Source: Candidatus Gastranaerophilales bacterium
GTDB lineage: Bacteria > Cyanobacteriota > Vampirovibrionia > Gastranaerophilales > Gastranaerophilaceae
Assembly: GCA_944324425.1 (NCBI GenBank)
Contig: CALUWE010000001.1
Span: forward strand, 62,001 to 126,000
DNA length: 64,000 bases
Reading direction: 5' to 3'
The notes under the pieces are model-generated. The model was not told the origin of the DNA, did no database searches, and saw only the letters and a list, made by a program, of their open reading frames with translations. Below, one piece after another: positions 1 through 64,000 of the stretch; position 1 is the first letter of the stretch, and the number at the start of each line of letters is the position of its first letter. A program made the translations under genes and the position numbers.

Positions 1-1716
1 TTTTAAGCCCTTGTAAACAAATGGGAGCATCTCTTTTGAGTGAGGAATTATAAGAACGGAAGATTCATTTTTATCTTCAAGATAAAAAGAAACTATATTA
101 TCAAAGTTTAAAAGTCTTGCTCTTTCTCTTTTGATATAGTCGTTCGGGGCAAAATATGAAATTAAAACCAAAATAAAAAGGATTATCTGTATTTTTTTAT
201 TTTTAAATAAAGAGGGGATTAAAAACAGAGAAATTAAAAAGAAAGGCAAAATTGAAACAAAATAAAAATCTTTTGTAAGAGGCCTTATATAAGAAAACAA
301 AAAGGTTGAAACAAACATTGAAACAATTAAATATATTGAATAATTGTATATTTTCAGATTTTCATTATTTATAAATTTTTCTTTCAGTTTGGGACAAAGA
401 ATAAAAATTAAAGCAAAGAGAATAATAAAAATTGAAAACTTGCCTGTAAATTTTTGAACCACATCAAGGTAAAAGTTGAAATCGGGAAAATTAAAATCGT
501 TAAAATTTTTATTAAACAGGCTTTTTTTGAGCCCCGTTATCAAAAGATAAGGCAATAATGTTAAAAAAGAAAGAAAATTAACCGCTAAAAATTTTATTTT
601 ATCTTTCCCGCAAAGAAAAATTTCACCCGAAATAAAGTTTGAAAAAAGAACAAAAGCCATATAAAAATGGCAATTAAAAGCTAAAATTGAAATTAAGAAA
701 TATAGTATAAAATTTTTATTTGAAGGTTTATCTAAAAGTTTAAATAAATAAATTGCAAGCAAAAGCCCCAAAAATATGCATAAAGAATAACATCTTGCTT
801 CTTTTGCGGTTATTAAAGAATAAAGGTTTATAGAAAATATAAAAGCAGCTAAAAGCCCGAATTTTGATTTATTTAAAAATAAATAAATCAAAGGTATTGA
901 ACAAACGGAAAATATCAAGGGTAAAAACCTTGCCGTAATTGGCTCAATTCCAAAACAAGCAGTCCAAATTTTAGATAAAATAAAATATAATGGGGGGTTT
1001 CCGGGGTCAATAAATGTATTTAAAAAAGACGCATCAAATCTTCCTGCCATAAAAACGGTGTAGAGTTCATCGCTCCAAAAATTCGGGCTTAAATCAGAAA
1101 GTCTTAAAATAAGCCCCAAGAAAATTATTCCCCATAAAATTGCACTATTTTTAAACAAATTAAAATTAAAATTTAAAATAAATAAAATTAAACAAATAAT
1201 CGGTAAAATAAAATAAAAAGGGTTATAAAAAATTGAAAGAAAATTTATGAAAAAATTATGCAAAATGCCCTTATCTGTTATAAATTTTGAATTTTTTGAA
1301 TATTTAACATTTTTTGGAAGTTCAAAATTGCCTATATTGTCTTTTTTAAAATTTTTAATTTCGGATTTTGAAAAATAAAAAAACTTGTCTCCGACAGAAA
1401 TAACCATTTTTTCAATTTCATTATTTGAAAAAGAAATTTCAAAGACAGGAAAATTATTTACTTCATAGCAATCAAAATCATTAAATTGAAAATTGGGTGA
1501 AGCCTTTATTTCCGTGCCGTTTATAAAAACTTTCGTATCTTGTTTGGTTTCAATGTTAATTCTTACATCCGAATTAATTCCGCCAAATAAGGGAATGGAA
1601 AAATCGCTTGCATGAAAAACAAATGAAAATAAAAAAGAAAAAACAGCGATTACCGCAATAAAGAAGAGAATGATGTTTTTTACGACATTATTTTGAAAAA
1701 CGGATTTTAAAAACAT
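1..1716 (-). CDS. GT-C family membrane glycosyltransferase (GT39/ArnT-like), 3' end outside window
   Basis: Reading leftward from the ATG at 1716 the frame stays open for 572 codons to the window edge. The protein has an N-terminal membrane segment (about residues 14-34), a soluble, beta-rich stretch of about 115 residues, then a long multi-spanning region. The acidic motif WSDEL (residues 214-218), followed shortly by a GNPPLYF motif, is typical of GT-C enzymes that move a sugar from a polyprenyl-phosphate donor on the outer face of the inner membrane. The start overlaps the upstream polyprenyl-phosphate sugar synthase by 29 bp, so the two are probably coupled and may act in sequence. The soluble insert between the first membrane segment and the catalytic core is unusual. 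Acceptor unknown. Confidence 0.8.
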   Translation of the reverse strand, partial: MFLKSVFQNNVVKNIILFFIAVIAVFSFLFSFVFHASDFSIPLFGGINSDVRINIETKQDTKVFINGTEIKASPNFQFNDFDCYEVNNFPVFEISFSNNEIEKMVISVGDKFFYFSKSEIKNFKKDNIGNFELPKNVKYSKNSKFITDKGILHNFFINFLSIFYNPFYFILPIICLILFILNFNFNLFKNSAILWGIIFLGLILRLSDLSPNFWSDELYTVFMAGRFDASFLNTFIDPGNPPLYFILSKIWTACFGIEPITARFLPLIFSVCSIPLIYLFLNKSKFGLLAAFIFSINLYSLITAKEARCYSLCIFLGLLLAIYLFKLLDKPSNKNFILYFLISILAFNCHFYMAFVLFSNFISGEIFLCGKDKIKFLAVNFLSFLTLLPYLLITGLKKSLFNKNFNDFNFPDFNFYLDVVQKFTGKFSIFIILFALIFILCPKLKEKFINNENLKIYNYSIYLIVSMFVSTFLFSYIRPLTKDFYFVSILPFFLISLFLIPSLFKNKKIQIILFILVLISYFAPNDYIKRERARLLNFDNIVSFYLEDKNESSVLIIPHSKEMLPFVYKGLK

Positions 1717-2392
1717 TTTTAGCTGCCTCAAAGAATATATCTTTGCTCATTTTTGATTCGCCAAGTTTTCTGTCAGGGAAAATTATCGGAAATTCAATGT
1801 ACTTAAAGCCTTTTTTGTAAGCTTTATATTTTAATTCAATTTGAAAAGAATATCCTTTTGAAATTATATCATCAAGACCGATTGCTTCTATAACTTCTTT
1901 TTTCCAACCGTTAAAGCCGCCGGTTAAATCATTAATCGGGCACCACAAAACAATTTTTGAATATAATGAACCCATTTTTGAAATTAAATTTCTTGCCATA
2001 CTCCAATTTTCAACAGAGCCGCCTTTAATATTTCTAGACCCTATAACAAAATCATATTTTTTAAGATTTTCAAGCATTGTGGGTAAATATTCCGGCTTAT
2101 GAGAAAAATCGGCATCCATTTCAATAAAAGCATTAAAGCCAAGACTTATACCATGCCTGAACCCTTCAATATACGCTGCTGCCAGCCCTGATTTTTTATT
2201 TCTTTTTAAGATATAAATTCTTTTATCACACATGGAATGAACAATTTCTGCCGTATTATCGGGGGAATTGTCATCAACAATAAGCAAATTAATATCAGGG
2301 CAGTATTTAAAAATTTCTTCAATTAAAGATTTTATATTTAATGCTTCATTATATGTGGGTATTATAACTAAGGGTTTAAATTCGCTTTCCAT
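1688..2392 (-). CDS. Polyprenol monophosphomannose synthase-like GT2 glycosyltransferase
   Basis: This 234-residue protein fits the DPM1 branch of family GT2, which transfers mannose or another hexose from a nucleotide sugar to polyprenyl phosphate on the cytoplasmic side. The N-terminus reads VIIPTYNE, followed by the nucleotide-binding VDDNSPD motif and the metal-binding MDADFSH motif. It has no C-terminal membrane segments, so it is the short soluble type. It precedes the GT-C transferase and overlaps it, so its lipid-linked product probably feeds that enzyme. The start lies 4 bp after the nrdG stop, so it may be read from the nrdDG transcript. The sugar cannot be told from sequence. Confidence 0.85.
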   Translation of the reverse strand: MESEFKPLVIIPTYNEALNIKSLIEEIFKYCPDINLLIVDDNSPDNTAEIVHSMCDKRIYILKRNKKSGLAAAYIEGFRHGISLGFNAFIEMDADFSHKPEYLPTMLENLKKYDFVIGSRNIKGGSVENWSMARNLISKMGSLYSKIVLWCPINDLTGGFNGWKKEVIEAIGLDDIISKGYSFQIELKYKAYKKGFKYIEFPIIFPDRKLGESKMSKDIFFEAAKNVFKIRFSK

Positions 2393-2396
2393 ATTA

Positions 2397-3092
2397 TCAT
2401 CTCACCATAAATTCTTCGACAGTATCTTTAAACAGCAGAGAAACTTTTTCAAATTCTTCATCAGTAAATGTTTTTGCATTTAAATATGCTTCATTCAAAT
2501 GTTTTGATTTTTTGAATTTTTGAAGGAAATATCTTTTAATTTTTCCTTCTTTTTTGAACATTTTATTGATTTTATCAAAAGAATGATAATTTAAAAGATT
2601 TGATACAACAGTTGTTCTGAATTCATAATCAGTTTTATTTTGAACTAAGAATTTAAATGTTTTTTCTACATTTTCAATACAGACATCCTTTGAAACAATA
2701 TTTCGATATTCATCAAACGGTGCTTTTATATCCATTGCAACATAATCTACAAGTTTATTTTCAACCAATTTTTGAACCATTTCGGGGTTTGAACCGTTTG
2801 TATCAAGTTTTATCAAATAGCCCATATCCTTTATATTTTTTATAAATTCTGGCAAGCTTTTGTGTAAAGTGGGTTCACCCCCCGTTATTACAACGGCGTC
2901 CAACAAGCCTTTTCTTGAATTTAAAAACGAATAAATCGTATTTATATCAATAGGTTCATTAATATTCGATATAACAAGTTCGGGGTTGTGGCAATAAGGG
3001 CAGTTAAAATTGCAGCCGATTAAAAAGATAACGGCCGAAATTTTTTTCGGATAATCTATTAAAGAACTTTTTGTTATTCCGCCTATCAGCAT
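2397..3092 (-). CDS. nrdG: Anaerobic ribonucleotide reductase activating protein (radical SAM)
   Basis: The 231-residue protein carries the radical SAM cluster motif CNFNCPYC (CxxxCxxC) near residue 27 and the GGEPT motif near residue 73. It cleaves S-adenosylmethionine and installs the glycyl radical on NrdD. Its ATG overlaps the nrdD stop in a TAATG arrangement, which indicates translational coupling and fixes the partner. Activases of this single-domain type also resemble pyruvate formate-lyase activating enzymes, but the position directly behind nrdD makes NrdG the better call. Confidence 0.9.
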   Translation of the reverse strand: MLIGGITKSSLIDYPKKISAVIFLIGCNFNCPYCHNPELVISNINEPIDINTIYSFLNSRKGLLDAVVITGGEPTLHKSLPEFIKNIKDMGYLIKLDTNGSNPEMVQKLVENKLVDYVAMDIKAPFDEYRNIVSKDVCIENVEKTFKFLVQNKTDYEFRTTVVSNLLNYHSFDKINKMFKKEGKIKRYFLQKFKKSKHLNEAYLNAKTFTDEEFEKVSLLFKDTVEEFMVR

Positions 3093-5212
3093 TATTTGTT
3101 CAGTTCCACAAGCTCTGTATTGAAATTTTTTCTTATGTTAAATTCGCTCACTTTTCCTTCATTCCACTGTTTAACGGGGCGGATATACCCCACAACCCTT
3201 GAAAAAACTTCAGTTTCTTCATTGCATTTGGGGCACCTGAAATGTTCGCCCGCAATATAACCGTGGGTTTTGCAGGTTGAAAATGTCGGTGTAAAAGTAA
3301 AATAAGGAAGTTTGTAGTTATTGCATATTTTCTTCACCAAATTTTTCATAACATCAAGGTCATATAATCTTTCACCTGCAAAAATGTGAATAACTGTTCC
3401 CCCTGTATATTTTGTTTGAAGCTCATCCTGCAAATTTAAAACTTCAAAAATATCATCCGTAAAGTTAACGGGCAATTGCGTTGAATTTGTATAGAAGGGC
3501 TTTGCGCCTTCGTTATATTCTTTTTCGTTTGCAACAATAATATCAGGGTAGTTTTCTTTATCTTTTTTAGCCAACCTGTAACTTGCGCCTTCTGCGGGAG
3601 ATGCTTCTAAATTATAGTTGTTTCCGGTTTCGTTTTTATAATCCAGAATTACATCTCTCATAAAATCCATAACTTTATTTGCAAATTTCAGCCCTTCACT
3701 ATCTGCAATGTTCACCCCTAAAAGGTTCAAAGAAGCTTCATTTGTTCCGATAAGCCCGATTGTTGAAAAATGGTTTTTCCAATATTCATTAAACCTTTTT
3801 TTAATATCTCTTAAATAATATTTTGTATATGGATAAAGACCGGATTCTGTCAGCTGTTCAAGAATTTTTCTTTTTTCTTCCAAGCTTTCTTTTGCAATGT
3901 CCATTTTTTGTTTTAAAACTTCAAAAAATTCTTTTTCATTTTTTGCCAAATATGCAATTTTTGGAAGATTAATTGTAACAACACCGATTGAACCAGTTAA
4001 TGGGTTTGAACCAAATAAGCCGCCGCCTCTGTATTCAAGTTCTCTGTTATCAATTCTTAAACGGCAGCACATAGACCTTGCATCTTCAGGGTTCATATTA
4101 GAATTAATGAAATTTGAAAAATAAGGAATGCCGTATTTTGCAGTCATCTCCCAAAGCCCGTTTAGTTCGGGGTTGTCAAAATCAAAATCCTTTGTAATAT
4201 TGTAGGTCGGAATGGGAAAGGTAAAAACTTGTCCTGTGGCATCGCCTTCCATCATAATTTCAAAGAAGGCTTTATTTATCATATTCATTTCGTTTTGGAA
4301 GTTTGCATAGGTTTCATCCTTAACTTCGCCCCCAACCATAACAAATTCGTCTTTAAAATAATTGGGAACGGTTAAATCCATTGTTATATTTGTAAAAGGC
4401 GTTTGAAAACCGACACGGGTCGGCACGTTTAAATTGAAGATAAATTCTTGCATTGCCTGTTTAACATCATTATAGCCAATGTTGTCGTATTTAATATATG
4501 GCGCAAGCAATGTGTCGAAATTGGAAAATGCCTGAGCACCTGCGGCTTCGCCTTGCATTGTATATAAAAAGTTTGCCATCTGCATAAGAGCGGATCTGAA
4601 ATGCTTCGGGGGCTTTGATTGAACCTTGCCTTGAACACCCTTAAAGCCGCCGTTTAATAAATCTTTTAAATCCCAGCCTACACAATATCCCGCAACAATA
4701 TTAAGGTCATGGATATGAATATCACCTGAATTGTGTGCTTCTTTTACTTCGGTTGAATAAATTTTATTTAACCAATAGCTTTTTGAAATGTTTGATGCTA
4801 TATAGTTATTTAACCCCTGAACGGAATATGTCATATTGGAATTTTCTTTTACCTGCCAATCAAGCTTTTTCAGGTAATCATCCACCATATCAACATTTGC
4901 GCTTTGTATAAAATCTCTTAATTTGTTGTGCTGGTCTCTGTATAAAATATAATTTTTTGCAGTCTTTTTAAATTCCGATGATAAAAGAACATATTCAACA
5001 ATATCTTGAATTTCTTCAACTGTCGGAACTCTCAGCTCTTCCTTCTTTTCTTCAACAAGCTTTTTTGTAATTTCTAAAACCTGACGCGTTAATTTTCTTG
5101 CGGTTTGAATATCAAACTCGTTTGTTGTTTGTGCCGCTTTTTGAATGGCGGATGTAATTTTTTCACTGTTAAATTCAACAATTTGGCCGTCCCGTTTTAT
5201 AATTTTTTCCAT
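3092..5212 (-). CDS. nrdD: Anaerobic (class III) ribonucleoside-triphosphate reductase
   Basis: The 706-residue protein reduces ribonucleoside triphosphates to deoxy forms under anoxia. An ATP-cone allosteric domain fills about the first 90 residues (KRDGQIVEFN start), followed by the ten-stranded barrel. The C-terminus has a zinc site (C647, H650, C660, C663) and the glycyl radical loop RVVGY with the radical glycine at about G675, then the conserved QWNEGK stretch. The gene is preceded by AAGGGG about 9 nt before the ATG. No aerobic nrdAB or vitamin B12-type reductase is seen in this window, in keeping with anaerobic life. Confidence 0.96.
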   Translation of the reverse strand: MEKIIKRDGQIVEFNSEKITSAIQKAAQTTNEFDIQTARKLTRQVLEITKKLVEEKKEELRVPTVEEIQDIVEYVLLSSEFKKTAKNYILYRDQHNKLRDFIQSANVDMVDDYLKKLDWQVKENSNMTYSVQGLNNYIASNISKSYWLNKIYSTEVKEAHNSGDIHIHDLNIVAGYCVGWDLKDLLNGGFKGVQGKVQSKPPKHFRSALMQMANFLYTMQGEAAGAQAFSNFDTLLAPYIKYDNIGYNDVKQAMQEFIFNLNVPTRVGFQTPFTNITMDLTVPNYFKDEFVMVGGEVKDETYANFQNEMNMINKAFFEIMMEGDATGQVFTFPIPTYNITKDFDFDNPELNGLWEMTAKYGIPYFSNFINSNMNPEDARSMCCRLRIDNRELEYRGGGLFGSNPLTGSIGVVTINLPKIAYLAKNEKEFFEVLKQKMDIAKESLEEKRKILEQLTESGLYPYTKYYLRDIKKRFNEYWKNHFSTIGLIGTNEASLNLLGVNIADSEGLKFANKVMDFMRDVILDYKNETGNNYNLEASPAEGASYRLAKKDKENYPDIIVANEKEYNEGAKPFYTNSTQLPVNFTDDIFEVLNLQDELQTKYTGGTVIHIFAGERLYDLDVMKNLVKKICNNYKLPYFTFTPTFSTCKTHGYIAGEHFRCPKCNEETEVFSRVVGYIRPVKQWNEGKVSEFNIRKNFNTELVELNK

Positions 5213-5262
5213 AATCTAAAACCCCTTCACCCATATATAATTTTCCGTTTTTTAATAAGGCA

Positions 5263-5268
5263 TGTCAA
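5263..5268 (-). promoter_or_regulatory. Candidate -35 box of the nrdDG promoter
   Basis: On the minus strand a perfect TTGACA lies about 50 bp before the nrdD start, and AT-rich candidates for a -10 follow 17 to 23 bp downstream. The exact -10 is unclear. No NrdR box was recognised in the 169-bp gap between nrdD and the ferredoxin gene. Confidence 0.4.
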
Positions 5269-5369
5269 ATAACAAAACATAATTAAATAAAAATTCAATT
5301 ACTAAAGCTTTTATTTATTTTAAATGTTGTAAATATTTTGTTACTTAAACCCCTTTTTTTATTAAGTGA

Positions 5370-5375
5370 TATAAT
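5370..5375 (+). promoter_or_regulatory. -10 box (TATAAT) of the oxidoreductase operon, 6 nt before the ATG
   Basis: A perfect TATAAT ends 6 nt before the ATG at 5382, with no Shine-Dalgarno between them. Initiation at the usual distance would start the transcript at or next to the A of the ATG, giving a leaderless mRNA. No convincing -35 lies at 16-18 bp spacing. Confidence 0.6.
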
Positions 5376-5381
5376 TGAAGT

Positions 5382-5591
5382 ATGTCAAAGATAGTAATTG
5401 ATGAAACTAAGTGCAAAAGCTGCGGAATATGCATTTCGGTGTGTCCGAACAAGCTTATTAAATATTCAGACAAAACAAATGTTCAGGGGTTAACTCCTGC
5501 GGAATTTATAGACAGGGAAGGCAAATGCACAGGGTGTGCCATGTGTGCCATTTCATGCCCTGAAATTGCAATAAAAGAGGTTTTAAGATGA
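5382..5591 (+). CDS. korD: 2-oxoacid:ferredoxin oxidoreductase, delta subunit (2[4Fe-4S] ferredoxin)
   Basis: This 69-residue protein has two 4Fe-4S motifs, CKSCGICISVCP and CTGCAMCAISCP, and is the electron-transfer subunit of a four-subunit 2-oxoacid:ferredoxin oxidoreductase. It heads the delta-alpha-beta-gamma operon and its stop overlaps the alpha start by 4 bp. The insertion between the clusters (residues about 28-48) matches the Kor/Vor delta type rather than a free small ferredoxin. The gene symbol rests on operon order; the substrate could be 2-oxoglutarate or a branched-chain 2-oxoacid. Confidence 0.85.
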   Translation: MSKIVIDETKCKSCGICISVCPNKLIKYSDKTNVQGLTPAEFIDREGKCTGCAMCAISCPEIAIKEVLR

Positions 5592-6667
5592 CAGAGAAAG
5601 TCCTTATTAAAGGTAATTTGGCAATTGCAAAAGCGGCAATTGATGCCGGACTTCAATGTTATTTTGCATACCCTATAACTCCGCAAAATGAAATTGGCGA
5701 ATTTATGAGTGCCGAGATGCCAAGGTTAAATAAAACCTATATTAATGCCGAATCCGAGCTTGCAGCAATTAATATGGTAATTGGTGCTTGCTCGACAGGA
5801 ACAAAAGCCATGACAAGTTCATCATCTTGTGCGGTTGCTCTTATGCAGGAAGCAATTTCAGCTATGGCAACTGCCGAAATTCCGGGGGTTATAATTTCCG
5901 TTATGAGATCAGGCCCCGGTTTAGGAAACATTACATCTTCTCAAGGCGATTACTTTCAAGCTACAAAAGGCGGCGGCAACGGCGATTATCACACAATAGT
6001 TTTAGCGCCTTCCACCATAGATGAATCGGTTGAATTTACTCACAGAGTTTTTCATTTGGCATGGAAATATAAAAACCCTGCAATGCTTTTAGCGGACGGC
6101 TTTTTAGGGCAGATGATGGAGCCTGTTGAATTTAAGCATTATGATTTTGGCGATGTAAGTTCAAAAGATTGGGAATTAGACGGTGTCGGCGAGGGGGCAA
6201 ATAAACGTCCCCCAAGAAAACTCGTTTCGCTTCATATGGGCGGTGATGACCTTATTGTATTAAATGCTAAAATGCAGCATAAATATAAACAAATTGAAGA
6301 AAATGAAGTTTTATACGAAGAATATATGATGGATGATGCCGATATTATGATAACGGCATTCGGCACGGTTGCAAGAGTTTGCAAAAGTGCAATAACAGAG
6401 CTCAGGAAACAGGGAATTAAAATCGGTATGTTAAGACCGAAAACTCTCTGGCCCTTCCCGAAAGATATTATCAACAAATATTCAAAAAAAGTTAAATTAA
6501 TTTTGGATGTTGAAATGAATGAAGGACAAATGGCTCAAGATGTTAAAGCTTCAATAGATAATAAAGTTCAATTTGAATTATTAACAAAATTGGGCGGCGA
6601 TATAATCAAAGCGGGCGATGTTGTTAAAAAGGTTATGGAATTAAACTTATATGCCGGAATTAATTAA
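5588..6667 (+). CDS. korA: 2-oxoacid:ferredoxin oxidoreductase, alpha subunit
   Basis: The 359-residue subunit holds the pyrimidine-binding part of the thiamine pyrophosphate site: the early motif YPITPQNEI and an acidic contact in the INAESELAAI stretch are characteristic. It catalyses, with the beta subunit, CoA-dependent oxidative decarboxylation of a 2-oxoacid and reduction of ferredoxin. Length and lack of fused domains fit the separate alpha subunits of KorA/VorB. It overlaps the delta gene by 4 bp and the beta gene by 17 bp, so the complex is made from one transcript. In an anaerobe it may run reductively to make 2-oxoglutarate. Confidence 0.9.
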   Translation: MTEKVLIKGNLAIAKAAIDAGLQCYFAYPITPQNEIGEFMSAEMPRLNKTYINAESELAAINMVIGACSTGTKAMTSSSSCAVALMQEAISAMATAEIPGVIISVMRSGPGLGNITSSQGDYFQATKGGGNGDYHTIVLAPSTIDESVEFTHRVFHLAWKYKNPAMLLADGFLGQMMEPVEFKHYDFGDVSSKDWELDGVGEGANKRPPRKLVSLHMGGDDLIVLNAKMQHKYKQIEENEVLYEEYMMDDADIMITAFGTVARVCKSAITELRKQGIKIGMLRPKTLWPFPKDIINKYSKKVKLILDVEMNEGQMAQDVKASIDNKVQFELLTKLGGDIIKAGDVVKKVMELNLYAGIN

Positions 6668-7415
6668 AGAAGAAAAATTGGTTTTTAAAAGACCAGATAC
6701 AATAAAAAAAGATTATGACTACACGTTTTGTGCAGGCTGCGGGCATGGTATCGTTTTAAGATTAATTGCGGAATGCATTGACGAATTAAACGTTCAAGGT
6801 GATACAATTGCAGTAGCATCGGTTGGCTGTTCAATTTGTCTTGAAAAATATTTTGATTTGGATGTTGTAGGCTCATCCCACGGCAGAGCGCCTTGCGTTG
6901 CAACAGGGGTGAAAAGAGCCAAGCCGAATAAAGTTGTTTTTACATACCAAGGCGACGGCGACGCTGCCACAATCGGCATGAATGAGACAATTCATACGGC
7001 ATTAAGGGGTGAAAACATTACCGTTATTTGTATAAACAATGCAAACTTCGGTATGACAGGGGGGCAAGCAAGCGCCACAAGCGTTATCGGACAAAAAACA
7101 ACAACAACGCCCTTGGGCAGAGACCCTAAGATGTTTGGTTATCCGATTAAAATATCGGAAATGGTTGCAATGTGCGACGGCGCAAGCTATGTTGAAAGAT
7201 GCGGAATATATAATGTTCCAAGCATAATTAAAACAAAAAAGGCAATTAAACACGCTTTTGAAAACCAAATAAACGGTTTAGGTTTCAGTTTTGTTGAAGT
7301 TTTGTGCACATGCCCCACGGGTTGGAAAATGAAACCTGTTGAAGCTATGAAATTTATTGAAAACGAAATAACAAAAACTCACAAGCTGGGAGTTTATAAA
7401 GATATAACAAGGTAG
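6651..7415 (+). CDS. korB: 2-oxoacid:ferredoxin oxidoreductase, beta subunit
   Basis: The 254-residue subunit binds the thiamine pyrophosphate diphosphate and magnesium through the GDGDAATIGMNE region with NNANFGMTGGQ downstream. The cluster-ligand cysteines begin with CAGCGHG near residue 25. The start chosen lies inside the 3' end of korA (17-bp overlap); the peptide MPELIKEEK precedes the conserved TIKKDYDYTFC block without excess. GMTGGQ followed by SATS and TTTPLGR is as in 2-oxoglutarate and 2-ketoisovalerate enzymes. It needs the alpha subunit to form the active site. Confidence 0.9.
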   Translation: MPELIKEEKLVFKRPDTIKKDYDYTFCAGCGHGIVLRLIAECIDELNVQGDTIAVASVGCSICLEKYFDLDVVGSSHGRAPCVATGVKRAKPNKVVFTYQGDGDAATIGMNETIHTALRGENITVICINNANFGMTGGQASATSVIGQKTTTTPLGRDPKMFGYPIKISEMVAMCDGASYVERCGIYNVPSIIKTKKAIKHAFENQINGLGFSFVEVLCTCPTGWKMKPVEAMKFIENEITKTHKLGVYKDITR

Positions 7416-7422
7416 TTGATTG

Positions 7423-7965
7423 ATGACTGATAATAGTAAAAATATAGTAGTATCGGGTTTTGGCGGACAGGGAGTTTTATTTTTGGGAACGGTTTTATGC
7501 CATGCGGCAATTATTGAAAACAAAAATACAACTTGGATTCCAAGCTACGGTGCAGAGATGAGGGGCGGTTCCGCTAATTGCTATGTTGTAATTTCAGATG
7601 ATGAAATAGCATCTCCGATTTTTGATAATGCGGATTACGGTATATTTTTATCAAAACAAGCAATGAAAAAATTTGAAAATATGATTATAAAAGGCGGAAC
7701 CGTTTTTGCAGATTCTTCTATGATGGATGCAAATAAAAACAGGGGCGATATTTCATATTTCTTTAAGCCTTTGAACGATTTAATCGTGAAAGAAGGTTCA
7801 AAAATGCTTTTAAACATTGTAGCTCTGGGATACTTCATCAAAAAAACGGGTGTTTTAACAAAAGAAAGCGTGATATCCGCTCTTAAAAAAGTTTCTTCAA
7901 TGAAAAAGCCCGAATTTTTGGATTTGAATTTAAAATCTTTTGAATACGGTTTTGCCTTAGACTAA
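7423..7965 (+). CDS. korC: 2-oxoacid:ferredoxin oxidoreductase, gamma subunit
   Basis: This 180-residue protein is the gamma subunit, which closes over the CoA site. It begins with VVSGFGGQGVLFLG, the family signature, and contains the YGAEMRGGSANC loop typical of gamma subunits. The ATG at 7423 is preferred to an in-frame TTG one codon upstream. It follows korB by a few bases and ends the four-gene unit. The order delta-alpha-beta-gamma is that of Kor/Vor operons; substrate choice is not decided by sequence alone. Confidence 0.9.
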   Translation: MTDNSKNIVVSGFGGQGVLFLGTVLCHAAIIENKNTTWIPSYGAEMRGGSANCYVVISDDEIASPIFDNADYGIFLSKQAMKKFENMIIKGGTVFADSSMMDANKNRGDISYFFKPLNDLIVKEGSKMLLNIVALGYFIKKTGVLTKESVISALKKVSSMKKPEFLDLNLKSFEYGFALD

Positions 7966-7968
7966 AAA

Positions 7969-7983
7969 TAGCCGAACGGGCTA
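7969..7983. other. Small hairpin after korC with its T-tract on the minus strand
   Basis: TAGCC and GGCTA form a 5-bp stem with a 5-nt loop right after the korC stop. The plus strand has A residues before it and no T-run after it. Read leftward it is followed by TTTTT and so looks like a terminator for minus-strand transcripts, which would then read through antisense to the gene at 8021. A second small hairpin, TCC-GAAA-GGA, follows at about 7987-7996. Confidence 0.4.
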
Positions 7984-8020
7984 ATATCCGAAAGGAAAGT
8001 TTTCTGCTACTTTTTTTTAT

Positions 8021-8404
8021 ATGAAAAAGATTGGATTCTTTTCTTTGTTTTTTGTTTTAGCGCTATCTTTTTTGCCTGCCAATTGCGCAAGGCTGTACAA
8101 AGAATCGGAATATAACAAAAGATATTGTGCTCTAAATGGCGGTATAACGGAATTTAGAAATCAAGACTCGACAAGGGTTGATTGTTTGACTGAAAAGAAT
8201 GCAATCGAGATGGATTTTGCCGAAAAATGGACTGAGGGGGTCGGACAAGCACTTTATTACCAGCATATGACAGGCAAAAAGGGCAAAGTTGTTTTAATTT
8301 TGGAAAATCCGGAAATTGAGATTAAATATTACGAACGCACAAAAACGCTTTCCAAAATTTATAATTTCGACGTTGAATATATAACTCCCGTGATTTTTAG
8401 ATAA
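8021..8404 (+). CDS. Small exported protein with a PD-(D/E)XK-like core
   Basis: The 127-residue protein begins with a signal peptide (MKK, hydrophobic to about residue 20), then a compact domain. The stretch RVDCLTEKNAIEMDFAEKW, with D54, E63, D65 and K69, followed by GQALYYQHMTGKKG and a VVLIL strand, resembles the core of small PD-(D/E)XK nuclease-like domains. This is a resemblance, not a proven function; an exported nuclease or a structural protein are both possible. The signal ends in LPANC, so lipid modification cannot be excluded. AAAGGAAA lies about 24 nt before the ATG, too far for a normal ribosome site. Convergent with the response regulator, 4 bp apart. Confidence 0.6.
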   Translation: MKKIGFFSLFFVLALSFLPANCARLYKESEYNKRYCALNGGITEFRNQDSTRVDCLTEKNAIEMDFAEKWTEGVGQALYYQHMTGKKGKVVLILENPEIEIKYYERTKTLSKIYNFDVEYITPVIFR

Positions 8405-8408
8405 TCCG

Positions 8409-9425
8409 TTATTGATTTTGAACGTAGGGGTTTAATCTGTCCCATTCTTTGTTTGCATCGTCAACAACTTTTTCAAATATATCCAATAGAGAAGGGTCAA
8501 ATTGTTCGCCTCTTTTTTCTTCAATAATTTTAAGAGCTTCTTCCGGAGTAAGGCCATCCCTATACGGCCTGAACGAAACAAGAGAATCATAAGCATCCGC
8601 TATTGCAATAATTCTTGCACCCAAAGGAATTTCTTCACCTTTGACGCCAAAAGGATAGCCTGCACCGTTATAAAATTCATGGTGATATTTAATAATGTCG
8701 GTTACTTTATCCAGCTGCTTAATGTCTTCTAAAATCTTAACCGAATAGAATACATGTTTTCTGATTTCTTCTCTTTCTTCTTCGGTCAACTTTTCAACTT
8801 TGTGTAAAATTTCTTCCTGAACACCAATCATTCCGATGTCATGAAGAAGCGCTGCAAGCTCTATTGTAGCTTTTTCGGTTTTGTTCAAATCCATTGCGGC
8901 AATTATTTTGCTTGTATAAAAAGCAACACGTCTTGAACGGCCCAAAGTATAAGAATCTTTTGAATCAAGTGCATCCATAATTGCGTTTATGGTGCCCGAG
9001 AATAAATCTTTAAGATCAACAATTAATTTTTTGTTATCTTCCTTTAATTGGTAATATTCAAGCGCCAATTGAACAATGTGCAACAGTTCTTCCGGCGAAT
9101 ATGGCTTTTTTATATATCTGTATATTTTAGCGTAGTTAATTGCATTCATCAAAATTTCAACATCCGAATACGCAGTAACAAGAAGCCTTATAGTATCAGG
9201 ATACATATCATAAGTGCGTTTTAAAAACTCAACGCCGTCCATATCGGGCATTTTATGGTCAGACAAAATGCAGTTAAAAGCATTTTCCTTCAATATATCC
9301 AACGCTTCCAAAGGCCCTTGCGCCTTTGTAACATCATAATCGCGTCTTAGCGTTCTGTATAATAACTGAAGGTTATCCGGTTCGTCATCAACAATTAAGA
9401 TTTTATATCTTGTATTTTCTGACAT
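8409..9425 (-). CDS. RpfG-like response regulator: receiver plus HD-GYP domain
   Basis: The 338-residue protein has a receiver domain (residues about 7-122; phospho-acceptor D56 in SDHKMPDMDG) and an HD-GYP domain (about 140-330). The metal-binding pair is H195-D196 and the signature HHEFYNGAGYPFG spans 248-260, so the GYP triad is kept. HD-GYP proteins usually hydrolyse cyclic di-GMP. Its start overlaps the stop of the histidine kinase gene by 1 bp (TAATG), so the pair is translated together and the kinase is the likely phospho-donor. Output is probably local c-di-GMP breakdown; a PilZ receptor gene lies two genes upstream. Confidence 0.9.
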   Translation of the reverse strand: MSENTRYKILIVDDEPDNLQLLYRTLRRDYDVTKAQGPLEALDILKENAFNCILSDHKMPDMDGVEFLKRTYDMYPDTIRLLVTAYSDVEILMNAINYAKIYRYIKKPYSPEELLHIVQLALEYYQLKEDNKKLIVDLKDLFSGTINAIMDALDSKDSYTLGRSRRVAFYTSKIIAAMDLNKTEKATIELAALLHDIGMIGVQEEILHKVEKLTEEEREEIRKHVFYSVKILEDIKQLDKVTDIIKYHHEFYNGAGYPFGVKGEEIPLGARIIAIADAYDSLVSFRPYRDGLTPEEALKIIEEKRGEQFDPSLLDIFEKVVDDANKEWDRLNPYVQNQ

Positions 9426-11047
9426 TAGTTTTCATCGCTTTCTTTTGTCTGTTCTTCTATTTTATGATTTACCGGAAGCAAAATTGTTATTTTTGTTCCG
9501 ACGCCTTGTTCCGATTCAACGGATATTTTACCGTTATGAGCTTCTATTACCCTGTATGCAATGCTCATTCCAAGCCCTGTGCCTTGCCCTACGGGTTTTG
9601 TTGTAAAGAAGGGTTCGAAAATTTTATTTAAGTTTTCTTTCTTGATACCGCAGCCTGTATCTCTGAATTCAATTTTAATGTTTTCGCCTTCTTTTTTAGC
9701 GGTAATAAAGATATCGCCCGTTCCTTTAATTGCACCTTGTGCATTATCCAAAATATTCATAAACACTTGGTTTATCTGGCCGCCATAGGCTTCAATTTTC
9801 GGAAGGTTTTCTTCATAGTCTTTATGAACAACAATTCTGTTTTTAATTTTGTTGTTCAAAATATTTAATGTAGTATCAATTTCTTTTGGAATGTTGCATT
9901 CGGAAAATACCATTTCATCCATTCTTGAGAAGTTCTTTAAGTCTAAAATGATATTTTTTGTTCTTTCGACGCCTTCTAAACATGACCTTATAAGGTCTGC
10001 TATATCGTCTTTAAGAAAATCAAGGTCGATTGTTTGTTTAAAATCGCTAATTTCCTTAACGGCGTCAGGGTTCATTGTGCCTTCTTGTGTTGAGTATTTA
10101 TCAATTAAAGCAAGAAGGTCTTTTTGGTAATTATCAAGAATCATGATATTGCCATAAATAAAGTTGATAGGATTATTTATTTCATGGGCAATACCTGCAA
10201 CCAATTCACCAAGTGAACGCATTTTTTCACTATGCACCATCATGGTTTGAGTTTCTTTTAATTTTTGGTTAGCCTGCTCTAATTCTTTTGTTCTTTCTTC
10301 AACTTTCTTTTCAAGTGATTCATACAAATCTAAAAGTTGAGATGACATGTGGTTATAAGCATCAACCAATTTATCAATTTCTTCGAAACCGGAATCTTTT
10401 AATTTGTAATCAAAATTACCTTTACCAAACTCTTGAACACCTGATACCAAATCCATTAAGGGTTTATTTATCATTTTGCTCATAAATGCGCTTATAATAA
10501 CGCCCAGCATAAGGAAGAAAATTACAAACAGTTTCAAACTGTCAAACATGTTTTGATAGCCTTCCGCCTGAAATTTATTTTCCGAAAGACCAATCACGAT
10601 TGAATATGTATTTGATCTGAGTTCTCTTGTTTGGACGTTTGTTTCTTTATTAATTGAAGGCAGAGCGTTCTGCTTAATATAGCTTTCTGTTTTATTTAAA
10701 AATGAAGGTTCGGTTGACCAAAAAATATTTCCCGTTTTCAAATTATAGGCGTAAGCATACGCAACATATTCCGTTGATTTCAACAACTGGGCCATATCGT
10801 TGGTTTCCGTATAGTTGCCAATGGTCATATCTCTTGCAAAAGATCTCACCAATGTTGTTGATATAAGATTATTATATGAAATGGTCGTCTCTTTATAATC
10901 TTTCATTAAATATGTAATACAGCGCATTGAATAAAAAGTAGTAAATATGATTGCGGCTGCTATCAACAAACTTGTAGCAATCGCAAAATAAAACCCGAAC
11001 TTTTTACCTCTTTTTTCCGGTTTTGTTTTAGCACCTTCACTTGCCAT
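9425..11047 (-). CDS. Membrane sensor histidine kinase
   Basis: The 540-residue kinase has a first membrane helix at about 17-39, an extracytoplasmic domain of about 130 residues, a second helix at about 172-190 and a HAMP region to about 245. A coiled coil (245-275) leads to the dimerisation domain with H288 in GELVAGIAHEINNP and an HATPase domain with DTGCGI, FFTTK and GTGLGMSI motifs to about residue 525. The DHp type (HEINNP) is that of kinases such as NtrB/DctB. It probably phosphorylates the adjacent HD-GYP regulator. The sensed signal is unknown; the sensor domain is too divergent to name by eye. Confidence 0.92.
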   Translation of the reverse strand: MASEGAKTKPEKRGKKFGFYFAIATSLLIAAAIIFTTFYSMRCITYLMKDYKETTISYNNLISTTLVRSFARDMTIGNYTETNDMAQLLKSTEYVAYAYAYNLKTGNIFWSTEPSFLNKTESYIKQNALPSINKETNVQTRELRSNTYSIVIGLSENKFQAEGYQNMFDSLKLFVIFFLMLGVIISAFMSKMINKPLMDLVSGVQEFGKGNFDYKLKDSGFEEIDKLVDAYNHMSSQLLDLYESLEKKVEERTKELEQANQKLKETQTMMVHSEKMRSLGELVAGIAHEINNPINFIYGNIMILDNYQKDLLALIDKYSTQEGTMNPDAVKEISDFKQTIDLDFLKDDIADLIRSCLEGVERTKNIILDLKNFSRMDEMVFSECNIPKEIDTTLNILNNKIKNRIVVHKDYEENLPKIEAYGGQINQVFMNILDNAQGAIKGTGDIFITAKKEGENIKIEFRDTGCGIKKENLNKIFEPFFTTKPVGQGTGLGMSIAYRVIEAHNGKISVESEQGVGTKITILLPVNHKIEEQTKESDEN

Positions 11048-11065
11048 AAAAAACTCCTAGCTGTT

Positions 11066-11677
11066 TTATGATTTATTCTCTAATTCAGATATAAGTCTCA
11101 GTGAATATTGCATTAATGCAATTCTGTCGATACTTCTTATCTTCTTGAATTTTGCCGAAATCACGTATGGAAGGGAGTTTTCATCTTCCGCTTCTTCTAC
11201 TCTGATTGGCTGCATTGTACAATTAATCACAAGATTATTAGATAATTCTACCTTAATATCGAAATCATCGCCTACCATAAAAGGAGTATCTGCGGTAAAT
11301 TTAAGACCGCCGGCAGAAATATCTTCCGTTTTTATTTTTACCTGCTCTTTGTCTTTCACAACCAATTTACCGTCATATGGCACTCTTGAATATTTTCTTC
11401 TTTGAATTTGTTTAATTTCATCCGGATATTTAATTAAAATTTCTTTTCCGTTTTTGCTTAATATTTCGGATGTAAAATATACAAGCCCTGTTTTGTTGAG
11501 CCCGAACATTTCAACCGAAGCACCTTCCGAATAATCTCTTAATTCAATTTCTGATATAAGGGGCAAGTTAATTTTTACTTTATCATTGCTTATTTCAACA
11601 ATGTCGAAAACCGATGAGCTTTCATAATTTTCGGGTACAATTTTTAAATTTTTAATGCTTTCTAATTTAATTTCCAT
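11066..11677 (-). CDS. PilZ-domain protein (putative cyclic di-GMP receptor)
   Basis: The 203-residue protein has an N-terminal YcgR-N-like beta domain and a C-terminal PilZ domain. The c-di-GMP contacts are visible: QRRKYSRVPY (RxxxR) followed by DISAGGLKF (D/NxSxxG). The start at 11677 is chosen because AAAGGGG lies about 6 nt before it; an in-frame ATG at 11704 overlaps accA and lacks such a site. It sits between the carboxyltransferase gene accA and the kinase/HD-GYP pair, so receptor and probable degrading enzyme share one gene block. The output partner is unknown; YcgR-like proteins often act on motility or envelope machinery. Confidence 0.88.
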   Translation of the reverse strand: MEIKLESIKNLKIVPENYESSSVFDIVEISNDKVKINLPLISEIELRDYSEGASVEMFGLNKTGLVYFTSEILSKNGKEILIKYPDEIKQIQRRKYSRVPYDGKLVVKDKEQVKIKTEDISAGGLKFTADTPFMVGDDFDIKVELSNNLVINCTMQPIRVEEAEDENSLPYVISAKFKKIRSIDRIALMQYSLRLISELENKS

Positions 11678-11693
11678 TCTTACCCCTTTAGCT

Positions 11694-12668
11694 TTATTGC
11701 GCAAAAACGCCCAATTCTCTGAATTTATTGTATCTGTGATTTTTTAATTCAGCAGGCGTCATATCTTTAAATTCGTCCAATGCTCTTAACAATGAATCTT
11801 TTAAGTTATTAGCCATTAATTCAGGATCATAATGAGCGCCGCCTATGGGTTCTTTTATAACTTCATCAACAATTTTAAATTTCAATAAGTCATCCCCTGT
11901 TATTTTAAGAGCATTTGCGGCTTTATTTGCCATAGCTGCATCTCTCCATAAAATTGAAGCACATCCTTCGGGGGAAATTACCGTATAGTAAGCATGTTCC
12001 AATATCATAACTTTATCTGAAACAGCTAAGCCTAAAGCACCGCCCGAGCAGCCTTCGCCGGTTATAACCGAAATAACGGGAACATCCAATTTTGCCATTT
12101 CTTTTAAATTAACGGCAATTGCAATGCCTTGGCCGGTTTCTTCCGCTTTAATACCGGGGTATGCGCCCATTGTATCAATCAGGGTAATAATCGGAAGATT
12201 AAACCTTGAAGCATGTTCAAACAATCTTAAAGCTTTTCTGTACCCTTGGGGTTGCGGCATACCAAAGTTGCATTCCAAATTTTCTTTTGTGGTTTTTCCT
12301 TTAACGGTTCCTATAATCATAACGGGAATGCCGTTTATTCTTGCAACGCCGCCCGCTATTGCTTTGTCGTCCGTACCTTCTCTGTCGCCGTGAAGTTCAA
12401 TAAAATCTTCCGTCATAAAATGAACGTAGTCATAAAAATTCGGACGCATTGGGTGCCTTGCAATTTGAAGCTTTTGATACGGCTCCAAATTTTCATAAAG
12501 TTCTTTCTTATACTCATCCGTTTGTTTTTCAAGAGTTTCAATTTCAGAGTTATAGTTCATATTTGTATCCATGCTAATCTTCTTTAATTCCTCGATTTTT
12601 TCCTGCATTTTATAAATAGGTTTTTCAAAATCAAGTATCTGAACTTTTTTGTTTTCTGCTTCTATCAT
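11694..12668 (-). CDS. accA: Acetyl-CoA carboxylase carboxyltransferase, alpha subunit
   Basis: The 324-residue protein is the alpha half of the carboxyltransferase that moves CO2 from biotinyl-BCCP to acetyl-CoA, giving malonyl-CoA. It begins with a coiled N-terminal region (LDFEKPIYKMQEKIEELK) and has the crotonase-like core with GDREGTDDKAI, LIDTMGAYPG and GEGCSGGALG. It follows accD by 15 bp; the biotin carboxylase and carrier genes lie 4.5 kb away on the other strand. Normal length, with no damage seen. Confidence 0.97.
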   Translation of the reverse strand: MIEAENKKVQILDFEKPIYKMQEKIEELKKISMDTNMNYNSEIETLEKQTDEYKKELYENLEPYQKLQIARHPMRPNFYDYVHFMTEDFIELHGDREGTDDKAIAGGVARINGIPVMIIGTVKGKTTKENLECNFGMPQPQGYRKALRLFEHASRFNLPIITLIDTMGAYPGIKAEETGQGIAIAVNLKEMAKLDVPVISVITGEGCSGGALGLAVSDKVMILEHAYYTVISPEGCASILWRDAAMANKAANALKITGDDLLKFKIVDEVIKEPIGGAHYDPELMANNLKDSLLRALDEFKDMTPAELKNHRYNKFRELGVFAQ

Positions 12669-12683
12669 TATAAGTTACTTTCT

Positions 12684-13553
12684 TTATTTTTTCGTGTGCA
12701 TTGAAATTAATTTTGAAAGTTTTTCTTTCATTTCTTTTCTTTCGACTATAAAGTCTATTTGGCCGTATTTTAAAAGGTATTCAGCCGTTTGGAAGTCTGC
12801 GGGGAGTTTTTGTTTAATTGTTTGCTCAATTACCCTTCTTCCTGCAAAACCGATTCTTGCACCTTTTTCGGCTATCATAATATCCCCTAATGTGCCAAAA
12901 CTTGCAGTAACGCCGCCAAATGTAGGCTCACATAAAACGGTTATATAAAGAATTTTTGCTTCATTTAACCTTGCAACAGCACAGCTTGTTTTTGCCATTT
13001 GCATTAAGCTTAATGCGGATTCTTGCATTCTGGCGCCGCCTGAAGCTGTAAATGCAATCATGGGGATTTTTTCTTGAAGTGCAAGTTCCATAATTCTTGT
13101 AACTTTTTCACCCACAACGGAACCCATTGAACCGCCCATATATTCAAAATCCATAACGGCAACGGCAACCCTTTGCCCGTCTATGTTGCCCACACCCACA
13201 ATAACCGCTTCATCAAGTCCTGTTTTTGTGTGAGCTTCTTCTTGTCTTTTATAATATGGTTTTGTGTCAACAAAATCCAAGGGGTCAACACCTTTTATAT
13301 TTGCAAATTTTTCTTCAAAAGTTCCTTCGTCTATAACAAGTTTAATTCTCTCTCTTGCGCTTATTCTGAAATGATAATCGCAATTGGGACAAACCATAAG
13401 GTTGTGTTCCAAATCTTTTTTAGGGAGCTGAGAATTGCAGTTATAGCAAAGGCTCCAAAGTTTTCCTATTGAATCGTCAATGTTTATTTCGTTTTCTCTT
13501 AACGCCTGTTTTTGTTCCTGTTTTCTCTTATTAAACCAATCGGTTAAACTCAT
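12684..13553 (-). CDS. accD: Acetyl-CoA carboxylase carboxyltransferase, beta subunit
   Basis: The 289-residue subunit has the N-terminal four-cysteine zinc finger (CYNC followed by CPNC about 17 residues later) and the crotonase-like core with GSMGSVVGEK and ASGGARMQE. The start at 13553 gives MSLTDWFNKRK, the usual AccD beginning, and has AAGGAAT about 7 nt before it; a longer upstream frame adds unrelated residues. It heads the minus-strand acc/signalling block and faces rsgA across 145 bp. Confidence 0.96.
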   Translation of the reverse strand: MSLTDWFNKRKQEQKQALRENEINIDDSIGKLWSLCYNCNSQLPKKDLEHNLMVCPNCDYHFRISARERIKLVIDEGTFEEKFANIKGVDPLDFVDTKPYYKRQEEAHTKTGLDEAVIVGVGNIDGQRVAVAVMDFEYMGGSMGSVVGEKVTRIMELALQEKIPMIAFTASGGARMQESALSLMQMAKTSCAVARLNEAKILYITVLCEPTFGGVTASFGTLGDIMIAEKGARIGFAGRRVIEQTIKQKLPADFQTAEYLLKYGQIDFIVERKEMKEKLSKLISMHTKK

Positions 13554-13596
13554 AAGGTAATTCCTTAAATAAAATCTCTTCCATATATGTACCTCT

Positions 13597-13602
13597 ATTA
13601 TA
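13597..13602 (-). promoter_or_regulatory. -10 box (TATAAT) of the accD promoter
   Basis: A perfect TATAAT on the minus strand lies 43 bp before the accD ATG, leaving a leader of about 36 nt with its own Shine-Dalgarno. Within the leader a 17-codon reading frame (13531-13584) starts after AGAGGT and overlaps the accD start in another frame. This is a leadered promoter, unlike the rsgA promoter across the same gap. Confidence 0.5.
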
Positions 13603-13683
13603 ATATAATAAAAAACTAAGGACAAGTAAGTAAATGTCCTTTATATCCTTTAATATTAATAGACAAAATTTCATTAATTTTGA

Positions 13684-13689
13684 TATGAT
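13684..13689 (+). promoter_or_regulatory. -10 box (TATGAT) 9 nt before the rsgA start
   Basis: TATGAT ends 9 nt before the rsgA ATG and no Shine-Dalgarno lies between them, so the predicted transcript has at most a few untranslated bases. Confidence 0.45.
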
Positions 13690-13698
13690 TATTTTGTT

Positions 13699-14721
13699 AT
13701 GAAAGCACAAGTTTATAAAATCCATTCAGATTTTTATTACATAAAGCCTCTTTCAAAAAAAGAGGATTTAATTGAGTGCAAATTAAGAGAAATTTTAAAA
13801 AAACAAAAGATAAAAATTAAAGTGGGCGATTTTGTGGAAGCCGAAAACGGTGCCATATATAACCTTTTAGAAAGAAAAAACACAATTGAAAGACCCTCTG
13901 TTTCAAATCTTGATATGGTAGTGGTTGTATCATCGCTTTTGGAGCCTAAGGTTGATTTTATTCAATTGAACAGATATTTAACATTTTTTAAATACCATAA
14001 AATTGATGTTCTTTTATGCTTCAACAAAGATGATTTAATGGACAAAGAAGAATTAAAGCATGCGGAAGATAAAATAAGAAAAATTTATGAGCCCTTGGGG
14101 TATAAAATTGTTTTTACATCGGCCCTTTATAATGACGGACTAAAAGAATTTTACAGGCTTATTCGAAATAAAACAATTGCGTTTTCGGGGTTATCGGGTG
14201 TCGGGAAAAGTTCTATTTTAAATGCAATTTCAAACAGCAACATAAAAACAGGTAACGTAAGCCTTAAAAATAAACGCGGCTGCCACACAACAAGACATTG
14301 CGAAATTATTGAATTTGAAGGAACAAAAATTATTGATACCCCGGGGTTTTCTCGCCTTACTTTTGATTTTTTGCTTCCCAAAGATTTAGGCATTCTGTTT
14401 GACGACATTAGCATCTTTGCCAAAAAATGCAAATTTCAAGATTGCCTTCATACAGAAGCAGACGAAGATTGCAATGTTATAAAAAATTTAGATAAAATTG
14501 ATGAAAAAAGATATGAAAGCTACCTTAATTTTTTGGAAGAAACAAAAGAATTTAAACAAAAAGTAACTTATGAAAGCCAAAAAGAAGAAACGACAAATAA
14601 ACAATTTAAAGAAAAAACTTTTGCCAAAATAAGCTCTAAAAAAAGAAGTTTTTCAAGAAAAAAATTAAACCAAACAACAAAAAACCTTCATTTGGAAGAA
14701 ATCGGAGAAGATGATGATTAA
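13699..14721 (+). CDS. rsgA: Ribosome small subunit-dependent GTPase A
   Basis: The 340-residue circularly permuted GTPase helps late 30S subunit maturation. An OB-fold (1-70) precedes the G domain, where the G4 motif NKDD comes before the G1 motif GLSGVGKSS and G3 DTPG. The zinc site reads C-x5-C-x-H followed by C (CKFQDCLH...C). A lysine-rich tail of about 45 residues extends past the usual family end and may contact rRNA. The gene starts almost directly at a -10 box. Its last 11 bp overlap the polyprenyl synthase gene. Confidence 0.93.
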   Translation: MKAQVYKIHSDFYYIKPLSKKEDLIECKLREILKKQKIKIKVGDFVEAENGAIYNLLERKNTIERPSVSNLDMVVVVSSLLEPKVDFIQLNRYLTFFKYHKIDVLLCFNKDDLMDKEELKHAEDKIRKIYEPLGYKIVFTSALYNDGLKEFYRLIRNKTIAFSGLSGVGKSSILNAISNSNIKTGNVSLKNKRGCHTTRHCEIIEFEGTKIIDTPGFSRLTFDFLLPKDLGILFDDISIFAKKCKFQDCLHTEADEDCNVIKNLDKIDEKRYESYLNFLEETKEFKQKVTYESQKEETTNKQFKEKTFAKISSKKRSFSRKKLNQTTKNLHLEEIGEDDD

Positions 14722-15613
14722 GGGCTATAAAAAAATAGTTGATGAAACGCTTGTTAATTATTTTGATGAAATTTTAAACAACAAGGAGCACATTTTTGCC
14801 AAAAAAACAATTGAGGCGATGAAATATACAACTTGCCTCGGCGGCAAAAGGCTAAGGGCAATTTTATGTTTGGAAGCCTGCAGGATTTTTTCAAACGATT
14901 ATTTTAATGCACTGCCTGCCTCTTGCGCTCTTGAAATGCTTCATAGTCAAAGTTTAATCCATGATGACCTTCCTTCAATGGACAATGACGATTTAAGAAG
15001 AGGAAAACCCACAAACCACAAAGTATTTGGTGAAGCCGCAGCAATTCTTGCAGGCGATGCCCTCATCAGTTTAGGAGCACAAATTATAATAGAAAAAACC
15101 TCAAAAGCTGTTAGTATTGAAAGAATTTTAAAAGCGGTTAAAGAATACTTAATTGCGGCAGGCATTTTTGGTATTGTTGGCGGCCAAACGGCAGATATAG
15201 AGGCATCTGATTCAACTTTTAACATAAAAGACAACGACAAAATGCTTGAATATATTCAAAAATATAAAACAGGCGCATTATTTGCTTCAAGCCTTACAAT
15301 AGGAGCAATTTTGGGCGGAGCTGATTCCAAAAAAACAGAAGCCTTGAGAAAATTTGCATATGAATTCGGCATTGCATTTCAAATGGCGGACGACATTTTA
15401 GATGTTATTTCTACAACGGATGAAATGGGCAAAAAAACCGGCAAAGACCAAGATGAAAACAAATTAACTTATGTCGGCAAATTCGGACTTAAAGACGCAA
15501 AAGAAAAATTAATTAGCCAAAAAAAGGCTTGTTATGATATACTGAAAGCGAACGGCATAGAATCAGAAATTTTTTGTGAAATTATAAATTCCATAACCAA
15601 AAAAATATTTTAA
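14711..15613 (+). CDS. Polyprenyl diphosphate synthase (FPP/GGPP type)
   Basis: The 300-residue all-helical prenyltransferase condenses isopentenyl diphosphate with allylic diphosphates. The first aspartate-rich motif is DDLPSMDND, followed by RRGKPTNHK; the second is DDILD within FQMADDILDV. This is the IspA/CrtE group. Chain length cannot be set by eye. It overlaps rsgA by 11 bp and is followed by a DUF212 protein, a neighbour pair also known to me around crtE in cyanobacteria. Two start codons (14711 and 14714) are equally possible. Confidence 0.9.
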   Translation: MMIKGYKKIVDETLVNYFDEILNNKEHIFAKKTIEAMKYTTCLGGKRLRAILCLEACRIFSNDYFNALPASCALEMLHSQSLIHDDLPSMDNDDLRRGKPTNHKVFGEAAAILAGDALISLGAQIIIEKTSKAVSIERILKAVKEYLIAAGIFGIVGGQTADIEASDSTFNIKDNDKMLEYIQKYKTGALFASSLTIGAILGGADSKKTEALRKFAYEFGIAFQMADDILDVISTTDEMGKKTGKDQDENKLTYVGKFGLKDAKEKLISQKKACYDILKANGIESEIFCEIINSITKKIF

Positions 15614-15628
15614 ATTCAGGGGGGCAGA

Positions 15629-16126
15629 ATGTACAATACAGGATTAGAAGCAATGTTTGCAGGAATTGCATCGGCTTGCATTGCACAAATTCTGAAAGTT
15701 ATTATCTTCATTTTTGTTCATAAAAAAATTAATTTTAAAATTTTTACCACAACAGGCGGTATGCCAAGTTCTCATTCGGCGGGCGTTGTGGCCCTGACTA
15801 CAAGTGTCGGGTTAATTGAAGGGTTTACATCGATTGCCTTTGCAATAGCTTTAGGATTTTCGCTTGTTGTAATTCAAGACGCCCAAGGCTTAAGAAGGGC
15901 GGCAGGCAAAACCGCAGCCACCTTAAACAGGCTTGTCAGCGAGTGGAATCTTCACAATGAAACAACAAAACCGTACGAAGTTTTAAAAGAGCTTTTGGGG
16001 CATACGCCCTTGGAAGTTTTAATGGGAATACTTTTAGGGATATTAATATCTTTATTTGTTCACTTTAAAATGCCTGAATTTATTGACTTTTCAAGCATTA
16101 CCGCACTTTTAACTAACGCGTTTTAA
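15629..16126 (+). CDS. DUF212 / divergent PAP2 family membrane protein
   Basis: The 165-residue protein has four hydrophobic segments and the motif GGMPSSHSAGVVAL, the phosphatase-like signature of the divergent PAP2 family, then QDAQGLRRAAGK and a C-terminal GHTPLEVLMG. Related PAP2 enzymes dephosphorylate lipid phosphates, so placement behind a polyprenyl synthase suggests a prenyl-phosphate role; that is inference. AGGGGGG lies 5-6 nt before the ATG. The 3' end overlaps a small gene on the other strand by 18 bp. Confidence 0.85.
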   Translation: MYNTGLEAMFAGIASACIAQILKVIIFIFVHKKINFKIFTTTGGMPSSHSAGVVALTTSVGLIEGFTSIAFAIALGFSLVVIQDAQGLRRAAGKTAATLNRLVSEWNLHNETTKPYEVLKELLGHTPLEVLMGILLGILISLFVHFKMPEFIDFSSITALLTNAF

Positions 16127-16279
16127 AAGTCCCGTTAAACTTGTTTTTTCAAAAGTTTGAACTTCTTTTTTAATTTCGGGCTTTTTGTTTTCGGGAGCCT
16201 TAAAGCTTGATAGTCCTATATATTCGTTTCTTGATTCCGGATTAAAAATATTAAAAAAGAAATTAAGAAAAGCTTTCAT
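16109..16279 (-). CDS. Small basic protein, 56 residues, unknown function
   Basis: A complete frame from ATG at 16279 to TAA at 16109 encodes MKAFLNFFFNIFNPESRN and a polar, lysine/glutamate-rich tail ending LLKRVS. AAAGGAC lies about 6 nt before the ATG, the same site used by the coiled-coil gene at 20004, which supports translation. The first 13 residues form a short amphipathic hydrophobic segment, possibly a membrane-surface anchor. No family recognised. It converges on the DUF212 gene with an 18-bp overlap and diverges from the HEAT-like gene. Confidence 0.55.
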   Translation of the reverse strand: MKAFLNFFFNIFNPESRNEYIGLSSFKAPENKKPEIKKEVQTFEKTSLTGLLKRVS

Positions 16280-16358
16280 GGTTTTTGTCCTTTTATAAAT
16301 TTTGTAAACTTAATAACATTTTAACTTATAAATTTTCAGGTAAATTATCGGTTCAGAG

Positions 16359-16364
16359 TATAAT
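16359..16364 (+). promoter_or_regulatory. -10 box (TATAAT) 7 nt before the HEAT-like gene
   Basis: A perfect TATAAT is followed after 7 nt by the ATG at 16372, with no Shine-Dalgarno. This also argues against an upstream in-frame TTG start at 16285. Confidence 0.6.
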
Positions 16365-16371
16365 ATCACTT

Positions 16372-17115
16372 ATGAATAAGTATAACAATTTTTCAAATAT
16401 TGTCCAAACGGATGAAGACCTTGATGTTGAATTTCAAGCTTATCAAACAAGCCTTGAAGACTTCGGTAAGGAAGATATAGTCCGCATTTTATCAGAAAAT
16501 GATGATGAAAAAAAGATTGTTGCCATAATTAATTTAAAAAGTATAGATAACAAATTTGAAACAGATTTAATTTTATCACATTTAACTGGGCAAAATGGCA
16601 GAATAAGAGAAGCCGTTTCATATATTTTATCAGAATTAAACCCTTCAAAATTTTGTTTGGATGAAAAATCAAAAGAAATAATAGTAAAAGGTATTTTGGA
16701 CATTAACCCGAATGTTGTAAGGAATGTTCTTACCTTTATTGATGAAAACCAAATTTTAAAGAACGAATTAATTGAGCCCGTTATTAAAAAAACAAATGAG
16801 GTTCTTGCCGATTTATCACGCTTTATAAGAGAAGATTCACCGTTTTTTGAAAATACTTCAAAATCAAATAAAAACCACGCCAAAAATAAACTCACATTTA
16901 ATTTGTATTGGCTTTTGGAAACAATTTCAATTTTAGATGTTAATAAAATTGAAAATTTGGAAGAAATTTTAACAAAAACATCAAATTTTCTTGATTACAC
17001 AATTAGGGAAAAAACAGCTAAAATACTGTCTAAAATGGAAAACAAACCCCCTAAATTGTTACGGAAATTGAAAAATGATGAAAACATATATGTAAAAAAT
17101 CAACTTTTGTGTTAA
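16372..17115 (+). CDS. HEAT-repeat-like helical protein
   Basis: The 247-residue product appears all-helical, with repeated pairs of amphipathic helices such as GRIREAVSYILSEL, NPNVVRNVLTFIDE, IREKTAKILSKM and a C-terminal PKLLRKLKNDENIYVK. This pattern resembles HEAT or Armadillo-type scaffolds that bind proteins or nucleic acid. No catalytic motif is visible and I cannot name a family with certainty. The start at 16372 is placed by the -10 box just before it. It stands alone between a divergent small gene and efp. Confidence 0.6.
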   Translation: MNKYNNFSNIVQTDEDLDVEFQAYQTSLEDFGKEDIVRILSENDDEKKIVAIINLKSIDNKFETDLILSHLTGQNGRIREAVSYILSELNPSKFCLDEKSKEIIVKGILDINPNVVRNVLTFIDENQILKNELIEPVIKKTNEVLADLSRFIREDSPFFENTSKSNKNHAKNKLTFNLYWLLETISILDVNKIENLEEILTKTSNFLDYTIREKTAKILSKMENKPPKLLRKLKNDENIYVKNQLLC

Positions 17116-17147
17116 ACTCATTTTGATAGTAGTTAAAAGGTGCTTTT

Positions 17148-17705
17148 ATGATTTCAGTAAACGATTTAAAGACAGGTCTTACTCTTGAACTTGATAACGG
17201 CTTATGGTCAGTTGTCGAATTTCTTCACGTTAAACCAGGCAAAGGCGCTGCTTTTGTTCGTTCAAAATTAAAAAACGTTGAAACTGGACAAGTTGTTGAA
17301 AAAACTTTCAGAGCAGGTGAAAAAGTTTCAAAAGCCATTTTAGACAGACGTGAAATGCAATATTTATACAAAGAAGGCAATGATTACGTCATGATGGATT
17401 TGGAATCTTACGAACAATTGCCTGTAGCTGCTGATCACATAGGAGACGGCATTAAATATTTAAAAGAAAATATGAATGTGCAAATTTTAATGCACAACGG
17501 CAAAATAATAGGTATTGACCTTCCCAATTTTGTTGAACTTGAAGTTATTGATACACCGCCTGCAGAAAAAGGCAACACGGCACAAGGCGGCAGCAAACCC
17601 GCAACATTAGAAGGCGGTGCAATCGTGAACGTTCCGTTCTTCATTCAAGTTGGCGATAAATTAAGAATAGACACCAGGACTAATGAATATTTAGATAGGG
17701 TATAA
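17148..17705 (+). CDS. efp: Translation elongation factor P
   Basis: The 185-residue three-domain protein relieves ribosome stalling at polyproline. Domain I holds the tip loop PGKGAA with K32, the residue modified in lysine-type EF-Ps. Domains II and III follow with GQVVEKTF and the end signature [20 protein letters not shown] precedes the ATG by about 8 nt. It is followed after 4 bp by accB, an adjacency I know from cyanobacteria. No modification enzyme (EpmA or EarP type) is in the window. Confidence 0.97.
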
Positions 17706-17709
17706 ATTT

Positions 17710-18162
17710 ATGAACTTTGAAATTGAATATATTGAAAAACTTGCTAATTTAGCAGATGAAAAACAGTTAACGGAAATTACCGTTGAAGACGGCGACAAAG
17801 CAATTATTATTAAAAGAGGTATTCAAGGCGCTCAAGTTGTAGCACCTGTCAGTGTTCCTGCTGCACCTCAAGCGGCAGCACCCGCAGCGGCTCAACAAAC
17901 AGCGGCTCCTGCCACGGAACAACCGAAAGGAACAGCTATTACATCTCCTATGGTTGGTGCATTTTATGCAGCTCCATCACCGGGGGCTAAACCGTTTGTT
18001 AAAGTGGGTGATACCGTTGCAGCCGGTCAGGTTGTTTGTATAGTTGAAGCTATGAAACTTATGAACGAAATTGAATCCGAAGTTTCAGGCAAAATCACTC
18101 AAATTTGCGTTGAAGACGGTCAATCCGTTGAATACGGGCAAGTTTTAATGTATGTAGAATAG
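17710..18162 (+). CDS. accB: Biotin carboxyl carrier protein of acetyl-CoA carboxylase
   Basis: The 150-residue carrier has an N-terminal domain, an alanine/proline-rich linker (about 44-75) and a C-terminal biotinyl domain with EAMKLMNE, in which K116 carries biotin. It shuttles carboxybiotin between AccC and the AccAD carboxyltransferase encoded on the other strand. It sits between efp and accC and is probably co-transcribed with both. Confidence 0.96.
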
Positions 18163-18198
18163 GCATACAAAAGCTATCATCTATTTAGGACATAAAGT

Positions 18199-19566
18199 AT
18201 GATTGAGAAAGTATTAATAGCAAACAGAGGGGAAATTGCCCTTAGAATTATAAGAGCATGCAGGGAATTAGGAATTGCAACGGTAGCTGTTTATTCACAG
18301 GCAGACGCTGACAGCTTGCATGTGTCATTAGCGGATGAAGCCTATTGCATAGGCCCTCATCAAAGCTCGAAAAGTTATTTAAGCATTCCCGCAATTATAA
18401 GCGTAGCATTAACTTCAGGTGCGGATGCAATTCACCCCGGATACGGCTTTATGTCAGAACGTGCGGATTTTGTTGATATTTGCGATGAACACCATATTAA
18501 ATTCATCGGCCCTTCTGCTGCTGCTATGAGAGCAATGGGCGATAAGGCAAGCGCAAGAAAAACAATGATAGAATCAGGCGTTCCCGTTACGCCAGGGACA
18601 GGTTTAATTGAAAATGTTGATGAAATCAGGGAATTTGCCAAAAAAGTGGGGTATCCGGTTATTATCAAAGCAACCGCAGGCGGCGGCGGAAAAGGCATGA
18701 GGATTGTTCACAAAGAAGAAGAACTTGAAGATGCGTTTAACTTGTGCCGTCAGGAAGCTCAAAATTCTTTTGCAAACCCTGAAGTTTACTGTGAAAAATA
18801 TTTGATTAACCCAAGGCACATTGAAGTCCAAATTTTAGCCGACAGCTACGGAAATGTTATTCACTTAGGCGAAAGAGATTGCTCAATTCAAAGACGCCAC
18901 CAAAAACTTTTGGAAGAAGCACCAAGCCCCGCTATCACGGAAGATATCAGAAAAAAAATGGGCGAAGCTGCCATTAACGCCGCAAAAGCAATTCATTATG
19001 AAGGGGCAGGAACTTTAGAATTTTTGTTGGATGAATCAGACCCTGATAACAAAAAATGGTACTTTATGGAAATGAACACAAGGGTTCAGGTTGAACACTG
19101 CGTTTCAGAAATGATTTCAGGCGTTGATATTGTTAAAGAACAAATAAGAGTAGCATCAGGCGAAAAACTTTCATATAGCCAAGACGATGTTACTTTAAGA
19201 GGCCATGCAATTGAATGCAGAATAAATGCGGAAGACCCCGCAAGAGATTTTATGCCGTTTGCAGGCAAAATTGAAGGCTATATTGCCCCAGGCGGTTTTG
19301 GAGTAAGGCTTGATTCACATGCATACACAGGCTACAAAATTCCGCCGTATTATGATTCAATGGTGGGAAAACTTATTTGCTGGGGCAGAAACAGAGAAGA
19401 AGCAAGAAAAAGAGCCCTAAGAGCTTTGGATGAATACATTATTACGGGAATTAAAACAACAATTCCTTTTCATAAGGCAATTTTGAATAACGATGTATTC
19501 ATTTCAGGCAACTTTGATACAAGCTTTATTGAAAAGCACTTTTCGAAAGAAGAATTAAAAAACTAA
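18199..19566 (+). CDS. accC: Biotin carboxylase subunit of acetyl-CoA carboxylase
   Basis: The 455-residue ATP-grasp enzyme carboxylates BCCP-bound biotin with bicarbonate and ATP. It begins with [15 protein letters not shown], has the glycine loop [12 protein letters not shown], and the catalytic stretch [15 protein letters not shown]. Length is standard. AGGAC lies about 8 nt upstream of the ATG, 36 bp after accB. The accBC and accAD pairs are split on opposite strands about 5 kb apart, a division common outside enterobacteria. Confidence 0.97.
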
Positions 19567-19581
19567 AAGAGCTAAAGGCTA

Positions 19582-20004
19582 TTAGTTACCTGTAAAGTAG
19601 CTGCAAGTTCTTTCGATGGTATCATCGATTGCTTCTTTCCATTGTTCTTTTTCTTCTCTCAAGACTTCAAGTTGAGTTTCAACTTGTTCTTGTTGAGTTT
19701 GCATTTTTTGTTCGGCAAGAGTCATTTGGTCTTGAATTTGTTGGATAATAGCCGTATATTCATTTTCAACAGATTCGCATTCAGCCATCATTTGTCTGTA
19801 TTCTTCGCTTGTGTAGTCATCACCAAGCTGTCCTCTGATAGCATCAAGTTCGCTGTTCATTCTGTTTGTATAAATAGCAGTTTGTGCGCAACCTGCAGTA
19901 TATTTAAGGTTATATTCTTCACTTATGCACATAAGACGCCATTCAAGATTAGCAATCTTGATTGTTCTAACTAATACTTGCGCTGTTGCGTATGCTATAG
20001 TCAT
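19582..20004 (-). CDS. Coiled-coil protein of unknown function
   Basis: The 140-residue product starts MTIAYATAQVLVRTIKIANLEW and then forms a long glutamine/glutamate-rich coiled coil from about residue 65 (MAECESVENEYTAIIQQIQ) to 130, ending CSYFTGN. The start at 20004 has AAAGGAC about 6 nt before it; a longer upstream frame would run through the AT-rich promoter region. Four cysteines are spread along it. No signal peptide or enzyme motif. It may be a structural or secreted helical protein, which is speculation. Convergent with accC, 15 bp apart. Confidence 0.6.
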   Translation of the reverse strand: MTIAYATAQVLVRTIKIANLEWRLMCISEEYNLKYTAGCAQTAIYTNRMNSELDAIRGQLGDDYTSEEYRQMMAECESVENEYTAIIQQIQDQMTLAEQKMQTQQEQVETQLEVLREEKEQWKEAIDDTIERTCSYFTGN

Positions 20005-20231
20005 GATGCGTCCTTTCTTATATATATATAAAGTATATACTTTTAATATAATTGCCAATTTTGTGCCAATTGTAAATAAATGTAACAAAATCATAAAGTT
20101 TTTTTTAAAATTGCCGTAATCATTAACATAAAGGAAGGGTGTTCGTTTTAATCTACAAGAACTATAAATGTATTGCATTTAAAAAGCTTAATTTTTTCTT
20201 TCAGTTATAAATTGTGCTTATTTATGACATT

Positions 20232-20261
20232 TGTGCGGATTTTTTATTCGCACATTTTTTT
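20232..20261 (+). terminator. Rho-independent terminator just upstream of coaX
   Basis: TGTGCG and CGCACA form a 6-bp stem with an 11-nt loop, followed by seven T residues. It works rightward, yet the nearest upstream plus-strand gene (accC) ends 670 bp away beyond a minus-strand gene. It may end an unannotated RNA from the 20005-20231 gap. That gap otherwise holds only AT-rich sequence with no convincing frame. Confidence 0.65.
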
Positions 20262-20265
20262 ATGC

Positions 20266-20271
20266 GATAAT
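20266..20271 (+). promoter_or_regulatory. -10 box (GATAAT) 6 nt before coaX
   Basis: GATAAT follows the terminator T-run and ends 6 nt before the fixed coaX start; no Shine-Dalgarno fits between them. Confidence 0.5.
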
Positions 20272-20277
20272 TAAGAT

Positions 20278-21066
20278 ATGCTTTTAGTTATAGACATTGG
20301 AAACACAAATACAAATATCGGCATTTACGACGAAAGTAAGCTAATCAAGGTTTACGGCATAGCATCGGACCATATAAAAACATCTGATGAATACGGAATT
20401 TTAATTTCGTCATTGCTTTTAACAAGTGATATTAAAACGAAAATTAATTCCTGCATAATATCATCCGTTGTGCCCACATTGGGCGAGACCATTAAAAGGG
20501 CGGTTGAAGAATATATAAATGTCGAGGTTTATAATTTATCTTATAAATCTAAATTGCCTGTCAAAATTTTATTGGATGAGCCCAAAGAGGCAGGTGCCGA
20601 CAGACTTGCAAATGCCGCTGCGGTAGCCGTTTTATACAAATTGCCCGCAATTGTAATTGATATAGGAACCGCAACAACATTTGATATTGTTGATAAAAAT
20701 GCAAACTTTTTGGGCGGGATAATTGCTCCGGGGCCTTTAATTCAGGCAAAATCTTTAAGCCAATTTACGTCAAAATTGCCGAAGTTAAAAATTGAAGCTC
20801 CAAAATCGGCAATCGGCAGAAATACAATTGATGCTATGCTTTCAGGCATTGTTGAAGGGCACAAGCAAATGGTTGAAGGCATGATTAAGCTTTGCGAAAA
20901 AGAATTGGGAGAAAAAGCCACAATTGTTGCAACAGGCGGATTTTCCAAAAAGCTTTTTGACAATCCCGAGCGTCCCGTCGATTTTATAAACAAAGATTTA
21001 ACTTTGTTTGGATTAAAAACAGTTTATGATTTAAATAAAGGGGAGAAAAACAAAAATGCAAACTAA
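20278..21066 (+). CDS. coaX: Type III pantothenate kinase
   Basis: The 262-residue ASKHA-fold kinase phosphorylates pantothenate, the first step to coenzyme A. Diagnostic motifs are DIGNTNT at residues 5-11, [20 protein letters not shown] and the late ATGGFS. Type III enzymes are not inhibited by CoA. The panB and panC genes that make its substrate lie 7 kb away on the other strand. The N-terminus is fixed by the first phosphate loop, so the predicted leaderless start is firm. It overlaps dut by 11 bp. Confidence 0.95.
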
Positions 21067-21514
21067 AGAAAAGGTTGTTTTAAAAATACAAAAACTGCCG
21101 CATTGTGCAGGCATGCCGGAGTACAAAACAAAAGGTGCAGCCGGTATGGATTTGGTTGCTTCAAACGATAAAGATGTAACCTTAAAACCGTTAGAAAGAT
21201 ATTTAATTCCGACAGGAATTAAAATTGAGCTTCCCGAGAATTATGAAGCGCAAATTCGCCCAAGAAGCGGCCTGTCAATTAAATACGGCATAAGCTTAAT
21301 CAACTGCGTCGGCACAATTGACGAAGATTACAGAGGTGAAGTTAAAGTGGGCGTTGTTAACCTTTCAAATGAAACATATACAATTGAAAGAGGCGAAAGA
21401 ATAGCTCAGATGATAATAGCGCCGGTTACCAAAGCAGACATTCAGGTTGTAGACGAATTAACTGAAACCACAAGGGGTGAAGGCGGTTTTGGTTCCACCG
21501 GAACGAAGGCTTAA
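21056..21514 (+). CDS. dut: dUTP diphosphatase
   Basis: The 152-residue trimeric dUTPase hydrolyses dUTP to dUMP, keeping uracil out of DNA and feeding thymidylate synthesis. All five family motifs are readable: [29 protein letters not shown] and the C-terminal GGFGSTG. GGGGAG lies about 8 nt before the ATG, inside the 3' end of coaX, which it overlaps by 11 bp. A bidirectional terminator follows. Confidence 0.97.
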
Positions 21515-21530
21515 AAAAATTAGCATAAAT

Positions 21531-21557
21531 AAAATGCCCTATTAAATAGGGCATTTT
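21531..21557. terminator. Bidirectional terminator between dut and purA
   Basis: A perfect 11-bp stem (AAAATGCCCTA with TAGGGCATTTT) and a 5-nt loop lie between the convergent genes. A-rich sequence on the left and T-rich on the right give a U-tract in both directions. Confidence 0.85.
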
Positions 21558-21560
21558 ATT

Positions 21561-22859
21561 TTATACTTTTTCTTTAAATATAGTTTGTTCTCTATCGGGG
21601 CCTGTTGAAATTATTTTAATCGGAACATTTAAGTAGCTTTCTAAATATTCAAGATAAACTTTTGCATTTAAAGGAAGTTCATCATAGTTTTTAATTTTTG
21701 TAATGTCAACATTCCAGCCCTTAAAAGTTTTATAAACGGGTTCAAAATCATAATGTTCAACAACATTTGTGGGGTAAGATTCCGTTATATCGCCCGTTTT
21801 TTTGTTTCTGTAAGCTATACAAAGTTTAATTTCATCAAATGTATCAAAAACATCCAGTTTTGTAAGGGCAATAGCCGTTATGCCTCCGACCAAAACGCTA
21901 TATTTTGCAATAACGCCGTCAAACCAGCCGCATCTTCTTTTTCTGCCTGTTGTAACGCCAAATTCAGCGCCAATTGTTTGAATTTTGTCGCCAATATCAT
22001 CTGTTAATTCAGTTATAAAAGGCCCTTCGCCAACACGTGTCACATAAGCTTTAAAAACACCGATTGCTTCTTCAATTGTTCTTGGCCCCATGCCGCCGCC
22101 AACTGCTGCACCGCCTGCAATTGGGTTAGAACTTGTAACAAACGGGTATGTACCATAATCAATATCAAGCATAACGCCTTGTGCGCCTTCAAAAAGAATT
22201 GTTTTGTTTTCTTTTGCATCTCTTAAAACATCTTGCCAGTCAAAACAAACATAAGGGGCAAAAAGTTCTTTATATTCTCTCAATTTTTCAAGAACTTCAT
22301 CTTTTGTATAGGTTTTAAGCCCGTAAACTTTATCTAAGGTTTTATTTTTAAGAGGAAGAATTATATCTAATTTATTGTTTAAGGCTTCATCATTGAATAA
22401 ATCTTCAATTCTAATGCCTATTCTTGCATATTTATCAGTGTATGTCGGGCCAATGCCTTTTTTTGTTGTGCCGATTTTGTTTTTGCCCAAATTGTCTTCG
22501 CCTGCACCATCCAAATCAATGTGCCAAGGCATTGTAATATTTGCTAAAGGGCTTATTTTAAGGTTTTTTTCAAACTGTTCTTTTTTAACCCCTTGTGCCA
22601 TTAATTCTTCAATTTCATTTTTAAAATTTTCAGGGTAAATTACAATGCCTGCGCCTATGAAGCAAGTTTTATTTTCATATAAAATGCCTGATGGAACAAG
22701 GTGAAATTTATATTTAACATTATCTACAACAACGGTGTGGCCTGCATTGCAGCCGCCTTGATATCTTATAATAAAATCTGCGTTACTCGCAAGTAAATCC
22801 GTAATTTTTGCTTTGCCTTCATCGCCAAATTGGGCACCAACTACAACGGTATTTTTCAT
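21561..22859 (-). CDS. purA: Adenylosuccinate synthetase
   Basis: The 432-residue enzyme joins IMP and aspartate with GTP to give adenylosuccinate, the committed step to AMP. The N-terminus VVVGAQFGDEGKAK carries the GTP/IMP loop, with QGGCNAGHT next and TGRKRRCGWFD later. The usual glycine in GDEGKGK is alanine here, a mild change. AAGGATGAG precedes the ATG. It diverges from cysS across 71 bp. Confidence 0.96.
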   Translation of the reverse strand: MKNTVVVGAQFGDEGKAKITDLLASNADFIIRYQGGCNAGHTVVVDNVKYKFHLVPSGILYENKTCFIGAGIVIYPENFKNEIEELMAQGVKKEQFEKNLKISPLANITMPWHIDLDGAGEDNLGKNKIGTTKKGIGPTYTDKYARIGIRIEDLFNDEALNNKLDIILPLKNKTLDKVYGLKTYTKDEVLEKLREYKELFAPYVCFDWQDVLRDAKENKTILFEGAQGVMLDIDYGTYPFVTSSNPIAGGAAVGGGMGPRTIEEAIGVFKAYVTRVGEGPFITELTDDIGDKIQTIGAEFGVTTGRKRRCGWFDGVIAKYSVLVGGITAIALTKLDVFDTFDEIKLCIAYRNKKTGDITESYPTNVVEHYDFEPVYKTFKGWNVDITKIKNYDELPLNAKVYLEYLESYLNVPIKIISTGPDREQTIFKEKV

Positions 22860-22913
22860 AATTTATCTCATCCTTAAATTTTATCCGAAATATATTTTAC
22901 TATGAAAAAATTT

Positions 22914-22919
22914 TATAAT
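22914..22919 (+). promoter_or_regulatory. -10 box (TATAAT) 11 nt before cysS
   Basis: A perfect TATAAT ends 11 nt before the cysS ATG. No Shine-Dalgarno is present in the 11 nt, so a leader of about 5 nt or less is predicted. Confidence 0.5.
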
Positions 22920-22930
22920 AAAATAGCTGT

Positions 22931-24325
22931 ATGCTAAAACTTTTTAATACGTTCACAAATAAAATTGAAGAATTTAAACCAATTGATAAAAACAAGGTTA
23001 AAATGTATGTTTGCGGCCCAACCGTTTATGATAAGGCGCATTTAGGGCATGCAAGGTGCTATATTACTTGGGATGTTTTATACCGCTATTTAAAATTTTT
23101 GGGGTTTGATGTCACATACGCAAGAAACGTAACCGATGTTGATGATAAAATTTTAAAAAAAGCAGATGAAAAAGGTGTTAAACCGGAAGACATCGCAAAA
23201 GAATTTTATAATTCATACATAAATTCAATGAACGAATTAAACGTTTTAAGGCCTGATATTGAACCATTTGCAACAAAAACACTATCTGAAATGATTAATA
23301 TGGTAAAAGAATTAATCAATAAAGGCTATGCTTATGTTGCGGATGATGATGTTTATTTTGAAGTTTCAAAATTTAAACCCTATGGCGCATTATCAAAACA
23401 ACCTTTAGATGATTTAATGGCAGGGGCAAGAGTTGAAGCGGATAATAAAAAACATTCGCCATTAGATTTTGCACTATGGAAAAAAGATGAAGTTCACGGG
23501 TTTAACTGCCCTTGGCATAAAGGACGCCCGGGGTGGCACATTGAATGTTCATCCATGATAAGAAAACATTTAGGAAAAACAATCGATATCCATGCAGGCG
23601 GAGCTGACCTTAAATTCCCGCACCATGAAAATGAAATTGCTCAATCAGAAGCTGCAAACGGTGTTAAATTTGTTAATTATTGGCTTCATAACGGCTTTGT
23701 TACCATAAATAAAGAAAAAATGTCTAAATCATTAAATAATTTCTTAACGATAGATGACATTTTAAAAGCTTATGATTCAAACACAATAAGGTTTTTCATT
23801 TTAACAAACCATTACAGAATGCCTGTTGAATTTAATGATGAAGCACTTTTATCCGCAAAAGCAGGTGCAAACCGCCTTATAAATTCAATTAAAGGGGTTC
23901 AATTAACAGATACTAAAGATGAAAATGCAATTGAAGAATTTAGATGTGCTATGGATGAAGACTTAAATACATCAAAGGCACTTGCAGTTTTGTTTTCTTT
24001 AGCTGATAAATTCAAAAAAACAAAAGATGTAAAATTTGCAAATACTCTAAAATATTTAGCGGAAGTTTTAGGTTTTAATTTTGAATTAAAAAATAAAGAA
24101 TTGACAGATGATGAATTAAAAGAACAAATTTTACCATTATATAAAACATTCAATATAAATGAAGATGAAAGCCCAAAAAATGCTTTATCTCAAATTTTAG
24201 AAATAAGAAAAGAAGCAAGAATGAATAAAGACTGGGCAAAATCTGATTTAATTCGAGATGAATTATTGAAATGTAAAATTACAATTAAAGATTCAAAAGA
24301 AGGTTCAACTTGGGAAATTCTTTAA
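22931..24325 (+). CDS. cysS: Cysteinyl-tRNA synthetase
   Basis: The 464-residue class I synthetase charges tRNA-Cys. It has the zinc-binding CGPTVYD start of the fold, the HIGH-type motif HLGHAR, the second zinc region WHIECSSM with HAGGADLKFPHHENE, and KMSKS near residue 265. Length is standard. The 3' end overlaps rsmI by 16 bp. Confidence 0.97.
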   Translation: MLKLFNTFTNKIEEFKPIDKNKVKMYVCGPTVYDKAHLGHARCYITWDVLYRYLKFLGFDVTYARNVTDVDDKILKKADEKGVKPEDIAKEFYNSYINSMNELNVLRPDIEPFATKTLSEMINMVKELINKGYAYVADDDVYFEVSKFKPYGALSKQPLDDLMAGARVEADNKKHSPLDFALWKKDEVHGFNCPWHKGRPGWHIECSSMIRKHLGKTIDIHAGGADLKFPHHENEIAQSEAANGVKFVNYWLHNGFVTINKEKMSKSLNNFLTIDDILKAYDSNTIRFFILTNHYRMPVEFNDEALLSAKAGANRLINSIKGVQLTDTKDENAIEEFRCAMDEDLNTSKALAVLFSLADKFKKTKDVKFANTLKYLAEVLGFNFELKNKELTDDELKEQILPLYKTFNINEDESPKNALSQILEIRKEARMNKDWAKSDLIRDELLKCKITIKDSKEGSTWEIL

Positions 24326-25131
24326 TAAAAGGCGCAATTTATGTTGTTGCAACACCCATTGGAAACTTTGATGATATTACATTAAGGGCAATTGAAACCT
24401 TAAAAAATGTTGATTTAATTGCAGCCGAAGACACAAGAACAACGAGCGTTTTATTGGAACACTTTCAAATTAAAACAAAACTTTTAAGCTATCATAAATT
24501 TTCAGAATGCGAAAAAACAAGTTCTTTAATTGAATTTTTAAAAGAAGGAAATAATCTTGCCCTTGTTTCAGACGCAGGAACTCCTTTAATTTCAGACCCA
24601 GGGGGAGTTTTAGTTAAATGTGCAATTGAAAATAATATAAAAATAATTCCTGTTGGGGGAATTTCTGCGGTCATAACTTTTTTATCAACAATTTCAAAAG
24701 ATGGTGAAGATTTTAAATTCATCGGGTTTTTGCCCAAAATTAAAAATCAAATTGAAATAATTTTAGAAGATAATAAATTTGAAAATTTGGTTTTTTATGA
24801 AAGCCCGAAAAGAATTAAAGAAACAATTGATATAATTGAAAAATTAAACCCAAACGCCATTTTTTCAATAGGAAGAGAATTAACCAAAAAATTTGAAGAA
24901 ATTAAAACGGGAAAAATTTCTGACATTAAAAAATATTATGAAACTAACACTTTGAAGGGTGAAATTGTTTGCATGGTTCATAAAAGCAAAGAAAACAAAG
25001 AAGATGAAAAAATAAAACAAAAAGTAAAACTTTTAAAAGAAGAAGGCTTTAGCTTAAAAGACACCGTTAAAATTTTAAATATAACAGATTCAATAAATAA
25101 AAATAAAATAAAAGAACTTTTTATTGATTAA
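24310..25131 (+). CDS. rsmI: 16S rRNA (cytidine(1402)-2'-O)-methyltransferase
   Basis: The 273-residue SAM-dependent enzyme 2'-O-methylates C1402 of 16S rRNA. It has the tetrapyrrole-methylase fold: YVVATPIGNFDDIT, AAEDTRTT, LVSDAGTPLISDPG and the late FYESPKRI motif are all diagnostic. The start is a TTG at 24310, 16 bp inside cysS; no ATG lies near the conserved N-terminus. The C-terminal 40 residues are lysine-rich. Confidence 0.94.
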   Translation: MGNSLIKGAIYVVATPIGNFDDITLRAIETLKNVDLIAAEDTRTTSVLLEHFQIKTKLLSYHKFSECEKTSSLIEFLKEGNNLALVSDAGTPLISDPGGVLVKCAIENNIKIIPVGGISAVITFLSTISKDGEDFKFIGFLPKIKNQIEIILEDNKFENLVFYESPKRIKETIDIIEKLNPNAIFSIGRELTKKFEEIKTGKISDIKKYYETNTLKGEIVCMVHKSKENKEDEKIKQKVKLLKEEGFSLKDTVKILNITDSINKNKIKELFID

Positions 25132-25213
25132 ATTTTGTAAAAAGAAGAAAAAAATTAATCAAAAATAAAAGTTCAGGAGTTTTATAAAAAGCGTTAACAT
25201 TTGGTTTTAGTTC

Positions 25214-25654
25214 ATGAATACAATCAATTTTCAACCGACAGGGGTATACCCTCAAATTGCAAAGAACCCTGCAATAATAAGTTCGTCAGCAAACAAAAAC
25301 ACTGACGAAACACCTGTTTGGGAGAATAAAAGCTACAAAATCAAAAAAAGAGCGGCAGAATGCCTTATAATTGCAGGCGCTGTTGCAATTGCCGGTTTTA
25401 TTTGTTATTACAACAAGGGCATTAAAGCAATAAACCTTAAAAAACAGGTAGTGCCGAAGCTTCCCGAAAAGAAAACATTTGAACAATTCGTTAAAGAACG
25501 CGCCTATACATATGAAGAAAAAGCTTTTGTAGAAAAAGCATACAAAGAAGGTTTGAAATTTGAAAACAATATTGTGGGAAAAATTCATAACGGCTTAAAT
25601 TCCATAAGCAACTTTTTCAGAACCAATTTTTACGGATACAAGGAAACAAAATAA
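25214..25654 (+). CDS. Single-pass membrane protein, unknown
   Basis: The 146-residue protein has a polar 45-residue N-terminus beginning MNTINFQPTGVYPQ, one membrane helix (about 49-65, AECLIIAGAVAIAGFICYY), and a basic, helical C-terminal part with KTFEQFVKERAYTYEEKAFV. No signal cleavage site is evident. I do not recognise a family. The N-terminus loosely recalls the short leaders of the proteins at 47692 and 50835. It follows rsmI by 82 bp. Confidence 0.6.
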   Translation: MNTINFQPTGVYPQIAKNPAIISSSANKNTDETPVWENKSYKIKKRAAECLIIAGAVAIAGFICYYNKGIKAINLKKQVVPKLPEKKTFEQFVKERAYTYEEKAFVEKAYKEGLKFENNIVGKIHNGLNSISNFFRTNFYGYKETK

Positions 25655-25685
25655 TTTCCTTGTTATATTCTTTTTAAATTTATGC

Positions 25686-25691
25686 TAGTAT
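25686..25691 (+). promoter_or_regulatory. -10-like box (TAGTAT) 6 nt before the gene at 25698
   Basis: TAGTAT is followed by six T residues and then the ATG, the same geometry as at korD, coaX and trpD. Confidence 0.4.
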
Positions 25692-25697
25692 TTTTTT

Positions 25698-26654
25698 ATG
25701 ACGGTAATAAAAAATCTTGCATTTTGCAATAAGAACAAATTAAAAAATTTGAATTCTTTTGTTGAATCGGAACTTGATTTATCTGTTTTTTACCCATTTC
25801 CGGTTGATTTTTTGCATAATTTTTTACCGTTCGGTTTAAAGTTTTTGAATGAATCCTTTGTTGCAATTGAGAATAAAGAAATAAAAGGTCTTGTAACAAT
25901 TGCAAAAGCAGGCAGAAAAAAAATTAAAATAAAAAGGCTGCTGACGGAAGAAAATTCGACAGAGCAAGGCAAGCTGCTTGTTAATTGTGTTATAACTTCT
26001 TTTTTATCCAAGGGCGTTGAATCATTTTATGTAATTGTTGATAAAAGAAACCACCCTGTTTTAAATATGTTTAAATTGGGGCTTGGGTTTTGTCCTCTTG
26101 CATATGAAAAAATTTATAAAACAGAAGCAAAGGATGCACTAATCGGCTTTGAAGACGTAAATTTTGACCACATAAGAAGCAAGATATCTTCCGACAACAA
26201 AAAAATTGCAGACCTTGTAAATGAAACAATGTACTCATACAAAAGGGCAACATTTGCAAAAGAGGCATCGGATTTTCAACTTAAACCGTTTTCATCGCTT
26301 GAACAATTTGTTGTGTATGACAGAGAAAAAGATTCCGTTTTTGGTTATTTTTCAATTTTAAAATTAAACCAAACCGACTATCTTCTTGATTTTGTAATCA
26401 AAAAGGGCTATGAAGGATATTTTGCGGATATAATAAAGTTTACAAAAATCAGGCTTTTAAAGAAAAAGAAATTCGGTTCTCTTTTAATAAGAATCAAAAA
26501 TTATTATTCAAATTTTGATGAATTAAACGAAATTCTAAGCATTGAATACAAAACAAGCTTTGAAAATGAAATTTTGGTTAAAGATTTTTTAATTCCCAAA
26601 AAACAATTTTCTTACGAAAGAATGATATTCAATGATGCAACGCCCGCTTTTTAA
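25698..26654 (+). CDS. GNAT-like acetyltransferase-fold protein
   Basis: The 318-residue protein has a stretch (about 50-135) resembling the GNAT fold: a strand pair KEIKGLVTIAKAG then KIKRLLTEEN, a helix after GKLLVNCVITSFLSKG, and ESFYVIVDKRNHPVLNMFKLGLGF, which matches the late acetyltransferase strand-helix with a residue pair near the substrate. The C-terminal half (170-318) may be a second, degenerate copy. Substrate is unknown and the acetyl-CoA loop is not canonical. It converges on the membrane protein at 26651 with a 4-bp overlap. Confidence 0.5.
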   Translation: MTVIKNLAFCNKNKLKNLNSFVESELDLSVFYPFPVDFLHNFLPFGLKFLNESFVAIENKEIKGLVTIAKAGRKKIKIKRLLTEENSTEQGKLLVNCVITSFLSKGVESFYVIVDKRNHPVLNMFKLGLGFCPLAYEKIYKTEAKDALIGFEDVNFDHIRSKISSDNKKIADLVNETMYSYKRATFAKEASDFQLKPFSSLEQFVVYDREKDSVFGYFSILKLNQTDYLLDFVIKKGYEGYFADIIKFTKIRLLKKKKFGSLLIRIKNYYSNFDELNEILSIEYKTSFENEILVKDFLIPKKQFSYERMIFNDATPAF

Positions 26655-27574
26655 GTAATTTTATTCGGCTTTGATTTTAGTATGAAAATTTCAGAGTCAT
26701 CTTTTTTGTTATCATTCAAAACCGAAAACCCTAAAATATCTGTCATAAATTTACTTGCCGCTTGAATTAAATCAAACCTTGCTTTAAAGGTGGAAGTTGC
26801 AAGCGCTCTGTTGTAATATTCCATATTGCTCATTGAATTCAGCATTGAATATGAATTTTCGCTTGTTTTTTTGTCTGTTTGAGCGTCAAAAATAATTAAA
26901 AAATCAGTCTTGATTGCATCTTTATTGTTTTGTATTCTGACGGTTTTTACGGCTTCTAAAATATATGTTATAACATCATCAAAATTATTTTGCCAAAGTC
27001 CTGAAATAAAAGCTGAATCACCGTTTTTAACAACTGACAAATTGGGCATCCACTGCTTCATAAGAGTAACAAAGTTGGCATAGCTTCTTGTTTTTGCGTC
27101 AGCTATACTGACAGCGTTTGTATTTGCTATAATTTCATTCACAAAATCAATTTTAAACTTCACATAGGTTGAAAAATATCTGTAACCCAAAATATCCATA
27201 ACCATTTCCTTGTGAAGCTCTTTATTCAGTTTATCCTGCATTATTTGTTTTTTGGCAATATCTTTTATATCATATCTTCTGTCAAGAGCTATCATTAAAT
27301 CTTCCAACTTAGCAAAGATGAAAACAACTCCGCAAAGCAAGATACCCATTATAAAATACCCATATTCCGCTATATGTCCGCCATGAATCTGGGTTGTCGG
27401 AAAGTTATTTGTAATAGGCATTATAAAAAAATTAAAGATGTATGAAAGCGTTTCCGCAAACGGAAAATTGAAAAACCTGTAAAACCAAAAAAGAAGGTAT
27501 AAGGCAGAAACGCCCAATGTTGCAATTTTTAAAATTTGAAAAACAGCAAATAGAGTAAAATAAAGTTTTTTCAT
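26651..27574 (-). CDS. Membrane protein of unknown function in the panBC operon
   Basis: The 307-residue protein has two or three hydrophobic segments in its first 100 residues (including LLCGVVFIFAKLEDL) and a soluble domain of about 200 residues with alternating strands and helices (TDFLIIFDAQTDKK, DILGFSVLNDNKK). No motif I can name. Its start overlaps the panC stop by 4 bp, so it is co-translated with pantothenate genes, but nothing in it suggests CoA metabolism. It may simply be carried on the transcript. Confidence 0.6.
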   Translation of the reverse strand: MKKLYFTLFAVFQILKIATLGVSALYLLFWFYRFFNFPFAETLSYIFNFFIMPITNNFPTTQIHGGHIAEYGYFIMGILLCGVVFIFAKLEDLMIALDRRYDIKDIAKKQIMQDKLNKELHKEMVMDILGYRYFSTYVKFKIDFVNEIIANTNAVSIADAKTRSYANFVTLMKQWMPNLSVVKNGDSAFISGLWQNNFDDVITYILEAVKTVRIQNNKDAIKTDFLIIFDAQTDKKTSENSYSMLNSMSNMEYYNRALATSTFKARFDLIQAASKFMTDILGFSVLNDNKKDDSEIFILKSKPNKIT

Positions 27575-28431
27575 AGTTCCATATTATCAATCAGTCTTAC
27601 TTTTGTCTCGGGCGTCTTTGCAGCAATTAACATTAACGCCTTATTGTTAATTGTATCAATTTTTGTAAAATCTTCAAGGGAAACAATTTCAATATAGTCA
27701 ACATCAAACCCTTCCAGATAGCTAAAAGCAGTGTCAATTAAGGTTTGAGCTTCTTTTATTCCTTTGTCTTTAAGTTCTTTTGCTTTTTTTAAAGCCAATG
27801 ATATATTAACCGCTTTTTTTCTGTCGCTTTCAGATAAATAAGTATTTCTGCTTGAAATTGCAAGCCCGTCTAATTCTCTTACAATTGGGCATTTTTTAAT
27901 TTCAATGTCAAAATCAAGTTCTTCAACCATTTTTTGAATTATAAATAATTGCTGTGCGTCTTTTTGACCAAAATAGGCTCTATTTGGTTTAACCAAATTA
28001 AAAAGCTTTGATACAACAGTGCAAACGCCGTCAAAATGCCCGGGGCGAGATTTGCCGCACAAACGGTTTACATATTTATATGGGGGGCAAACAAGGGTAG
28101 TTTCTTTTTCTTCAAAATAAATATCTGTGTACATTTCCTTTGGGCTTGGCGCAAAAATAATATCAGCGCCCCCTTCTTTTGCAAGTTCAACGTCTTTATC
28201 AAGGGTTCTCGGGTATTTGTCGTAATCTTCATTTGGCCCGAATTGAGTCGGGTTTACAAAAACAGAAACAACAACAAAATCATTTTCTTTATTTGCTGCT
28301 TCAATTAAGCTTTTATGACCGTTATGCAGCGCTCCCATTGTGGGAACAAGCCCTATCGTACCGCATAAACTTTTAAGATAAGATTTTAGTTCTTTCTTTG
28401 TTGATATAACTTTCAAATTCTTCATATTCAT
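27571..28431 (-). CDS. panC: Pantothenate synthetase
   Basis: The 286-residue enzyme condenses pantoate and beta-alanine with ATP. It has the HIGH-like pair LVPTMGALHNGH, FVNPTQFGPNEDYDKYPR, the GQKDAQQLFI motif and the late SSRNTYLS. The gene overlaps panB by 59 bp at its 5' end; an alternative ATG lies two codons downstream (28425). No panD (beta-alanine source) is seen in the window. Confidence 0.96.
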   Translation of the reverse strand: MNMKNLKVISTKKELKSYLKSLCGTIGLVPTMGALHNGHKSLIEAANKENDFVVVSVFVNPTQFGPNEDYDKYPRTLDKDVELAKEGGADIIFAPSPKEMYTDIYFEEKETTLVCPPYKYVNRLCGKSRPGHFDGVCTVVSKLFNLVKPNRAYFGQKDAQQLFIIQKMVEELDFDIEIKKCPIVRELDGLAISSRNTYLSESDRKKAVNISLALKKAKELKDKGIKEAQTLIDTAFSYLEGFDVDYIEIVSLEDFTKIDTINNKALMLIAAKTPETKVRLIDNMEL

Positions 28432-29233
28432 CTTCTTTCAACTGAAAACTTTCGTTATCATCGGGGAAAGTTTGTTCTTTAACATCTTTTACATAATTTG
28501 AAACAGCATCTTTTATTGTTGTTTTTATATCCGCATATTTTCTTACAAATTTTGGCGAAAAACCGTCAAATTTGCCTAAAATATCATCCACGACAAGAAT
28601 TTGCCCGTCTGTATATTTGCCTGCCCCAATTCCTATAACAGGAATTTCAAGCTGTTTAGAAATATATTTGGCGCAAATATCGGGCACCATTTCAAGAACA
28701 AGCGAAAATGCGCCTGCGTCTTGAATTTTTTTGGCTGCATCTAAAATTTTAATTGTATTTTTTAAATTTTTCCCTTGAACAAAATGTCCGCCAAGAACAT
28801 TTATATATTGAGGAGTAAACCCCAAATGCCCCATAACAGGGATTCCTGATTGAGTCATTTGTTTGATTGTATCAATTATATAATCAAACCCGCCTTCAAT
28901 TTTAACTGCCCCTGCACCAAGACGAATTAATTCACCGGCATTTTTAACGGCTTCGAAAACCCCTGTATGGTAGCTCATAAAAGGCATATCAACCACAATA
29001 AGAGGGTTTTTTGCACCGTTTACAACAGCACGGGTAAAAACCTTCATATCATCCAAAGTAACCTTTGTTGTTGAATCATACCCTAAAACTACCTGCCCGA
29101 CGGAATCTCCAACCAAAATAAGGTCAATTCCGGCTTCATCCGCAAACTTTGCCGTTGAAAAATCATAAGATGTGAGAGCAGCAATTTTTGTACCCTCTTT
29201 TTTCATTTTTTGAATTTTCAGAGGTGTTAACAT
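28373..29233 (-). CDS. panB: 3-methyl-2-oxobutanoate hydroxymethyltransferase
   Basis: The 286-residue TIM-barrel enzyme adds a hydroxymethyl group from methylene-tetrahydrofolate to ketoisovalerate, making ketopantoate. The motifs ALTSYDFSTAK, LVGDSVGQVVLGYDST and MGHLGFTPQ are family marks. The start at 29233 follows the yvcK stop by 1 bp and has AAGGAG about 7 nt upstream; a longer frame would add residues inside yvcK. The C-terminal tail past residue 260 is acidic and slightly longer than usual, and it is where panC begins. Confidence 0.95.
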   Translation of the reverse strand: MLTPLKIQKMKKEGTKIAALTSYDFSTAKFADEAGIDLILVGDSVGQVVLGYDSTTKVTLDDMKVFTRAVVNGAKNPLIVVDMPFMSYHTGVFEAVKNAGELIRLGAGAVKIEGGFDYIIDTIKQMTQSGIPVMGHLGFTPQYINVLGGHFVQGKNLKNTIKILDAAKKIQDAGAFSLVLEMVPDICAKYISKQLEIPVIGIGAGKYTDGQILVVDDILGKFDGFSPKFVRKYADIKTTIKDAVSNYVKDVKEQTFPDDNESFQLKEDEYEEFESYINKERTKILS

Positions 29234-29234
29234 C

Positions 29235-30560
29235 TTAAAGCTCCTTTTTGCCTCTTTTTCTGTACCAGAAATAAATTGATTTAGCGAGTTTTTTAGGGTC
29301 GTGGCGAACAAACCCTTCTTTGTTTTCTTGAATTAATTTGCTTCTTACGATTTCAACACCCAATTCTTTTATGGCCGTCGTATCTTCTTCAACAGGGTGT
29401 GAATCTTTTTCTTCGTATTTTTTTGCAAGGTTAAAAGGCAGACTATCATTTACCATAACGGCATCAAACAGTTTTTCGTTTGCGCCTGATTTAACCGCAT
29501 GGCGAAATAGAGCCCTTATATGGTCTGAAACGGAGTAATTATCAGTTTCACCCGGTTGAGTCATTACGTTGCATACATATATTTTTGCAGCATGAGAATT
29601 TGAAACAGCTTCCGCTATACCATCCACTAAAAGGTTTGGAATAATTGACGTATAAAGGCTCCCGGGGCCTAAAATTATTAAATCGGCAGAATTTATCGCT
29701 TCAATAACATCATGGGTGGGTTTACAGTGAAGAGGTTCCGAAAACAATTCAACAATTCTTTTGCCTGCTTCAGGAATTGAGCTTTCGCCTTTTACAATGG
29801 AGCCGTCTTCCATTTTTGCCATTAGGCGCATATCATCAACCGTTGCAGGTAAAACTCTTCCTCTTATTAATAAAACTTTAGAGCTTTCTCTTATAGCAGA
29901 TACCATATCTCCGCAAATAGATGTCATTGCGGTAATAAAGAGGTTCCCAAAACTGTGCCCCTCCAATCCTTCGCCTGATTTAAAACGATATTGAAAAAGT
30001 TTTGTTACAATATCATCATCATCAGCCAAAGCTGCGATACAGTTTCTGATGTCTCCCGGGGGCAAAATGCCCATTTCTTCTCTTAATCTGCCTGATGAAC
30101 CGCCGTCATCTCCGACGGTTACAATAGCTGTTATATTGTTTGTTAATTTTTTAATACCCTTTAATAAAGTTGATAAACCTGTACCGCCCCCTATTGCAAC
30201 AATTTTAGGGCCATGGTTTAATTTCATTCTTCTGTATAAAGCTTCGCCCATTGCTTTTCTGTTTCTTTGGCCCTTAACATCCATCATTGAAAAGTTCGTT
30301 TCTTGCCAAGCCTTAAGAAAGATAATCGCACCGATTACAATAAAGACAATGCCTGCAACTTCGGGCTGAATTATATGATACATTTTTTTTGCATATTTAA
30401 TTAAAAAATAAATAGGTTCTAATTTAAACATTAAAGTTGCGCCGATGGCCGCCATAACGGCGCCCACAATAATAAGAGCAAACCAACGTTTTAATTTTAG
30501 CCCCGGAACAAGCCAAAGCGTGCCTGTCGGCATTTTAACCCTTGTTTTAAATATTTTCAT
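29235..30560 (-). CDS. yvcK: YvcK/CofD-like gluconeogenesis factor, membrane-anchored
   Basis: The 441-residue protein has two N-terminal membrane helices (about 25-45 and 60-82) and a cytoplasmic CofD-like domain starting VAIGGGTGLSTLLKG, with TVGDDGGSSGRLREEMG and PPGDIRNC following. YvcK proteins bind UDP-sugars and are needed for cell-wall homeostasis and growth on gluconeogenic carbon in Firmicutes. The membrane anchor is a variation known from other phyla. It lies between a YcsF-like gene and panB with 1-3 bp spacing. Confidence 0.9.
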   Translation of the reverse strand: MKIFKTRVKMPTGTLWLVPGLKLKRWFALIIVGAVMAAIGATLMFKLEPIYFLIKYAKKMYHIIQPEVAGIVFIVIGAIIFLKAWQETNFSMMDVKGQRNRKAMGEALYRRMKLNHGPKIVAIGGGTGLSTLLKGIKKLTNNITAIVTVGDDGGSSGRLREEMGILPPGDIRNCIAALADDDDIVTKLFQYRFKSGEGLEGHSFGNLFITAMTSICGDMVSAIRESSKVLLIRGRVLPATVDDMRLMAKMEDGSIVKGESSIPEAGKRIVELFSEPLHCKPTHDVIEAINSADLIILGPGSLYTSIIPNLLVDGIAEAVSNSHAAKIYVCNVMTQPGETDNYSVSDHIRALFRHAVKSGANEKLFDAVMVNDSLPFNLAKKYEEKDSHPVEEDTTAIKELGVEIVRSKLIQENKEGFVRHDPKKLAKSIYFWYRKRGKKEL

Positions 30561-30563
30561 AAC

Positions 30564-31205
30564 CTACACCTGCCCGGATACTCTATTGTAATTTACGGGA
30601 GCCGGCTTAATGACGTCATAAGCCCTTTTTGCATTTTCCAAAGTTTTAAAATGAACCGTTTCAGGAACATTTTCCATTTCTCTTAACTGCCTGACGGACA
30701 TATTATCATCAAACAAAACTTCATACGGGCAATTAATTTTAGCTTCTTCTTCCAAGAACTTTTTCATTTCATAATTTGTGATGTATAAATTAAGCCAGGG
30801 ATTAACTTTTTTAATAGCCATAGCAACTGTTTTTGCAAAATCTTTATCGGTTGCAAGTTTATTGTTCATTGCGCCATGGCATCTTACATTTTCAATCTCT
30901 AAGCCCATGGTTTTTGCGTAAGAAGAAATTGCGCCTATTTGATATAAAACCATAGCTTCAATTTCATCCTCGGTTAACTCCATTGTTCTTTTACCAAAGC
31001 CGGAAATATCTGGATAGCCGATATGTGCCCCTATTGCAAGATTATTTTCTTTTGCAAACAATAAGGCTTCTTTAATACTCATAGGATCTCCCGCGTGAAA
31101 ACCGGCCGATATATTAACGGAACTCATATATTTTGCGGTTTCATAAGCGGTTTTATCTTTATATACTCCAAATTCCTGAGCCAAATCAGAATTAAAATCA
31201 AACAA
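30564..31205 (-). CDS. LamB/YcsF (PxpA-like) family protein, short and divergent
   Basis: The 213-residue protein matches the LamB/YcsF family: FNSDLAQEFGVY, SAGFHAGDPMSIKEAL, GAHIGYPDISGFGKR and YQIGAIS are readable. PxpA is the 5-oxoprolinase A subunit and normally works with PxpB and PxpC. Neither partner is here, the protein is about 35 residues shorter than usual, and the family motif KPHGALYN has become RCHGAMNN. It may be a stand-alone hydrolase with another substrate. It is in an envelope/CoA operon between the LCP protein and yvcK. Confidence 0.8.
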   Translation of the reverse strand: MFDFNSDLAQEFGVYKDKTAYETAKYMSSVNISAGFHAGDPMSIKEALLFAKENNLAIGAHIGYPDISGFGKRTMELTEDEIEAMVLYQIGAISSYAKTMGLEIENVRCHGAMNNKLATDKDFAKTVAMAIKKVNPWLNLYITNYEMKKFLEEEAKINCPYEVLFDDNMSVRQLREMENVPETVHFKTLENAKRAYDVIKPAPVNYNRVSGQV

Positions 31206-31255
31206 TTTTTATCACCTTTTAAATTAATTACAGAAATAATTATACAATAAAAAAA

Positions 31256-32551
31256 CTATTTTGAAGAACCTGCAAGAACAACAGTGAAATCTCTTGCGGC
31301 TTTGTTTATACCTATTGCATCATAAACCGTTTGCTTATCCTTTAAAAAGTAAATTGTGTGCTTTAAGCTTTGAATGGTTTCGTTCGGAAGATCGAAATTG
31401 TGAATTGCTATATGGTCATGACCCAAAATTTTAACTTGCTTTAAATTAACGTTAATTCCGTTTGCTTCCAATTCTTTTTGAAGTTCAAGCGCTTTTTGTT
31501 CTTCGGACGGTATGTATAAAATTCCTGCTTCAACGGGCCTGTCAAGCACCTTGGGCCTTTCGCCGTAAACAAGTTTATTTACCATATCCTGAACGCCGTC
31601 AGGGTCTAATATCCAATATGAAATATACCCTCTTTGAGAAGGCTCCCCGGGGAGCGTTGCCACTTTAATTTGGCTTGAATCAACCGTTTTTGCAAGGGCT
31701 GCATATTGAGCCAATTCGTAGAATGAAAAATCCGTTTGAATATTTTTTGATATAGATTTTACAATGTCAGGAATTTTTACAATTAAGCTCGGATCTTTCA
31801 TTTTATCTGCAAGCGCATTTAAAAACCACTGCTGGCGGCGAATTCTTCCGATATCGCCAAGAGCGTCTTTTCTGTATCTTAAATATCCTTCAGCTTCAGC
31901 GCCATTTAAGTGTTGAATTCCTTTTTCCAAATTAATGTGAAGGCCTGCCGTATTGTCGTTATAATACATATTTTTTTCAACATAAACATCAAGCCCGCCT
32001 ATTTTATCAATAAATTCAATCAATGCTTTATTTGAAACAACCAAATAGTGGTCAATTCTGACCCCTAAAGTTTGTTCAATGGTTTTAATTGAAGCTTCTA
32101 CGCCGCCATAGGCAAAAGCGTGATTTATTTTATCGGGGTTTGAGCGCGAATGAATATAAACTTTGGAATCTCTTGGGATTGAAATAATATTTATGTTTTT
32201 AGCATGAGGCGCTATTGAAATTAAATAAATGGAATCTGACCTTGCATGGTCAAAGGGGTCATTTGCATTATCAGAAACATCAACACCCATAAGAAGAACA
32301 TTTTGCCTTCTTGCACCGAAAGGAAGGGTGAATTCCCATTTTTTATCACCTTTTGGATTATTTGCACCAAAACCTGCAATAAAATCTTTTATTTCCGTTC
32401 TATAAACAAAAATTGCAGCCAAAAACACAAGAACAAAGCATATAATAAAATGTTTTATAAAATTATTTTCAATTCTTCTTACTTTTCTTATGCGGTTTTT
32501 ATTAATGGGGATGTCGTTTATTGCTTCTTTATTATCTTCCGTTATATTCAT
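31256..32551 (-). CDS. LytR-CpsA-Psr (LCP) family glycopolymer ligase
   Basis: The 431-residue membrane-anchored protein has a short cytoplasmic tail, one membrane helix (about 32-50) and an extracytoplasmic LCP domain with LLMGVDVSDN, ARSDSIYLISI, ISIPRDSKVYI and the arginine-rich YLRYRKDALGDIGRIRRQQ, which binds polyprenyl pyrophosphate. A C-terminal LytR_C-like part (about 340-430) follows. LCP enzymes attach glycopolymers from lipid carriers to peptidoglycan. The start at 32551 has AAAGG upstream. It diverges from a TPR protein and heads the six-gene minus unit. Confidence 0.9.
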   Translation of the reverse strand: MNITEDNKEAINDIPINKNRIRKVRRIENNFIKHFIICFVLVFLAAIFVYRTEIKDFIAGFGANNPKGDKKWEFTLPFGARRQNVLLMGVDVSDNANDPFDHARSDSIYLISIAPHAKNINIISIPRDSKVYIHSRSNPDKINHAFAYGGVEASIKTIEQTLGVRIDHYLVVSNKALIEFIDKIGGLDVYVEKNMYYNDNTAGLHINLEKGIQHLNGAEAEGYLRYRKDALGDIGRIRRQQWFLNALADKMKDPSLIVKIPDIVKSISKNIQTDFSFYELAQYAALAKTVDSSQIKVATLPGEPSQRGYISYWILDPDGVQDMVNKLVYGERPKVLDRPVEAGILYIPSEEQKALELQKELEANGINVNLKQVKILGHDHIAIHNFDLPNETIQSLKHTIYFLKDKQTVYDAIGINKAARDFTVVLAGSSK

Positions 32552-32676
32552 TTTTATGCCTTTTGAAACTAATTCTTTAAACAATAATGCTCTACTATTC
32601 TACTTTAAAAATAATTTCTTGCAAAATGGAATCATTAAATGGTACGATTTTATTAGCTTTAAAAAAGGAATTATAT

Positions 32677-33273
32677 ATGAAATTTTTATATTTAATTTTT
32701 ATATTTTTTATTTTTGGGGGTGTTTCATTTGCCGGTGAATTAACGGCAGATGATATTTTTGATATTAAACAAAACGCATTTGCCTTATATAACACAAACC
32801 ATATTAATGAAGCTTATGAAATGCTGAATAAAATTCCGAACGACAAAAAAGACGAAGAAACTTATTTGATTTTGGCAAACATTGAACAAGACAAAAACAA
32901 TGAAAACGAAGCAATTAAAAATTTAAAGCTCGCAATTCAAAAGAACCCTGAATTTTATAAGCCTTATTATAATTTGGGATGTATTTTTATGAAAAGAAGA
33001 ATTTACCCTCTTGCGATTGAAAATTTTGAACTTGCAAAAAAATATAATAAAGAAAATGCTTATGTGCTTTATAATTTAGGCTGTGCATATATGAATGCGG
33101 GCGAATTTAAAAAGGCAAAAAGGAATTTTATAAAAGCAATTTACATTAAAAATGACGAAAAAAATTTTTATTACAATTTAGCTTACGTAAATAAAAAATT
33201 AGGCAAAGAAAAAGACTCTAAAAAAATTATAGATTTTTATAATCAAACTTTTATTGAAAATAAAGCCAACTGA
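32677..33273 (+). CDS. Exported TPR-repeat protein
   Basis: The 198-residue protein has a signal peptide (MKFLYLIFIFFIFGGVSFAG) and at least three tetratricopeptide repeats, for example NPEFYKPYYNLGCIFMKRR and NAYVLYNLGCAYMNAGEFKKAKRNF. It is likely a periplasmic scaffold for protein contacts. The start at 32677 is set by the signal peptide and by AAAAAGGA 8-9 nt upstream; a frame starting at 32587 would add 30 unrelated residues. It precedes recG by 15 bp. Confidence 0.8.
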   Translation: MKFLYLIFIFFIFGGVSFAGELTADDIFDIKQNAFALYNTNHINEAYEMLNKIPNDKKDEETYLILANIEQDKNNENEAIKNLKLAIQKNPEFYKPYYNLGCIFMKRRIYPLAIENFELAKKYNKENAYVLYNLGCAYMNAGEFKKAKRNFIKAIYIKNDEKNFYYNLAYVNKKLGKEKDSKKIIDFYNQTFIENKAN

Positions 33274-33288
33274 TTATAAAATTTAAGA

Positions 33289-35715
33289 ATGGATTTGGGT
33301 TTTGATGAAATTTATTTCGGAATAAAAAAAGCTGTTGAAGTTGAAAAGAAAAAACAGTTTATAAATGTGCAGGGAAAAAATTCAACTTTTTCAAAGTTTA
33401 TTTTATCTTCACTTGAAAAATTCAGAAAAATGTTGTCAAGACAAGATAAATTAAAGCTTGATTCCCTTATTTTATCTTTTGAAACCTATGAATTTGATTC
33501 CCTTGATTTTAGAATGAAGGCTGTTGATAAATTAGTTGAAACTTTTGTTGAATATAAAAAAATTAAAGATAAAAAAGAAGCCTTAATTAAAAAACAAAAC
33601 CTTGAACTTGATAAAATTAAAACAAAAGATGACCCCTTAAATGAAACGGATGTTTGTTTTATTAAGGGTGTCGGGCCCCATATAAGCGAAATATTTAAAA
33701 AAATCGGGATTAGAACAGTTAAAGATTTAATTGAATACTATCCTAAAAGATATATTGACTATGAAGGCTTAACCAAAATTAAAAATTTAGAAATAGGCTC
33801 TAATGTAACAATAACAGGCGTTATAACAAACGTTACCGTTTATGAATCAAAAAGGGGTCTTACGATTCACACAATTACAATTTCAGACGGCACGGGTAAA
33901 ATTTTAATTAACTTTTTCTATAAAGTTAAAAATAAAAAGATGATAAATTTTTATAGAGAAAAATACCCCCTATCATCTGTTATTTTAGCAATAGGAACTG
34001 TCAAAAAAGATAATTTCAAAGGTAAATTAACCCTTGATAAACCCGAAATTCAAATTTTAGGGGATGGCATTGAAGATGAAAATGAACTTGAAATGGCAGA
34101 CGGCAGAATCATCCCCGTTTATTCTTTAACTGAAAACTTAAATTCAGGCATTTTAGTTAAAGCAATTAAAAATGCACTTATTAAATTTGATGAATTTTTA
34201 ATTGATAATCTTCCAAATGAAATTATTCAAAAAAGAAACCTTTTAAATTATAAAGATGCAATAAATAAAATTCATTTTCCAAAAAATGGGGAAGAGCTTA
34301 TAAGAGCAAGAACAAGGCTTGTTTATGAAGAGCTTTTTATAATGCAATTAAACCTTGCAATTTTAAGAGAAGAAACCAAAAAATTAAATTCAATAAGTTT
34401 AGAGATTAAAAAAGGGGGGCTGGTTGAAAAGTTTGTTAAATCGCTTCCTTTTGAATTAACCAATGCCCAAAAAGAAGCATTTAAAGAAATTTTAGCTGAT
34501 ATAAAATCGCCGCATCCTATGCAAAGGTTGTTGCAAGGGGATGTTGGAAGCGGAAAAACCGTTGTTGCCTGTATGGTGCTATTGGCTGCAATTGAAAACG
34601 GGTGTCAGGGGGCTATTATGGCGCCAACTGAAATTTTAGCAAGCCAGCATTATAAAAATTTTATTCATTGGCTGTTACCGATGAATGTAAGTGTCGGTTT
34701 ATTTTTGGGGAAAAATACCGCAAAAACAAGAAAAGAAATGCTCACCAACCTAAAAAACGGGCAGATGGATATTGCGGTCGGAACCCATGCTTTAATTCAA
34801 AATGAAGTTGAATTTAACAATTTAGGCGTTGTTGTGATAGATGAACAGCACAGGTTTGGCGTAAACCAAAGAATGAGGCTTTTTTCAAAAGGAAAAAGCC
34901 CCCAAACGCTAACCATGACAGCAACCCCGATTCCAAGAACATTGGCACTAACCGTTCATGGCGACCTTGATGTTACAACAATAGATGAAATGCCGAAAGG
35001 CAGGGTTCCCATTATAACAAAATTATTCAGCGGGGCAAAAAGAACAACGGTTTATGAAAAAATTGAACAGGAAATTTTAAAAGGCCATCAGGCATATATT
35101 GTATATCCTTTAATTGATGAATCCGAAACAATAACCGCTAAATGTGCAACAGAAGAAGCAATTAAACTTCAAACAGGCTTTTTTAAAAATTATAAAGTCG
35201 GTTTATTACACGGAAAATTATCCGGTATTGAAAAAGATAAAGTTATGGCTGATTTTAAAAATAAACTTTATGACATTTTGGTTTGCACAACTGTTGTTGA
35301 AGTTGGCGTTGATGTTCCAAATGCAACGGTTATGGTTATTGAAAACGCAGAAAGGTTCGGTTTATCGCAATTGCACCAGTTAAGAGGAAGAGTCGGAAGG
35401 TCAAATATTCAATCTTATTGCGTTTTAATAACGGGAAAAACATCAAAACAAACAAGAGATAAACTTTCTGTTTTAGAACAAACAAATAACGGTTTTATTG
35501 TTGCCCAAAAAGATTTAGAAATCAGAGGCCCGGGGGAATTTATGGGGACAAGGCAATCGGGTATCCCCGAATTATCTTTATTTGATTTTTCAAAAGATAT
35601 AAAAATTTTAGAAATGGCAAGAGAAGATGCTTTTGAATTTGCCAAAAACAACAATATAAACGATTTTCCCAATTTAAAGAAAATGCTTGTAGAAAAGAAT
35701 TTATTTAAAAGTTAA
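33289..35715 (+). CDS. recG: ATP-dependent DNA helicase RecG
   Basis: The 808-residue helicase remodels stalled replication forks and Holliday junctions. An extra N-terminal domain of about 110 residues precedes an HhH-like KGVGPHISEIFKKIG, the wedge/OB domain (about 160-270), then the motor with GDVGSGKTVVA, VIDEQHRFG, TMTATPIPRTLAL, HGKLSG and QLHQLRGRVGR. The long N-terminus resembles RecG of cyanobacteria rather than the roughly 690-residue enterobacterial form. A TATAAA box lies about 8 nt upstream of the ATG. Confidence 0.96.
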   Translation: MDLGFDEIYFGIKKAVEVEKKKQFINVQGKNSTFSKFILSSLEKFRKMLSRQDKLKLDSLILSFETYEFDSLDFRMKAVDKLVETFVEYKKIKDKKEALIKKQNLELDKIKTKDDPLNETDVCFIKGVGPHISEIFKKIGIRTVKDLIEYYPKRYIDYEGLTKIKNLEIGSNVTITGVITNVTVYESKRGLTIHTITISDGTGKILINFFYKVKNKKMINFYREKYPLSSVILAIGTVKKDNFKGKLTLDKPEIQILGDGIEDENELEMADGRIIPVYSLTENLNSGILVKAIKNALIKFDEFLIDNLPNEIIQKRNLLNYKDAINKIHFPKNGEELIRARTRLVYEELFIMQLNLAILREETKKLNSISLEIKKGGLVEKFVKSLPFELTNAQKEAFKEILADIKSPHPMQRLLQGDVGSGKTVVACMVLLAAIENGCQGAIMAPTEILASQHYKNFIHWLLPMNVSVGLFLGKNTAKTRKEMLTNLKNGQMDIAVGTHALIQNEVEFNNLGVVVIDEQHRFGVNQRMRLFSKGKSPQTLTMTATPIPRTLALTVHGDLDVTTIDEMPKGRVPIITKLFSGAKRTTVYEKIEQEILKGHQAYIVYPLIDESETITAKCATEEAIKLQTGFFKNYKVGLLHGKLSGIEKDKVMADFKNKLYDILVCTTVVEVGVDVPNATVMVIENAERFGLSQLHQLRGRVGRSNIQSYCVLITGKTSKQTRDKLSVLEQTNNGFIVAQKDLEIRGPGEFMGTRQSGIPELSLFDFSKDIKILEMAREDAFEFAKNNNINDFPNLKKMLVEKNLFKS

Positions 35716-35768
35716 TTTTCAAATTTTTATGGTAAATTAAACTTATTGAAAGATAAGGATTGTTTTTT

Positions 35769-36878
35769 ATGCAAAATACTACCCCTCAAAAAAAGCCCTT
35801 ATTGAATTATATAAATGTATTTAGGGGGCTTGCAATCATCATGATTTTATTAGGGCACACAATGCAGGTTGGAAACCCGAATACAATAGAAAGATGCATA
35901 AGCTTTGAAATTTTTGCAGGCGGAACGGCCCTTTTTGTTTTTATTGCAGGATATTTATTTCAATATCTTTCATATAAATTCGAATATAAAAATTATTTAA
36001 AGAAAAAATGGCAAAATGTCATAATTCCTTATTTTATAACGGCAATCCCGGGGATTATTGCCTGTTTGACCGTTCCCTTAATTTATAAAAACCCTTTTGA
36101 TGGTTTGAACCCAATTTATCAAATAGGAATGTTTTTAACAACAGGCAGAGTTCATAACGTTCCCACTTGGTTTATTCCGATGATTGTTATTTTCTTTATT
36201 TTAAGTTCAATATTATTGTATTTAGAAAGAAAGAAAATTTTATATAAAATTCTTCCCTTTTTAATTTTAATCACTCTTTTTGTTCCAAGAGGCGATATTG
36301 AACCTGATTGGGTTATGAACTTGGATTATTCAGGCAGATATTTAGCTTATATACAATATGTTTTAATGGGCTTTATTCATTTTGCATCAAGCTATATTTT
36401 AGGCATGTATTTTTCATCTCATGATGAAAAAATAGATGAATTTTTTAAATTTAGGCATTTATTAATTATTTTAATGCTTATTGTAAGTGCGTTTGATGTT
36501 TATTTAGGCTATAAAACAGGCCATATGAACGGAACGGCATCTAAGCTTTTATTTACGGTTGTTATTCTTTCTTACCTTAAGCATTATGACGAAAAAATTA
36601 AGGCCATGACAAAATTTAACAGTTTGATGGATGTAACTGCAAAATACAGCTTTGGTTTATTTTTTATTCATTGGTATTATATTTTTACGTTCAATTATTT
36701 TCTGCACTTAGAAAGCGCTATACCGATTTATGGTTTTCAAAGCGGCATGGTTGCAATTTTGCTTTCAATCATAAGATTTTTAGTTGTATTTGCGTTAAGC
36801 TTCTTTACTTTATACATAATTAAAAACGGTCTAAAAGCCATTGGAATAAAGAACACAAGAACATTTACCGGTGTTTAA
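35769..36878 (+). CDS. Acyltransferase 3 family membrane protein
   Basis: The 369-residue protein spans the membrane about ten times and begins with LNYINVFRGLAIIMILLGHT, where R and H match the conserved acyltransferase-3 pair used for acyl transfer. FAGGTALFVFIAGYLF and a late FFIHWYY helix are also typical. Such enzymes O-acetylate surface sugars or lipids. The ATG at 35769 is preferred over a TTG at 35760; AAGGA lies about 9 nt before it. A strong terminator follows. Confidence 0.85.
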   Translation: MQNTTPQKKPLLNYINVFRGLAIIMILLGHTMQVGNPNTIERCISFEIFAGGTALFVFIAGYLFQYLSYKFEYKNYLKKKWQNVIIPYFITAIPGIIACLTVPLIYKNPFDGLNPIYQIGMFLTTGRVHNVPTWFIPMIVIFFILSSILLYLERKKILYKILPFLILITLFVPRGDIEPDWVMNLDYSGRYLAYIQYVLMGFIHFASSYILGMYFSSHDEKIDEFFKFRHLLIILMLIVSAFDVYLGYKTGHMNGTASKLLFTVVILSYLKHYDEKIKAMTKFNSLMDVTAKYSFGLFFIHWYYIFTFNYFLHLESAIPIYGFQSGMVAILLSIIRFLVVFALSFFTLYIIKNGLKAIGIKNTRTFTGV

Positions 36879-36899
36879 TTAATAAAAGTTTTATTTTCC

Positions 36900-36926
36900 A
36901 TGCTCTGTTTTACAGAGCATTTTTTG
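36900..36926 (+). terminator. Rho-independent terminator after the acyltransferase gene
   Basis: ATGCTCTG and CAGAGCAT form an 8-bp stem around a 5-nt loop, followed by a T-run. Confidence 0.85.
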
Positions 36927-36961
36927 CTTTAAATTTTTATTAATTATCGTTTTGTCTTACC

Positions 36962-36975
36962 CAATCGGGCGATTG
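36962..36975. other. Perfect palindrome in the 36927-37159 gap
   Basis: CAATCGGGCGATTG has perfect 6-bp arms (CAATCG/CGATTG) around GG. It sits 75 bp before a rho-independent terminator with no gene between, and a TATAAT-like sequence follows about 30 bp downstream. It could be an operator or part of an RNA. The rest of the gap (36927-37159) holds no frame. Confidence 0.3.
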
Positions 36976-37049
36976 TTAGAGCCTAAAATTTGGAGTTATA
37001 TATAATTAAATCTTTTTCATACTTCCAGCTATTCTTAATTCCAGACAGT

Positions 37050-37078
37050 GGATCCAACTTATTTGGGTCCTTTTTTTT
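37050..37078 (+). terminator. Rho-independent terminator with no gene directly upstream
   Basis: GGATCCAA pairs with TTGGGTCC (one G-U pair) and a run of eight T follows. The preceding gene already has its own terminator at 36900, so this one probably ends a short RNA made from the 36930-37050 interval. Confidence 0.7.
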
Positions 37079-37095
37079 AATTTTAAAAAATACAC

Positions 37096-37123
37096 TTGAA
37101 ATAAAAAATTTTTTATTTATAAT
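37096..37123 (+). promoter_or_regulatory. Promoter of the gene at 37160 (TTGAAA, 16 bp, TATAAT)
   Basis: A -35 (TTGAAA at 37096) and a perfect -10 (TATAAT at 37118) are 16 bp apart. The ATG lies 36 bp after the -10 and AAGGAAA precedes it, so this is a normal leadered promoter. Confidence 0.65.
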
Positions 37124-37159
37124 AATTTTACGAACTGAACAAATACAAGGAAACAACTA

Positions 37160-37867
37160 ATGTCAAGCAACGAATTACCCTCAAATATGGGCAAAAAAAT
37201 TGCAGACGCTTTAAAAAAACAAAATAAAACTGTTAAAGAAAGCGCCGTTGACGTTGTTGAAGAGGTTCAGGAAATACAAGAACCTGAATTTGAAAGTTCA
37301 GCAAGTGAATTGCACAATGAAAGCAGTTTATACGAAGAAGAAGAAACCAAAGATTCCGAATTCGCAATGGATGAAGGTATCCATACGGAAGAAGGACATT
37401 CATTCGATGATTTAGATTTGTATGAAGCGCCTTCCGGCGGTGTAGAACAGGAAAGCGAAGATTACGCCCCGATTTTCAAGATGGAATCCGGTGATATTAG
37501 CGACAACCCTGATTTCAAGCTCAACATTGATACGGAAGATGATGAAGAAGAGTTTGAAATGCCCAACAATATTAATGTGTTGAAAAGGCTTATCGCACAG
37601 CTTCCGACCGGAGTTTCAAAACAAACCGGAGCACAAATCATCAGGCAAACAATTGAAGCATTGGGAATTCCTATGAAAAGCGTTCTTCAAGATGCTCAAA
37701 GAGTTAAAGAATGTCTGAACGGTTCAATCAAAGATTGCACTTATACCATTCAAGAGTACAAGAGCAATATAAGGAACTTGGAAAAACAAAGTTTAAGCTA
37801 TCAAAAACAATTAGCAAAACTTAATGACATAATCGGACTTTTCGTGTATACTGATAAAAGACAATAG
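37160..37867 (+). CDS. Acidic protein with conserved-looking helical C-terminal domain
   Basis: The 235-residue protein has a very acidic, low-complexity first half (residues 30-135, many glutamates and serines) and a C-terminal domain starting NNINVLKRLIAQLPTGVSKQ, with TGAQIIRQTIEALGIPMKSV and a coiled coil (about 195-225). The contrast between disordered head and tidy tail suggests a scaffold or regulator with a folded interaction module. No signal peptide. I cannot name a family. The tRNA-Glu gene starts 10 bp after its stop, so they may share a transcript. Confidence 0.65.
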   Translation: MSSNELPSNMGKKIADALKKQNKTVKESAVDVVEEVQEIQEPEFESSASELHNESSLYEEEETKDSEFAMDEGIHTEEGHSFDDLDLYEAPSGGVEQESEDYAPIFKMESGDISDNPDFKLNIDTEDDEEEFEMPNNINVLKRLIAQLPTGVSKQTGAQIIRQTIEALGIPMKSVLQDAQRVKECLNGSIKDCTYTIQEYKSNIRNLEKQSLSYQKQLAKLNDIIGLFVYTDKRQ

Positions 37868-37877
37868 AAAATCTTAT

Positions 37878-37953
37878 GCCCCCATCGTCTAGAGGCCTAG
37901 GACAACACCCTTTCACGGTGTAGACAGCGATTCGAATTCGCTTGGGGGTACCA
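37878..37953 (+). tRNA. tRNA-Glu (anticodon TTC), CCA encoded
   Basis: A full cloverleaf is readable: acceptor GCCCCCA with TGGGGGT (one G-U pair at the end), the D-arm, anticodon TTC in the CCTTTCACGG hairpin, and T-arm TTCGAATTC. The 3' CCA is encoded at 37951-37953. The start GCCCCCATCGTCTAGAGG is that of cyanobacterial and plastid tRNA-Glu, which supports the lineage call. Confidence 0.96.
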
Positions 37954-37956
37954 TTT

Positions 37957-37986
37957 AAAAGACCGCGCAGATTAAGCGGTCTTTTT
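37957..37986 (+). terminator. Terminator after tRNA-Glu
   Basis: AAAAGACCGC pairs with GCGGTCTTTT around a 9-nt loop, followed by further T residues. Confidence 0.85.
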
Positions 37987-38078
37987 TAATGAACATTTTC
38001 AAAGCTTTATTTTGACAGGAAATTTTGTTTTTGATAGCATTAAAGTACAGATATTTGATAATTAAATAATTTTATTTT

Positions 38079-38164
38079 GCCGATGTGATGAAATTGGTAG
38101 ACGTGCCAGACTCAAAATCTGGTGTGGTTCACCCCACGTGCCGGTTCGAGTCCGGCCATCGGCA
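38079..38164 (+). tRNA. tRNA-Leu (anticodon CAA), class II, no encoded CCA
   Basis: The 86-nt gene has acceptor stem GCCGATG/CATCGGC, anticodon loop CTCAAAA (anticodon CAA), a long variable arm (TGTGGTTCACCCCACG) and T-arm GGTTCGAGTCC. The discriminator is A and no CCA follows, unlike tRNA-Glu nearby. The last 9 nt are repeated twice downstream. Confidence 0.95.
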
Positions 38165-38493
38165 TTTTTTATTGTTTAAAATTTATAGCTCTTTGCCGGT
38201 ACTCGAACAATTGATATACGGCTCATTCGGCTTCGCCTCAATTCGCCTGCTCCATTCTCGGAGCTTATCAAGCTCCTCAAACGGAGTCCTCATCGGCATT
38301 TTTGTTGTTTAAAATCTGATGATGCTGTTGTGTCTTGAAAATTCCTAGCAGTTCGCTTCCTTGCACTTCGTTTCAAAAGTGCTTACTCACTTTTTCCACT
38401 TTGGCGGCCGCTCACGTTGGCGCACTCCGTTCGGTTTCACCTCACATCCGTGCTACGGAATTTCCGCCATCGGCATTTTTTATTGCTTGAAAT
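38156..38493 (+). repeat. Three direct copies of the tRNA-Leu 3' end in a 375-bp gene-free stretch
   Basis: The tRNA-Leu 3' end plus following AT-rich sequence (CCATCGGCATTTTTTATTG, about 27 bp) occurs at 38156-38182, 38290-38315 and 38467-38493, with one to three mismatches. The stretch 38183-38539 has no supported gene. It is richer in G+C than its surroundings and contains hairpins, such as GGAGCTT-ATC-AAGCTCC near 38260 and AAAAGTG-CTTACT-CACTTTT near 38375. This is what repeated integrations at a tRNA gene, or decay of tandem tRNA copies, would leave. Confidence 0.75.
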
Positions 38494-38539
38494 TATTGAC
38501 TCTCACCGGTTCCCAACTCTTCCCTCTCGGAAAATTACG

Positions 38540-38857
38540 TTAATGCCCGATTTTTAGCAAAATTACGCCTGCTATAATTAATAAAATTCCAAAAGCTCTC
38601 ATTAAGCTAAAGGCATCATGGAAAATAATAACGCCCAAAAGAAATGTGCAGCTTGCGCCAATGCCTGTCCAAACAGCATAGGCTGTGCCAACGGGAATGG
38701 TTTTTTGTGCCAAAAACAAGAAAACTCCGCTTAAAGTCATTGCAACAATTGCAAAAATTATCCATATCAATTTATTATTGCCAAAAGTTGCCATTTTTAA
38801 GCCAAAAGGCCAACCCACTTCAAAAATTGCAGCTATTAACAAATAAAACCATGCCAT
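38540..38857 (-). CDS. SMR-family small exporter, SugE/Gdx-like
   Basis: The 105-residue protein has four membrane helices and the conserved E13 in AAIFEVGW. The combination FEVGWPFGLK with VGTAYAVWTGIGA and a late LLIIAGVILLK is closest to the SugE/Gdx branch, whose studied members export guanidinium, rather than to the drug-exporting EmrE branch. It lies 3 bp after lptD, at the end of an envelope gene block, and has no upstream leader where a guanidine riboswitch could sit. Substrate is therefore uncertain. Confidence 0.85.
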   Translation of the reverse strand: MAWFYLLIAAIFEVGWPFGLKMATFGNNKLIWIIFAIVAMTLSGVFLFLAQKTIPVGTAYAVWTGIGASCTFLLGVIIFHDAFSLMRAFGILLIIAGVILLKIGH

Positions 38858-38859
38858 TA

Positions 38860-40824
38860 TTACAAACTTTCAGGAACAGTTATTTTATACAAATCTTTAT
38901 CTGATTGCTTAACTTGCCTTTTGCCAAGCTTATCAGGGTTTTGAATTGTTAATTTTTCATATCTTAAATCAAGGTTATCTGACCCCAAAAGGAACAAGAA
39001 GTTAAAATTCATATTTTGCCTAACAGCATCGTATGAAAAGGCAACCTTAACATCTTCAGGGCCAACAACTGCGTAAAATCTGTTTTCTGTTAAAATGTCT
39101 TTATCGTAGTTATCTTTCAAAGGCGACAATGTGCCTCTGTATCCGATTGATATATATTTATTCAAAATTAAGCTTTCATCAAACATAATTGTCTGGCGGC
39201 CATACCTGTATTCATCAAACGCATATGGCGAATGGCCATGAACACCGCCTAGAGTATATGTTATATTTGAATTCCAGCGTTTTACCCTTGATGTAATACT
39301 TGGACCTACCCTAAACAGTGCCATTGTATCGCCTGTTTCAGAATAAACAGTTGCCATTGTTTGAGCTAAAGCACTAATATTCACATACATATCTTGTTCT
39401 TTTGAACCGAATGTTTTCAAGCTTTTGGATAATTCTGCCATATAACGATATCTAAAACCGTCTCTCATATCGTCTTCTTGGTGTTCTCTTTTATAATCAG
39501 CTACATAACCTGCCGAAATTCTGTGTCTAAAAACCGAATTTCCAAGGTCTTTAACAAGGTAAGAATCATCATAAGCAAGCTCGCCTATATAACCTGCTCT
39601 TGTACCACCGTTAAACCATTCGCTTTTATATACGTGGCGCCCGAAATCGAACCTTAATTTATCAGTTAATTTATATTCACCGTCTATAATAAGGTTGTTT
39701 GTTGAAGATGCCCAGCCGCCTTCTAATCTTAATTTATTTGATTTCAACATTAAAATGCCGCCTGCGCCAATCTCGTTATCACCGTAAGACAATAAAGGCG
39801 TTACTCTAAATGTGTATGTTTTTGGCAGCTTAAACGTATAGCCAAGCCCAAAATACATGCCCATACCCTTCAATGAACCAAGTTCAACAGGGAAGTTTAC
39901 TTCCTTATATGTCATTTCCTTATCCGTAAAAATTTCAATTGAAGGAGCATTTAAAATTTTTCTTTTGTTATAGTAAATGTCAACATCCTTCATAAGCATT
40001 GAATCATGGTCTCTTTCAGGGCGTATGACAATCTCCTTTGTTCTTATTTTATAGGGTTTTGATCTTGAAGATTTAAGATCAAAATCAACTAAATTTAAGT
40101 CGTTTATTGCTCTTCCGTATGATGTAAAACCAGATGAATAAAGCTTCATTTCAACTCTTTGGTTAAGCTCAATATTACCTGACAAATTTTCAATTTTGTC
40201 TGAATAAGCATAGCCTTCTTTTGCATTAATTCTTAAATTACCGACTCTTGTAATCGGCTCATCCATAAGAGCATTTTCTTCATTCAGGTCGATGAGCATA
40301 TATTCACCGTTAACGGTTGTGTTGCCCTTTTTTAATTCAATATTGTTTATAAGTTTTATTGTATTATTTTCTTTGTTATAAATGGCTTTATCTGCAGTTA
40401 CCGTAACGCCAGAAGGAGTTGAGATTAAAACGTTTCCCCTTGCTTCAAGCTCATTTCTTTCTTCAAAGTATTCCATCTCTGTGCAATCAATTTGCATGCC
40501 TTCTTTGTCATCATTTGGCTTATCTGCTTCAGCTTGTTCTTTGGCTGCCTTTTTTTCTTTCAAATAGTCAGATAAATTTTTGATTTCAAATTCCGGTCTG
40601 TCTGCATCAACCGCATATTTATAGCTCTCACTTTTGTTAAATGCCTGATTTCCGCCCATAAAAACAGAAGGCGAATTATTATCATCATTTTCCATCATAT
40701 TCCTAAGAGTTTCGCTGACGATTTCTTCGGATCTGACAACTTCATTCGCGCAAGCAAAACCGCACCCCACAACCATTGCGGTTAAAATCAAAAAATATGA
40801 AATTTTGTTTTTTATATTTATCAT
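38860..40824 (-). CDS. lptD: LptD/OstA-like outer-membrane LPS-assembly protein
   Basis: The 654-residue protein has a signal peptide (about 1-26), then an acidic linker and an OstA/LptA-type domain (about 110-210: MQIDCTEMEYFEERN, VTADKAIYNKEN, ELKKGNTTVNGEYM). The rest is rich in alternating aromatic strands, as in an outer-membrane barrel. LptD inserts lipopolysaccharide into the outer leaflet, so the organism is probably Gram-negative in build. The barrel is divergent, and the usual LptD cysteine pairs are not obvious. It follows the M23 gene by 6 bp. Confidence 0.82.
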   Translation of the reverse strand: MINIKNKISYFLILTAMVVGCGFACANEVVRSEEIVSETLRNMMENDDNNSPSVFMGGNQAFNKSESYKYAVDADRPEFEIKNLSDYLKEKKAAKEQAEADKPNDDKEGMQIDCTEMEYFEERNELEARGNVLISTPSGVTVTADKAIYNKENNTIKLINNIELKKGNTTVNGEYMLIDLNEENALMDEPITRVGNLRINAKEGYAYSDKIENLSGNIELNQRVEMKLYSSGFTSYGRAINDLNLVDFDLKSSRSKPYKIRTKEIVIRPERDHDSMLMKDVDIYYNKRKILNAPSIEIFTDKEMTYKEVNFPVELGSLKGMGMYFGLGYTFKLPKTYTFRVTPLLSYGDNEIGAGGILMLKSNKLRLEGGWASSTNNLIIDGEYKLTDKLRFDFGRHVYKSEWFNGGTRAGYIGELAYDDSYLVKDLGNSVFRHRISAGYVADYKREHQEDDMRDGFRYRYMAELSKSLKTFGSKEQDMYVNISALAQTMATVYSETGDTMALFRVGPSITSRVKRWNSNITYTLGGVHGHSPYAFDEYRYGRQTIMFDESLILNKYISIGYRGTLSPLKDNYDKDILTENRFYAVVGPEDVKVAFSYDAVRQNMNFNFLFLLGSDNLDLRYEKLTIQNPDKLGKRQVKQSDKDLYKITVPESL

Positions 40825-40830
40825 TTTATT

Positions 40831-41973
40831 TTATATAGGTGCGTACTTTGCAGGGTTAACAGGTCTGCCGTTTTCTCTTATTTCAAAATGCAAATGCGGC
40901 CCTGTTGAATAACCCGTTGTTCCAACGTTTCCTATTATCTGACCTTTATAAACGGAAACCCCGTTTGATACACAATAACTTGAAAGGTGAGCATATAAGC
41001 TTGTAACAGGAACCCCGTTTACTCTGCCGTGGTCTATAATTACAACTTTGCCGTACCCGCCGTACCAGCCGACATAGATAACCTTGCCCGAATTTGCAGC
41101 TTTTACTTTAGCACCCATTGGCATGCCAAGGTCAACACCGGTGTGGTTAATTGTTCTTTTAAATATAGGGTGAACTCTCGTACCAAAGGGGGAAGTTACT
41201 CTGCCTGAAACAGGTCTTAAAAAGCCGCCTGAAGTTTTCGGTGTCGATGCAACAGATTCATTTTTAACCGTTTTTGTAATAAATCTGCTTAATTGTTCTG
41301 ATTGCTTTGCAAGCTCTCTTTCGGATTTTTCCCAAGCAGCTCTGTCGTTTTGCAGCTTATAAATCATTCTTTCGTTTCTGTCAATTGCGCTTTGAATGGT
41401 TTTTTGCTGCCTGTCCATTGTTTTTATGGATGATGCCAAATATTCTTTTTGTTTTTCCATTTTTTGTTTCAGGCTTCTGATAGAAGCGGCGCGCTTTCTT
41501 GCATTCGCCATATTCTTTTTATCAATATTCATTATGATGTTTTCATAATAAACTCTGTCCAAAAAGTCGTTTAAATCGCCTGAAGCCATTAAAAATTCAA
41601 CATACCCCGACCTTTTTGATTTATAAATTTGAACGATTCTTTTTGCGGTTCCTTTTTGATATAAGTTATATTCCGCAATCTCGCGGTCTAATTCTTCTCT
41701 TAGGCGGTCAAGTTCCGTTTTTGCTTTTTCATACTGAATTTTATTGTTATTTAAACTGTTTTCCGTTTTTTCCAATTTTTTTTGGTTGTTATAAAGTTTG
41801 CCGGTTTCAATTCTTTCAAGCAATTTCAATTTTTTAATTTCATTTTTTGCTTGTTTTCTTTTTTGTTCAATCTGTAATGCCTTGTCCTGATTGGCAAAGC
41901 TCGGTAGGGAACTTCCAAACATTGTAAACAAAGCTAAAAAGGATATTAAAAATAATTTTATTATTTTGTTCAT
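40831..41973 (-). CDS. EnvC-like M23 peptidase-domain protein
   Basis: The 380-residue exported protein has a signal peptide (MNKIIKLFLISFLALFTMFG), a long coiled coil (about 30-235) and a LytM/M23 domain (about 270-380). The zinc-site residues are present: HTGVDLG, then HLHFE, so it may be a working endopeptidase rather than a pure activator. EnvC/NlpD-like proteins split septal peptidoglycan or activate amidases during division. The start at 41973 is set by the signal peptide and lies 4 bp after the stop of a 35-residue membrane protein gene. Confidence 0.9.
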   Translation of the reverse strand: MNKIIKLFLISFLALFTMFGSSLPSFANQDKALQIEQKRKQAKNEIKKLKLLERIETGKLYNNQKKLEKTENSLNNNKIQYEKAKTELDRLREELDREIAEYNLYQKGTAKRIVQIYKSKRSGYVEFLMASGDLNDFLDRVYYENIIMNIDKKNMANARKRAASIRSLKQKMEKQKEYLASSIKTMDRQQKTIQSAIDRNERMIYKLQNDRAAWEKSERELAKQSEQLSRFITKTVKNESVASTPKTSGGFLRPVSGRVTSPFGTRVHPIFKRTINHTGVDLGMPMGAKVKAANSGKVIYVGWYGGYGKVVIIDHGRVNGVPVTSLYAHLSSYCVSNGVSVYKGQIIGNVGTTGYSTGPHLHFEIRENGRPVNPAKYAPI

Positions 41974-41977
41974 AAAT

Positions 41978-42085
41978 TTATCTTGCAAGAATCGGAATTA
42001 ATATAGTTGCACCCAAAAGCCAAAAAGCAACAACCACAGCAAGAACACCGACAATTATGCGCCTATTGTTTCTAAAAAATTCCAT
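41978..42085 (-). CDS. 35-residue single-pass membrane microprotein
   Basis: A complete frame, ATG at 42085 to TAA at 41978, encodes MEFFRNNRRIIVGVLAVVVA and a further hydrophobic stretch ending ILIPILAR. A positively charged head (four arginines in the first 11 residues) then about 22 hydrophobic residues make a clear single membrane helix with cytoplasmic N-terminus. AGGAAT lies about 9 nt before the ATG. The stop is 4 bp before the M23 gene start, so it is likely translated from the same mRNA and may serve the envelope machinery. No family recognised. Confidence 0.65.
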   Translation of the reverse strand: MEFFRNNRRIIVGVLAVVVAFWLLGATILIPILAR

Positions 42086-42169
42086 ATACAAAATTCCTGA
42101 TTAAAATCTTATAAGCAATAAACATTTTATCTTAAAAAATCGGCAAGTGCAAACTAATATGAAGCTTTA

Positions 42170-43459
42170 TTATTGTTTAATTTTGCACCCCGAATCATTA
42201 AAATCCGTTTTGCCGTCAAAGTCATTATCAATTTTGTCAAAGCATGAGCCTTTTGATTCAATGCTCTCCGCTAAAGGCGAAAACTTAAGGTATTTATCAT
42301 CAATTGATTTATACAAAGTTTCAAAAAATCCGTTATAAAATTTAGTAATTTCTTTATTTTTTATAAATAAAACATTTTCATCATTCCTTAAAACCGCATT
42401 ATATGAAAAATTGGCGCTGCCTGTAATTAAAATTTCATCATCTATTGAAATTGTTTTCTCATGGTTTTTGCCGCCCCAATTTTCAACTTTGACTTTTATA
42501 TTGTTTTCTCTTAATTCATTAAGATGTTTTTTATAATTTTTGGCTGATAGTGCATCCATTACAACTTTAACATCAACTCCTCTGTTTTTTGCCGCTATTA
42601 AGTCTTGTTTCATATCGGTTCTTGTTAAAACAAAAATGCTCACCTTTATATTTTTCTTTGCATTTCTGATTGCAGGCGCCATTATTTTTTCATAAATATC
42701 GCCTGAAGGTGAAAAAGCAGCCTTTATTTCAGTATCATTATTCAATTGAACCAAGGGAGTTGAAAAATCTTTTTTGTTTTTCTTGAAAATTCCTTTGAAC
42801 ATTTGTTCAAATTCATTTTTATAAGCATTTACTATTGTTTCATTTTGAATTCCGACAACCAAATTGGAATTGTATCCGCCGCAGCCGGTGTTTGTCATAT
42901 TCATTGTGCCTGTTAACAGGTATTCATCGTCTATTATGAAAAATTTGTTGTGCATAATATAGCGGGAATTATCCAAAGTAACGGGAATATTTTGAAGCTT
43001 CAATGTATCTTTATAGGTAACTTCGCCAAGTTCGTTGCTGTCAGCTACGCCTCTTACAATTACGCCTCTTTTTTGAGCATTATTTAAAGAAGAAATTAAT
43101 TCATACTGTGAATCAATTCCGTAAATTGCAAAATCTATTGATTTTTTAGCGTTATTAATTTTATTTATTAAAACCCTGCAAGCTTTTGCTTTGGGTTCGA
43201 ATGAAGGAAAGGGGAATTCGTTCGGGTTATTCGGGTATAAAACAATATTTCCTTTTTCAAAAATCGAAGGGTATAAAAACGCCTTATTTTGCTGGTTTTC
43301 AGAAAAAACAGTTTTAGTTTTTTCAGGTTTTGTTGTTTTTATTTCAATTTTTTCTCTCGGAAGGTCAATTTTTATTTTATATTCAACATCTTTGTCGCCG
43401 AATATAAAAACAAACAAATAAAGCAAAATAACAATAACTAAGCTTAAAACCTTTTTCAT
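42170..43459 (-). CDS. Phospholipase D-like protein, membrane-anchored or exported
   Basis: The 429-residue protein begins with a signal anchor (MKKVLSLVIVILLYLFVFIF) and has two PLD half-sites: HNKFFIIDDEYLLTG and HEKTISIDDEILITG, each followed by N-rich TMN/SANF motifs. This is the bi-lobed fold of secreted PLD-like nucleases and phosphodiesterases. The C-terminus ends FDKIDNDFDGKTDFNDSGC, a DxDxDG-type calcium loop. Substrate could be nucleic acid or phospholipid. It is the first minus-strand gene before the envelope block and diverges from rplS. Confidence 0.88.
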   Translation of the reverse strand: MKKVLSLVIVILLYLFVFIFGDKDVEYKIKIDLPREKIEIKTTKPEKTKTVFSENQQNKAFLYPSIFEKGNIVLYPNNPNEFPFPSFEPKAKACRVLINKINNAKKSIDFAIYGIDSQYELISSLNNAQKRGVIVRGVADSNELGEVTYKDTLKLQNIPVTLDNSRYIMHNKFFIIDDEYLLTGTMNMTNTGCGGYNSNLVVGIQNETIVNAYKNEFEQMFKGIFKKNKKDFSTPLVQLNNDTEIKAAFSPSGDIYEKIMAPAIRNAKKNIKVSIFVLTRTDMKQDLIAAKNRGVDVKVVMDALSAKNYKKHLNELRENNIKVKVENWGGKNHEKTISIDDEILITGSANFSYNAVLRNDENVLFIKNKEITKFYNGFFETLYKSIDDKYLKFSPLAESIESKGSCFDKIDNDFDGKTDFNDSGCKIKQ

Positions 43460-43582
43460 AAAAGAAATTATAAATGAAATTATTTAATTTTGTTAAAAAA
43501 CACTTGAATATTAAAAATGTTTAAGTTAGCATTAGAATTGCTATAAAATTTAAGTCACAAATTATTGTAAAGAAGGTATAAA

Positions 43583-43936
43583 ATGAATCCTGTTATCACT
43601 GAATTAGAAAAAGAATATACACAAAAAGAAATGCCCGAAATGAACCCCGGCGACACCGTTAAAGTGTTTGTAAGAATTATTGAAGGCAACAAAGAACGTA
43701 TCCAAGCTTTTGAAGGAACAGTTATTAAAAAACACGGTTCAGGTATCAACAAAACCGTTACTGTCAGAAAAGTTTTCCAAGGCATTGGTGTTGAACGTGT
43801 ATTTGCAATTTACTCACCAAGAATTGAAAAAATTCAAGTGTTAAGAAAAGGTGATGTAAGACGTTCTAAACTCTACTATTTGAGAGAACGTTCAGGCAAA
43901 GCTACAAGAATCAGAGAAAAAATGGAAAAACGTTAA
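43583..43936 (+). CDS. rplS: 50S ribosomal protein L19
   Basis: The 117-residue protein has the typical L19 marks [31 protein letters not shown] and FRVR-like [15 protein letters not shown], ending [19 protein letters not shown]. It binds 23S rRNA at the subunit interface. AAGGT precedes the ATG by 6 nt; a terminator follows. Confidence 0.98.
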
Positions 43937-43961
43937 TTTTCCGTTTTTTGAAATTATTTTT

Positions 43962-43997
43962 AAAGCGCCCTTTTATATTTTTAAAACGGCGCTTTTT
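43962..43997 (+). terminator. Terminator after rplS
   Basis: AAAGCGCC pairs with GGCGCTTT around an AT-rich 18-nt loop that can itself pair, and a T-run follows. Confidence 0.75.
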
Positions 43998-44020
43998 AAG
44001 TTAAAAGAAAGGATTTTTCC

Positions 44021-44869
44021 TTGAATAATCACATTCATTGGTACCCGGGGCATATTGCAAAAGCAGAAAGGCAATTAAAAGAAAAACTGAATCAGGTAGA
44101 TTTGGTTCTTGAAATTTTGGATGCAAGAATTCCTGTTTCATCAGGCTATCAAAACTCAGAAAAATTAACGGGGAATAAATTAAAAATAGTTCTTTTAAAT
44201 AAATCCGACGTTGCGGATAATGAATTAAACAAAATTTGGTGCAGTGAAATTGAAAAAAAATATAATTGCCCCTGCATTTTAACAACCACAAAAGACAGAA
44301 AAGATGTGCCTTTTATTGTAGACAAAATTTTAAAAGAAGCTAAACCCGTTTTTGAAAAATTAAAGGCAAGGGGTTTGTTGCCAAGGCCAATTAGGGTTAT
44401 GGTTATAGGTATGCCAAATGTCGGCAAATCAAGTGTTATAAATAAATTGACAGGAAAATCAAAAGCAAAAACAGGCGCAAAAGCAGGCGTTACAAGAAAC
44501 CAGCAGTGGGTAAGAGTGCACCCTCAAGTGGAACTTTTAGATACTCCGGGGATAATCCCCACGATTCAAGATGACCAACAAAAAGCAATAAAACTTGCAA
44601 TGGTAAATTCAATTTCAGAAAATGCCTATGATAACGAATTTGTTGCATTTGAACTTTTGAAAATTTTAGAAAAAAATTATAAACAAGAAGTTATGGAATA
44701 TTATAAAATTGATGAGAATGAATTTTCAATTGATTCAATTGCAAGAAAAAGAAACTGGATTATAAAAGGCAATGAACCTGATATTCAAAGGTGCTCACAG
44801 TTTATTTTAACAAATTTTAGAGACGGTAAAATAGGAAAGTTTACGCTTGAAAAACCAACAGATTTTTGA
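44021..44869 (+). CDS. rbgA: Ribosome biogenesis GTPase YlqF/RbgA
   Basis: The 282-residue circularly permuted GTPase assembles the 50S subunit. It begins IHWYPGHIAKAER, with G4 (LLNKSD) before G1 (GMPNVGKSSVINKL) and G3 DTPG. The C-terminal helical domain that contacts rRNA is complete. The start is a TTG, with AAAGGA about 9 nt upstream, because the conserved WYPGHM-like block begins at residue 7. It overlaps rnhB by 23 bp and follows rplS, a common neighbour order (rplS, rbgA, rnhB). Confidence 0.94.
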   Translation: MNNHIHWYPGHIAKAERQLKEKLNQVDLVLEILDARIPVSSGYQNSEKLTGNKLKIVLLNKSDVADNELNKIWCSEIEKKYNCPCILTTTKDRKDVPFIVDKILKEAKPVFEKLKARGLLPRPIRVMVIGMPNVGKSSVINKLTGKSKAKTGAKAGVTRNQQWVRVHPQVELLDTPGIIPTIQDDQQKAIKLAMVNSISENAYDNEFVAFELLKILEKNYKQEVMEYYKIDENEFSIDSIARKRNWIIKGNEPDIQRCSQFILTNFRDGKIGKFTLEKPTDF

Positions 44870-45494
44870 ATTTGACGACTTTGAAAAAAATTCAAACAGA
44901 AATCTTTTTAATAACGGCTACAATTTTATAACAGGAACGGATGAAGCAGGCAGAGGCCCGGGCGCAGGCGGGGTGTATGCGGCTGCAGTTTGTTTTTTAA
45001 ATAAAAACCTATCTGAAATTTTACCCGAATTAAACGATTCAAAAAAACTGACAGAAAAAAAGCGGGAAGAATTATTTCCCATTATTAAAGAAAATTCAAT
45101 TTATTCAATAAAAATGGTTGATGTTGATGTTATTGAAAAAATAAACATTTTAAACACTTCCTTATTTGCCATGAAAGAAGCCGTTTATGAAGTTATTCAA
45201 CAGTTAAAAGATGAAAATGTTTTGGTTTTAATTGACGGCAACAGAAAAATTAAAGATTTTAAATACAGCCAAAAAACAATAATTAAAGGCGATTCAACTT
45301 CAGCTTCAATTGCGGCTGCAAGCATTTTAGCCAAAGTTTCAAGAGATAACTATATGCTGGAATTAGACAAAAAATACCCCGAATATGATTTTAAAAAAAA
45401 CAAAGGGTATTTAACAAAAAACCACATAGAAGCCATTAAAAAATTCGGAATAACCCCTGTGCACAGAAAAAGTTTTTTAGGGAAAATAATATAA
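44847..45494 (+). CDS. rnhB: Ribonuclease HII
   Basis: The 215-residue enzyme cuts RNA in RNA-DNA hybrids and single ribonucleotides in DNA. The active-site motif is GTDEAGRGPGAGGVYAAAV; D and E at 32-33 are kept, while the loop that usually reads GPLAGPV is GPGAGGV here. NDSKKLTEKKREEL, IDGN and a late aspartate before a GYLTKNH motif complete the site. The start is a TTG inside rbgA. Probably functional. Confidence 0.92.
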   Translation: MKNQQIFEFDDFEKNSNRNLFNNGYNFITGTDEAGRGPGAGGVYAAAVCFLNKNLSEILPELNDSKKLTEKKREELFPIIKENSIYSIKMVDVDVIEKINILNTSLFAMKEAVYEVIQQLKDENVLVLIDGNRKIKDFKYSQKTIIKGDSTSASIAAASILAKVSRDNYMLELDKKYPEYDFKKNKGYLTKNHIEAIKKFGITPVHRKSFLGKII

Positions 45495-45562
45495 ATATGG
45501 CAATTATTTTTAAAAAAAATACTTTATTAAAAATATAAGCACAAAATATAGGGTGTATTGTT

Positions 45563-46537
45563 ATGAGCATTTTGAGCGAAATAGGTTCATTATTTCATAC
45601 CGGAACAGCAACGGAAGCAGAAGACAAATTAAAAGGTCAAGCCGCACGGCAAACAAATGTTGAAAGCGACGGCAAACAAGAGACATCATATACATCAAAA
45701 CAATCCGCAGAAGCAATTACAAATAATGCCCTTGCAGACATTAATGCAAAACCCGAAACAAGGGTGAAAACCTGCAATACAAAAAAACTGACAGGCAAAC
45801 TGTTCCCTGATTTTGACCAAAGACAAATAACTCAAGATTATTTGGCGCTCAGAGAAGAAGCCAAACAAAAAGCCGTTCGAACAACCAAAAGAATATACAG
45901 AACGTTTACAACCGGCGATATGAGCGACCTTACCGATAAAAACGGGAATATTATTGCAACATTTACAATTCCCGAGAAACATTCAGACAATTTTACTGAC
46001 GGAGATGAATTTTGCTCATATAAAATGACGGAATATAGCCCAAAAACAGGCGAAGTGGTTGCAGTTACAAGAGTATTTAACCACGACGGCTTTAACAAGC
46101 AATGGAAAAGGCACTACGGACCCTACATGGAAAGATTTGAATTCGGCAAAAAACCCGAAGATACTACATATTTAAAAATAGGCCTTACAAGAAAAGAAAA
46201 AGACGGTAAATATATTTTGCATCCTGAGGTTCAGCTCTACGCAAAAGGCTACCAATCCGACGGACTTGCAACGGGAATGAGAAAAGCCGATAAATTCATA
46301 TCAAGTTTAATTCATCAGGATTATGAATCATACAGAACAAATTATGAAGCGCCGACAAGAATTTTTGACGGTTGTCTATATTCAGACCCTGCATCCGTAA
46401 CCGAAAAAGACGGCATGTACGGCGAAAAATTTGATTCTGCACTTGAATATCCTACAAGGCAGTTCAAAATAGGCGATGAGATTTATGTATTTAATCCTTA
46501 TTACGTAAATGAAAAAGGAAACAGAACGGAAGATTAA
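45563..46537 (+). CDS. Protein of unknown function
   Basis: The 324-residue product begins MSILSEIGSLFHTGTATEAE, has a polar, low-complexity stretch to about residue 75, then a more folded part with LFPDFDQRQITQDYLALREE, GDEFCSYKMTEYSPKTGEVV and GDEIYVFNPYYVNEKG. No signal peptide or membrane helix. I recognise no family. It stands alone between rnhB and a convergent radical SAM gene and may be a lineage-specific accessory protein. It ends at a strong terminator. Confidence 0.65.
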   Translation: MSILSEIGSLFHTGTATEAEDKLKGQAARQTNVESDGKQETSYTSKQSAEAITNNALADINAKPETRVKTCNTKKLTGKLFPDFDQRQITQDYLALREEAKQKAVRTTKRIYRTFTTGDMSDLTDKNGNIIATFTIPEKHSDNFTDGDEFCSYKMTEYSPKTGEVVAVTRVFNHDGFNKQWKRHYGPYMERFEFGKKPEDTTYLKIGLTRKEKDGKYILHPEVQLYAKGYQSDGLATGMRKADKFISSLIHQDYESYRTNYEAPTRIFDGCLYSDPASVTEKDGMYGEKFDSALEYPTRQFKIGDEIYVFNPYYVNEKGNRTED

Positions 46538-46561
46538 AAGGGCTTAATTAAGCCCTTTTTT
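46536..46561. terminator. Bidirectional terminator
   Basis: AAAAGGGCTTAA and TTAAGCCCTTTT form a near-perfect palindromic stem shared by the convergent genes at 45563 and 46560; it includes the last base of one stop codon. Confidence 0.8.
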
Positions 46562-47438
46562 ACATCCAATCATTTGAAAATGCTTTTGTTTTATGAATTG
46601 AACAATTATAACATTTTTCGGTATCCAGATAAATTTTCTTCGAACAGTTTTCAATCGAATACCCCGATCTTGCTCTAAAATCATTACATAAAGCAGGGCA
46701 GGAAAAAACGCCTTTTGAGCTTACGATTCTTGAATTTTTGCAATCCAATTTATTTGTGTCAAAGTTATTATCTTCAAGTTGTTTAAACATCATGGGGTTA
46801 GAATCAAAATAGGGGATAATTTTTAAATTAATTTGGCCGATTTCAAAACCGAATTTTTTACATATCTCGTAAAATCCTTCAAAAATTTTTTCTCTTGGTT
46901 CTTTGTAGTAAGTAGTAACTGTAATAATGGGGTTAAAATCATATTTATATAAATTTTGGACTGCCATCAAGGCTTTTCTGAAGGTTCCTCTTCCTCTTAT
47001 TAGGTCGTTCTTGTGCTCATCATAGTGTTCAAAGCTTATTCTGTATATTGTCTCAAAATCGGATTCATCATCTATCTTTCTTAAAAACCTCGCCTTTTTG
47101 TCATTTATAAATGTTCCGTTGGTAAGAACCGTTGCATTTGAAACTTTAAGACACATTCTTAAAATTGAATTAAAATCGGGATGCATCATCGGTTCTCCGC
47201 CCGTCAGGTAAATTGACCTCAGTTTTTCCCTGTCGACTGCAAGCAAAGCCTGTTTGATTTTTTCAATCGGAATAAAGTCTTTTTCTTTTTTAAACGGATT
47301 TCTTTTAATGTAGCAGTGAGAACACTTTAAATTGCAACATTTACCGGTTAATTCAAAAAACAAATTGTTAAGTTCTTCCATTTCAACAATGGGGGCTTGC
47401 ATAAAACTCTTTTTGAGAGCAACTTTCAAATCAGACAC
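46560..47438 (-). CDS. Radical SAM protein with C-terminal cysteine cluster
   Basis: The 292-residue protein has the CNLKCSHC radical SAM site near residue 34, TGGEPMMHPDF, and a C-terminal set of cysteines (CPALC, C, C, C in about 40 residues) that would hold an auxiliary iron-sulfur cluster, as in SPASM/Twitch proteins. Such enzymes modify peptides or proteins. The start is a GTG at 47438. No precursor peptide gene is obvious nearby. The AAATCAGACACTTT repeat overlaps this start and recurs 201 bp away toward the large gene at 47692. Confidence 0.85.
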   Translation of the reverse strand: MSDLKVALKKSFMQAPIVEMEELNNLFFELTGKCCNLKCSHCYIKRNPFKKEKDFIPIEKIKQALLAVDREKLRSIYLTGGEPMMHPDFNSILRMCLKVSNATVLTNGTFINDKKARFLRKIDDESDFETIYRISFEHYDEHKNDLIRGRGTFRKALMAVQNLYKYDFNPIITVTTYYKEPREKIFEGFYEICKKFGFEIGQINLKIIPYFDSNPMMFKQLEDNNFDTNKLDCKNSRIVSSKGVFSCPALCNDFRARSGYSIENCSKKIYLDTEKCYNCSIHKTKAFSNDWM

Positions 47439-47642
47439 TTTTGATATTCTCCATTAAACCTTTTCTTGACAACTTCAATGTTATAAATTTGCTCTGATAA
47501 ATAAAATTACCATATCGGGTACATTCAACAAAAATAAAAAACAGGGCGATTGTTTAATATTAAAATTTTATGTTTTAAATTTTGTAACAATAAATTGCGG
47601 CATATTTCGACGTATGGGCAAAAAAATAAAATCAGACACTTT
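47428..47642. repeat. Direct repeat pair AAATCAGACACTTT, 201 bp apart
   Basis: The same 14-bp word occurs at 47428-47441 (over the radical SAM start codon) and 47629-47642 (49 bp before the Clp-FtsH-like gene). The 253-bp gap between these divergent genes otherwise holds AT-rich sequence and no supported gene. The pair could be a shared operator or a small duplication. Confidence 0.5.
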
Positions 47643-47691
47643 GTAATAAAAACGATACACGAAGGTTTTATTTTTTCTGAAGCGAGGAACA

Positions 47692-50600
47692 ATGAAAATT
47701 AATCCGATTATCTCATATACGCCGTCATATTTTGCCGACTTATCAAAAAATAGCAACGGTTTAAATGCGGTTAAAGATAGTGTGGGACAGTGCAATACAT
47801 TTTCCGCACAGTACAGCCAAATTAGTTTTGAGGGCAAAAAAAAGGATGTGCAGGACTACAAAAACTTCAGAAAAATGTACAACAACTTCAGCCCCGAAGC
47901 TGAAGACATTTACGAAAACGGCAAAAACATTGCAAAAAGACTCGGCTCCAAAGAACTTGAGACTTGGCACTTGTACCTTGCAACTTTATATGAAGCCAGA
48001 CAATATATTCAAAGTTTAAACGAAGGCATTGAAACATTTGAAGAAGGAGGAAGAAAAAAGCTCCCGCTTTCAATTCAAAGTATGATTTCATCAAACATCA
48101 GTATTTTTAGAAGCGAAACTGACAGAAAAAAAATAGAAGATGTTCTTAATGCACATATAAATCAAACAGTCAGCCAATTTACGGAAAGGCAGGAAAGTCA
48201 AAAAAGCGGCTTTTCCATACCATCCTTGGGTATCACCCCTTCCAAAGACGCCATAGATGATATGATGGAAACATATGATTATGCGGCCAACATGGCGCAG
48301 ACAGACAATTTCTTTGACAGTTATTTTCTTGTGTCTGCAAACTATACAAGGGATGTAATGCTTGCTAAAGAAGCAAGGAACTTTAGGCATGATTTACAAA
48401 AAGCATTTATGATAGACGACTCCTCGCACAAGAAAAAATTTCACCTGAGATTTTTTGATGATAAAGCGGATGCAATATGGAAAAATTTAGATCTTGGCAA
48501 CAATGCCGTTTTTCTTTGCGATTCAAATAACAAAGATTCCGTCAAACACCTTGTTTCAAGCTTTATTAACCTGATAAACAAACCCGGTAAAAAGTATAAA
48601 AATTTAGACCCTGCAAAAACAGATGTTATTGTTTTAAACAAAGACGCAAGTTTTGAATTTGTTTTTGACCACATTAAAGAAATTTCCGAAGATTCTGAAA
48701 AGAGCGGCAGAACAACTGTTTTTGTGGGCGATTTATTAACTCTTGTAAGAAATAATCCGAAAGCGCAAATATCGGGGGACGAATTAAGAATGCTGAAAAA
48801 CGGCGGGCCGAAAATGAAAAACGGCTCGCAGGTAAGATTTGTGTTTGCCATGACGCCTGAAAATTACTACGCAAACACTTCGGGAGATGCCGGTTTTAGC
48901 GAAGTTCTCTCTCAATATGCAATTCAAACCATTCCTTCTCTTAATGCAACGGATACAAAAAAATATCTTACGGATGAAAACGGCTTGGATTTTGTTGAAA
49001 ATGAAACAAAAATAAGATTTACAAAAGAAACGGTAGAAAAAGCAATTGAACTTACAAGCACCGAAGAAGGCAATTATCCCGATAAAGCTCTTTCTTTATT
49101 AAGCGCTGTTTCAAAATATTATGTAGATAAAGAAAAGATAAGACCAAGAGACCTTGAAAAATATTTAAAAGAAACCGAAATGCTCTCTGAAGCTTCCACT
49201 TCAAGCGACAGGTCAAACATAATTTTTGATACCGGCAAAACAACGGAAGATATTATAGGAAGCCCCATGACCAAAAAAGATGCCAAGAGCATAGCAAATC
49301 AAATTAAAAACGGTACAATAGGAACAAGAGGGTTTATTGCACAATTAGACGACGGCTCGTCATACGGCGGCGGCAGAAGGCATACGGCAGAAGCAATTGC
49401 AGGTGAAGCAAAAATTCCGATGATTGTAATTAATGCCAAAGACTTTGCCCTTAAAGATATTGATGCACTTTCTCAAAACGCGTCTTTATCCGAAATAAAA
49501 ATTAAGAAAATTGTTGCAACCGCAAAAGCACAAGCCGAAGCCAACGAAAACAAAACCGCCATGATATTTATTGAAAACTTCGACAATTTCGGTGCAAACC
49601 CTTTGTATGGAATATCTTCCATATATGAACAAAAAGCGTTTTCTCAATTATTGGAAGAAATGGAAAACACAAGGAAAAATGACAAAGTTAATTTAATTAT
49701 TGTAGGCTCTGCCAATATGCCGGGCGTTATTGACCCGAATATAATGAAGCCTTATAAATTTTTAAATTCCATTATTGTTTATCCTCCGCAAGATACAAAA
49801 GAAAGAAAAGAAGTTTTAAATTATTACATTAAAAAAATGGGTCTTGAAATTGCAGGCGACACAAAAGAAGAACAGGACAAAGTGGTTAAATGTGCGGCAG
49901 AAACCACACAAGGCTTTACTGTTGCGGATTTAATGTATTTATTAGATGTGGCTAAATCCGTACAGCTTGAAAGAAACAAAGATAAAATTGACGCTTCCGA
50001 TTTTATAGAAGCATTTTTACGTGCAACATCGGGACGCACAAATGAAGCGGAAATTTCACCGGCAAGAAAAAAGATTGTAACATCTCATGAAGCAGGCCAT
50101 GCGCTTTGTCTGCAAATAATGTATGAAATAGCCGAAAAATCAAAAATACCTTGGCACCTTCCCGATAAGGTAAACTTTATAACTCTTGACCCGAGAGGAA
50201 ATTTCGGCGGGGCAATGTATTATAAAAAATCAAGCAACGAAGAGTATTCTTTTGAAAAGGTTATAAGCAACATAGTGTCTTGTTTCGGCGGACATTCAGC
50301 CGAAAAAATCCTGTATAATATGACAGGTTCATACGGAATCACAGGCGATATGGAACAAGTTACAGCCTTGGCAAGAATGGCCGTTCTTGATATGGGCATG
50401 GGCCCAAAAACAGGCCCTGCGCACATTCAAAGAAACGCTTTAGGCTCCCCTGATGTTTCAGAGAAAAAATTGGGCATAATTGAAGATGATATAGATTCCA
50501 TGGTTAATGCCGCAGGAAAAATTTCGGATATGATTGTGGAAGAATATAAAGATTTTATTCTTGAATTCACCGACAGATATTCAGACAAAGTCGGCAGCGG

Positions 50601-50751
50601 CGAGTGCTTGGTTTCTTCGGAAACATTTATGCAAGAGTTAAACGAATGGAGAAATAAACAGCCGAAAGAAAAACTGGAAAAGCTTAATTCTCTTGAAGGA
50701 GAAATAAATAAAATTGTGGAAAACACAAAACATGGAGGCAAACAGGCATAA
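47692..50751 (+). CDS. Clp-FtsH-like chimera: Clp N-domain, two degenerate AAA+ modules, M41 zinc protease
   Basis: The 1019-residue protein has five parts. Residues 1-50 form a polar leader ending ISFEGKK. About 65-225 resemble the two-repeat Clp N-domain (NFSPEAEDIYENGK, WHLYLATLYE). About 250-500 resemble the first ClpA/B AAA+ module, ending YPDKALSLLSAVSKYYV, but no Walker A lysine is visible. About 540-785 align with the FtsH AAA+ module (AEAIAGEA, IFIENFDNFG, ANMPGVIDPNIMKP), where Walker A reads SSYGGGRRHT, Walker B has EN for DE, and the arginine-finger RPGRF is KPYKF. About 790-985 is an M41 protease with HEAGH (H799, E800, H803) and the third ligand D886 in TGDMEQ. No membrane helix is seen. 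It is probably an active protease with inactive unfoldase modules; GAGGA precedes the ATG. Confidence 0.85.
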   Translation: MKINPIISYTPSYFADLSKNSNGLNAVKDSVGQCNTFSAQYSQISFEGKKKDVQDYKNFRKMYNNFSPEAEDIYENGKNIAKRLGSKELETWHLYLATLYEARQYIQSLNEGIETFEEGGRKKLPLSIQSMISSNISIFRSETDRKKIEDVLNAHINQTVSQFTERQESQKSGFSIPSLGITPSKDAIDDMMETYDYAANMAQTDNFFDSYFLVSANYTRDVMLAKEARNFRHDLQKAFMIDDSSHKKKFHLRFFDDKADAIWKNLDLGNNAVFLCDSNNKDSVKHLVSSFINLINKPGKKYKNLDPAKTDVIVLNKDASFEFVFDHIKEISEDSEKSGRTTVFVGDLLTLVRNNPKAQISGDELRMLKNGGPKMKNGSQVRFVFAMTPENYYANTSGDAGFSEVLSQYAIQTIPSLNATDTKKYLTDENGLDFVENETKIRFTKETVEKAIELTSTEEGNYPDKALSLLSAVSKYYVDKEKIRPRDLEKYLKETEMLSEASTSSDRSNIIFDTGKTTEDIIGSPMTKKDAKSIANQIKNGTIGTRGFIAQLDDGSSYGGGRRHTAEAIAGEAKIPMIVINAKDFALKDIDALSQNASLSEIKIKKIVATAKAQAEANENKTAMIFIENFDNFGANPLYGISSIYEQKAFSQLLEEMENTRKNDKVNLIIVGSANMPGVIDPNIMKPYKFLNSIIVYPPQDTKERKEVLNYYIKKMGLEIAGDTKEEQDKVVKCAAETTQGFTVADLMYLLDVAKSVQLERNKDKIDASDFIEAFLRATSGRTNEAEISPARKKIVTSHEAGHALCLQIMYEIAEKSKIPWHLPDKVNFITLDPRGNFGGAMYYKKSSNEEYSFEKVISNIVSCFGGHSAEKILYNMTGSYGITGDMEQVTALARMAVLDMGMGPKTGPAHIQRNALGSPDVSEKKLGIIEDDIDSMVNAAGKISDMIVEEYKDFILEFTDRYSDKVGSGECLVSSETFMQELNEWRNKQPKEKLEKLNSLEGEINKIVENTKHGGKQA

Positions 50752-50834
50752 TAAAAATTATTTTTGAAAAATAGCAATTTTTATTTACTTTTGCATTAAT
50801 AAATATAGTCAGGCAGTATGTTAGGTAAAAAATC

Positions 50835-51635
50835 ATGAAAATTTCAAATGTTGCATTCAACAACAGTTATTTTAAACCCGCCTTTAGGGGGTACACATTA
50901 AAAACAGAAAATAAAAAAACAGGCTCAGATAGTTTAAATGTTGAATTACCGGATTCAACACAATATGATTATGCTCCACTTTATACAGACCCAAAAAAAG
51001 GGAGAATGCTTGAAACCACATATAGAAACAAATTAATGGGCATTTGCTTTGACGAAGAAGGCAAGTTAAACCCGATTATCAAAAAAAAACTTGATGACAG
51101 CAACTTTATTTTTGAACAACCCGACGGTACATCAAAAGTAATGACCATAAAAGATGCGCTTAAAAGCTATGTAATATCTTCCAAGCCTTTTAACAGACAG
51201 CTTATTCATGCAACGTTTGTCAGAGAAGATGCGGAAAATATCAAAAGGCACGGATTTGACCCGAAACGTATTTCAAGAGCGGAATTTGGCCCCGGTTTTT
51301 ATTTCACCCCTTCCGAAGGAGAAGCCATGAACTACGGAAGTGCAATGTTAAGCGCAAGAGTTAAAGGTAACTGCGCACATATGGATGGCAAGTTCTATGA
51401 AAAAATTAAAACACAAGGCGTAACAGATACCGTAAAAAATTTCATAGGCTTAAAATCATCAAACCATCCGACTTTTGACATTGAAAGACAAGTGGTCAGC
51501 ACGGTTATCAACGAATATGTAAGAAATATTTTGTTTGAAGAATTAGGCTACGATTGCGCATACGGTGCAGGCGGCGGCAAATCTTGTTACGTTGTATACA
51601 ATCCTGATGCAATAAGCGACATAAAAGTTTTTTAA
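50835..51635 (+). CDS. ADP-ribosyltransferase-fold-like protein
   Basis: The 266-residue protein has a short leader (MKISNVAFNN to AFRGY at residue 20) and a C-terminal domain resembling the ART/PARP fold. Readable elements are LIHAT (H125), the helix DAENIKRHGFD, the strand FGPGFYFTPSEGEAMNYG (Y156), and the last strand CYVVYNPDAI. In ARTs the position before YVVY is usually the catalytic glutamate; here it is C251, so activity is uncertain or of the H-Y type without glutamate. It follows the Clp-FtsH-like gene by 83 bp on the same strand. A secreted effector, an enzyme or a binding module are all possible. Confidence 0.6.
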   Translation: MKISNVAFNNSYFKPAFRGYTLKTENKKTGSDSLNVELPDSTQYDYAPLYTDPKKGRMLETTYRNKLMGICFDEEGKLNPIIKKKLDDSNFIFEQPDGTSKVMTIKDALKSYVISSKPFNRQLIHATFVREDAENIKRHGFDPKRISRAEFGPGFYFTPSEGEAMNYGSAMLSARVKGNCAHMDGKFYEKIKTQGVTDTVKNFIGLKSSNHPTFDIERQVVSTVINEYVRNILFEELGYDCAYGAGGGKSCYVVYNPDAISDIKVF

Positions 51636-51666
51636 TAGTATAATTAAATAATTAAAAGGAAAATTT

Positions 51667-52665
51667 ATGTCGACTGAATTGTTGGATTGCTCATTAAGAG
51701 ACGGGACATATGTAAATGACGGCAACTTTGGCTTTGAAACAATTAAAGCCTTAATTTCAGGGCTGAATAATTCCAATGTCGATATAATTGAATGCGGCTG
51801 GCTTATAAACAAAGATTTCAGCATTAATAAAACTTATTTTTCAAATATCAATGATATTGAAATTTTTCTTGAATGCGAAAAAAAAGCAAAATATTCTCTT
51901 ATGCTTTATCATAATGAGTATGACCTTAAAAAAATTGTCAAAAATACCGGCCGCATAGATATTTTAAGAGAAATTTTCCACAAAGAAAAATATAAAGAAG
52001 CAATTGAACGTTCAAAAATTATTAAAAATTCAGGCTATGAGCTTTTTTATCAGTTGGTAAATACAAACGAATACAATAATCAGGAATTAATGGAATTATC
52101 AGGGTTGTCAAACAAAATCATGCCTGATTGTATTTATATAGTTGATACAAACGGTTCAATGTTTAAAAGCGACCTAAAAAGGGTTTTTGAAATTTTGAAT
52201 GAAAATTTGGACGATAAAATTAAAATAGGTTTTCATTCTCACAATAATTTGCAATTGTCTTTTGCTCTTACAATAGATTTTATTGAAATGGCCTCAAGAG
52301 AAAAAAGGGATATTATCGTAGATTCCGCACTTTTTGGCATGGGAAGAGGGGCAGGCAACCTAAACACAGAATTAATAGCGGAATATTTGAACAAATTTTA
52401 TTTTAAAAACTATGATTTAGATATTATAAACAAGTTAATTACAAATGAAATTTTAAAATTCAAAGAAACATCCGACTGGGGCTATAACATTCCCTATCTT
52501 TTGTCGGGCACATTTAACATCCACAGCCGCTATGCAAAATATTTAACAGATAAATATAACATTAAACCGGACGTTTTGAGAGAAGTTTTTTCCGTTATTA
52601 AAAAAAGCGAAACCTCGGGTTTTTCAAAAGAAAATGCGGAAAATGCGATAAATAGTATATTATAG
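51667..52665 (+). CDS. HMGL-like (DRE-TIM) aldolase in a glycan cluster
   Basis: The 332-residue protein begins ELLDCSLRDGTYVNDGNFG, the DRE-TIM metallolyase start, and has HSHNNLQLSFA with the metal-binding histidines and a DSALFGMGRGAGN motif. Relatives include 4-hydroxy-2-oxovalerate aldolase and homocitrate synthase, but this short form with glycosyltransferases next to it is of the kind seen in surface polysaccharide loci, where it may make an unusual sugar-acid building block. AAAGGA precedes the ATG. The next gene starts 4 bp after the stop. Confidence 0.85.
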   Translation: MSTELLDCSLRDGTYVNDGNFGFETIKALISGLNNSNVDIIECGWLINKDFSINKTYFSNINDIEIFLECEKKAKYSLMLYHNEYDLKKIVKNTGRIDILREIFHKEKYKEAIERSKIIKNSGYELFYQLVNTNEYNNQELMELSGLSNKIMPDCIYIVDTNGSMFKSDLKRVFEILNENLDDKIKIGFHSHNNLQLSFALTIDFIEMASREKRDIIVDSALFGMGRGAGNLNTELIAEYLNKFYFKNYDLDIINKLITNEILKFKETSDWGYNIPYLLSGTFNIHSRYAKYLTDKYNIKPDVLREVFSVIKKSETSGFSKENAENAINSIL

Positions 52666-52669
52666 AGAG

Positions 52670-53551
52670 ATGAAAAACAAAATTAAATTATTAAATGATA
52701 TTTTTAAAATTTTTCTTGCACTTATTCCAAACAAAAAATTAAGGGCAAAATTAAAAGCGGATTGGACAAAATTACATTTAAAAAAATATGCCTTAATTGC
52801 AGTTAAAAATTATAAAGAACCTGAAAATAAGCCCTATAATGACAACCCCCCTATTATTCAATATTGGGAACAAGGAATTCAAAATGCACCGAATGTGGTT
52901 AAAACTTGTATAAATTCGATTGATAAGTTTGAGCCAAACAGAGAGCATATTGTTTTAGATTTTAAAACAATTGAAAACTATGTTGAAATTCCATCTTTTA
53001 TATACGACCTTAAAAAACAAGGCAAAATAAGCTATGCACATTTTTCAGACATTTTAAGAAGCTGCCTTTTAGCAACAATACCTTGTATATGGGTTGATTC
53101 AACAATTTTATTTACAGGAAGCCTGCCAAACTATATAAAAGAATCTGATTTTTTTATGTTTAAGGGAATTAAAAAATCACCCGAAAATTTTGCAGGTGCC
53201 AATTATTTTATATCTTCAAAAACCTTGAATCCGATACTTACGGAATTAAAGGACTTATTTTTATATTATTTAAAAGAAAATGATTTTTTTATTTCATATT
53301 TCATGCAATCTCACGCAATAACTTTACTTAGAGATAAAAATTTAGAATTGTGGAACAGAATTCCGACAATTGACGAAGATTTAACCCTTCAAATATCAAA
53401 GATTTTATTTGAAAAATTCGACAAAGAAAAATTTGAAGAAATTAAAAAACTTTGCCCGATTCATAAGCTTACATATAAAATTCCAAAAAAATTAAATTGC
53501 GAATTAAATGAAACTTTTTATGCAAAACTTTTAGGAGAGAATAATGCCTGA
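52670..53551 (+). CDS. Capsular polysaccharide synthesis-type glycosyltransferase
   Basis: The 293-residue protein fits the Caps_synth/GT32-like family: IIQYWEQGIQNAPNVVKTC near residue 60, AHFSDILRSCLLATIPCIWVDSTI with the DxD-like WVDST, and a polybasic N-terminus with a helix. Members transfer sugars to cell-surface polymers, using a nucleotide-sugar donor in the cytoplasm. It overlaps the following GT2 gene by 8 bp and belongs to the same small cluster as the aldolase. Confidence 0.85.
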   Translation: MKNKIKLLNDIFKIFLALIPNKKLRAKLKADWTKLHLKKYALIAVKNYKEPENKPYNDNPPIIQYWEQGIQNAPNVVKTCINSIDKFEPNREHIVLDFKTIENYVEIPSFIYDLKKQGKISYAHFSDILRSCLLATIPCIWVDSTILFTGSLPNYIKESDFFMFKGIKKSPENFAGANYFISSKTLNPILTELKDLFLYYLKENDFFISYFMQSHAITLLRDKNLELWNRIPTIDEDLTLQISKILFEKFDKEKFEEIKKLCPIHKLTYKIPKKLNCELNETFYAKLLGENNA

Positions 53552-54422
53552 AATTTCAGTTATAATCCCTGTTTATAACGGGGCGGACTTTATAAAAAGA
53601 TGTTATGATTCAATTAAAAATCAAACCTTTAAAGATTTAGAGATGATTTTTGTTGATGATGAATCAAAGGATAATTCGCTTGAAATTTTAAGGGAATTAG
53701 AAAAAAAGGACAAGAAAGTTAAAGTGATCGCCCAAAAAAACAAAAAACAGGGCGGCGCCAGAAATACAGGCCTGAAAAATGCAAATGGCAATTATATTTC
53801 ATTTGTCGATGTTGATGATTATATAAGCGAAGATTTTTTGGAAGCACTTTATAATACGGCAAAAAAATTCAATGCCGATATTTCAATGACAGGTGTTACA
53901 AGAATCAAGCCAAACGGTGATGAAAGAGTTCTTTTGAAATATGATAAAGAAGAATGCTATAAAGAAACCGTTCAGAAAGCAAATATAACAAACGGAAACG
54001 GCACAGGCAGGGGCGTTTGGAATAAACTTTATAAAAAAGATTTTTTATCTAAAAATCTTCTTTTCTTTAGAGAAAATGTTTCATATGAAGATTGTGATTT
54101 TTGTACACAGGCTGTTTACCTTGCAGGTAAAATTGCAACCAGCACAAAGGGAACATATTTTTATTACGTAAATAAAAAATCCACAATGAGATGTTCTCTT
54201 GATAAAAAGAAACAGCAAGACAAATATGTTGGGATTAAATTAACGGCACTATTTGACCTGAACCACGGAATTACAAAATATCCTGTTGTTATACCAAAAT
54301 TTGATTATTCTTTTTACGGTTTAAATTTACTTAGAATAAAAGAAAAAATATATGCAGACAAAACAACCGAACAATATTGGCTTTTTGATTTTATAAAAAT
54401 TTTTGAGAAAAAAATTAACTAG
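53544..54422 (+). CDS. Family 2 glycosyltransferase
   Basis: The 292-residue GT2 enzyme has SVIIPVYNGADFIKRCYDSI, the nucleotide-binding VDDESKDNS and the metal-binding VDVDDYI, then ED before the acceptor region. No membrane segment. It probably extends the surface glycan begun by the preceding transferase. It ends the three-gene cluster; tRNA-Pro follows after about 56 bp. Confidence 0.9.
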   Translation: MPEISVIIPVYNGADFIKRCYDSIKNQTFKDLEMIFVDDESKDNSLEILRELEKKDKKVKVIAQKNKKQGGARNTGLKNANGNYISFVDVDDYISEDFLEALYNTAKKFNADISMTGVTRIKPNGDERVLLKYDKEECYKETVQKANITNGNGTGRGVWNKLYKKDFLSKNLLFFRENVSYEDCDFCTQAVYLAGKIATSTKGTYFYYVNKKSTMRCSLDKKKQQDKYVGIKLTALFDLNHGITKYPVVIPKFDYSFYGLNLLRIKEKIYADKTTEQYWLFDFIKIFEKKIN

Positions 54423-54478
54423 ACTTTTAAAAAATATTTTTTAGTGGTAATATTTTTATGACTTCCTTTTGAATAAAT

Positions 54479-54552
54479 CGGGATGTGGCGCAGTTTGGTA
54501 GCGCACCGTGTTCGGGTCGCGGGGGTCGCAAGTTCGAATCTTGTCATCCCGA
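54479..54552 (+). tRNA. tRNA-Pro (anticodon CGG), no encoded CCA
   Basis: The 74-nt gene folds normally: acceptor CGGGATG/CATCCCG, D-arm GCGCAGTTTGGTAGCGC, anticodon loop TTCGGGT (anticodon CGG) on stem CCGTG/CGCGG with one U-G pair, and T-arm AAGTTCGAATCTT. Discriminator A, no CCA. It lies between the glycan cluster and the convergent fumarase gene. Confidence 0.95.
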
Positions 54553-54579
54553 TTTATTTAAAAAGAAGTTTTTTATTTT

Positions 54580-55848
54580 TTATAAAATTTCAACAGTTAA
54601 GGGCATATTTGAAACTTCTAATTCATAAATGGCTTCCGTGCCTAAATCCTCGTATGCCGCAATTTTAGCGCTTTTTATTGATTGCTGATATAAAAGTGCA
54701 ACTCCGCCTGTTGCCTTTAGATATAAATAACCGCCCGAAAAAGTTCTTTGCCCTTTTCCTATTGTTGCAATAACGCCATTTTCATATAGCAAGGGGGCAA
54801 ATTTATCCATTCTTTTTGATGTTGTGGGGCCGATTGGGCCTATTATTTCGCCTTCTTTTTTAGGGCAGGGGCCGGCGTAGAATATAATTGCATTTTTAAT
54901 ATCAATCGGCAATTTTTCATTATTTAAAATTGAATTGTAAAGTCTTTTATGCGCCATATCGCGTGCTGTATATATTTTTCCCGAAAGTAAAATTTTATCT
55001 CCCGTTTTTAATTTTTTTAAGGTTTCAATATCACCCGAATTAACTTTAATTGCTTCTTGTTCATTTTCAATTTTTATAGGGGTATAGTCTTTAAAATCAT
55101 AATAAATTTTATCTTCTTTTATTTTGATTTCAATTTCTCTTACACTGTGGCAATTTATATTAACGCAAACAGGGAGCGAAGCTATGTGGGTTGAAGTTGT
55201 GAGCATTTTAACATCTAAAACATTATCTAAAATTAAATCAACGGGTTTTCCTTTAAATAATGCAAGTTTTGCTAATTTAGCCGCAACTTCGGCTGTTCCG
55301 CCCGCACCAATTCCGACGGTCATGGGCGGACATGCATTTTCGCCTGCCAATAATACAGTTTCTTTCACAAAATCATAGATATCATCCAAAGATGATGTCG
55401 GGTTCATCATTTTTAATCTTGTCATATTTTCTGAACCCCCGCCTTTTATGCCTATTAAAATTGAAACTTCATTTCCTTCAACAAAATTTGTGTGAATAAT
55501 GGCAGGCGTGTTATCACCTGTATTTGTTCTGTCAAAAACGGCGTCTTTTACTGTTGATTTTCTGAAAAAATTATCTTTATAACAATCAGAAACCGCTTTA
55601 TTTATTGCATTATAAATAAATTCACCCTCTAAAACCACATTTTGCCCGACATTTAAGAAAACAACAACTTGGCCTGTATCTTGGCACAAGGGTCTTTGAT
55701 TTTTATATGCAAGGTAGGCGTTTTTTAAAATTTCATTTTTTATCTTACAATTTGAAACTTCAACTTTATTGTATGTTTCAAGGTCAAGCCTTGTGTTTGC
55801 AATAATTAAACCGTTATAAACCGCTTCATAAATAAGTTTTGTATTCAT
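54580..55848 (-). CDS. Class I (Fe-S) fumarate hydratase, alpha and beta domains fused
   Basis: The 422-residue protein joins the alpha domain (about 1-235; cluster cysteines in CQDTGQ, ACPPMTVGIG and VCVNINCHS) and the beta domain (about 245-422; YAGPCPKKEGEIIGPIGPTTS and GKGQ). Class I fumarases hydrate fumarate to malate with an oxygen-labile 4Fe-4S cluster, fitting an anaerobe. It is shorter than the roughly 500-residue fused enzymes, with loss at the alpha C-terminus. L-tartrate dehydratase is the alternative. It overlaps the yitT-like stop by 4 bp. With KorABCD it may form part of a reductive TCA branch. Confidence 0.88.
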   Translation of the reverse strand: MNTKLIYEAVYNGLIIANTRLDLETYNKVEVSNCKIKNEILKNAYLAYKNQRPLCQDTGQVVVFLNVGQNVVLEGEFIYNAINKAVSDCYKDNFFRKSTVKDAVFDRTNTGDNTPAIIHTNFVEGNEVSILIGIKGGGSENMTRLKMMNPTSSLDDIYDFVKETVLLAGENACPPMTVGIGAGGTAEVAAKLAKLALFKGKPVDLILDNVLDVKMLTTSTHIASLPVCVNINCHSVREIEIKIKEDKIYYDFKDYTPIKIENEQEAIKVNSGDIETLKKLKTGDKILLSGKIYTARDMAHKRLYNSILNNEKLPIDIKNAIIFYAGPCPKKEGEIIGPIGPTTSKRMDKFAPLLYENGVIATIGKGQRTFSGGYLYLKATGGVALLYQQSIKSAKIAAYEDLGTEAIYELEVSNMPLTVEIL

Positions 55849-56696
55849 TTATTCTTTCTGTATCTTTTTCCTTCAACTTCATGAACGTTTTCAATGGCAA
55901 TAAAAGCAGAAGGATCAATTGAATTAACTATATCTTTTGTTTTTTGAATTTCAATTTTTGTTATAACACAATAAATCATTTTAGATTTTGCGCCCGAATA
56001 ACCGCCTTCAGCGTTTAGGTAAGTAACGCTTTTATCAAGTGTTTTCATTATTTCCTTGCCAATTTCATTATATTTGGAACTTATTATAAAAATGGATTTT
56101 GCTTCATTTAAACCTTGAAGAACAATATCAATAAGTCTGTATGCAATAAAATATGTAATAGCAGAATACATTGCTTTATCTGGCCCATATACAAAGCCTG
56201 CAACAACAAAGATAAAAATGTTGAAAAACATTATGATTTCACCGACGGAAAAAGGGTTTTTTTGCGCAAGTTTCATTGCCATAATTTCCGTACCGTCCAA
56301 TGAAGCGTTTGATTTTAAAACGATACCCACACCCGTTCCCAAAATCATACCGCCAAACAATGCCGCTAACAAAGTATCATTTGTAAAGACATATTTTGTA
56401 TGCAAAAAGATTTCAGAAAAAAGAGCAAGGGTTATAAGGCCATAAAACATTAAAAACAGGAACATTTTGCCGAACTTTTGAAATGCCATTACAACAAAAG
56501 GCAAATTGAACACAATTAAAAACAAGCCCAAAGGATATTTGGTTAAATAGTTTGCCATAATTGAAATACCGACAACGCCGCCGTCTATAACATCATTCGG
56601 AATTAAAACACATTCCAAAGAAAATGCCGCAATAAGCGTGCCTATTGTAATCCAAAGCATTCTGACAAATGTCAATTTAACAAGTATTTTATTCAT
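55845..56696 (-). CDS. YitT family (DUF161/DUF2179) membrane protein
   Basis: The 283-residue protein has five to six membrane helices (residues about 12-185) and a C-terminal DUF2179 domain with VYLNAEGGYSG-like TYLNAEGGYSGAKSKMIYCVI. LIPNDVIDGGVVGIS and KSNASLDGTEIMA are the family marks. Function is unknown for most members. The start at 56696 fits the usual short N-terminus; a longer frame runs into the divergent gene's promoter. It is 23 bp from the start of the solute-binding lipoprotein gene. Confidence 0.88.
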   Translation of the reverse strand: MNKILVKLTFVRMLWITIGTLIAAFSLECVLIPNDVIDGGVVGISIMANYLTKYPLGLFLIVFNLPFVVMAFQKFGKMFLFLMFYGLITLALFSEIFLHTKYVFTNDTLLAALFGGMILGTGVGIVLKSNASLDGTEIMAMKLAQKNPFSVGEIIMFFNIFIFVVAGFVYGPDKAMYSAITYFIAYRLIDIVLQGLNEAKSIFIISSKYNEIGKEIMKTLDKSVTYLNAEGGYSGAKSKMIYCVITKIEIQKTKDIVNSIDPSAFIAIENVHEVEGKRYRKNK

Positions 56697-56703
56697 ACTT
56701 TTT

Positions 56704-56709
56704 ATGGTA
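56704..56709 (-). promoter_or_regulatory. -10-like box (TACCAT) 7 nt before the yitT-like gene
   Basis: On the minus strand TACCAT lies 7 nt before the ATG, within the 23-bp gap and overlapping the opposite promoter by 2 bp. Confidence 0.35.
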
Positions 56710-56713
56710 ATAT
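56708..56713 (+). promoter_or_regulatory. -10-like box (TAATAT) 6 nt before the lipoprotein gene
   Basis: TAATAT is followed by six bases and the ATG at 56720, with no Shine-Dalgarno; any -35 would lie inside the divergent gene. Confidence 0.45.
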
Positions 56714-56719
56714 GAAAAA

Positions 56720-57511
56720 ATGAAAAAGTTAAGTTTTTTATTTTTGTTAATATGTTTTTTTCTTGCGGGTTGCACACAAGAACAAAGACCGAGCGACCTT
56801 TTGGATGAAATTAAATTAAAAGACAGAATAAATGTCGGAATTAAAACCGATTCAAAACCTTTCGGATTTATAAGAAACGATGAAATAACGGGGTTTGATG
56901 CAGATATTGCATATGAAATTTCAAAAAGAATTTTTAATTCGGATTTTAAGGGGCATGTAAAATTTGTTCCCCTCACTCCTTCAGAAAGAATTTCTGCCCT
57001 AAATACAGGAAAGGTTGACATTGTTGTTGCAACAATGAGCATAAACGAAAGAAGAAAAGATATTATTGATTTTTCAAAGCCCTATTATGTTGCAGGTCAA
57101 GCAATTATGGTGCCCAGATATTCAAGAATATCATCCATAAGCCAATTAAACGATAGGCCGACCGCAATTGTTTTAGGTACAACGGGCGAAAAAACTTTAA
57201 GGCTGCTTGCGCCAAACGCCAATGCAGTAGGCGTTCCGACTTATAAAGAAGCGTTTCAACTTTTAAAAGACAATAAAGTTGTTGCAATTTTAGCGGATGA
57301 CAGCCTTTTATACGGTTTTTTAACGGAAACAAGAGGATACAAAATTCTTCCCTCAAGATATACGGAAGAATATTATGCCGTTGGTATTAAAAAGGGCGAG
57401 GATACAAAAAACCTTAGAAAAATGGTAAATGTAACCATAAGAAGTTTGGAGCAATCAGGCAAATTGGCAAAAATTAAAAACAAGTGGATTCCTCATTTTC
57501 AAATGAAATAA
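56720..57511 (+). CDS. Family 3 extracellular solute-binding lipoprotein
   Basis: The 263-residue protein has a lipoprotein signal (lipobox LAGC, C18) and a periplasmic-binding-protein domain: INVGIKTDSKPFGF, GFDADIAYEI and VDIVVATMS motifs are typical of amino-acid binders (HisJ/GlnH group). The arginine before DIIDFS in the ligand cleft is in ERRKDIIDFS. It would deliver a polar amino acid to an ABC importer, but no permease or ATPase gene is nearby. The start is fixed by the signal peptide. Confidence 0.92.
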   Translation: MKKLSFLFLLICFFLAGCTQEQRPSDLLDEIKLKDRINVGIKTDSKPFGFIRNDEITGFDADIAYEISKRIFNSDFKGHVKFVPLTPSERISALNTGKVDIVVATMSINERRKDIIDFSKPYYVAGQAIMVPRYSRISSISQLNDRPTAIVLGTTGEKTLRLLAPNANAVGVPTYKEAFQLLKDNKVVAILADDSLLYGFLTETRGYKILPSRYTEEYYAVGIKKGEDTKNLRKMVNVTIRSLEQSGKLAKIKNKWIPHFQMK

Positions 57512-57516
57512 AAAAA

Positions 57517-57536
57517 CCGAGAGTAAATCCCCTCGG
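57517..57536. other. Hairpin after the lipoprotein gene with T-tract on the minus strand
   Basis: CCGAG and CTCGG form a 5-bp stem around 10 nt, preceded by A residues on the plus strand. Leftward it is followed by seven T, so it looks like a minus-strand terminator, although no minus-strand gene lies immediately to its right. The rest of 57512-57709 is AT-rich; no leader peptide with tryptophan codons and no T-box was seen before trpD. Confidence 0.4.
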
Positions 57537-57696
57537 CTAAACAGTTTACGAGTGAGAGAAATGAATATACACTTAATATCATAATAAAATTTTAAACTTA
57601 AACGTAAATTGCCCAGTGCGGGAATTTGTATTTTTTATTCAAAAAAGTTTCAGAATTTAAAACTTGTTTAAAATAACCAATTTTTAACTTTTTTAG

Positions 57697-57702
57697 TATA
57701 AT
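57697..57702 (+). promoter_or_regulatory. -10 box (TATAAT) 7 nt before trpD
   Basis: TATAAT overlaps an in-frame ATG at 57701 and ends 7 nt before the ATG at 57710, which is therefore the better start. A leaderless trp transcript leaves no room for attenuation. Confidence 0.6.
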
Positions 57703-57709
57703 GCTTTTT

Positions 57710-58729
57710 ATGATAATTAATGCACTTAAAAAACTGGTTAAAAAAGAAAACTTATCCGACATTGAAATAACATCAATTATGAGCGAGATTATGGAAGGCG
57801 GCTTAACAGATGCTCAGGTTGCCTCTTTTTTGACCGCTCTTAGAATGAAAGGTGAAACAATTGAAGAAATAACCGCTTGTGTTAAATTACTTCAAGAAAA
57901 AGCAAATAAGCTTCATTTGGATAAAAATGTTATTGATATTGTAGGAACAGGGGGAGACGGTGCAAGCACATTTAACATTTCAACCGCCACAACTTTTGTT
58001 GTTGCAGCAGGGGATGTTCCGGTTGCAAAACACGGAAATAGAGCCGCATCGTCCGAATCAGGTTCAACCGATGTCTTAGAAGCTCTGGGCTGCTATATTG
58101 CGCTAAACCCCAATGAAAACAAAGAAATTTTAAAAGAAACAAATATGTGTTTTATGCATGCCCCGATTTATAACCCGACAATTAAAAATGTTTTAAAAAT
58201 AAGAAGCGAAATTAAAATAAGAACCATTTTTAATATGCTGGGGCCTTTAATTAACCCGTCAAGCGCCAAAATGCAATTGATTGGGGTATATGACAAAAAT
58301 TTGGTTGTGCCAAGTGCCCATGTGATGGCAAATTTGGGCGTTCAAAACGGAATGACGCTATTTGGCGAATGCGGGCTTGATGAAGCTTCAATTTTCGGTA
58401 AAACTTATTTTGCCGAAATTAAAGACGGCATTGTTGAAACAGGCGAATTTCACCCGAATGATTTTAATATTAAAGAATCATCCCTTGATGAAATTAAAGG
58501 GGGCTCTCCTTATGATAACGCTGAAATTATAAGGGGTGTATTTAACAATAAAATTCAAGACGCCAAAAAAGATGTAATTGTTCTAAATTCTGCCCTTGCT
58601 TTTTATATAACAGGCAAAACAAAAACAATAAAAGAAGGTGTGGAATTTGCAAAAAATATAATTGAAAAGGGTTTAGCCAAAGATAAACTTGAACAATTTA
58701 TTCTGGCAACAAAAAGGTATCAAAAGTGA
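57710..58729 (+). CDS. trpD: Anthranilate phosphoribosyltransferase
   Basis: The 339-residue enzyme joins anthranilate to PRPP. Marks are VGTGGDGASTFNIST (PRPP loop), KHGNRAASSESGSTDVLEALG and the later IRTIFNMLGPLINP. The start at 57710 is chosen because the ATG at 57701 lies inside the -10 box. It heads trpDCFBA; trpE and trpG for anthranilate synthase are not here, so they lie elsewhere or anthranilate is imported. It overlaps trpC by 4 bp. Confidence 0.96.
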   Translation: MIINALKKLVKKENLSDIEITSIMSEIMEGGLTDAQVASFLTALRMKGETIEEITACVKLLQEKANKLHLDKNVIDIVGTGGDGASTFNISTATTFVVAAGDVPVAKHGNRAASSESGSTDVLEALGCYIALNPNENKEILKETNMCFMHAPIYNPTIKNVLKIRSEIKIRTIFNMLGPLINPSSAKMQLIGVYDKNLVVPSAHVMANLGVQNGMTLFGECGLDEASIFGKTYFAEIKDGIVETGEFHPNDFNIKESSLDEIKGGSPYDNAEIIRGVFNNKIQDAKKDVIVLNSALAFYITGKTKTIKEGVEFAKNIIEKGLAKDKLEQFILATKRYQK

Positions 58730-59499
58730 ACATCTTAGAAAAAATTGCCAAAAAAACAGAAGATAGGGTTGAACTTTTAAAAAAAGATTTCAACTTAAAA
58801 GAAAAAGCACTTTCAATTAAAAATGAAGGTTTTATTTTTGAAGAAGCCCTAAAAAAAGACGAGGTTTCAATTATCGCAGAAATTAAAAAAGCGTCGCCAT
58901 CTAAAGGCTTAATTTGCGAAGATTTTCACCCCGATATGATTGCAGGTGATTATAAAATTGCAAATGTAGATTGTATTTCCGTTTTAACTGAACCATATTT
59001 TTTTCTTGGCGATAATTCATATATTGAAATTGTTAAAAATATAAGCAAAAAGCCCGTTTTAAGAAAAGATTTTATAATAGACGAGCTTCAAATTTATGAA
59101 TCAAAAATAATCGGTGCAAATTGTATTCTTTTAATTTGTTCTCTTTTAGATGAAACTAAGCTTTCAAAATTTTTAAAGCTTGCAGACAGTTTAAATTTAT
59201 CCGCCCTTGTTGAAGCGCACAATGAGGATGAAATTAAAACGGCAATAAAAGCAAATGCAAGAATAATCGGCGTAAATAACAGAAACTTAAAAACTTTTGA
59301 AGTTGATTTTAATAACAGTTTAAAATTAAGGAATTTGGTTCCAAAAAATATTCTTTTTGTTTCAGAATCAGGAATAAAAACAAGGGATGATATTATAAAA
59401 CTTGAAAAAGCAAATGTTGATGCCGTTTTAATCGGTGAAACTTTTATGAAAAGCGAAAATAAAATAGCTGAAATTAAAAAATTAAGAGGCGAAATTTGA
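58726..59499 (+). CDS. trpC: Indole-3-glycerol-phosphate synthase
   Basis: The 257-residue TIM-barrel enzyme closes the indole ring. IIAEIKKASPSKG, VLTEPYFFLGD, LRKDFIIDELQIYES and GVNNRNL carry the lysines and glutamates of the active site. The start is a GTG overlapping trpD by 4 bp; it overlaps trpF by 4 bp as well. It is single-domain, not fused to trpF as in enterobacteria. Confidence 0.96.
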   Translation: MNILEKIAKKTEDRVELLKKDFNLKEKALSIKNEGFIFEEALKKDEVSIIAEIKKASPSKGLICEDFHPDMIAGDYKIANVDCISVLTEPYFFLGDNSYIEIVKNISKKPVLRKDFIIDELQIYESKIIGANCILLICSLLDETKLSKFLKLADSLNLSALVEAHNEDEIKTAIKANARIIGVNNRNLKTFEVDFNNSLKLRNLVPKNILFVSESGIKTRDDIIKLEKANVDAVLIGETFMKSENKIAEIKKLRGEI

Positions 59500-60089
59500 A
59501 AATAAAAATCTGCGGAATTAAAACATTAGATGAAATTGAAATAATGAATGAATTTCTGCCCGATTATATCGGCTTTATTTTTGCAAAAAGCAAAAGGGAA
59601 ATCGATTTTAAAAAAGCGCTTCAATTAAAACAAAATTTGAATAAAAAAATTAAAGCAGTTGGTGTTTTTGTTGATAGCAAAGTTGAAGATATTCTAAATT
59701 TTTATAATGAAAAAATAATAGATATAGCGCAGCTTCACGGGGAATATGGTGAAGATGAGATTGAAGAATTAAAAAATAAGGGTTTAGATGTTATTAAAGT
59801 TATAAAAGTGAAAGAAAATTTTTATGACATTAAAACAAAAGCAGATTTTATTTTATTTGATACATATTCCCCAATTCAAGCAGGGGGCTTAAATAAAACT
59901 TTTAATTGGAATATAAAAATTAAATCAAATGTTCCTTATTTTATTGCAGGCGGAATAAACGAGGGAAATATTTTGGAAATGACAAAAAAATTAAATCCTT
60001 ATGGCATTGATATATCAAGTGGTGTTGAAGAAAACGGTTTTAAGACAAAAGAAAAAGTTTCTAATATAATAAAGATTGTAAGAGGATAA
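59496..60089 (+). CDS. trpF: Phosphoribosylanthranilate isomerase
   Basis: The 197-residue barrel enzyme carries out the Amadori rearrangement. The N-terminus KIKICGIKTLDEI holds the catalytic cysteine, GVFVDSKVEDIL and QLHGEYG follow, and the second acid is in FDTYSPIQAGG. The phosphate site reads FIAGGINEGN and IDISSGVEENG. The start is a TTG inside the trpC end. Slightly short but complete. Confidence 0.95.
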   Translation: MKIKICGIKTLDEIEIMNEFLPDYIGFIFAKSKREIDFKKALQLKQNLNKKIKAVGVFVDSKVEDILNFYNEKIIDIAQLHGEYGEDEIEELKNKGLDVIKVIKVKENFYDIKTKADFILFDTYSPIQAGGLNKTFNWNIKIKSNVPYFIAGGINEGNILEMTKKLNPYGIDISSGVEENGFKTKEKVSNIIKIVRG

Positions 60090-60095
60090 AAGCTT

Positions 60096-61280
60096 ATGAC
60101 AAACGGAAAATATGGCGAATTTGGGGGGCAATACATTCCTGAAACCCTGATGCATGAAATAATAAACCTTGAAAAATCTTATGATTTTTATAAAAACGAT
60201 GAAAAATTTAATGAAGAATTAAATTCATTATTAAAAAAATACGCAGGGCGCCCATCACTTTTATATTTTGCAAAAAATATGACAAAAGATTTGGGCGGCG
60301 CTAAGGTTTATCTTAAAAGGGAAGATTTGAACCACACGGGTTCTCATAAAATAAATAATGTCTTAGGGCAAGTTCTTCTTGCAAAATATATGGGCAAAAA
60401 AAGAGTTATAGCAGAAACGGGCGCAGGCCAGCATGGTGTTGCAACGGCAACTGCAGCTGCACTTTTAGGGTTAGAATGCGAAATTTTTATGGGCAAGGAA
60501 GACACTAAAAGGCAAGCTTTAAATGTTTATAGAATGGAGCTTTTAGGTGCAAAAGTAAATGCTGTTGAATCGGGTACTGCAACTTTGAAAGATGCTGTTT
60601 CAGAAGCTATGAGAGAATGGAGCAGAAGGGTTGATGACACTTTGTATGTTTTAGGTTCTGTTATGGGGCCTCACCCGTATCCGATGATTGTAAGGGATTT
60701 TCAAAGCATTATAAGCAAAGAAGCAAGAGAAGAAATTTTAAAGCTTGAAGGCAAATTGCCCGCAGCCGTTTTAGCTTGTGTTGGCGGCGGCTCTAATGCA
60801 ATGGGAATGTTTTATAATTTTATTTCAGATAAACAAGTGCGCCTGATTGGTTTAGAAGCAGCAGGCAAGGGAGTTGACACGGAATTTCATGCCGCAAGCA
60901 TTACAAAAGGAACTTTAGGGATATTCCATGGAATGAAATCAATTTTTTGCCAAGATAATTTTGGGCAAATTGCCCCTGTTTATTCAATTTCAGCAGGGCT
61001 TGATTACCCCGGGATCGGGCCTGAACATGCTTATTTGCACAAAACAAAAAGGGCGGAATATATTCCGATAACTGATGATGAAGCAGTAAATGCTTTTGAA
61101 TATTTATCAAGAAAAGAAGGGATAATTCCTGCCATAGAAAGCGCTCATGCGGTGGCTTATGCCATGAAATTAGCGCCGACATTAAAAAATGATGAAAATA
61201 TTATAATTTGTTTATCAGGCAGAGGCGATAAAGACGTTGCCCACATTGCAAGATACAGAGGATTAAACATTTATGAGTAA
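60096..61280 (+). CDS. trpB: Tryptophan synthase beta chain
   Basis: The 394-residue PLP enzyme condenses indole with serine. PLP-binding K85 is in HTGSHKINN, with [12 protein letters not shown], the phosphate-binding [10 protein letters not shown] and the late SGRGDKD. It is the classic TrpB1 type that pairs with TrpA, whose gene overlaps its end by 8 bp. Confidence 0.97.
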
Positions 61281-62055
61281 TACATATTTTGACAACAATG
61301 TTTTTAATAAAGGAAAAGCCTTTATTCCGTTTTTAACAGCAGGGTATCCGACATTAGATGCGACAGAAAAGCTTATTTTAAAAATGGAAGAAGCGGGTGC
61401 AGATTTAATTGAGGTTGGAATTCCATTTTCTGACCCCATTGCAGAAGGCCCGGTTATTCAAAAATCAAGCCAATTAGCACTTAAAAACGGTGTTAATGTT
61501 GAAGGTATTTTTGAAATGTTAAAAAGGGTAAGAGAAAAATCAAACTTTCCTTTAGTTTTTATGGCTTATGCAAATTCTTTATTTGTATATGGTTTGGATA
61601 AATTCTTTCAAAAATGCCAAGAATTAAACATTAAAGGTGTTATATTGCCTGATGTTCCTTACGAAGAAAAAGAAGAATTTGAAGAAGCTGCAAAAAAATA
61701 TGATGTTGAAATAATTTCATTTATAGCGCCAACTTCAAGCGACAGAATTAAGATGATAGCTCAAGCATCCCGCGGGTTTATTTATGTTGTTTCTTCTCTT
61801 GGTGTAACCGGTGTCAGAGATGAAATTACAACAGATTTAGGCGCAATTAATGAAGTTATAAGGCAAACAACAATCACAAAAACAGCAATCGGGTTTGGAA
61901 TAAATAACCCAATTCAGGCAAAAGAAATTTCAAAACATTCTGACGGTGTTATTGTAGGTTCTGCCATTATAAAATTAATTGAAAAATCGGGCGATAATTA
62001 TTTAGATGCGGTTTATAACTATGTTAAAGAAATGAAGGAAGCAATTAATTCATAG
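61273..62055 (+). CDS. trpA: Tryptophan synthase alpha chain
   Basis: The 260-residue barrel enzyme cleaves indole-3-glycerol phosphate to indole, which is channelled to TrpB. The catalytic glutamate is in [19 protein letters not shown] and the aspartate in [15 protein letters not shown] and GSAIIKLIE bind phosphate. It ends the trp operon and converges on the EamA transporter gene with an 11-bp overlap. Confidence 0.97.
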
Positions 62056-62935
62056 CTTCTTTTTTTGGTTTTTCCAAAATTACAATAAAAACGGCAGATA
62101 AAATTAAAATAATTCCTGTTATAATTTTTGGCGTTAAAATTTCACCAAAAACCGTAACACCGAAAAATATGGCGGTTAATGGTTCTAATGCTCCTAAAAT
62201 TGAAGTTGGAATTGAACCTATTAATTTTATTGATAAATTTAAAAATTCAATTGAGCAAATTGTGGGAAAAATTGCAAGCAAAAGCGCCAATATCCACAAA
62301 TTTGGGGTATTTAGAGGCTGCAAATTAACCCCAAAATTTAAACTTAAAAATAAGACAACAAGCCCAAATAAAAGAACATAAAAACAAAGTTTAATGCTGT
62401 CCATCCTTTTAATTTCTTTTGTTGTTTTAATTTTTACAATGTATAGAGCATAAGATAATGCAGACAATAAAACAATAAAAACACCTTTTATGCTAAATTT
62501 TTGAATATCTCCGTCATACAATAAAATAATCCCCAAAAGAGTTATAAAAATTGAAAATATAATCCCTTTTTGAACTTTTTCTCCGTAAAATAAAACCATA
62601 ATAAGAGCAACAATAACAGGGTAGATAAAAAGGATGGTGCATGCAATTCCAACATCAATAAACCTGAATGAATCATATAAAGTAACGGATGAAATTGCAA
62701 ATAAAACCCCCAAAATAAAAACGGGAATTATTTGGTTTTTCTTAATTTTTAAGGGAATTTTTTTTACAAATTTAATTAAAATAAAAAATATAAAAAGGGC
62801 AATAATGTACCTATAAAAAAGAATTGAATTCATTGAAATTCCCATTTTGTTCATAGGCAAGGCAAATAAGGGGTTTGCCCCGTAGCAAGCCGCAGCAAGA
62901 GCTCCAAATATAGAACCTTTTATTTTTTCATTCAT
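62045..62935 (-). CDS. EamA/DMT family transporter
   Basis: The 296-residue protein has ten membrane helices in two EamA repeats, with ALAAACYGANPLFAL in the first and GSIPTSILGALEPLTAIFFG in the second. DMT carriers move amino acids, nucleotide sugars or other metabolites; neighbouring trp genes hint at an aromatic substrate but do not prove it. A -10-like box lies 11 nt before the ATG. Confidence 0.85.
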   Translation of the reverse strand: MNEKIKGSIFGALAAACYGANPLFALPMNKMGISMNSILFYRYIIALFIFFILIKFVKKIPLKIKKNQIIPVFILGVLFAISSVTLYDSFRFIDVGIACTILFIYPVIVALIMVLFYGEKVQKGIIFSIFITLLGIILLYDGDIQKFSIKGVFIVLLSALSYALYIVKIKTTKEIKRMDSIKLCFYVLLFGLVVLFLSLNFGVNLQPLNTPNLWILALLLAIFPTICSIEFLNLSIKLIGSIPTSILGALEPLTAIFFGVTVFGEILTPKIITGIILILSAVFIVILEKPKKEAMN

Positions 62936-62946
62936 AAAAAATTTTT

Positions 62947-62952
62947 ATAATA
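62947..62952 (-). promoter_or_regulatory. -10-like box (TATTAT) 11 nt before the EamA gene
   Basis: On the minus strand TATTAT lies 11 nt before the ATG with no Shine-Dalgarno between. It falls in the 29-bp gap after the terminase stop. Confidence 0.35.
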
Positions 62953-62964
62953 AAAATTATTCTT

Positions 62965-64000
62965 TTACAACCATAAACCCTTAATAATGCTCACTGTTTC
63001 ATCGCCTATAAGATCTTCTATTGCATATCTTAGAGCATCAATCAAGTGGTTATCTTTATCTTCAGGAACAGGGGTAATTTCCCCTTCTAAATTTTTTTTA
63101 AAAGAATAATTAAAAAATTCTTTTTCAGAGTTTTTGCAATCAGGGTGAATATAAATTTTAGTAAAACTCTGAAGAAATTTAATTCCCCCTTCAATGCTGC
63201 CTTTTCCCTTTTTGGCAGCTGTTGCGTTAATTCCTTTCATTCTAAATTCCGCTATACTTTTTGGCTCATTTGAATCACAAGTAACATATTCATTGCCCAC
63301 AATTTCTTTAACCAAAGGAATTGAATCTTTATTTAAAAGGTTAACTCTGTATATTTCATCTGTTATATAAAGGCAATCTTTTTCAATTGCAGCTCTTATA
63401 AATGCAAAAGGGTCTGTTGAAAAGCCCCAGTCTATGCCGTTATAGTATCTTTCAAATTGGTTTTTATCAAATTCTTTAACTTCTAAATTTAAAAAAACTC
63501 TGCCCTCAATAAAACCAACTTCACCAAGCCCGTAAACTCTCCAGAAATTTTCATCATTTTTTCTTGATTCTAAGGCATTTACAATTTCTTTTTCTAAAAA
63601 AGGGTTATCTTTGTACGTTGATTTAATTAAAATGGAATTTTTTTCTTCTTTGGCTAAAATTTCATCGTGAACCCAAAACCTTCTTGTGGGGTTAAAATCT
63701 ATAAAAACTTTTTCTCTTGTTCTTATGATTAATTGTTCCGCTATTTTATAGTTAAGATGGTTTGCTTCATTTAAATATAAAATATCCCTGCGCCCCCCGT
63801 GAGCTTTTCCTATTGTATCAACGGATATAAAATTAATTGTCCCGTTTGGGAATATAAGAGATTTATTTGTTTTTGAAAAAAGGGAGTAAAAATCAAGCCC
63901 AAATTGAGATAAAACCTTTGGCATATCAAGAAGAACGCCCGTTTTTAAGTGGTTTTGAGTAAGACCAACAATATCAATTTCAAATTTATGCTTAAGTGCC
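62965..64000 (-). CDS. Phage terminase large subunit, 5' end outside window
   Basis: The frame is open from the window edge to the stop at 62965 (345 residues seen; the first in-frame ATG at 63924 is internal). It holds the late ATPase part (IFPNGTINFISVD, GGRRDILYLNEANH with the acidic Walker B end) and the nuclease domain (GIDWGFSTDPFAF, VTCDSNEPKS, HLIDALRYAIEDL). It resembles the PBSX/terminase_3 group that packages phage DNA. Downstream there is no portal gene; a host-type transporter follows after 29 bp. It probably marks the edge of a prophage or its remnant. Confidence 0.88.
   Translation of the reverse strand, partial: ALKHKFEIDIVGLTQNHLKTGVLLDMPKVLSQFGLDFYSLFSKTNKSLIFPNGTINFISVDTIGKAHGGRRDILYLNEANHLNYKIAEQLIIRTREKVFIDFNPTRRFWVHDEILAKEEKNSILIKSTYKDNPFLEKEIVNALESRKNDENFWRVYGLGEVGFIEGRVFLNLEVKEFDKNQFERYYNGIDWGFSTDPFAFIRAAIEKDCLYITDEIYRVNLLNKDSIPLVKEIVGNEYVTCDSNEPKSIAEFRMKGINATAAKKGKGSIEGGIKFLQSFTKIYIHPDCKNSEKEFFNYSFKKNLEGEITPVPEDKDNHLIDALRYAIEDLIGDETVSIIKGLWL

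Follow-up and report, generated by a model that had tools for sequence, protein, structure and literature searches.

The window analysed here is a 64,000-nucleotide stretch of a Candidatus Gastranaerophilales genome, and the window features described below all lie on its forward strand. An ORF at 47692-50751 starts with ATG, ends with an in-frame TAA and encodes a protein of 1019 aa, read from the sequence as a Clp(N-D1)/FtsH(AAA)-M41 chimera. A Shine-Dalgarno-like sequence, GCGAGG (47682-47687), was read directly 4 nt upstream of the start codon, and an SD-like sequence occurs no more than 20 nt from the start in 55/69 members of the chimera family. The protein comprises, in order, a disordered leader, a ClpC-type N-domain, a ClpC-type D1 without a P-loop, a motor-dead FtsH-type AAA+ module and an M41 protease domain. 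The gene is single-copy in the host genome, where a canonical FtsH whose motifs are intact (L002) is encoded as well. No transmembrane helix was found in the chimera, where the maximum 19-residue hydropathy (KD19) is 1.02 versus 2.86 in the resident FtsH, and no signal peptide was detected in it. A first-pass annotation, made from the DNA letters, had proposed a soluble Clp-FtsH chimera at this ORF. Its motif positions (HEAGH at residues 799-803, EN at 628-629, KPYKF at 686-690 and D886) and ORF are all as placed, solubility is upheld at the sequence level by the hydropathy values, and the chimeric nature stands at the levels of both sequence and fold, with a Clp-type front and an FtsH-type AAA/M41 rear. 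The AlphaFold model of the full-length chimera has a pTM of 0.46 and gives no support for a domain arrangement or an oligomer.

Modules and altered motifs

The front half consists of a ClpC-type N-domain (residues 50-240; 47839-48411) and a ClpC-D1-type AAA+ fold without a P-loop (residues 246-505; 48427-49206), in which the Walker A position reads AVFLCDSNNKDSVKHL. Searched as a single sequence against Pfam, this half returned only AAA_lid_9, the ClpA/B D1 lid, below the cut-off (E 0.069). A profile built from 72 N-terminal halves matched ClpC in the PDB (3pxg, E 1.2e-6; 6em8, including the D1-lid stretch, E 2.1e-5). Against the lineage's own ClpC, hhalign aligned the first repeat of the N-domain (E ~1e-6) and the D1 (E 2.4e-5), these being single-comparison E-values; the D2 of that ClpC did not match the N-terminal half (E 0.35), nor did the second Clp_N repeat of the chimera match the ClpC N-domain. 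Residues 50-505 were modelled by AlphaFold with a pLDDT of 92.4 and a pTM of 0.89, and the top 50 Foldseek hits of this model in the PDB were all ClpC, ClpA, ClpB or Hsp104 (best E 1.2e-10). Of the Clp N-domain-like repeats first annotated here, the first is therefore recovered by sequence and the second by fold only. The annotated D1-like region without a Walker A lysine is borne out, its fold being matched and Gx4GK[TS] occurring nowhere in 83 homologues. Thus, family profile, hhalign, and AlphaFold with Foldseek recover both Clp_N and AAA+ folds in the first 785 residues.

The FtsH-type AAA+ module spans residues 506-785 (49207-50046). It matches PF00004 at residues 561-692 (E 1.7e-11), and the FtsH structure 2dhr aligns over 503-924 (E 2.1e-30), with FtsH structures in the PDB being collinear over 503-994; Foldseek on the full-length model likewise identifies the C-terminal half as FtsH. 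In place of Walker A is GGGRRH (residues 559-564; 49366-49383), with Arg562 at the position of the lysine. The pseudo-Walker B is AMIFIENF (623-630; 49558-49581), with EN instead of DE, and KPYKF (686-690; 49747-49761) replaces the RPGRF arginine-finger segment. The arginine fingers of the SRH and the FVG pore loop of FtsH are missing from the chimera in the motif table. These three altered motifs agree with the first-pass annotation, although its description of the AAA+ modules as "ruined" is misleading, since the substituted residues are invariant (R562) or nearly so. We conjecture that a salt bridge between R562 and E628, a mostly acidic position, might replace the nucleotide and lock the ring.

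The M41 zinc-protease domain occupies residues 786-1015 (50047-50736). PF01434 scores 68.7 bits over 788-956, where the cut-off is 29.9 (E 7.6e-19), and was matched by all 14 of the family members scanned. HEAGH (799-803; 50086-50100) supplies zinc ligands and the catalytic Glu800, and Asp886 (50347-50349), aligned with the D of the FtsH motif ENDFRQ, is the third zinc ligand. The annotation of an intact M41 site extends to the whole family, in which the H, E, G and H of HExGH and D886 are each present in 83/83 homologues. The TIGR01241 (FtsH) equivalog score of the chimera is 142.8 bits, below the cut-off of 600. Judged by these sequence models, the chimera belongs to M41 but falls outside the definition of FtsH.

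Conservation, distribution and intact-motor relatives

The homologue set comprises 83 distinct full-length sequences, recovered nearly all from Gastranaerophilales gut genomes. G[GAS]GR is found in 83/83, as are G559, G561 and R562 individually, and the canonical P-loop Gx4GK[TS] is absent throughout all 83. At residue 629, the position of the Walker B Glu, there are 76 N, five K and two H, and E in none of 83, part of the set having been retrieved with a peptide pattern that contains the pseudo-Walker B and would bias this count. The 37 loci L089-L125 were retrieved by the N-terminal half alone and all show the same AAA-site replacements; thus, for these loci the broken AAA site was not selected for by retrieval. 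The mean majority-residue fraction among the 83 is 0.64 in the AAA module, 0.61 in M41, 0.48 in D1, 0.37 in the N-domain and 0.35 in the leader. For 14 close pairs, dN/dS was 0.05-0.14 over the whole protein and 0.00-0.08 over the dead AAA module. The dead-motor, intact-protease state is fixed under purifying selection across all modules. The absence of intact Walker motifs from all 83 family homologues likewise indicates a fixed state rather than local decay. Because the zinc-site H, E, H and D are kept in 83/83, catalysis is among the features retained by selection.

Full-length homologues were found in 13/58 genomes, the host genome counted, and a search with the N-terminal half alone was positive in 49 of 146 family genomes (about a third). 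A scan of the GTDB collection (84,980 genomes) yielded 93 loci of the chimera family, with matches from Gastranaerophilales or gut MAGs; three contigs are titled as other taxa and are probably mis-labelled bins. Matches in class and phylum samples, which seem weighted to near relatives, were confined to the own family. Distribution is patchy, and a 99%-complete congener (G002) does not carry the gene. The chimera is an accessory function of Gastranaerophilales of the animal gut, with goat, sheep, roe deer and chicken named in record titles. A phage origin was rejected, as the phage-record matches shown are of FtsH type, lie from residue 559 onward, have 26-31% identity and in no case reach 80% query coverage. 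A role in anti-phage defence was also rejected (no PADLOC match).

Within the same order, other chimeras of 733-902 aa carry a leader and an M41 domain. Four of them (L019, L022, L023 and L027) contain a P-loop-less region resembling D1, and a profile of this live-AAA group aligned with the dead chimera family over the D1 region (hhalign E 5e-17); L027 scores above the AAA_lid_9 cut-off. No Clp N-domain was seen in these four. An intact FtsH AAA+ (GTGKT, IDE, FVG pore loop and RPGRF arginine finger) is present in the same four and in L025, L028 and L215-L220. L025 and L215-L220, the latter of genus g6, represent a leader-AAA-M41 paralogue (733-778 aa) whose ATPase motifs are intact, and several g6 genomes encode a live paralogue of the L215-L220 type alongside the dead chimera.

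A further three proteins (L020, L021 and L024) keep GSGK[TS] and have lost the pore loop, the Walker B Glu and the arginine fingers. In the tree, they are sister to the dead family with 100% bootstrap, the dead family itself receiving 77%. The node joining all leader-type M41 proteins is at 32% and the FtsH rooting is uncertain, and we do not claim a single origin of all live-AAA chimeras. Distant relatives with an intact FtsH AAA+ point to an ancestor of the dead chimera that had a live motor. Since a P-loop-less D1, an M41 domain and an intact FtsH AAA+ occur together in relatives, fusion preceded motor loss. Judging from the partial loss in L020, L021 and L024, the motor appears to have been lost step by step, the P-loop lysine being the final element to go. 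The reverse reading, in which a motor was regained, is unlikely.

Leader and gene neighbourhood

The leader (residues 1-49; 47692-47838) is rich in N, S and K and ends in ISFEG, and the model is disordered there (pLDDT 26-36 over residues 1-50). Comparable hxFxG/A leader ends are found in most chimera relatives. The host genome was surveyed for such leaders in 800 kb of genome stretches together with the window. In the host and in other genomes, leader-like hxFxG ends were found on an FHA-calpain protease and on starch-synthase-like, NTP transferase, HD, DSHCT helicase, HNH and ART-like proteins. A similar leader is carried by a divergent second PRPP synthetase of the host, the weaker of two (113.7 vs 178.3 bits). 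As similar leaders sit on unrelated proteins, the leader may be an address. Leader statistics are mixed across samples, and the shared leader is treated as a lead only. A broader proposal is that, across the lineage, divergent versions of ordinary intracellular enzymes (PRPP synthetase, starch synthase, adenylate kinase, helicase and proteases) share an N-terminal address with an hxFxG end, and that the chimera is one of them, serving as the motor-free protein-quality protease at the addressed place; we consider this speculative and rather unlikely.

Leader-bearing loci in the host follow a pattern in which the start resembles M-[KQRN]-[IV], a stretch rich in N, K and S comes next, and the hxFxG end is reached within the first 15-75 residues. 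They are L246:15798-17855, L249:6283-7971, L251:14767-16635, L252:9018-10205 and 15310-16779, L253:2870-4654, L256:3537-4484, L257:2014-4836, L267:5251-6318, L271:13030-13947 and L281:4778-5494. The domains on these proteins include NTP transferase, HD, FHA with calpain C2, starch-synthase-like and PRPP synthetase. In other genomes, a leader-bearing DEAD/DSHCT (Ski2-like) helicase and an HNH protein lie immediately 3' of the chimera, and inspection by eye added an adenylate kinase and a kinase-like protein bearing this type of leader (helicase, HNH and kinases: L093:9313-11970 and 11957-14176, L089:1656-2375, L097:2765-3751).

Directly 3' of the chimera in the window is a 266-aa ORF with a similar leader, MKISNVAFNNSYFKPAFRG (50835-51635). 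It has a weak likeness to ADP-ribosyltransferases (ART-PolyVal, E 0.0086, below the cut-off), and an ORF of this kind has the same place in L128. For a 324-aa ORF upstream (45563-46537), Pfam and NCBIfam gave nothing above cut-off, and the one homologue seen occupies the corresponding position in L128. Within the genus, the flanks match between the window and L128. An operon partner was considered and rejected, as neighbours differ between genera and flanks are unrelated (e.g. enolase-like and IF3-like, named by eye). Elsewhere in the order, ORFs of approximately 450-500 aa similar to G043:C177:44514-45599 are widespread and have up to four Clp_N matches; these are too short to be a full ClpC.

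Proposed function and comparison with known systems

We consider it reasonably probable that the chimera is a soluble, ATP-independent, ring-forming M41 zinc protease that acts on unfolded or adaptor-delivered substrates and keeps its AAA+ modules as architecture. Its ATP-independence, also put forward in the first-pass annotation, is predicted from the missing ATP-site residues. That annotation further suggested that the dead AAA+ modules may act as an assembly ring or substrate-binding scaffold and that the protein may be cytosolic or exported. In the proposed history, a ClpC-type D1, accompanied in the dead family by an N-domain, would have been placed ahead of an FtsH-type AAA+/M41 unit stripped of its membrane anchor. 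The P-loop would already have gone from D1 while the FtsH AAA+ still worked as a motor, and the latter would then have lost its pore loop, arginine fingers and Walker B Glu and, lastly, its P-loop lysine. In the resulting protein, two non-hydrolysing AAA+ modules may form a ring serving as the roof of the M41 chamber. The N-domain of Hsp100/ClpC proteins recruits adaptors or substrates, and the ClpC-type N-domain of the chimera could bring in either. Without a motor, the protease would cut peptides, unfolded proteins and exposed segments, and folded proteins would not be pulled apart. We infer a hexamer, proteolytic activity, absent hydrolysis, recruitment by the N-domain and the location of the protein. 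Loss of hydrolysis does not by itself prevent an AAA+ module from binding nucleotide, as LonC illustrates, so that ATP could act as a regulator.

Alternatively, the leader may direct the protease out of the ordinary cytosol, by export or by packing with other leader enzymes into an intracellular compartment lacking or short of ATP, where a motor would be dispensable. The disordered leader of ~49 aa and the similar hxFxG ends on unrelated proteins are consistent with this, and the start motif and hxFxG end are associated in the sampled part of the host genome (Fisher p 1.2e-5), although the patterns were picked after examples had been seen and p is 0.61 in a second, small sample. Position enrichment in the host genome is modest (p 0.006-0.08), linkage to a secretion or compartment gene is not conserved, and live-AAA relatives, which would need ATP, also bear the leader; we regard this explanation as unlikely. 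Unfolding might instead be supplied by resident FtsH or ClpC in a mixed ring, to which the chimera would contribute protease sites and recruitment. In the order sample, nearly every genome has canonical FtsH-like matches, each of the 38 genomes searched for Clp_N encodes proteins of ClpC size or pieces of them, and hetero-complexes of FtsH family members are known from plastids, where protease-dead FtsHi assembles with FtsH12 and Ycf2 (PMC9020784; structures 8xku and 8xqw). However, the membrane anchor of the resident FtsH has no counterpart in the chimera, which is free of membrane helices, the fusion has its own two-tier N-D1-AAA-M41 layout unlike that of FtsH, and many relatives keep FtsH yet lack the chimera gene, which together make co-assembly distinctly improbable.

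Most of the length of the chimera is non-catalytic sequence, and FtsH relatives have turned into scaffolds or import motors (FtsHi and Ycf2; PMC9020784). A chaperone or adaptor scaffold whose M41 site merely processes its own leader or one partner is nevertheless very improbable, given that FtsHi1, 2, 4 and 5 lack HEXXH while the H, E, H and D of the chimera are invariant. As for an ordinary FtsH gene that has decayed or been misassembled, some copies end at contig ends and two (L012 and L225) contain an internal stop. Against this, full-length frames are uninterrupted in dozens of independent MAGs, the substituted residues are invariant, dN/dS is about 0.05-0.14 and a separate canonical FtsH is present, so that this account is scarcely credible; a local pseudogene is ruled out by the 83/83 conservation and dN/dS.

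The closest parallel to the preferred reading, an ATP-independent M41 protease, is LonC. MtaLonC combines a degenerate AAA-like module with a live protease, forms a hexamer without ATPase activity that still binds nucleotide, and degrades unfolded, not folded, proteins without ATP (PMC3391209). In both proteins, a degenerate AAA module, which in LonC has lost Walker, sensor and arginine-finger residues, stands beside an intact protease site. LonC differs in being a Ser-Lys Lon protease of separate origin without a Clp N-domain or D1, whereas the protease of the chimera is a zinc M41, and no Lon family was among the Pfam and NCBIfam matches of the chimera. If active, the chimera would be the FtsH counterpart of ATP-independent LonC. 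With FtsH/M41 AAA proteases (TIGR01241; m-AAA and i-AAA) it shares an AAA+ module followed by M41 and the HExGH plus Asp zinc site; it differs in having an extra Clp N-D1 half and in lacking the transmembrane anchor, Walker A/B, pore loop and arginine fingers. Plastid FtsHi and Ycf2 are, like the chimera, FtsH-family pseudoenzymes retained by selection. FtsHi is its mirror image, as HEXXH is lost from FtsHi1, 2, 4 and 5 (PMC9020784) and the chimera keeps the protease site and loses the ATPase motifs. The front half follows the N-domain-then-D1 order of ClpC (Hsp100), but its D1 has no P-loop and the FtsH AAA+/M41 unit stands in place of D2; the two active AAA+ rings, D1 and D2, of ClpC/Hsp100 are thus not found in it. 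A partial literature search found no published ATPase-dead M41 protease or Clp/FtsH fusion.

M41 proteases are generally regarded as ATP-driven, membrane-anchored machines. The family described here is soluble and conserved, and retains an M41 site and two AAA+ folds with all ATP-site motifs gone. An active family of this kind would be an M41 equivalent to LonC, and motor-free forms would each have arisen from AAA+ proteases of unrelated catalytic type. It would also provide a natural motor-free FtsH with which to ask what an M41 chamber degrades unaided. A single bacterial order offers living intermediates, with the AAA+ live, half-lost and fully lost, for studying the order of loss.
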